Of a stretch of 20,768 nucleotides of DNA, positions 1-20,768 are shown one piece after another (position 1 is the first letter of the stretch; every line of letters starts with the position of its first letter). The notes under the pieces are model-generated. The model ran no database searches. It was not told where the DNA came from and was given only the letters and a program-made list of their open reading frames with translations. The position numbers and the translations under genes are program-made. This DNA comes from a virus. The stretch spans positions 1 through 20,768 of IMG/VR virus record IMGVR_UViG_3300047352_000637, one strand, 5' to 3'.

Positions 1-1839
1 TGCATCGCCATTAAGAAGGTATCGACTATCAGACTCGCCCTCAGCACTGGGGGGCTGAATGATCTTGACCCTGACATCATCAGCATTGTCTGCTTTAGAG
101 CTAGCACTGAGCGATCTGACAAACTCAACGTCAATCACCCAGTACTGGGCCGCGCCTTGGCTCTCATCATGAACCTCAACAACAGTGAACAGGCCGTAAT
201 CTGACTCACCCTGTACAAACAGCTCAATGAGGTCGCCCACGTTTACGTTGGCAAAACCATGCGGCGTGCCGTCGTTGTCTATCTCATTGAGCCATACCGA
301 CTTAGCGCTAGTGAACAAGCCAATGGGTGAGCCAGTGCCGTTCATGCCGTCATACATGGTGAGCTGGCCCTTGTTTCCAACGACACCACCAAGGTTAAAC
401 GTCCACACGCCACGCTCCACAGACGGGGCAATGGCATCGATCTCTTCTTCCAGCTCAATAATCTCGGACTGAAGTCTGTCTACGTCCTCCTGCGTGGCAG
501 CAGGATTCATGGTCACTTCGCAAGGGAAGAATCCAGCTATAGAAACTCCATCAGCGGAAGCATCCTCATAGACCTCAACTGAGCCTTGGTAGAATTGTGG
601 AGGGGCAACCTTCTCAACTCGGAAGCAGGAGTAATTCTCAGTAGGCCAATCACCATCTGGATTGACTACATCAACCTCTTCTACTACCCGCCAAGTATTG
701 TTATGGAAGCCGCCACCTTTCTTCTGCAGGAGCTTGCCGTAGTAATCAGCCTCCCAGAGGCCGTATTCATGCGCCTTAACTTCAATCAGGTCGCCTACCT
801 TCCAGTCTTGGAAAAAGTACTCCTCGTACCCAATGTATGCGCCGTCACCTTCCACAATTGCGCCGGCAAAGCCGACAGCCTTGCTAATCAGTAAGTGTGT
901 TATTGAGTGGGGCTGGTAAGGCTCAGCGCCCTGCCAGTAAACTCCCGGCTTCTGCCAGCCTGATTCGTATACACCCGTATCAGGATTCAGCACTGGGTCG
1001 TCATTAGTGTTTGAATAGCTTTTTGGCGGCATGATTGCCTTGCCATCACCATCAAACTCAAAGTTGCCCCTGAGTTGCATCATCCAGTCTTTGTTTAATT
1101 CGGAATCACTGCCGCTCTCTATTGGTTGCTCAACAGTGACATCACAAAGGCCAATAATCCTATCGCTGTACCTTACCTCGGTGCGCTCATAAAGGTCTTC
1201 TCGCTCGCACTTCTCAACCTTTACGCACTGCCATTCGCCGTGATTAAGTGGCGTACTCCCGTCTTCTTCAATACAGGGAATAATCTCGGTCACTCTCCAG
1301 CGGTGCTGTTCCTTACTAATGTAGCCAGTAGAGTATTTGTCACTCTCATCACGCCGCCGGCCCTCAGATACCCTGACGGTAACGATGTCACCAACGGCGA
1401 TGTTTGGCTTTACGTTACGGTGGGACGCACTCTCCCAGCCGCCCTGCCCGTCATTCTCCTTAAACGAACCAGTGCCGTGGAAGAGAAAGTACTCAACAAG
1501 CTCGGGGGTGTACTGCTCGTCATCTAATCTGTACTGATCGTACTCAGACAGGTGAAAGACGCCGGGGTAATCTGCGTACTCTAGATCGTCATAGTAATCA
1601 CGAGTACCCTTCTGAGAGTTTTTGGGGTTCTCAATAGGGACTACAACCTTGTTGTCATCGGTGAGAGTAAATCCACCGCGCAACTGAAAGAGGTGCTTCT
1701 CAAAGACGCTGTTGTCTTTGCCATCAACAGACTGAACCATCCAACGGTCTTTGTCGTCTTGGTACTTATAGGTAGCGCCGGTAGGCAGCGTAATTTGGTC
1801 GCCGTCTTTAGCGTCTTTTGGGAATGAATAAGCTGTCAT
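1..1839 (-). CDS. Large modular virion (tail/fibre-type) protein, partial, C-terminus off the window
   Basis: The minus-strand frame stays open for 613 codons from the ATG at 1839 to the left edge, so the gene is incomplete. The first ATG overlaps the stop of the upstream gene as ATGA. The protein is built of repeated modules at about residues 50-215, 253-405 and 463-575. Each starts with a strand pattern like QLRGxF, then a VGD-[IL] turn, a W-R-V strand and a C-x-x-VEK strand; the third copy is more divergent. A glutamate-rich coiled coil at about residues 440-460 precedes the third module. This modular, beta-rich, cysteine-poor composition and the place at the distal end of the head operon suggest a tail or fibre-type structural protein. 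I do not recognise a specific family, and no enzymatic motif is visible. The three overlapping plus-strand ORFs here are shadows. Confidence 0.72.
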   Translation of the reverse strand, partial: MTAYSFPKDAKDGDQITLPTGATYKYQDDKDRWMVQSVDGKDNSVFEKHLFQLRGGFTLTDDNKVVVPIENPKNSQKGTRDYYDDLEYADYPGVFHLSEYDQYRLDDEQYTPELVEYFLFHGTGSFKENDGQGGWESASHRNVKPNIAVGDIVTVRVSEGRRRDESDKYSTGYISKEQHRWRVTEIIPCIEEDGSTPLNHGEWQCVKVEKCEREDLYERTEVRYSDRIIGLCDVTVEQPIESGSDSELNKDWMMQLRGNFEFDGDGKAIMPPKSYSNTNDDPVLNPDTGVYESGWQKPGVYWQGAEPYQPHSITHLLISKAVGFAGAIVEGDGAYIGYEEYFFQDWKVGDLIEVKAHEYGLWEADYYGKLLQKKGGGFHNNTWRVVEEVDVVNPDGDWPTENYSCFRVEKVAPPQFYQGSVEVYEDASADGVSIAGFFPCEVTMNPAATQEDVDRLQSEIIELEEEIDAIAPSVERGVWTFNLGGVVGNKGQLTMYDGMNGTGSPIGLFTSAKSVWLNEIDNDGTPHGFANVNVGDLIELFVQGESDYGLFTVVEVHDESQGAAQYWVIDVEFVRSLSASSKADNADDVRVKIIQPPSAEGESDSRYLLNGDA

Positions 1840-3284
1840 TCTTCGCCCTCCATCGGCGAGCCGATCACCACATCAGATGTTTCTTTTTCTTTCATAGACG
1901 CTTGTGCAACCGTTCTTGGGGCTTGGTTGTGTTCGTAGTGGTCGATGTAATGAGCGTGAGGGAGCAGGCCCGCCGCGTTAATGGTGTAGTAATTACCAAC
2001 GCTAAGCTGCCAGTTGCTCTTGTAGTATTCGCATTTCAGACGCACGTATTGGTTGCCCGAATTATTGAACGTGCCTTCAGTGAGCTTGCCTGCCTTTCGC
2101 GTCTCACCATCCCTGTCTGTTATTGAGCAATAGTGAGAGCCAAAGGCGTGGCTGAAGTAGCCTTCATCATCTGACCATGCGTACCACTTACGTCCGTGGG
2201 TGTCCTTGCCCGACAGATAAATCTTTAGGATGGGATTTCCGCCGCCCTCAGTCCGAATAGTGAACTCACCATTGTTAAGGTTTTCTGCTTGGTGGGAGTC
2301 GCCCATGTACTTCCATGTGGCGTGCATTCGATAGCCGACATCAAGCTGTAACGCATCAATGTGTTCTTTGTTTCTGTTGGCTTTTGAATCGACGTAGTCA
2401 ATCGTGGCTAAGCCAGCAGGGTCAAAGCTACTGAGCAGGAAGAAGTCATAGGGGTACTCTGACAGCCTGTCTAGCTCCCCACTGAGATACTCAAAATCAT
2501 AAACATTCTCAGCAACAGCGATAACCTTTAGCTCTGCTGTCTGTGCTGATATGTCTGAGAGCCGCAACACATCCCCAACCACAATCCTACTCAGGTCAAT
2601 GGGGTTGCCGTTACGGTCAGTCTCATTAAGCGTGATGTACCTTGCCTCAGAGAGAGAATTGACTAACTGGTATGCCTGATCCTTGAGGTTGAACTGTCCG
2701 TCTCTGGGGTTTTGCTGGTCAGAAGTAAAGATCAGGCTGTGTTCGCCAACAGCACCCTCAAGCGCCCTGATCTTGCTCTTTATGTTTTCCTGCTCTTCGA
2801 GACTCTCTTCGATCTGGGCAATGATTGCGTCTTGCGTGGCCTCCCCAGTGGATACCCTGCCCTCTAATGTTGTGGGCGGGGCGACAGGAATCCATGCGTC
2901 TGAGTCCTTGTGGAAGATGAACAGTTGCATGACATCTTCAGAGTTATCGAACCAGAGACCGCCGTCTGCAGGAGTACCGCCACCAGGGGCTTCCTCACCT
3001 ATGGTGACGCCCAGCTCAAGAAGGCGCTCATAGAAATAACGGTTTACCTGTAGCTGATTGGTCAGGGCCATGATGCCTGGGTCTACTGCGGCAAACTGAC
3101 CCTTAGCATTGCGGAATGTAGTGTCGGGGTTTGTCTCGACCAGATCGGTGGTCAGGCTGGCGCGGACGTTCTCGCCGTCACGGAGTCCAACGACCTGAAC
3201 CGGGTTGCCCTCCTGCGGGCCAACTTGCTTGAACTGCGAGAACTTTACGCCCGACGCAGCCCGTGTGTCTTTTTCGTCACTCAT
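1836..3284 (-). CDS. Virion structural protein (tail/fibre-type), 482 aa
   Basis: Complete protein of 482 aa. The start ATG directly abuts the TAA of the upstream 83 aa gene, and its stop overlaps the next start as ATGA. The N-terminal part includes a G-L-W-F-D-N strand around residue 110 that ends in a W-I-P-V-A-P-P segment, a pattern seen in tail-associated proteins of marine phages. A coiled coil follows at about residues 150-180 (glutamate-rich, I-x-x-L spacing). Next comes a module with VGD-V-L-R-L and an AELKVIAV strand, similar to the modules of the downstream neighbour. The C-terminal third is Gly/Tyr/His-rich and beta-like (HATWKYMG, GRKWYAWSD, HAHYIDHYEHN). Shared modules and coupling suggest that the two proteins act in the same virion substructure. 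The exact role is not known; confidence in 'structural' is good, in 'fibre' moderate. Confidence 0.72.
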   Translation of the reverse strand: MSDEKDTRAASGVKFSQFKQVGPQEGNPVQVVGLRDGENVRASLTTDLVETNPDTTFRNAKGQFAAVDPGIMALTNQLQVNRYFYERLLELGVTIGEEAPGGGTPADGGLWFDNSEDVMQLFIFHKDSDAWIPVAPPTTLEGRVSTGEATQDAIIAQIEESLEEQENIKSKIRALEGAVGEHSLIFTSDQQNPRDGQFNLKDQAYQLVNSLSEARYITLNETDRNGNPIDLSRIVVGDVLRLSDISAQTAELKVIAVAENVYDFEYLSGELDRLSEYPYDFFLLSSFDPAGLATIDYVDSKANRNKEHIDALQLDVGYRMHATWKYMGDSHQAENLNNGEFTIRTEGGGNPILKIYLSGKDTHGRKWYAWSDDEGYFSHAFGSHYCSITDRDGETRKAGKLTEGTFNNSGNQYVRLKCEYYKSNWQLSVGNYYTINAAGLLPHAHYIDHYEHNQAPRTVAQASMKEKETSDVVIGSPMEGEE

Positions 3285-3536
3285 TTATGGCCTCTTCTGT
3301 GGCACTAAGTTCTTGGTGCCAGCCTCGTTGAGCATTGGCTCGCCCGGCTCAGTTAGTATGTAGAACAGCTCCGCCTCTTCACGCGGGTAGTACGGCCCCA
3401 TCGTGTGGGCAATCACGCCCGCTCCTCGCGTGCCGACAACGCCGAGGTTGCGGGTCCGCATCAGCATCAGGTTGTGCTTTGTGCCTTTGCCGAACCTTGC
3501 CTTGCCTCGTCTGCCGCTACGCCTTCTTCTTGCCAC
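3285..3536 (-). CDS. Small basic-N-terminal protein in the late operon, 83 aa
   Basis: Starts at GTG 3536 behind an AAGGGGG sequence on the minus strand and ends in TAA immediately next to the following ATG. The first 25 residues are very basic (MARRRRSGRRGKARFGKG), then a neutral stretch with G-T-R-G-A-G-V and a short acidic helix (PREEAELFYIL). It overlaps the upstream 50 aa gene by 20 nt. A basic arm on a small protein between capsid and tail genes would fit a DNA- or RNA-contacting head or neck protein, but no family is recognised. The overlapping plus-strand ORFs (3335-3810) are dismissed because this frame has a ribosome site and exact junctions with both neighbours. Confidence 0.62.
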   Translation of the reverse strand: MARRRRSGRRGKARFGKGTKHNLMLMRTRNLGVVGTRGAGVIAHTMGPYYPREEAELFYILTEPGEPMLNEAGTKNLVPQKRP

Positions 3537-3669
3537 CTGACGCCCCCTTGGTCTTTGCCTTCATGGCGTCACGGTCTTCGTGTGGCCCCTTGGTGTGCCA
3601 GGTCTTGCCGTCCTTGTCTTGGACGCCGACTACACCCTTGTTTCGTTTTTTGTAGATAACAAGAACCAT
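3517..3669 (-). CDS. Small lysine-rich protein, 50 aa
   Basis: ATG at 3669 lies one base after the TGA of the upstream gene (TGA-C-ATG), and the frame ends in TAG at 3517 inside the next gene. The peptide begins MVLVIYKKRNKGVVGVQDKD and ends in a Lys/Gly-rich tail (GASGGKKKA). The middle has a pattern D-G-K-x-W-x-x-K-G-P-H that looks like a small beta-hairpin domain. It is too short for a normal ORF cut-off. The exact junction with its neighbour and the protein-like composition support it as real. Function unknown; a nucleic-acid-binding head-completion role is only a guess. Confidence 0.55.
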   Translation of the reverse strand: MVLVIYKKRNKGVVGVQDKDGKTWHTKGPHEDRDAMKAKTKGASGGKKKA

Positions 3670-3670
3670 G

Positions 3671-4147
3671 TCAGACCTTATAGTTGTCGTTGGTCAGAAA
3701 GATCTTTACCTCAGGCTCAAGGAAGAACTTGGAGAGCATCTTCTGCTGCATCTCCTTGTCGCAGTTCAAAAAGCCCTTGTACTTACCGTCAAAGGTCTGG
3801 CCCTCGTTAGCCATCGTGAACATTTCACCGGGGACTGTTGCCACAAGGCGGAATCCATCCTTCTCTCTCGTGCCACCGGAGTTACGTACACGCTGTGCCT
3901 TCTCGGCGATGGTGTCGTGAATGATCTTGGGTACTTCGCGCTTAACGTAGAGGCGGTCCTCGCTCGGCTGGTACTTCCAGTTGACCGAGACACCATCCTG
4001 TGCGTATTCAATGTCGCTCATGCGCCAAATCCCTTTGTCGTTCCGATGGATATAAATGAGGTCAAGGCACCGACCACACTGGTTACCAATGAGGTGGTGC
4101 CTATCGGTGTCGTATTCCCCGACTTGGTTACAAACGCAGAGGAACAC
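3671..4147 (-). CDS. Zinc-ribbon-like protein downstream of the capsid gene, 158 aa
   Basis: The longest frame begins at GTG 4147, just after the hairpin that follows the capsid gene. No clear Shine-Dalgarno precedes the GTG; an alternative start is the ATG at 4022 (MSDIEYAQ). The longer form carries C-x-C near residues 4-6 and C-G-R-C near residues 24-27, a spacing that could hold a zinc ion, and this argues for the upstream start. The rest is mixed alpha/beta with charged helices (VKREVPKIIHDTIAEKAQRV) and a segment GGTREKDGFRLVATVPGEMF. The position straight after the capsid gene suits a head-completion or decoration protein, but no family is recognised. Confidence 0.6.
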   Translation of the reverse strand: MFLCVCNQVGEYDTDRHHLIGNQCGRCLDLIYIHRNDKGIWRMSDIEYAQDGVSVNWKYQPSEDRLYVKREVPKIIHDTIAEKAQRVRNSGGTREKDGFRLVATVPGEMFTMANEGQTFDGKYKGFLNCDKEMQQKMLSKFFLEPEVKIFLTNDNYKV

Positions 4148-4153
4148 GGGAAA

Positions 4154-4171
4154 TGCCGCCCGGAGGCGGCA
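4154..4171 (-). terminator. Hairpin after the major capsid gene
   Basis: On the minus strand, five bases after the capsid stop, TGCCGCC pairs with GGCGGCA around a four-base loop and is followed by TTT CCC. The 7-bp GC-rich stem is strong but the T tract is short. It is more likely a partial terminator or RNA-stabilising structure that sets high capsid expression relative to downstream genes than a full stop. Confidence 0.55.
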
Positions 4172-4178
4172 GTCTTAC

Positions 4179-5213
4179 TTAGGCAGTTACTTCTTCGGCC
4201 GGGTCGATGTTGACCAGCATGCCGTGCGCACGCTCCGTATGGCAGCGGACGCCCCAATCAACGCTAATTTGGCGCTTCTCTGCCAAACCGGTTTTTGCCA
4301 AGGTATCTGTGCGATAGCCTTCAAGGTAAGACAGGCTCACGTACTCTGGGTCGAGCAGGAACGCTACTGCGTTGCCGCTCGCGTCCAGTGGCTGCAGACG
4401 GTTAGGTACTAACTTGATGGTGCCGAAGTCAGAAACCAGCACGTTCACGCTGGACAGTGCAGTCGCCTTGGAGTTGGCGGGTGCGCCCTGATCAGAAGTC
4501 AAGGTCGCAACGCGAGCCTCGTTGTCGAACATGTAGCTGGACAACGCCCCAATAACGCCGGGGTTCGACATCAGGTGAGTCACCTCACCGCCTTGCTCGT
4601 AAACGCCTTGGATCGCGTCCTTCACCGCTTGGAATGACAGAGCGACACCAGTGTCTTCGGTGTACTTCTCCGTCAGGCCAGTGGTCATGTTGTGACCGCC
4701 AGCGGTGGCAGTTGAGCCGTCACCGTTCATGACGGTAGTCTCGATCCAAGTGGGCAGGCCACCTGTTACGCCAGCTACCGTGTCAGTACCAGCCACAGAC
4801 GCCTGGTTGTTCAGCGCCATAGCTTCGACATCGCGTCGGATCTGCTGGTTGCCGCGAGTGATGCGGTAGGCCAGCTCTTTGGTGCGGCCTACGGTGTCGG
4901 ACGCATCTGCTCGGTACGAAACCGCGATGACCTCGTCTGAGATCTGCGAGTGGTTACCCACGCGTGCGCCACCAGCCTCAGAAGCTGCACCAGCGTCAGA
5001 ACCGTCAACGCGGGCGTTGGTTACGTCGGGAGCGCGAAGCTCGTCAACGACCCAATCGAAGCGCTCGTTCTTGTGCGTGGTGGAGCCTACGAGGTCCGTG
5101 AAAGGCAGGGGGATCTTTGAGATGTCGAAGATCTTCTGCATGACGTCCTCATTGATGACGCCTCCCTTTGCAATCGACTTTAAGTCGAAGCTGTCAATAT
5201 TTGCTGCTGACAT
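4179..5213 (-). CDS. Major capsid protein, SU10-type (DUF5309)
   Basis: Complete 344 aa protein. The ATG at 5213 has a GGGAGAG site seven bases upstream, lying over the end of the scaffold gene. The region at about residues 84-125 (R-V-G-N-x-S-Q-I, then E-V-I-A-V-S and a long charged helix with RTKELAYRIT and RRDVEAMAL) matches my knowledge of the SU10/DUF5309 major capsid family, a HK97-fold shell protein. A Gly/Thr-rich insert around residues 165-185 (NGDGSTATAGGHNMTTG) could be a surface loop. The C-terminal part has a strand segment SVDWGVRCHTERAHG typical of the closing beta sheet. The gene follows the scaffold gene directly and is followed by a stem-loop, the usual capsid arrangement. 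The N-terminus shows no protease or delta-domain, so a separate scaffold is expected and is present. Confidence 0.88.
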   Translation of the reverse strand: MSAANIDSFDLKSIAKGGVINEDVMQKIFDISKIPLPFTDLVGSTTHKNERFDWVVDELRAPDVTNARVDGSDAGAASEAGGARVGNHSQISDEVIAVSYRADASDTVGRTKELAYRITRGNQQIRRDVEAMALNNQASVAGTDTVAGVTGGLPTWIETTVMNGDGSTATAGGHNMTTGLTEKYTEDTGVALSFQAVKDAIQGVYEQGGEVTHLMSNPGVIGALSSYMFDNEARVATLTSDQGAPANSKATALSSVNVLVSDFGTIKLVPNRLQPLDASGNAVAFLLDPEYVSLSYLEGYRTDTLAKTGLAEKRQISVDWGVRCHTERAHGMLVNIDPAEEVTA

Positions 5214-5216
5214 TTT

Positions 5217-6317
5217 TTACTCTCCCATGAGTAGAGCTGCTACAGCATCGGCTTGGGCCTCCCTTTTGTTGGCTCCTTTTGCCGCCTGCGCTCGCTCAAC
5301 TAGTTTTTGAACCTTGCCGCCCTTCTTCTGGGCAGCAAAGCGACCATTTGAGGCTCTTTGCATACGGGGAGCTTTCTTAACCTTTTTCTCAGCAACAGTT
5401 TTGCCCTGGTCGTAAAGCATCGCCTTTCTCAGAGTGATTACGTGACGCGAATGAATAACGTCAGCAAGCTCTTCATTAGGGAAACCTTGCGCTCGGGCGT
5501 ACTCAATGATCTCTCCCAAACCGGAGGTCATCTTTTCTTCATCAGCCCAATCGGGAATAGCAGTAGTCAGAGCAGCGCGCTCTTGAGCCAAAAGCTCTTG
5601 TCGCTGTGCCTGCTCCTGTTCAGTCAACTGGCCCTGGTGTTGCGCCATCTGCTGACCTACCTGCTGCCCCATCTGCTGAAGCTCTGCCTGTCGCATTTGA
5701 AACTCCTGCTGTTTCGCTGCCCATTCAGCCGGGTCAGATACTCGCAGGCGATCAAAGTCGATGGCGTTAAACTCGCTCATCAACTTCTGCTCCAGCATCT
5801 GTCCAAGGTTTTGAACGTGCTGTAGCCGGTTACCTAGCTCCTGTACCGCAGTGTCACGATCAGATTCAAACTGCTTACGTTCCTCGGCCAGGGTTCTGGC
5901 CTTTTCATCGTTAGCTTTATGAAACTGAGTGCCTGCAATAGCCTCCTTCAAATCAACAGTCTCGTCCTTCCCGTTGACCTTGAGCTTGACCAAGACATCC
6001 CCGTCCTCTGAGAGGGCGAGTTTGTCGGCGTCCAGTCCAAGTTCAGCAGCTAAGGCTGCGAGTCCATCGTCGTCATCGGTCTCTAGCTCATTGGAGTCGT
6101 CTGTTTCGTCGTCGTATTCAACGCCGTCATCAGACTCTTGTGCTGTTGTAACTTCTGACTCTTCACTATCATCGACAAGGTCATCATCATTCGGGCGGTG
6201 TACCGCCTCCTCTGTTGATGCCTCCTCCTCAGGTGCGTCATCTGCCATAAGCAGGTCAGCTACCTGATCTACGGTGTTGCCGCGCTCCCCCTCATGTTGC
6301 TGGATAGAATCGCTCAT
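5217..6317 (-). CDS. Capsid scaffolding protein
   Basis: About 366 aa from ATG 6317 (a GTG at 6320 directly precedes it). The upstream gene's TGA shares its last base with this ATG, and AAGGAG lies about 10 bases before. The layout is that of a scaffold: a strongly acidic N-terminal third (residues 26-90, rich in Asp/Glu), then a central Gln/Glu-rich coiled coil (about 140-255, QQMGQQVGQQMAQHQGQL), then a basic C-terminal tail (AEKKVKKAPRMQR and VQKLVERAQAAKGANKREA) of the kind that contacts the capsid lattice. It sits directly before the major capsid gene. It would be transient, present in the procapsid and released on maturation. No protease motif is visible, so it is probably not a fused maturation protease. 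Confidence 0.85.
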   Translation of the reverse strand: MSDSIQQHEGERGNTVDQVADLLMADDAPEEEASTEEAVHRPNDDDLVDDSEESEVTTAQESDDGVEYDDETDDSNELETDDDDGLAALAAELGLDADKLALSEDGDVLVKLKVNGKDETVDLKEAIAGTQFHKANDEKARTLAEERKQFESDRDTAVQELGNRLQHVQNLGQMLEQKLMSEFNAIDFDRLRVSDPAEWAAKQQEFQMRQAELQQMGQQVGQQMAQHQGQLTEQEQAQRQELLAQERAALTTAIPDWADEEKMTSGLGEIIEYARAQGFPNEELADVIHSRHVITLRKAMLYDQGKTVAEKKVKKAPRMQRASNGRFAAQKKGGKVQKLVERAQAAKGANKREAQADAVAALLMGE

Positions 6318-6562
6318 CACTCGTTAACTCCTTCTGATTGCTGAGCCAGTTCACCAGTAGTGACCAGCTCGTTTAGGAAGTCCTCAACCTTCTGCAAGGC
6401 CTTGGCTTCTTCCCGGATTATGTAAACCTCCTCTTCACTGGAGGGATCGCAGAACTGACCAAACAGCCGCTGCTTCTCCTCCTCCAGATGCTCCTTAACT
6501 AGCGCCAGCTCTGCTCTCGCCTGCCGACCCCTTCGCGCTTCCTTTTGCAGATCCACTGCCAT
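6317..6562 (-). CDS. Small coiled-coil head protein, 81 aa
   Basis: ATG at 6562 is preceded on the minus strand by AAGGAAGTTCTTA, a good ribosome site. The whole protein is predicted helical and heavily charged (ELALVKEHLEEEKQRLFG, EEEVYIIREEAKALQKVEDFL). It starts 68 bases inside the end of the portal gene in a different frame, and its TGA overlaps the scaffold start. A small helical protein between portal and scaffold occurs in other tailed phages; a portal-scaffold adaptor role would fit but is inference. Confidence 0.68.
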   Translation of the reverse strand: MAVDLQKEARRGRQARAELALVKEHLEEEKQRLFGQFCDPSSEEEVYIIREEAKALQKVEDFLNELVTTGELAQQSEGVNE

Positions 6563-8585
6563 TAAGAACTTCCTTGTTTTGAACTAACTCGTTGTCTAAT
6601 TGCTTTTTCGCAGCCTGCTCCATCTCGGTGAGCTTGAGCGCTGCATCGGTCTTCAGCTTGTCGTAATCAAACGACTGCTTGGCCGCATCCTTGGCCGAAG
6701 TAAGCTGGTTCTTGAGGTGATCAATCTGAGCCTTCAACTGGCCGTTCTCCATCGTGGCCTGGGCCTTCATCTGCTCGGCGTTAGCAACGCGCATCTGGGC
6801 CTCAAGAGCCGCCTGCTGCATCTGAATCTGCATCTGCTCTTTCTGCATCATCTCCTGCTGCGCGGCCTGATCCTGCTGTGCTTTCATCTGCGCGAACTGC
6901 TGGCCCTCAGGGCCGTTCGGGTTGAGGAAGTACTTCTCGGCCTCACCCAAGTCAGCAAGGCCAACCATGTCATCCAGCGAGTTGTACAACTGCTTGGTGT
7001 CCACCAGCACGTTGTCTGGCATCTGCTTGAACTGCATCTGCGTCTGGAAGATCTGCATCAGCGCGTTGAGCTTCATCTGGTCATCACCAGCGCCAGCACC
7101 GACAGTCACCATCATGCGAGAGCGATCACCCCAGGTACTGGGGTCAACATTCACCCAGTTACCCTTAAACTTGTAAGGCACACAGCCGTTCTGGAACCTG
7201 ACCATGAGGTCGCGAATCATCTTGTAAGCAGGACGCAGCCCGGTCTCAGCGATGGCCCTCACCATAAGGTTCACCAACATCTCCTGGGCCGACATCATTC
7301 GCTCTACGCCGTGAGCAGACTCGTTATTAACAAGCTGGTTCTGGCCAGCCATGTCTGGAGACACGCCAACCCGCGACTGCTTCTGTACATCGGCGTACTG
7401 GAGAAGCTGTAAGGCCTCCCCACCAAAGAACGTGCCACCCAGCTCGGTGACAGCGTTGTGGCCCTTGGCGCGGATAATTCCGCCGGGTCGGTTAACAAGG
7501 AGGTCATCAATATTGACCTGGCCTTCCTGCACGACCTTGATGCGGTTAACAGATTGGTAAAAAGAGTCGAGCGTGGAGCGCAGTACAGCAGTCTTAATGT
7601 CCTGTACCTGCTTGAGCCGATCAAAAATGCTGTTGCCCAGGAATTGGTGGGGCATAGGCATAGTAGACATTGCGACAAAGGGGATCTCAGCGATCTCCTC
7701 AATGTCCAGAATCGAATCAATCTGGCTCTCACCAATGCAAGTCACCTTGCACAGCTCCGAGATGCCGTCCTCATTAATGTCCATCGACAAATACGCTTCA
7801 GTGACCACGATGAGCTTCTGGCTCTCGTCAATGTCGGTCACATGGTGGTGGTAGTTGTCCATGTCGCGATCAAGGTAGCCCTGCTGCGCTTTCTCAATCA
7901 GCTCGGGGTCATACCCCTCTCGTAATAGGTCCGAGGCGGTGCGTCGGCGCGTGTGCGCAACAAACCGGGCGTCTTTTAAATCAAGACTGTCCGCATCGTC
8001 GTTTACACGGAACTCCTCCGCAGGAACCGCCTCGACCCGTACCTTTCCATAGCGCGTAACACGCGCCACAGTGACTGATGTGCCGTCTGTCTCGGAGCGC
8101 TCAATCTCGGTGACCTCTACCATCGGGTCAGCAAGCAAGGCCTCCAACTGAGGCTCCATCAGGCCAGAGTATCTTTCGACCACACGCTCGGGGGTGTCGT
8201 CGTAGTAAATCTTCATAACCCCTACACCCGTCAGCAGCGCGTCTTTCGCCGCCTCGTAGAGGTTAAGGAATCCATTGTTCTCTTCACTGAAAACGAAGTG
8301 CGTGAAATCGGTCTCCAGGTCAGCCTGATCCTCGTCCATAGCCGACATCGGCATGAACTTCACAGACTTGCCGGACAAGCTCTCAACGATATTAGGCAGC
8401 AGCCAGTGGCACGCATCAGCCACATCAGTAGACACGACCTCAGAGCGCCCCTTGACCCCAGATGGGCGAGGCTCATGGCCGTTGTAGTAGCTCATAGCGA
8501 GGTTCTTGCGGTTCACCCACTCGTCGCCAGAGCAATTCACCATTTCATTGGCGATAATGTTCTTGATGTCTTCTTCGTTCATCAT
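6495..8585 (-). CDS. Portal protein
   Basis: Complete 696 aa protein from the double ATG at 8585/8582; the large terminase TGA overlaps it (TGATGATG). The N-terminal region has the motif pattern S-T-D-V-x-D-x-x-x-W-L-L-P-N-I-V-E-S-L at about residues 52-70, seen in portals of podovirus and SU10-like phages. The central part is a mixed alpha/beta clip and wing region. The C-terminal 120 residues are a Gln/Met/Ala-rich coiled coil (QEMMQKEQMQIQMQQAALEA), as expected for the barrel. The tail of about 20 residues is a low-complexity Gly/Ser/Ala/Lys repeat read over the start of the next gene in another frame. Portals form the 12-mer ring through which DNA enters the head. The length is at the upper range for portals. 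Position between terminase and scaffold makes the assignment strong. Confidence 0.9.
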   Translation of the reverse strand: MMNEEDIKNIIANEMVNCSGDEWVNRKNLAMSYYNGHEPRPSGVKGRSEVVSTDVADACHWLLPNIVESLSGKSVKFMPMSAMDEDQADLETDFTHFVFSEENNGFLNLYEAAKDALLTGVGVMKIYYDDTPERVVERYSGLMEPQLEALLADPMVEVTEIERSETDGTSVTVARVTRYGKVRVEAVPAEEFRVNDDADSLDLKDARFVAHTRRRTASDLLREGYDPELIEKAQQGYLDRDMDNYHHHVTDIDESQKLIVVTEAYLSMDINEDGISELCKVTCIGESQIDSILDIEEIAEIPFVAMSTMPMPHQFLGNSIFDRLKQVQDIKTAVLRSTLDSFYQSVNRIKVVQEGQVNIDDLLVNRPGGIIRAKGHNAVTELGGTFFGGEALQLLQYADVQKQSRVGVSPDMAGQNQLVNNESAHGVERMMSAQEMLVNLMVRAIAETGLRPAYKMIRDLMVRFQNGCVPYKFKGNWVNVDPSTWGDRSRMMVTVGAGAGDDQMKLNALMQIFQTQMQFKQMPDNVLVDTKQLYNSLDDMVGLADLGEAEKYFLNPNGPEGQQFAQMKAQQDQAAQQEMMQKEQMQIQMQQAALEAQMRVANAEQMKAQATMENGQLKAQIDHLKNQLTSAKDAAKQSFDYDKLKTDAALKLTEMEQAAKKQLDNELVQNKEVLNGSGSAKGSAKGSAGESRAGAS

Positions 8586-9988
8586 CAGATGTAGTTTTCC
8601 TGGTACTGGATAGGCTCACTCCAGCTACCCTGCAAAAAGTCCTGAACCGTGAACGCATAAGCAAACGCATCGGCTAAGTTCGGGCTGGGCAAGCTAAGAG
8701 GCGGCTTCGCCATCTCTGTCTTCGGCATAAGTTGGATTTTGCCGCCCGCATGTGGCTTCAACGGCAGTCGGCACAGCTCACTTCTTAATTGGCTGATCAG
8801 GGGGTGATCAGGGTCGAGAAAAATCAGCTCATCAGGATCGTGGAACTCACCATCTAGCGCCTGGTACGTCTTCCAAAAACGCTCCCGAACATCCCAGAAA
8901 GCCTGCGCCCTGCGGTTGTAGAACGCATCGCGATTTTTGCGGTGGCCATCGTAGTATGCATCCGGGTCGCGAGGACTTTCGCCGCCACGGAAGGGGGAAA
9001 TAGTGATGTTCCGATTCCCGAGACCTCTCTCAACTTCACGGGCCAAACCAAGGCCAATACCATCCTGGTCGTAGACAAACGAGTCGCAGTGATATCGGTT
9101 AACGTAGTCGAAAGCCCAGTCAATCCCGTCCGAAGCCGTACCATCATGCTTGAGTCCCATATCAAGGACTCTAGCGCCATGCCGTACCACGACCGCTTTT
9201 GCGTCTCGACCACTGTCCGCCACATCGTGGCCGCAGACTCGCGAACCCGAGTCGCGATACTTGATTCTCTCGCCAATCTCCAATGCCGCATCAAACCACT
9301 CCGTCAATATCAGGCTGTTCTCAACCGTGTCGAGGGTCTCGCCATTCCAAACATGCTCATAAATAGCCGGTGGCAGCGATTTCTGGTCCCTACGGCGCTC
9401 TAACTCCAGCTCAGCAGGGAAAAAGGGGTTAACGTCGTAGTTGGCGCGGACAATCGTGTGCAGCTCGTCCTCAAAAACACCCTCAGACCGCAGAATCGAC
9501 TCCCGGCCCTTCAAAAACGTCTCGGTGAACGGATCCGCCTGGCTGCGGGGGTTGGCACACATCAGAAAATAGGAGCCTGCCTCACGAATAGTGGGGGTCA
9601 GCACCCTCAGAGACTCCTCCGAGATGGTCTGAGCCTCCTCAATCCAGCAAACATCTACGCCAAACAGCGATTTGACCGATTCAATGTTCCGAGACAGACC
9701 CCGGAAGACAAATTCACCCCCAGAGCTGTGCGAAATCCGGTCTCGGGTGATCGTGAAGCCCTGTACACCCGTCTCCTCAATCAAATTAGCTACCAGGCTA
9801 TGCACAGACTCCTGGATTGAGTTCTGGAACTCACGACAACACAGGATTCTCTTGCCCTGCACCGCCTCAATAATGCACATCATGGCAACCGTCATCGATT
9901 TGCCAGACCCCCTACCCCCTACCGAAATACGAAATCGCTTCCCAGAAGCTAACAGGGGCCGGAACGCATCCGGAATGTCGATGTTCAT
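8585..9988 (-). CDS. terL: Terminase large subunit
   Basis: 467 aa ATPase-nuclease that packages DNA into the prohead. Walker A is GGRGSGKS at residues 24-31. Walker B is V-D-V-C-W-I-E-E with the catalytic Glu at about residue 117/118. Motif III (MCANP) is at 143-147. The C-terminal RuvC-like nuclease shows acidic residues in GHDVADSGRD (253-262), D-Q-D-G (307-310) and the final Asp in NLADAFAY (437-444). The pattern matches the terminase_3/PBSX-like large subunit family. The start ATG at 9988 overlaps the TGA of the upstream tiny gene; a stretch CGGCCTATG serves as a weak leader, suggesting coupled translation. Complete, with all three nuclease acids and both ATPase motifs present. Confidence 0.95.
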   Translation of the reverse strand: MNIDIPDAFRPLLASGKRFRISVGGRGSGKSMTVAMMCIIEAVQGKRILCCREFQNSIQESVHSLVANLIEETGVQGFTITRDRISHSSGGEFVFRGLSRNIESVKSLFGVDVCWIEEAQTISEESLRVLTPTIREAGSYFLMCANPRSQADPFTETFLKGRESILRSEGVFEDELHTIVRANYDVNPFFPAELELERRRDQKSLPPAIYEHVWNGETLDTVENSLILTEWFDAALEIGERIKYRDSGSRVCGHDVADSGRDAKAVVVRHGARVLDMGLKHDGTASDGIDWAFDYVNRYHCDSFVYDQDGIGLGLAREVERGLGNRNITISPFRGGESPRDPDAYYDGHRKNRDAFYNRRAQAFWDVRERFWKTYQALDGEFHDPDELIFLDPDHPLISQLRSELCRLPLKPHAGGKIQLMPKTEMAKPPLSLPSPNLADAFAYAFTVQDFLQGSWSEPIQYQENYI

Positions 9989-10101
9989 AGGCCGCTATTG
10001 AGCTGCCATAGGTAATACAGGGTCATGAAGCCGCCAAATACGCCAATACCCGCCGCTAGGACGATCACCGCCTCTAACCAGTCATTGGGGAACTTGTCCA
10101 T
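9985..10101 (-). CDS. Tiny single-pass membrane protein, 38 aa
   Basis: Starts at ATG 10101, which shares one base with the TAA of the gene before it, and ends in TGA overlapping the terminase ATG. The peptide has a charged start (MDKFPNDWLE) followed by one long hydrophobic segment (AVIVLAAGIGVFGGFMTLYYLW) and a short polar end. A longer 84 aa reading from 10239 is less likely, because the preceding part is polar and overprints another membrane gene. In T7-like phages holin and spanin genes flank the terminase genes, so a lysis or membrane role is possible, but the sequence alone does not show it. Confidence 0.55.
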   Translation of the reverse strand: MDKFPNDWLEAVIVLAAGIGVFGGFMTLYYLWQLNSGL

Positions 10102-10190
10102 TACAGCGCAGCTACCGAATAGCCAAGCACAAAACAGGTTACTGCGGTGATGGCGAGCAGGCCGTAAGTGTTGAGGGGACGCCAAATCAT
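10101..10190 (-). CDS. Tiny single-pass membrane protein, 29 aa
   Basis: ATG at 10190 follows AGGAACCCCC (Shine-Dalgarno AGGA) on the minus strand. The peptide has a short basic N-terminus (MIWRPLN) and a hydrophobic segment LLAITAVTCFVLGYSVAAL that takes up the rest. Its TAA overlaps the next ATG as TAATG. The good ribosome site and the coupling junction with another membrane peptide support it despite its size. A Cys sits in the hydrophobic stretch, but the -3/-1 residues do not form a lipobox. Function unknown. Confidence 0.5.
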   Translation of the reverse strand: MIWRPLNTYGLLAITAVTCFVLGYSVAAL

Positions 10191-10231
10191 GGGGGTTCCT
10201 GTTAAATTGGGGTATTTCAATTTCCCCTAAA

Positions 10232-10279
10232 GGGGTCAAATCTGGCCAGGGGGGTCTCGGGGGGTCAGATCCGGCCAGG
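10232..10279. repeat. Two direct repeats of 19 bp between terminase genes
   Basis: GGGGTCAAATCTGGCCAGG (10232-10250) and GGGGTCAGATCCGGCCAGG (10261-10279) agree at 17 of 19 positions with a 29-bp period. The inverted repeat CCCCTAAAGGGG (10224-10235) borders the first copy. They lie in the 168-base gap after the small terminase gene, a common place for packaging-initiation sites. Confidence 0.6.
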
Positions 10280-10284
10280 CCTAG

Positions 10285-10304
10285 TGATAATGATTCTCAT
10301 TCGC
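10285..10304. promoter_or_regulatory. Fur-box-like site 1
   Basis: TGATAATGATTCTCA (10285-10299) matches 13 of 14 positions of the 7-1-7 Fur core TGATAAT-N-ATTATCA, and TTCGC continues the palindromic character. It lies between the small terminase gene and the tiny membrane genes. Match to the consensus was made by eye. Confidence 0.4.
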
Positions 10305-10358
10305 AGATATTGCATCCCATGCCAGGAGCCGAACCATTGCCGCAAGTGCTTGATATGC

Positions 10359-10826
10359 CTAGTGTTTAGTTGATGGTTGCGCTTGCTCTATCCCTAACGG
10401 ATCCCCATCATCTGGCGGGGGTAGCACTGGTTCATCATGCGCTTTGCTTATTAAATTGATTGTAATATCAGATACTTGTGCGCCTTCTTTACCGTCACCG
10501 TCTAAGAATATGCGCTGCAATTCAGCCTGGGGGACAATGCGGGTCAGTATTGCAAGGGCGTCACTCGGACTGCTATCAGCGATTCTTTCTAATAACTCTT
10601 CCCCCCGCCGGTTCATCAGATCTGTCATAAGGTCTACAAGCCGCGTAGACACCTTATCTTTAGCACCCTTAGGCCTTCCGCCCCCCTTATTACCAGGCAA
10701 AAATTGCCCCGTAATAGGATCACGCTGGGGCTGAATAACCGCCGTTTCTTCAGGGGATTCAGTATCCCCATCTGACATAGCGCTGAGCGTCTCTGTATCG
10801 CTCTCTGTAGACTTTTCTGCACTCAT
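10359..10826 (-). CDS. Probable small terminase subunit (DUF5681-like)
   Basis: 155 aa. ATG at 10826 overlaps the stop of the upstream gene as ATGA. The N-terminal 35 residues are acidic and disordered (Ser/Glu/Asp/Thr). Then comes F-L-P-G-N-K-G-G-G-R-P-K-G-A-K-D-K-V-S (about residues 42-60), the hallmark of DUF5681-type proteins often encoded next to large terminases. A helical domain follows (LVDLMTDLMNRRGEELLERI). The C-terminus is Pro/Asp-rich. The R-P-K-G-A-K-D-K block looks like a DNA-binding entry to a helix-turn-helix. Together with its place before terL, recognition of packaging sites on the phage DNA is the likely role. Not certain, because small terminases diverge widely. Confidence 0.7.
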   Translation of the reverse strand: MSAEKSTESDTETLSAMSDGDTESPEETAVIQPQRDPITGQFLPGNKGGGRPKGAKDKVSTRLVDLMTDLMNRRGEELLERIADSSPSDALAILTRIVPQAELQRIFLDGDGKEGAQVSDITINLISKAHDEPVLPPPDDGDPLGIEQAQPSTKH

Positions 10827-11050
10827 TGGATGGTAGACACCAGTTTGGCTAGCGTGGCTTCTGAGACGCCTAGAGAGCGCGTGACGGGATGCGTCTTTAT
10901 CAATTGTCTAACGCTAACCCTGGCATTGCTCTTATTAACGTGTCCCGTGTTCCTCAGATCGTCCAGCAATTCCGCCATGCTTAGCAGTGTATTGGCTAAC
11001 GCTTTAGATTCTTCATGGTTTAGGCCGCGCGGCCTTTGCTGTATCCACAT
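10823..11050 (-). CDS. Small helix-turn-helix-like protein opening the late operon, 75 aa
   Basis: First gene of the leftward operon, from ATG 11050 with AAGGA about 13 bases upstream. It is wholly helical: an N-terminal pair of helices (ESKALANTLLSMAELLDDL) and a C-terminal part (SVRQLIKTHPVTRSLGVSEATLAKLV) with the helix-turn-helix spacing S-L-G-V-S-x-x-T-L. It may regulate late genes or assist the terminase. No family is recognised. Overlap with the next start suggests coupled expression. Confidence 0.65.
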   Translation of the reverse strand: MWIQQRPRGLNHEESKALANTLLSMAELLDDLRNTGHVNKSNARVSVRQLIKTHPVTRSLGVSEATLAKLVSTIQ

Positions 11051-11078
11051 TTGCCGTAATTATAAATCCTTATTCCCC

Positions 11079-11089
11079 ATTCAGCGAAT
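11079..11089. promoter_or_regulatory. TTCAGCGAA element, copy 1
   Basis: ATTCAGCGAAT, arms ATTC and GAAT around AGC, in the leader between the leftward -10 and the 75 aa gene. Two further copies lie at 14754 and 15497. Possibly an operator shared by the regulatory proteins. Confidence 0.35.
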
Positions 11090-11091
11090 GA

Positions 11092-11119
11092 ATATTACTA
11101 TTCGTATACTTTTGTGCAA
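11092..11119 (-). promoter_or_regulatory. Putative promoter of the late (structural) operon
   Basis: On the minus strand TTGCAC (11119-11114) and TAATAT (11097-11092) are separated by 16 bases, a sigma70-like arrangement. It lies 42 bases before the ATG at 11050 and faces away from the early promoter. No other promoter is evident for the next eleven kilobases. Confidence 0.5.
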
Positions 11120-11153
11120 AATTACCACTTGACTTGGCAAGCCGTGTATACGA
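11102..11153. repeat. 8-bp inverted repeat spanning both divergent promoters
   Basis: TCGTATAC (11102-11109) and GTATACGA (11146-11153) are exact inverted copies. The left arm lies in the spacer of the leftward promoter and the right arm covers the spacer/-10 of the rightward one. A protein bound to both arms could switch the two operons together. Confidence 0.5.
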
Positions 11154-11157
11154 TAGT
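11129..11157 (+). promoter_or_regulatory. Putative early rightward promoter
   Basis: TTGACT (11129-11134), a 17-base spacer and GATAGT (11152-11157); the -35 is near-consensus and the -10 matches four of six. It lies about 47 bases before the ATG at 11204 and is the only good promoter for the early block. Confidence 0.55.
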
Positions 11158-11203
11158 GCGTTCATAGCAACACAGTAGATCAACCAACAAAGGATGTAAC
11201 GCA

Positions 11204-11407
11204 ATGCAAAGCAAGTCTGAAGTTTTCGCAAATATATTTTTCGCGCTGGTTTTATCGTGCGCTCTATTTCTTTCAATCAGCGCTGTGATGTCGCTAATCG
11301 TCACAAGCTTTTCACTAACGGCTGTTTGGTGGTTTGCGACAGTAATTGGCTTTAGCACGATTCTATTTATTGAGTATGACCTTAACAAAGTGAGGGCGAA
11401 GCAATGA
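11204..11407 (+). CDS. Small membrane protein with two hydrophobic segments, 67 aa
   Basis: First early gene, ATG with AAAGGA nine bases upstream. Two hydrophobic stretches (about residues 9-35, IFFALVLSCALFLSISAVMS, and 38-57, LTAVWWFATVIGFSTILFI) with a short charged C-terminus. The stop overlaps the next start as ATGA. The position just after the early promoter suggests host take-over or superinfection exclusion, as for other small phage membrane proteins, but this is speculative. Confidence 0.68.
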   Translation: MQSKSEVFANIFFALVLSCALFLSISAVMSLIVTSFSLTAVWWFATVIGFSTILFIEYDLNKVRAKQ

Positions 11408-11649
11408 AAACAGTAAATGAGATACCAGAACCCAGCATTAACGATCTACACAGCGCTCACCTGGAGCCACTGTTAGTGCTGATTGAAAAAGAAATTGAAT
11501 CAGTAGAGCGGAAGAGCGATAGCGCCAAGCGTTTTGGCGTTGCATCGGTAGACCATTATTTCTCTGGTCAGTTTGCCGCGCTAATGAAACTGCGTCGAAA
11601 CTTGGCCGCAACACAAGCAAGCGCCATTGAGCGCGAAACGGGAGCATAA
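11404..11649 (+). CDS. Hypothetical early protein, 81 aa, helical
   Basis: ATGA overlap with the preceding membrane gene and no own ribosome site needed. Helical, with a charged central section (LLVLIEKEIESVERKSDSAKRFG) and no motif I recognise. Expected to be translated with its neighbour. Confidence 0.6.
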   Translation: MKTVNEIPEPSINDLHSAHLEPLLVLIEKEIESVERKSDSAKRFGVASVDHYFSGQFAALMKLRRNLAATQASAIERETGA

Positions 11650-11653
11650 GCAA

Positions 11654-11941
11654 ATGTTTAATTTTGACGCGTTCGATTTCGATTGGGATAAGGAGCATAA
11701 GGAAATGATATCTGATGCAAGAAAACGCAAGCTTCCCGATGGCGAATATGTGGTGAGCATGACAAGGCCAAAAAAAGCCCGTATTAGCTCTTTTCAATAT
11801 CCATATTTAGAGCGCGGATTAAATTATGGGGAAGCAATTCTGATTGCTAAGGAAGCTATCCAATTGGGGTGGCAAGTTGAAGTGGTCGGGCCGGATAGCA
11901 AAATTTATTTTATCGGAGGTAAAGCAAATGACACTGAATGA
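11654..11941 (+). CDS. Hypothetical early protein, 95 aa
   Basis: ATG 11654 with GGGAG about eight bases upstream; an earlier TTG would add nine residues inside the previous gene and is less likely. Asp/Phe-rich N-terminus (MFNFDAFDFDWDKEH), then a basic linker (ARKRKLPDGEYVVSMTRPKKARIS) and a C-terminal alpha/beta part ending in GWQVEVVGPDSKIYFIGG. No family recognised. The last 14 bases overlap the next gene. Confidence 0.62.
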   Translation: MFNFDAFDFDWDKEHKEMISDARKRKLPDGEYVVSMTRPKKARISSFQYPYLERGLNYGEAILIAKEAIQLGWQVEVVGPDSKIYFIGGKANDTE

Positions 11942-12209
11942 ATTGAAAGCATGGGATGGCGAATTACGCCAGGACGATAAACCACCAATGGCGGCAACGT
12001 CTCTCTATATTGAAATGGATAGCTGTCACGGCGATGACGTAGCGCTCTGGGTAGCACCAGACACAGACCTGGATGGCACGTTTTCGGGCATCTGCGCAGA
12101 CACTGGCGAGATACTTACTGTTAATGGTTGGCTAGGTGTTGTCCGTCACTCCCGCGAATTTGACGAACACGGGAAGCTTCAGAGCGAACGTGTGCGCTTA
12201 TTTTTCTAA
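11928..12209 (+). CDS. Hypothetical early protein, 93 aa
   Basis: ATG 11928 is preceded by GGAGGT (11915-11920), a strong ribosome site inside the previous gene, and this fixes the start. Asp/Glu-rich, beta-like with D-G-T-F-S-G-I-C-A-D-T-G and N-G-W-L-G-V-V segments. No recognised domain. Confidence 0.62.
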   Translation: MTLNELKAWDGELRQDDKPPMAATSLYIEMDSCHGDDVALWVAPDTDLDGTFSGICADTGEILTVNGWLGVVRHSREFDEHGKLQSERVRLFF

Positions 12210-12241
12210 AGCGTTTACTATTTTTTAAGGATGATAAGACA

Positions 12242-12577
12242 ATGAGCGAAGTTATCAGATGGGAAGAATACATAAAGAGCATTTCTAGCAAGATAAAAGC
12301 TTTGCCCGAATATGACGCAAAAGATCCCGATAGAGACCAGATTTTTTCTGTTTGGGATACTGAACATTTCTATAAAGATTGGACGCCAGGCGACAGGCTA
12401 AAGTTATTTGGTGCGCTGTTTACCGACAGGCACTGGCAACACTTTTTCCCTGCAGATGGTCTCAATGAGCTATCAGAAATGGATTGCCCCGCAGAAGCTT
12501 ATGCATGTCCCTACGATTGGGCATTTACTGTTCTGTCGCTGTCTACTTTACGCAATATATACCTAGAGGCGTGGTGA
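12242..12577 (+). CDS. Hypothetical early protein, 111 aa
   Basis: ATG with AAGGATG ten bases upstream, after a 32-base gap containing GTTTACTATTTTTT. Acidic, Trp/Phe-rich (GDRLKLFGALFTDRHWQHFF), with a Cys pair near DCPAEAYACPYDWAF. No family recognised. The C-terminus is followed four bases later by the next start. Confidence 0.6.
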   Translation: MSEVIRWEEYIKSISSKIKALPEYDAKDPDRDQIFSVWDTEHFYKDWTPGDRLKLFGALFTDRHWQHFFPADGLNELSEMDCPAEAYACPYDWAFTVLSLSTLRNIYLEAW

Positions 12578-12580
12578 AAA

Positions 12581-13264
12581 ATGAAATATTTAAGCAAACC
12601 AGGAACGAACGCCAAAACAGCAAAGAGTGACAAGGCTGGCGAGTATCTGACAGCGATTCTATACCTGCTGCCAGATCTGGAATTGTGTCCGATGTCAGAG
12701 CGCGCCGGATGTGCCGCGGCATGCTTGAACACTGCAGGACGCGGAGCATTTAGCAATGTCCAGGAAGCAAGGCGCAAGAAATCGCAAGCGTTTAAAGCCA
12801 ATCCTATTGCGTTTGTAGATCAATTAAAGATTGATATAGCGTCGCACATTCGCTTTTGTGACAGACGCGGCAAGAAGCCGGCAGTGCGATTGAATGGTAC
12901 TAGCGACATACAGTGGGAACGGCTGAAGGGTAGCAACGGATTAACTATCTTTGAGGAGGGTTTGGATTGCGTTCTATATGACTACACCAAGCTAATGACG
13001 CGCAAAGTGCCAGACAATTACCATTTAACCGTTAGTTATTCAGAAGCTAACGCCAAATACGCCGCCAAAGCAGCGAAGACTGACAAAAACATCGCTGTAG
13101 TATTTCGGGATCGATTGCCTAAAGAGTTTTTAGGCCGCCCCGTGATTGATGGTGATAAGCATGATTTGCGCTTTCTTGATCCCCCTGGTTCAGTGGTGGG
13201 ATTGATTGCAAAGGGTAGCGCCAAACGTGACGTAAGCGGGTTTGTTATTGCCCGAAGTGTTTAG
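12581..13264 (+). CDS. Gene product 88-like protein with Cys cluster, 227 aa
   Basis: From ATG 12581, four bases after the preceding stop. The N-terminal part has K-T-A-K-S-D, then the cysteine cluster C36-P-M-S-x4-C44-A-A-A-C48-L (spacing C-x7-C-x3-C), then N-T-A-G-R-G. Central segments VRLNGTSDIQWERL, VLYDYTKLM and HLTVSYSEAN read like successive strands of an alpha/beta barrel, and the C-terminus has IDGDKHDLRFLDPPGSVVGL. This order resembles the Gene product 88 / DUF7227 phage proteins as I remember them; the Cys spacing suggests a metal or Fe-S site, similar in spirit to but not identical with radical-SAM CX3CX2C. Biochemical role unproven. It sits in the early block. Confidence 0.7.
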   Translation: MKYLSKPGTNAKTAKSDKAGEYLTAILYLLPDLELCPMSERAGCAAACLNTAGRGAFSNVQEARRKKSQAFKANPIAFVDQLKIDIASHIRFCDRRGKKPAVRLNGTSDIQWERLKGSNGLTIFEEGLDCVLYDYTKLMTRKVPDNYHLTVSYSEANAKYAAKAAKTDKNIAVVFRDRLPKEFLGRPVIDGDKHDLRFLDPPGSVVGLIAKGSAKRDVSGFVIARSV

Positions 13265-13292
13265 AAAAGTTTACTTTAATTGAGGAATAGAC

Positions 13293-13652
13293 ATGAAAAA
13301 GAAAGATCAAAATGAAGTGGTATTACAAGCATTTTTGCACGGCTTAAAGCTTGGGCATGTGCTGAATGCCCAGGTTGACTCGATATCAGATCATTACATC
13401 GGGTTGATGATTCCCGCCACGCTAGAGGGGTCAGATGATAGCGACCATTTCGGGCAGGTAAATTTTCATTACCTAAAAACGTCCGGAGAAATTTCCGTGT
13501 ATTTCGATACCCTGGACGAACGTATCCACTATGCCGCGCAAGGGTGCGAGCATGAAGCATGGATTGAAGGGGGGATGGCCCTAGATAGCGAACACTGGCA
13601 GAAACAAAAGGCCGCAGAAGAAAAGGAGAGCGGGAACGCTGCCACGCATTAA
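13293..13652 (+). CDS. Hypothetical early protein, last gene of the block, 119 aa
   Basis: ATG with TTGAGGAATAGAC upstream, 28 bases after the previous stop. Basic N-terminus (MKKKDQ), then HLH-like helix (VVLQAFLHGLKLGHVLNAQVDS) and an Asp-rich beta part. C-terminus is charged (QKQKAAEEKESG). The strong terminator begins 20 bases after its stop, so it closes the transcription unit. No family recognised. Confidence 0.6.
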   Translation: MKKKDQNEVVLQAFLHGLKLGHVLNAQVDSISDHYIGLMIPATLEGSDDSDHFGQVNFHYLKTSGEISVYFDTLDERIHYAAQGCEHEAWIEGGMALDSEHWQKQKAAEEKESGNAATH

Positions 13653-13671
13653 GCAAAGCCAAAACGAAGAA

Positions 13672-13697
13672 GGGAGCCATTGCGGCTCCCTTTTTTT
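13672..13697. terminator. Strong bidirectional intrinsic terminator
   Basis: GGGAGCC pairs with GGCTCCC around ATTGC and is followed by TTTTTTT on the plus strand. On the minus strand the same stem is followed by TTCTTCGTTTT. It separates the early rightward genes from the leftward regulatory block and can end both. Confidence 0.9.
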
Positions 13698-13798
13698 GTG
13701 CTTGTTGTTTCTCACTAGGCGCGACTCTCGCCGCCTATCCTTGTGCGCTCCGCCCCGATGCCTGGAGTGTTTCGCTGTTAGATTGTTTATCGGATTCC

Positions 13799-13921
13799 TT
13801 ATCCGAGCATTAGCCATAACATAACCCCCAGCGCCGTAAATAGCGCAAGCGTAGTGGCGCGCTCTACGTCCAAATAAAAACAACGCTTGACTCTGTCACT
13901 GTTTCTAGTGATAGGTTTCAT
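13799..13921 (-). CDS. Tiny membrane protein, 40 aa
   Basis: ATG 13921 overlaps the TGA of the upstream 68 aa gene (ATGA). The peptide has a basic, soluble N-terminal half (MKPITRNSDRVKRCFYLDVE) and a hydrophobic C-terminal half (TTLALFTALGVMLWLMLG), the layout of a tail-anchored single-pass protein. Coupled to its neighbour, so expressed together. Function unknown. Confidence 0.55.
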   Translation of the reverse strand: MKPITRNSDRVKRCFYLDVERATTLALFTALGVMLWLMLG

Positions 13922-14124
13922 ATCGTCTGCAATATTGATATTTGATCTTTATAGATGGCGATAGCTTCCAATTCATCTTCGCACGCATCAAACCAGCTCG
14001 CACCTGGTGGCACACATGGGGCCGCGAGCAATAACTTCAATTGGTGTTCATGCTTGGCGCGCTCGCCGTCCGCGTGGCGCATCAACGCGGAAATGTTATC
14101 GCTTTTGGTTATATGTTCAGACAT
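13918..14124 (-). CDS. Hypothetical helical protein, 68 aa
   Basis: ATG 14124 with AAGGTC about 8 bases upstream. Helical, with a Cys in PCVPPG and another in DACEDELEA (residues about 36-51). No family recognised. It is preceded by the Fur-box-like site and followed by the coupled 40 aa membrane protein, so the two may form a small regulated cassette. Confidence 0.6.
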   Translation of the reverse strand: MSEHITKSDNISALMRHADGERAKHEHQLKLLLAAPCVPPGASWFDACEDELEAIAIYKDQISILQTI

Positions 14125-14144
14125 GGTTATGACCTTTTGTTTAT

Positions 14145-14164
14145 TGAGAATGATTATCGTTCAA
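14145..14164. promoter_or_regulatory. Fur-box-like site 2
   Basis: TGAGAATGATTATCG (14145-14159) matches 12 of 14 positions of TGATAAT-N-ATTATCA. Its complement holds GATAAT, a good -10, for the 68 aa gene starting at 14124. It and site 1 agree at 14 of 17 positions. Placed like a repressor site over a promoter. Confidence 0.4.
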
Positions 14165-14260
14165 GATAGACATCTGAGCAGCCTTTGAGTCCCATATTGC
14201 ATATTGTTTCAATATTGCTCTGTGGGGCTTAACTTTTTAGAAAAACTTTTTGTTTGCCAC

Positions 14261-14291
14261 AAAAAAGGGCGTATCTGCTACCGATACCCCC
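14261..14291 (-). terminator. Terminator of the 70 aa gene; adjoins a ten-C tract
   Basis: On the minus strand GTATC-GGTAGCA-GATAC then GCCC and six T, preceded by a run of ten G (14296-14287), whose Gs can extend the stem against GCCC. It lies 12-42 bases downstream of the gene ending at 14303. Confidence 0.65.
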
Positions 14292-14302
14292 CCCCCACTG
14301 TC

Positions 14303-14515
14303 TTAGCGTGTTGAACTCGTCAGCAGGCGCACCTTCCAGGCGTTGGCTTTTTTGCCCGTACCCCTCTCGTACCTGGCCTTAGTGATTTTCGCTGTTGAGT
14401 TGTAGAAGCGAGCCTGAGCGACCTCTGGTGAGTCTGACTCCATCTCCTTTACCTTGCCCCCAGACGCCAAAAAAGCAGCCGTTTGGGCTGCTATATCGTC
14501 GTGTGTTGGCTTCAT
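14303..14515 (-). CDS. Hypothetical protein, 70 aa, basic C-terminus
   Basis: The ATG at 14515 has AAGGAG 5 bases before it, which decides against the GTG two codons upstream. N-terminus MKPTHDDIAAQTAAFLASGG then KVKEMESDSPEVAQARF, then a basic part (ITKARYERGTGKKANAWKVR). Looks like a small DNA- or RNA-binding protein; no family recognised. The competing ORF 14379-14579 in the other frame lacks a comparable ribosome site. Confidence 0.6.
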   Translation of the reverse strand: MKPTHDDIAAQTAAFLASGGKVKEMESDSPEVAQARFYNSTAKITKARYERGTGKKANAWKVRLLTSSTR

Positions 14516-14593
14516 ATGCACTCCTTTGCACTATTCTGCAAATCTCAGACATAGCTCCGCCCACAGTATCTCTACTCATGGGCGTGTTTCTAT

Positions 14594-14649
14594 GCTCCTG
14601 TTTCCAGCAGCTCCGCTCCTGGGACTCCTCACTGCTTCGCTCCTGTTTC
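14594..14649. repeat. GCTCCTG repeats
   Basis: GCTCCTG occurs at 14594, 14615 and 14639; the longer GCTCCTGTTTC occurs at 14594-14604 and 14639-14649. The set lies in a gene-free leader. Copies are short, so their meaning is unclear. Confidence 0.4.
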
Positions 14650-14753
14650 TACTAGTTGTCAGTGTCTAGATAGAAATTTTTATAGAAGCGGTTACTTACT
14701 GACAGTTTCGATGGTTCCTTGACGGTTGCACAAAGTATATTACAGAAATCCCG

Positions 14754-14764
14754 ATTCAGCGAAT
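14754..14764. promoter_or_regulatory. TTCAGCGAA element, copy 2
   Basis: ATTCAGCGAAT, identical to copy 1, 6 bases beyond the repressor gene's stop and inside the leader of the 70 aa gene. On the minus strand it is followed 25 bases on by TATACTTTGTGCAA, which matches TATACTTTTGTGCAA at the same distance from copy 1. Confidence 0.35.
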
Positions 14765-14769
14765 TTTGT

Positions 14770-15117
14770 TTACTTTAATACCAAATTTTCCAGCCAATCT
14801 ATGGCTAATCGCTGGTTATCTGCTGAGAGCTTGTTGAGCGCCCTCTGAGCGCGTTCTGAACGACGGGACAGCATCAGGTCAAGGCTCGCCTCGGGCGTTA
14901 TGAGGGCGTGTGGGGACAGCCTCATAGCCTTGGCGATCTTCTCAATAGTAGATAGCGAGGGCGAGTTGCTGCCCTCACAGAGGTTGTATACGGATCTCAG
15001 AGACATCCCGCTGGCCCTGGAAAGGTCGCGGTAAGACATCTCCATCTCCTTGAGAATACGTTGCAGGTTGTTAGCAAACACTAACGTCATTTCAGAACCT
15101 TCTTTGAGGTCATTCAT
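14770..15117 (-). CDS. XRE-family (Cro/CI-type) transcriptional repressor
   Basis: 115 aa. Residues about 15-70 form the helix-turn-helix: NNLQRILKEMEMSYRDLSRASGM, SLRSVYNLCEG, then SPSLSTIEKIAKAMRLSP, the classic Cro/CI order. The remaining C-terminal part is a charged helix (LSRRSERAQRALNKLSADNQRLAIDWLE). No S24 peptidase domain, so it would not be cleaved by RecA. ATG 15117 is the outer start; ATG 15090 has a better AGAAGGT site and is an alternative. Two ACATATGT palindromes overlap its promoter, so auto-regulation is likely. It hints at a temperate lifestyle, though no integrase is in view. Confidence 0.85.
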   Translation of the reverse strand: MNDLKEGSEMTLVFANNLQRILKEMEMSYRDLSRASGMSLRSVYNLCEGSNSPSLSTIEKIAKAMRLSPHALITPEASLDLMLSRRSERAQRALNKLSADNQRLAIDWLENLVLK

Positions 15118-15147
15118 GGCAATCTCTCTGTCTCGCTACCTGTCCGT

Positions 15148-15187
15148 ACATATGTCTAGTGTAAACTTTAATGTTACATATGTAAAC
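15148..15187 (-). promoter_or_regulatory. Repressor promoter with palindromic operators
   Basis: On the minus strand TTTACA (15186-15181), a 17-base spacer and TACACT (15163-15158). The perfect palindrome TTACATATGTAA (15174-15185) covers the -35, and ACATATGT (15148-15155) covers the expected start site, with centres 28 bp apart. TGTAAAC half-sites occur twice. This is the arrangement of a self-regulated repressor. Confidence 0.6.
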
Positions 15188-15227
15188 AAAAGCGACACAT
15201 CATTTTGCACCAAAACATACGATTTTG

Positions 15228-15245
15228 GGGGCAATGCCCCTTTTT
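15228..15245 (+). terminator. Short rightward terminator hairpin
   Basis: GGGGC-AAT-GCCCC followed by TTTTT on the plus strand. It lies in the gene-free gap between two leftward genes, so it would end a rightward transcript from about 15160-15200 that holds no obvious protein. Confidence 0.45.
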
Positions 15246-15287
15246 GAGTCGAAAATATCGGGTAATTTTGGATATTCAACTTCCTCT

Positions 15288-15512
15288 CTAGCCTTTTTTG
15301 CCGCCCCCAGCCGCGAAATTTTTTGGCGTAGAACCGGTTATCTTATTGAATTTCCTATGTAAAGACTCCGCACTCACGCCCAAAACACCAGCAATATAGA
15401 AAACTGACTTGCCAGCAAGTATTTTTTGGGGGAATATTGTCTTGTAGGCCGCAGCACCGGCCCGATTGCAAAAAAGTTTAATTATTTTTGAAAATTGTTC
15501 GCTGAACGCCAC
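15288..15512 (-). CDS. Small AraC-type helix-turn-helix protein, 74 aa
   Basis: Only a GTG start (15512) is available. The C-terminal half has F-Y-I-A-G-V-L-G-V-S-A-E-S-L-H-R-K-F-N-K-I-T-G and then S-T-P-K-N-F, the AraC/XylS second helix-turn-helix signature. The N-terminal half is basic and helical. It ends in GGGKKG. The TTCAGCGAA copy 3 lies in codons 2-6. It lacks a sensor domain, so it is probably a simple regulator. Start and ribosome site are the weak points. Confidence 0.6.
   Translation of the reverse strand: MAFSEQFSKIIKLFCNRAGAAAYKTIFPQKILAGKSVFYIAGVLGVSAESLHRKFNKITGSTPKNFAAGGGKKG
15497..15507. promoter_or_regulatory. TTCAGCGAA element, copy 3
   Basis: GTTCGCTGAAC, the complement of GTTCAGCGAAC, at the start of the AraC-type regulator gene and about 45 bases before the rightward replication operon. 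Confidence 0.35.
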
Positions 15513-15552
15513 ACATGACAGGTACTATCCTGCAATCAAACGGGGGAATGGT

Positions 15553-15747
15553 GTGACATTAGAGATAAGATGGAACGAAGAAACGCAAAAATGGGAGGCC
15601 AGGCAGGAATGTGGCTATGTCGTTTGGGAGGGAGAGCTGCGGAGAGATGCGATCTTCTACTGCCGGGACCGGGAAGACGACCCAAAGGATCAAGTAGACA
15701 GGATCACCGCATACAATCGCGACGGATCTATCGCCTGGGGCAAATGA
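15553..15747 (+). CDS. Hypothetical protein opening the replication operon, 64 aa
   Basis: GTG 15553 with GGGGGA six bases upstream; the longer frame from 15466 would overlap the AraC-type gene and is less likely. Charged, with W-N-E-E-T-Q-K-W-E-A-R-Q-E-C-G-Y-V-V-W and Y-C-R-D-R-E-D-D. A small beta-type protein. Its TGA overlaps the next ATG. Confidence 0.58.
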   Translation: MTLEIRWNEETQKWEARQECGYVVWEGELRRDAIFYCRDREDDPKDQVDRITAYNRDGSIAWGK

Positions 15748-15860
15748 GAATTTTTATGTTTAAAGCGTTTACAAAAGTGCAGGACGCCGTGCAGATTGAG
15801 TACGTATCAGCCTCTCTGGCGTTGGTGACCCTCTTCCTTATTTACTCGGTGGTTGCGTGA
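15744..15860 (+). CDS. Tiny single-pass membrane protein, 38 aa
   Basis: ATGA overlap with the preceding gene and GTGA overlap with the helicase. Charged N-terminal half (MRIFMFKAFTKVQDAVQIEY) then a hydrophobic stretch (SASLALVTLFLIYSVVA). Double overlap makes it credible despite its length. It may be a coupling peptide or a membrane anchor; function unknown. Confidence 0.55.
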   Translation: MRIFMFKAFTKVQDAVQIEYVSASLALVTLFLIYSVVA

Positions 15861-16849
15861 TCCTACAAGACCTTGATCACCGCTCTATAGATGTCGCTCA
15901 GCAGCTCGCTGATCGCTCTCTGGACAACATTGCAGACCCCGACAGCCTGTATGACCGCGTACTAGAACGTCGCTCACACATCGATGTAGGCATCAAGACG
16001 CCGTGGAGCAAGCTCGACGGACTGTTTGCCATGCGTCCCGGTGAGTTGATTCTGTTTGGCGGTTACTCAGGCTCCTTTAAGAGTACGGCGGCTAACGCTA
16101 TGGCCGTGTCGGCCCTCCAGCAGGGCTACCGCGTGGGTATCGCCAGTCTGGAGATGCCTGCCGAGGATGTGGTCGAGTCAATGGCTGAGATTGCTGCCGC
16201 TAATAGGAGGCCTACTCCCGAGTGGCTGAAGGACTTCACGCAGTGGTCGAAGGATCGGCTGTTCATTTACGACAAGGTAGATGCAATCACTCCGACAGAG
16301 GCCTTGCAGATGTGTATTTGTATGCGAGCGTTCCTTGGAGCCGACCTCATCATTATCGACTGCTTATTTATGTGCGGCGTTGCGGACGATCTGGAGGCCG
16401 AGAAAAAGTTCAGCCAGCAACTGGCGGCGATAGCAAAGGCCTATAAGTGTGCCATCGTCATTTGCCACCACATGCGTAAGCCCTCAGAGGGCAACGGCGG
16501 CGAGGACAGGCTCCCTAATCGCTACTCATTTATTGGCTCTAGTCACTTGGTTAACGTGGCGTCGAGCATTGTGATTTGCTGGGCCAACAAAAAGAAGCTG
16601 TGGTGCATGAACGCAGGCCACCCCGTTGACGACGACGAAGACGGCCCCGACATCAAGATCAACGTGGCCAAGCAACGCAACGCGCAGTACGAGGGGGTCA
16701 TCGGGCTGTACATAAAGGAGAAGGCCAGGGTGTTCTGCCCTACCCCAGATAGAAAATACGATGCGGTGGATGTCAGGAAGAAGCCACCGCTAACAACCTT
16801 CGATAAGGATACTCGGCAACAACCAGCAGAGGTGCTAAGTTTTGGCTGA
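15857..16849 (+). CDS. DnaB-type replicative helicase (RecA-fold)
   Basis: 330 aa, GTG start. Core of the DnaB/Twinkle family: Walker A GGYSGSFKST at 68-77, the catalytic Glu in SLEM (97-100), Walker B with Asp in GADLIIIDC (161-169), the CHHMRKP sensor (203-209), and the conserved KQRNAQYEGVIGLYI arginine-finger region (272-286). In Walker A the residue before Lys75 is Phe instead of the usual Gly. There is no N-terminal primase or DnaB N-domain and no primase elsewhere in the window, so a primase must come from outside or the host. It unwinds DNA at the replication fork. Start region couples to the tiny membrane gene. Confidence 0.9.
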   Translation: MILQDLDHRSIDVAQQLADRSLDNIADPDSLYDRVLERRSHIDVGIKTPWSKLDGLFAMRPGELILFGGYSGSFKSTAANAMAVSALQQGYRVGIASLEMPAEDVVESMAEIAAANRRPTPEWLKDFTQWSKDRLFIYDKVDAITPTEALQMCICMRAFLGADLIIIDCLFMCGVADDLEAEKKFSQQLAAIAKAYKCAIVICHHMRKPSEGNGGEDRLPNRYSFIGSSHLVNVASSIVICWANKKKLWCMNAGHPVDDDEDGPDIKINVAKQRNAQYEGVIGLYIKEKARVFCPTPDRKYDAVDVRKKPPLTTFDKDTRQQPAEVLSFG

Positions 16850-17042
16850 CCCGTATAGAAAAGTGCATGAATTGAACCGGGACTGCGACCACGTTCTGGA
16901 TCTGTACGAGCAACGACATCGCGACGGCCTTCGCGCAGCAACGCTGATGGGCTACGTGGACAAGTGGGATGAGGTGTTTGGCGATGGCTTTTTTGCAAGG
17001 CAAACGATCAAGCGCAAAGAGAAGAGGGAGAGCAAGCAATGA
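16842..17042 (+). CDS. Hypothetical helical protein, 66 aa, TTG start
   Basis: TTG 16842 lies 8 bases inside the helicase end, with AGAGGT about ten bases upstream. Helical and charged (VHELNRDCDHVLDLYEQRHRDG), basic C-terminus (RQTIKRKEKRESKQ). Stop overlaps the next ATG as ATGA. No family recognised. Confidence 0.58.
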   Translation: MADPYRKVHELNRDCDHVLDLYEQRHRDGLRAATLMGYVDKWDEVFGDGFFARQTIKRKEKRESKQ

Positions 17043-17251
17043 AGAAGTGTTACCGCGTCTGCCAAGGAAGCTACCGACGCTGGTTCAAAAAGGAAAAGGA
17101 CGCCAAGCAGTTTGCCGCTGATCGCTATGACAAAGAGTTCGACGGCATTCCTTTCATTGAGGAGTTCGACGCTGAACACCTTATTTACAAACTAAACGAG
17201 CTGGAAGCACGGGTAGCGGGAGAAGACTCCCTCCGTCACGCAGCAGCCTAA
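17039..17251 (+). CDS. Hypothetical protein, 70 aa
   Basis: ATGA overlap with the preceding gene. Basic, aromatic N-terminus (MKKCYRVCQGSYRRWFKKEKDAK) and an acidic C-terminal helix (AEHLIYKLNELEARV). A Lys/Arg/Trp cluster suggests nucleic-acid contact, otherwise unknown. Confidence 0.58.
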   Translation: MKKCYRVCQGSYRRWFKKEKDAKQFAADRYDKEFDGIPFIEEFDAEHLIYKLNELEARVAGEDSLRHAAA

Positions 17252-17261
17252 GGAGAGATTA

Positions 17262-17360
17262 ATGGGTGGATTTATATTTATGACTGTGACCGTGATCACG
17301 GTGTCGGTGCTGGTACGCAGCGAGATGATTCGGTACTTGGAGGGCTTGGATAGTGAGTAA
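17262..17360 (+). CDS. Tiny single-pass membrane protein, 32 aa
   Basis: ATG 17262 directly follows a strong ribosome site (AAGGAGA, 17250-17256). Short hydrophobic segment (FIFMTVTVITVSVLV) then polar end (RSEMIRYLEGLDSE). Its last eight bases overlap the ribonucleotide reductase start. Real on the strength of ribosome site and junction; function unknown. Confidence 0.52.
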   Translation: MGGFIFMTVTVITVSVLVRSEMIRYLEGLDSE

Positions 17361-19254
17361 GCTTTCTGATTACCAAACTCTTATTCACGCAAGCCGTTAT
17401 GCACGTTGGCTGGACGATGAGCAGCGCCGTGAGACCTGGCCGGAAACCTGCAAGCGATACACCGACTTCTGGTTAAACAAGGAAATGATTACCGAGGCCG
17501 AAGCAAAGCGCTTAACTAAGGCTATTGAAGAGATGCATTGCATGCCCTCAATGCGCGCTATGTGGGTAGCTGGAGAGGCGCTGGATCGTGACAACGCTGC
17601 CGGGTTCAATTGTACCTATGTCGCGGTAGATCATCCCCGTAGCTTTGATGAGGCCTGCTACTTACTCTGCTGTGGCGCTGGCGTAGGATTTTCTGTCGAA
17701 CGACAGTACATCAACAAGTTGCCAGAAGTCCCAGAGGACATGGTTCCCTGTGACACCGTCATCGTGGTTGCTGACAGCAAGCAGGGTTGGGCCTCTGCTC
17801 TACGTCAACTGATCTCCCTACTCTACTCTGGTCATGTGCCGACATGGGATGTCAGCCGCGTGAGGCCAGAGGGGGCTAGGCTGAAAGTTTTCGGCGGTCG
17901 CGCAAGCGGACCCGGCCCGTTGGTGAACTTGTTCAAGCAGGTAGTGAGCATCTTCCAAGGCGCAGCAGGACGCAAACTTAACAGCGTCGAATGCTTGGAC
18001 ATCATGACCCACATTGGAGCAGCTATTGTTGTAGGGGGTGTGCGGCGCTCAGCGATGATCTCACTGTCTAACGTATCTGATGACAGGATGAGAATGGCGA
18101 AGTCAGGCGCATGGTATGACCTGCACGGCAACCGGGCGCTGGCTAACAACTCTGCCGCCTACACAGAGAAGCCTGAGTTTGCTGTCTTCCAGGCAGAGAT
18201 GAAGGCGCTGTTTGAAAGCTACTCTGGGGAGCGCGGGGTATTCAATCGCGAGGGAGCGCAGAAGAAAATTGCTGCCCACGGGAGGCGCGATCCAGATCAG
18301 GAGTTCGGTGGAAATCCTTGCCTGGAAATTCTACTCCCCAGCGGCAATGGGGGTGGCTCAGCATGCAACTTGAGCGAGGTGATCATCCGTCCCGACGACA
18401 CGCTGGCCTCTCTTAAAAAGAAGATCGAAATAGCAGCCATTTTTGGAACGCTGCAATCGACCTTAACCAACTGGCGTTATGTTCGTAAGGGTTGGATTGA
18501 CAACATAGAGCGTGAGCGACTGCTCGGCATCAGCTTCACTGGCATCTGTGATCACGTTGTGATGAGCGGCCAGGAAGGTTACGACAAGCTGGGTAAGTGG
18601 CTGCGTGAACTGCGCGACCACGCAGAGCAGGTTAATGAGCAGTGGGCAGAGCGCCTCGGTATTAACCCCTCGCATTCTGTTTCTTGCGTAAAGCCATCTG
18701 GCACTGTGAGCCAGCTCGTAGACTGCAGCAGTGGGATCCATCCACGCTACAGCAAGTATTACACCCGGCGGATAAGACAGTCGCTATCCGATCCATTAAC
18801 GAGCTTCCTTATCGACCAGGGCGTCCCGCATGAGCCATGTGTCATGCAGCCCGACAGCACGATTGTCTTCGACTTCTTTGTTGAGTCACCAGATCACAGT
18901 CTGACTGTCTCTGACATGGGAACCATTGATCAGCTAGAGCTTGCCAAGTGCTACGGCGAGAACTTCGCGACCCACACTGTCAGCGCCACTACCTATTACA
19001 CAGAAGACACTTGGTTCGATGCGTGTAGCTGGATGTGGAAGAACTGGGACAGCCTGGTCGGCATGAGTTTCCTCCCGCACGATGGGGGTAGCTATCAACA
19101 AGCGCCATATGAAGAGATCGATTTAGCCGAGTACAACCAGATCAGCATGTGCCTAGAGCCTATCGACTGGTCTTTATTACCAGACTACGAACGCGGAGAC
19201 ACGACAGAGGGAGCTAAGACCGCTGCCTGCGTCGGGGATTCTTGTGAGCTGTAA
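17353..19254 (+). CDS. nrdJ: Adenosylcobalamin-dependent (class II) ribonucleoside-triphosphate reductase
   Basis: 633 aa, GTG start with GGAGG about 10 bases upstream. Active-site residues are all in place: radical Cys323 with Asn321 and Glu325 in N-P-C-L-E, redox pair Cys87 (FNCTYV) and Cys338 (ACNLSEV), phosphate-binding P-S-G-T at 448-451, and C-terminal C-x4-C (Cys626, Cys631) that shuttles electrons from thioredoxin. The pattern is the monomeric RTPR type of Lactobacillus leichmannii, but about 100 residues shorter than that 739 aa enzyme, as in other phages. It makes dNTPs for phage replication without iron or oxygen, using B12. No thioredoxin is seen nearby. Confidence 0.95.
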   Translation: MSKLSDYQTLIHASRYARWLDDEQRRETWPETCKRYTDFWLNKEMITEAEAKRLTKAIEEMHCMPSMRAMWVAGEALDRDNAAGFNCTYVAVDHPRSFDEACYLLCCGAGVGFSVERQYINKLPEVPEDMVPCDTVIVVADSKQGWASALRQLISLLYSGHVPTWDVSRVRPEGARLKVFGGRASGPGPLVNLFKQVVSIFQGAAGRKLNSVECLDIMTHIGAAIVVGGVRRSAMISLSNVSDDRMRMAKSGAWYDLHGNRALANNSAAYTEKPEFAVFQAEMKALFESYSGERGVFNREGAQKKIAAHGRRDPDQEFGGNPCLEILLPSGNGGGSACNLSEVIIRPDDTLASLKKKIEIAAIFGTLQSTLTNWRYVRKGWIDNIERERLLGISFTGICDHVVMSGQEGYDKLGKWLRELRDHAEQVNEQWAERLGINPSHSVSCVKPSGTVSQLVDCSSGIHPRYSKYYTRRIRQSLSDPLTSFLIDQGVPHEPCVMQPDSTIVFDFFVESPDHSLTVSDMGTIDQLELAKCYGENFATHTVSATTYYTEDTWFDACSWMWKNWDSLVGMSFLPHDGGSYQQAPYEEIDLAEYNQISMCLEPIDWSLLPDYERGDTTEGAKTAACVGDSCEL

Positions 19255-19281
19255 GTATACTATTCTGCAAAGGACATCATC

Positions 19282-19755
19282 ATGACCGCATTTCTGCAAC
19301 ACGAATCAGCGCCCGAGCGATTGCTCTGGTGTACCGTCATTCACCAGGCCGTGAGAGATCTCGGCCACCCCAACTCCAACGTGCATTCGCATCAAACCAT
19401 CGCACCGCTGGAGAACAACATCTTTAAGACAGCCATGCAGCTCATCTTCTCAGGCACCGAAGATGACCACATCGCGTGGCAGTACTCAGGACTATCACCC
19501 AAGGAAATCCGATCTGACGTTATCTCCAAGATGAAGTCCGGCGAGACCGTGGGCCAGATAGGCAGCAGAGAAAGCCCTATGGGGCCGATCGACTACCGCG
19601 AAGTCAGACGCCTGGTCATGCGCGCTTATCAGCAAGCTGATTCCTTTTACGACAAGCGTGGCGAGAGAGCCTTGCAACTCTTGTTCGCACCTGATTGCCA
19701 GCTCGACATGCTCGGGCTGATTGGTGAGATCAAGTACTGGGGCAAGGAGCTGTAG
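19282..19755 (+). CDS. Hypothetical protein, 157 aa
   Basis: ATG with AAAGGA nine bases upstream, 27 bases after nrdJ. Alpha-helical, with a possible helix-turn-helix (GLSPKEIRSDVISKMKSGETVGQIG, read in two parts) and Y-R-E-V-R-R-L-V-M-R-A-Y. C-terminal helices are amphipathic. No family recognised. Its TAG overlaps the next GTG. Confidence 0.68.
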   Translation: MTAFLQHESAPERLLWCTVIHQAVRDLGHPNSNVHSHQTIAPLENNIFKTAMQLIFSGTEDDHIAWQYSGLSPKEIRSDVISKMKSGETVGQIGSRESPMGPIDYREVRRLVMRAYQQADSFYDKRGERALQLLFAPDCQLDMLGLIGEIKYWGKEL

Positions 19756-19934
19756 TGAGCTGGTTTCGGGAGGAGAAATGGCCACGCCATTACGCCGCAG
19801 AAATCATGGCAAAGGACTGCAAAGAAGAACGCAGAAAGATGTTCCAGGAAGTGCCAGAACACCTAAAGCAATTCGTGTATCTGCACTGCGAGCTGGCTGT
19901 AAGGGGGCCGCATGTCAAGCGCAAGAGAGCTTAA
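19755..19934 (+). CDS. Hypothetical protein, 59 aa
   Basis: GTG 19755 overlaps the preceding TAG as TAGTG. Charged helices (EIMAKDCKEERRKMFQEVPE) and a basic end (GPHVKRKRA). The frame continues to a TAA at 19934. The Ala/Glu-Arg-Arg-x-x-x-x-x-V-P pattern resembles short phage proteins of unknown function. Too short for the ORF cut-off but coupled on both sides. Confidence 0.6.
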   Translation: MSWFREEKWPRHYAAEIMAKDCKEERRKMFQEVPEHLKQFVYLHCELAVRGPHVKRKRA

Positions 19935-20253
19935 CAGGGAAACGCTAATTGAGTTCTTGGTGGAACGTGGATTCGACAGGGATGTCTTGACCCAGTTCTG
20001 CTCCGACTCTTGGCTGGCTGAGATCGCGGAGCGGCAGTTGTACGCCGACCCAGAGGATGACGCCGGGTTTGAGGAGGACGCCAGGGACTTACTGGACATG
20101 CGCAGCAAGGGCGACTTGCGATGCGAGATCACAGACTCGGTTGAGGAGTTTTTGAGTAACGGGGGGTCGATTGACTGGGTTGAGGAGGTAGATGTCAACG
20201 AGCCTGGAGAGGCGGGAGAAAGCTGGGCAAAGGAGCGCAGAGCTTATGAGTGA
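19912..20253 (+). CDS. Acidic hypothetical protein, 113 aa
   Basis: ATG 19912 with AAGGGGG a few bases upstream, overlapping the previous gene by 23 bases. By count it has 32 Asp/Glu against about 12 Lys/Arg, so net charge near -20, with clusters DPEDDAGFEEDARDLLD and SIDWVEEVDV. No domain recognised. Followed by the coupled acidic gene. Confidence 0.65.
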   Translation: MSSARELNRETLIEFLVERGFDRDVLTQFCSDSWLAEIAERQLYADPEDDAGFEEDARDLLDMRSKGDLRCEITDSVEEFLSNGGSIDWVEEVDVNEPGEAGESWAKERRAYE

Positions 20254-20551
20254 AATAACTGTGACGGAATACGTGCCAGACATGATTGATGGCTACGACG
20301 ACGCGATGCTGGGCTGTCACTACGTCCCAAGCGAGGAAGAGGAAGGAGTGCTGCTGCCGATAGTTATTTACAGCGGCCCTCTGCTCGCACAGATCGCGGT
20401 AGAGAGTGAGGGCATCAGTTGGGAGGACGCACTGGAGTGGGCATCAAACGTGGCCTACACCGGGGAGTTCGCAATCATCGTGATGTGGGAATACGTCGAG
20501 CTGGAGTTTGAGCTGGAGCCTAACAAGCCTCACCTCACCATCGTCCATTGA
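20246..20551 (+). CDS. Extremely acidic protein, 101 aa
   Basis: ATG 20246 overlaps the end of the previous gene; AAGGAG at 20229-20234 is the ribosome site. A longer start at 20192 is less likely. It has 21 Asp/Glu, one Lys and no Arg, so net charge close to -20, arranged as EEEE plus scattered acids along beta-like segments (LLPIVIYSGPLLAQIAV and MWEYVELEFELEP). Directly followed by a DNA methyltransferase. DNA-mimic-type proteins look like this, but the fold is not recognised. Confidence 0.65.
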   Translation: MSEITVTEYVPDMIDGYDDAMLGCHYVPSEEEEGVLLPIVIYSGPLLAQIAVESEGISWEDALEWASNVAYTGEFAIIVMWEYVELEFELEPNKPHLTIVH

Positions 20552-20768
20552 GGTACGGCAGCGTATGCAGCGGCATTGAGGCCGCAACGATGGCGTGGCA
20601 TCACATGGGTTGGGAGCCAGCTTTCTTTAGCGAGATAGATGCTTTCCCCCGAGCGGTGCTGGAACACCACTATCCACAGGTTCCGTTACACGGAGACTTC
20701 ACAACCATCACGGAGGATGAATATGGAGCAATCGACCTTCTTGTCGGAGGAACACCCTGCCAGTCATT
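20548..20768 (+). CDS. C5-cytosine DNA methyltransferase, N-terminal part
   Basis: Open frame from TTG 20548 to the window's right edge. N-terminal motif I G-S-V-C-S-G-I-E-A-A is followed by F-F-S-E-I-D (motif II acid) and then I-D-L-L-V-G-G-T-P-C-Q-S (motifs III/IV, with the catalytic Cys). This is the usual start of phage and prophage C5-MTases. The TTG overlaps the TGA of the previous gene. No restriction partner is visible; it probably protects phage DNA from host restriction or modifies host DNA. The target-recognition domain is outside the window. Confidence 0.85.
   Translation, partial: MRYGSVCSGIEAATMAWHHMGWEPAFFSEIDAFPRAVLEHHYPQVPLHGDFTTITEDEYGAIDLLVGGTPCQS

Follow-up and report, generated by a model that had tools for sequence, protein, structure and literature searches.

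A coupled pair of membrane microprotein genes between the terminase genes of a phage, with a possible role in lysis

Two small genes in the terS-terL interval

The window, by which we mean the whole stretch of DNA that was analysed, is a viral fragment of 20,768 nt (20.8 kb) from IMG/VR record IMGVR_UViG_3300047352_000637. Relatives of this marine-type phage reach 30-40 kb, and about half of the genome is missing from the window. Two very small genes, pep1 and pep2, lie on its minus strand between a terS-like gene and the gene for the terminase large subunit (terL):

8585-9988, minus strand: terL, with profile matches to phrog_3717 (5e-44) and phrog_2 (7e-42)
9985-10101, minus strand: pep2, 38 aa, MDKFPNDWLEAVIVLAAGIGVFGGFMTLYYLWQLNSGL; ATG at 10101, stop ending at 9985; member of the PNDWLE family, probably holin-like
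10101-10190, minus strand: pep1, 29 aa, MIWRPLNTYGLLAITAVTCFVLGYSVAAL; ATG at 10190, stop ending at 10101; member of the WRPxNTYG microprotein family
10197-10200, minus strand: AGGA, the ribosome site of pep1, 6 nt before its start
10283-10301, no strand assigned: palindrome resembling a Fur box, about 95 nt 5' of pep1, with 1 mismatch to AATGANAATNATTNTCATT
10359-10826, minus strand: terS-like gene, assigned by position and by alignment with clade members; matches phrog_8771, of unknown function, at 1.7e-6

A first-pass annotation had described a coupled pair of single-pass membrane peptides here, with a good ribosome site on the first, and its coordinates, both junctions and the AGGA at 10200-10197 were all verified. 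The junction between pep1 and pep2 is TAATG on the minus strand, with a single base shared, and pep2 passes into terL through ATGA, the terL start at 9988 lying within the pep2 stop. A single hydrophobic segment is present in each peptide (best Kyte-Doolittle mean over 19 aa 2.15 for pep1 and 2.03 for pep2). In pep1 it follows a short basic N-terminus, and the positive-inside rule predicts an N-in, C-out topology for both. A resemblance to DUF5681 is seen in the terS-like genes of clade members.

Could frames this short have arisen by chance in a stretch between terS and terL that serves as a leader or in packaging? The region does hold conserved non-coding elements, namely the Fur-like box, GACCCCC repeats and a CCTTTA/TATATA-like element. 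Against this, L002, the nearest relative of the window (TerL 97%), retains both peptides, both overlaps and the ribosome site, its AGGA unchanged. Pairwise dN/dS (NG86) between the two is 0.14 for pep1, 0.28 for pep2 and 0.23 for terL, with both peptides well below 1. The substitutions are conservative in a permutation test that places the same changes at random and scores how often they come out as mild and free of stops (P = 0.0005 for pep1, 0.00025 for pep2). Frame +1 across pep1 acquires a stop in the same comparison, and only 1 in 5000 shuffles of the region yields two hydrophobic frames that start with ATG and stay open for 25 aa or more. The annotation had proposed looking for the pair in related phages, with its loss in close relatives counting against it; L002 shows no such loss, and homologs of both peptides occur in more distant phages and in other contexts. 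The substitution pattern and these homologs refute the chance-frame reading, which we regard as barely credible, and show that pep1 and pep2 are genes under protein-level selection. An 84-aa TTG-started frame containing pep2 was rejected, because its extension across pep1 (frame +2) changes non-conservatively relative to L002.

Two microprotein families and the slot where they meet

The pep1 family is defined by the motif R-[VIL]-[WY]-R-[PR]-x-N-T-[YV]-G followed by one transmembrane segment (TM). Searching with [VIL][WY]R[PR]xNT[YV]G plus one TM returned 131 IMG/VR stretches, 105 of them confirmed as family members. None of the 49 distinct DNA versions compared (77 loci) departs from the R, N, T and G, a result biased by the use of the motif as search pattern; dN/dS in the family is 0.16-0.23, with a median outside the motif of 0.23 (159 pairs). 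No significant profile match was found in PHROGs, Pfam, NCBIfam or PDB, tblastn against 50,697 phage records returned nothing credible, and pep1 is absent from 369 gammaproteobacterial genomes, a set that contains no positive control. pep1 is a member of a broad unnamed phage microprotein family missing from the databases checked.

Members of this family lie mostly 3' of terL. Among 78 loci, pep1 is flanked by terL and portal in 47, precedes a different type of portal in 6 and directly precedes terL in about 5; in a further 8 it closes an early operon, several of these copies adjoining DUF4224/integrase genes, and in 5 it separates the gene for a small heat-shock protein (sHSP) from that for a T4-like DNA polymerase. 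DUF4224 and integrase-like genes adjoin pep1 at G003 1-1101 (minus strand) and G019 12618-13731 (plus strand), which suggests that some clade members are temperate.

The pep2 family (34-86 aa) carries a PNDWLE motif before its single TM. Profile searches of the TerL clade recovered homologs in L003, L004, L007, L010, L014/G003, L015, L017/G001, L104, G019 and others, with weaker matches in L106-L108. Most of these are longer than the peptide of the window, reaching 55-86 aa and beginning with a basic arm, and the gene lies immediately 5' of terS in L003, L010, L014, L015, L017 and L104, as do the weaker matches. More distant podovirus-type contigs (G016/L225, L205, L183, L193, L228) have a pep2 of 34-37 aa just 5' of terL. 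As these positions show, pep2 genes usually open the packaging/late operon, directly upstream of terS or terL. The window has no copy 5' of terS, its copy lying between terS and terL. For pep2, PHROGs, Pfam and NCBIfam gave no significant profile match and tblastn against the same 50,697 records nothing credible.

In the lineage of the window, L002, L004 and L007, the two families meet in the terS-terL slot and are coupled translationally, in either order. The window and L002 have the order pep1-pep2; L004 and L007 have pep2-pep1 in the same slot, coupled by ATGA.

In other relatives the slot holds different cargo, which comes after a conserved leader. L104, L106 and L108 have a metzincin lipoprotein of about 410-480 aa (HExxHxxGxxH, Reprolysin-like, Reprolysin_4 6e-6), together with a small HExxH protein and a second, small lipoprotein whose gene runs up to terL; L009 and L015-L017 have secreted or soluble proteins, and the slot of L011 is empty. 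A 230-280-aa lipoprotein (CASADxKxxYRDAQ...), found in L004 (410-1186), L005, L007, G001 (509-1273, minus strand) and G002 (18367-19206), changes place among related phages, lying in the tail region, 5' of terS or in the terS-terL slot.

Non-coding elements are conserved in the leaders of the clade, which run from terS to the slot ORF (positions 10200-10280 in the window): GACCCCCxxGACCCCCC repeats and a CCTTTA...TATATA motif, possibly a packaging site or a late promoter. The palindrome at 10283-10301 (0 expected in 100 shuffles) is a putative Fur box, judged against the Vibrionaceae consensus (quoted in PMC5511505). Scanning found a Fur-like box matching at least 16/19 positions at 14 of 18 clade loci, some of them near-identical contigs; it lies at the same place, 5' of the slot, and precedes differing cargo genes. 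A second site of this kind occurs at window positions 14143-14161, 19-37 nt 5' of a 68-aa ORF (13918-14124, minus strand). In L102 the homolog of this ORF is directly 3' of a Fur-like box, and further homologs precede the pep2 cassette. The window also has a Cro/CI-type HTH gene at 14770-15117 (minus strand).

Lysis, timing or host interaction

Holins, which release endolysin through timed lesions in the membrane, are in general small inner-membrane proteins with 1-4 TM segments, encoded in the late or lysis region. By its build and position pep2 fits this description, being small, with one predicted TM, in a late operon beside the terminase and with lysis-cassette neighbours. The YDDGS secreted-protein family, found in the lysis cassette of G017, also occurs beside the pep2 cassette in L010/L014. 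The first-pass annotation had further argued from the lack of a lysis gene elsewhere in the sequence; this observation is uninformative, since missing lysis genes prove nothing in a fragment of a 30-40 kb phage type, and a strongly hydrophobic 67-aa ORF is present besides. That ORF (11204-11407, plus strand) lies at the start of a divergent early operon and has no relatives among the compared loci and no family match.

Among nearly complete genomes of relatives, all four with pep2 (G001, G003, G016, G019) also carry pep1, and three others (G014, G017, G018) have pep1 without pep2. An M15 endolysin is present in all three pep1-only genomes (in G014 as a Peptidase_M15_3 match, 7e-11) and was not found in the four pep2 genomes; G018 also matches GTA_holin_3TM (4e-20). 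The G014 and G018 matches indicate that genomes without pep2 have a different holin. No endolysin of any kind was recognised in G001, G003 or G016 (for G016, among the best 25 of 48 families), the search in G019 having covered M15 and motifs only, and the 40 kb of G016 yielded no credible TM proteins other than pep1 and pep2. On this co-occurrence pattern, an inverse relation that rests on seven genomes, we take pep2 for the holin-like protein of the phages that carry it, and think it somewhat more likely than not that it is a holin-like lysis protein. The same genomes make pep1 unlikely to be the main holin where it is found, as in G018, alongside a proper 3TM holin and an endolysin. pep1 may instead be a membrane accessory of the phage, possibly related to lysis, a reading to which we give a little less than an even chance.

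The best overall explanation, which we hold to be about evenly balanced between right and wrong, is that pep2 is a holin-like lysis protein and pep1 a co-expressed membrane accessory. The pair would be expressed late, along with terL; pep2 would insert N-in/C-out into the inner membrane late in infection, accumulate, and then trigger collapse of that membrane by permeabilising it. pep1 would bind a conserved partner through its WRPxNTYG face, probably on the cytoplasmic side, and would either tune lysis, as suspected for T7 gene 19.5, or act on a target in the host membrane. Several observations stand against a lysis reading: at 38 aa, the pep2 of the window is short for a holin; comparisons of either peptide with Pfam, PHROGs, NCBIfam and the T7 proteins gp17.5 and gp19.5 reveal no sequence link to any known holin; the pep2 genomes yielded no recognised endolysin to partner the supposed holin; and the positions of pep1 at the end of the early operon by an integrase, or beside a T4-like DNA polymerase, are ill-suited to a lysis gene.

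Could the pair be a holin (pep2) with an antiholin (pep1) as its timing partner? The coupling in both orders within the lineage of the window would suit such a division of labour, as would the presence of pep1 in every nearly complete pep2 genome. However, pep1 is widespread without pep2 and often unlinked from it, and the two peptides lack the mutual similarity expected of hetero-oligomers of the dual-start type. We consider this reading unlikely.

A stronger contender, though one we place somewhat below an even chance, is that pep1, and perhaps pep2 as well, has no part in lysis and is a membrane microprotein for host interaction or superinfection exclusion, the terminase slot simply offering a tolerant, well-transcribed insertion site. 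The unlinked positions of pep1 (terL/portal, before terL, the early-operon end by DUF4224/integrase, and sHSP/T4-like DNA polymerase) point this way, as do the unrelated cargo or none in the slot of relatives (metzincin lipoprotein, HExxH and secreted proteins), the coexistence with a 3TM holin and endolysin in G018, and the invariant R, N, T and G, with the same reservation that the motif was also the search pattern. Set against these are the 47 of 78 copies locked between terL and portal, where late expression is expected, and the fixed place of pep2 in the late cassette beside lysis-associated genes. Given the early-operon and T4-like positions and the coexistence with another holin, we put a role for pep1 outside lysis at about even odds.

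WRPxNTYG may mark one ancient, horizontally spread family, found in podovirus-type and T4-like phages from many metagenomes and absent from the cultured-phage collection searched, whose invariant R-x-W-R-P-x-N-T-Y-G face would dock on a conserved host inner-membrane partner, with pep2 as a new holin family. We consider this combination doubtful, though somewhat less so than the antiholin pairing. If it were true, pep2 would serve phages that lack a recognised endolysin and would indicate a lysis route of a kind not yet described.

Of the two peptides, pep1 holds the greater interest, as it opens onto a widespread unnamed family. Gene callers tend to miss ORFs of 29 codons. More than 100 environmental phage contigs, representing two phage types at the least, carry the family, and none of the cultured phage records searched does. 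This makes it useful as a marker and gives practical access to the ways in which uncultured marine phages control or disrupt the inner membrane of the host. With pep1 and pep2 occurring together, and no endolysin recognised in pep2 genomes, the way in which these phages lyse their hosts can be tested directly.

Comparison with T7 and other phage systems

The first-pass annotation had likened the locus to T7-like phages, which place holin and spanin genes around the terminase genes. As a guide to gene order the comparison is useful: the T7 order, read from NC_001604, is 17.5-18-18.5/18.7-19-19.5, with 19.5 the next annotated gene 3' of terL, separated from it by a gap and a promoter. By sequence, the phage of the window is not T7-like. 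Its TerL is closest to Murrayvirus-type and Sf6-type enzymes (35-40%), and its relatives have SU10-type capsid, portal and adaptor proteins. A TerL search of genome contigs, made with the host in view, found only relatives at about 33%. Compared with gp17.5, gp19.5 and the spanins, both peptides score no better than shuffled controls, and the link of the pair to T7 is one of position and topology only.

By this comparison the annotation had implied holin and spanin roles for the pair; a holin-like role is plausible for pep2, and the spanin idea finds no support. A spanin pair comprises an inner- and an outer-membrane subunit, and the T7 spanins 18.5/18.7 are encoded between terS and terL (PMC3276506), the interval that pep1 and pep2 occupy. 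The T7 i-spanin, however, has 143 aa and a coiled coil, and its o-spanin is a lipoprotein; read directly, pep1 and pep2 show neither a lipobox (AVTC at best) nor a periplasmic coiled coil, and both are far too short to span the periplasm. Among relatives, L104, L106, L107 and L108 encode separate small lipoproteins that make better spanin candidates. The spanin-pair reading was rejected on these sequence features and is very improbable. A similarity among 'LLRKAV' lipoproteins of L010/L014 was considered as an o-spanin family and dropped, much of the shared end being the terL ribosome site.

The T7 holin gp17.5 (PF10746, Phage_holin_2_2) is a small membrane protein encoded immediately 5' of terS, like most pep2 homologs. 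It differs from them in that pep2 has the PNDWLE motif, 34-86 aa and no sequence match to it, and the pep2 of the window lies 3' of terS. The PF10746 model had no match, at E up to 10, in nine records with pep2 homologs or relatives, and the pep2 of the window has no Pfam hit; with family model and direct comparison both negative, membership of pep2 in the T7-type holins was rejected.

Relatives with pep1 can also encode GTA_holin_3TM (PF11351; G018 matches the model), which shares a cassette with the M15 endolysin. This holin differs from pep2 in having three TMs and about 130-150 aa and is found where pep2 is absent; the pep1 family has no clear similarity to it, one member reaching E 0.09 over the TM only.

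A parallel to pep1 in position is T7 gp19.5 (49 aa), a small TM protein encoded 3' of terL, as at the 47 terL-portal loci of pep1, and likewise with a basic N-terminus before the TM. It differs in lacking the WRPxNTYG motif, and its alignment with pep1 scores 2.0 bits, with 6 of 100 shuffles as good or better. Since the comparisons with gp17.5 and gp19.5 stay at shuffle level, we propose that the peptides may work like these proteins and do not claim membership of their families. Gene 19.5 is suspected to compensate for holin loss, and a lysis role has been proposed for it (PMC8365609), so its place 3' of terL offers a functional precedent for the commonest position of pep1.
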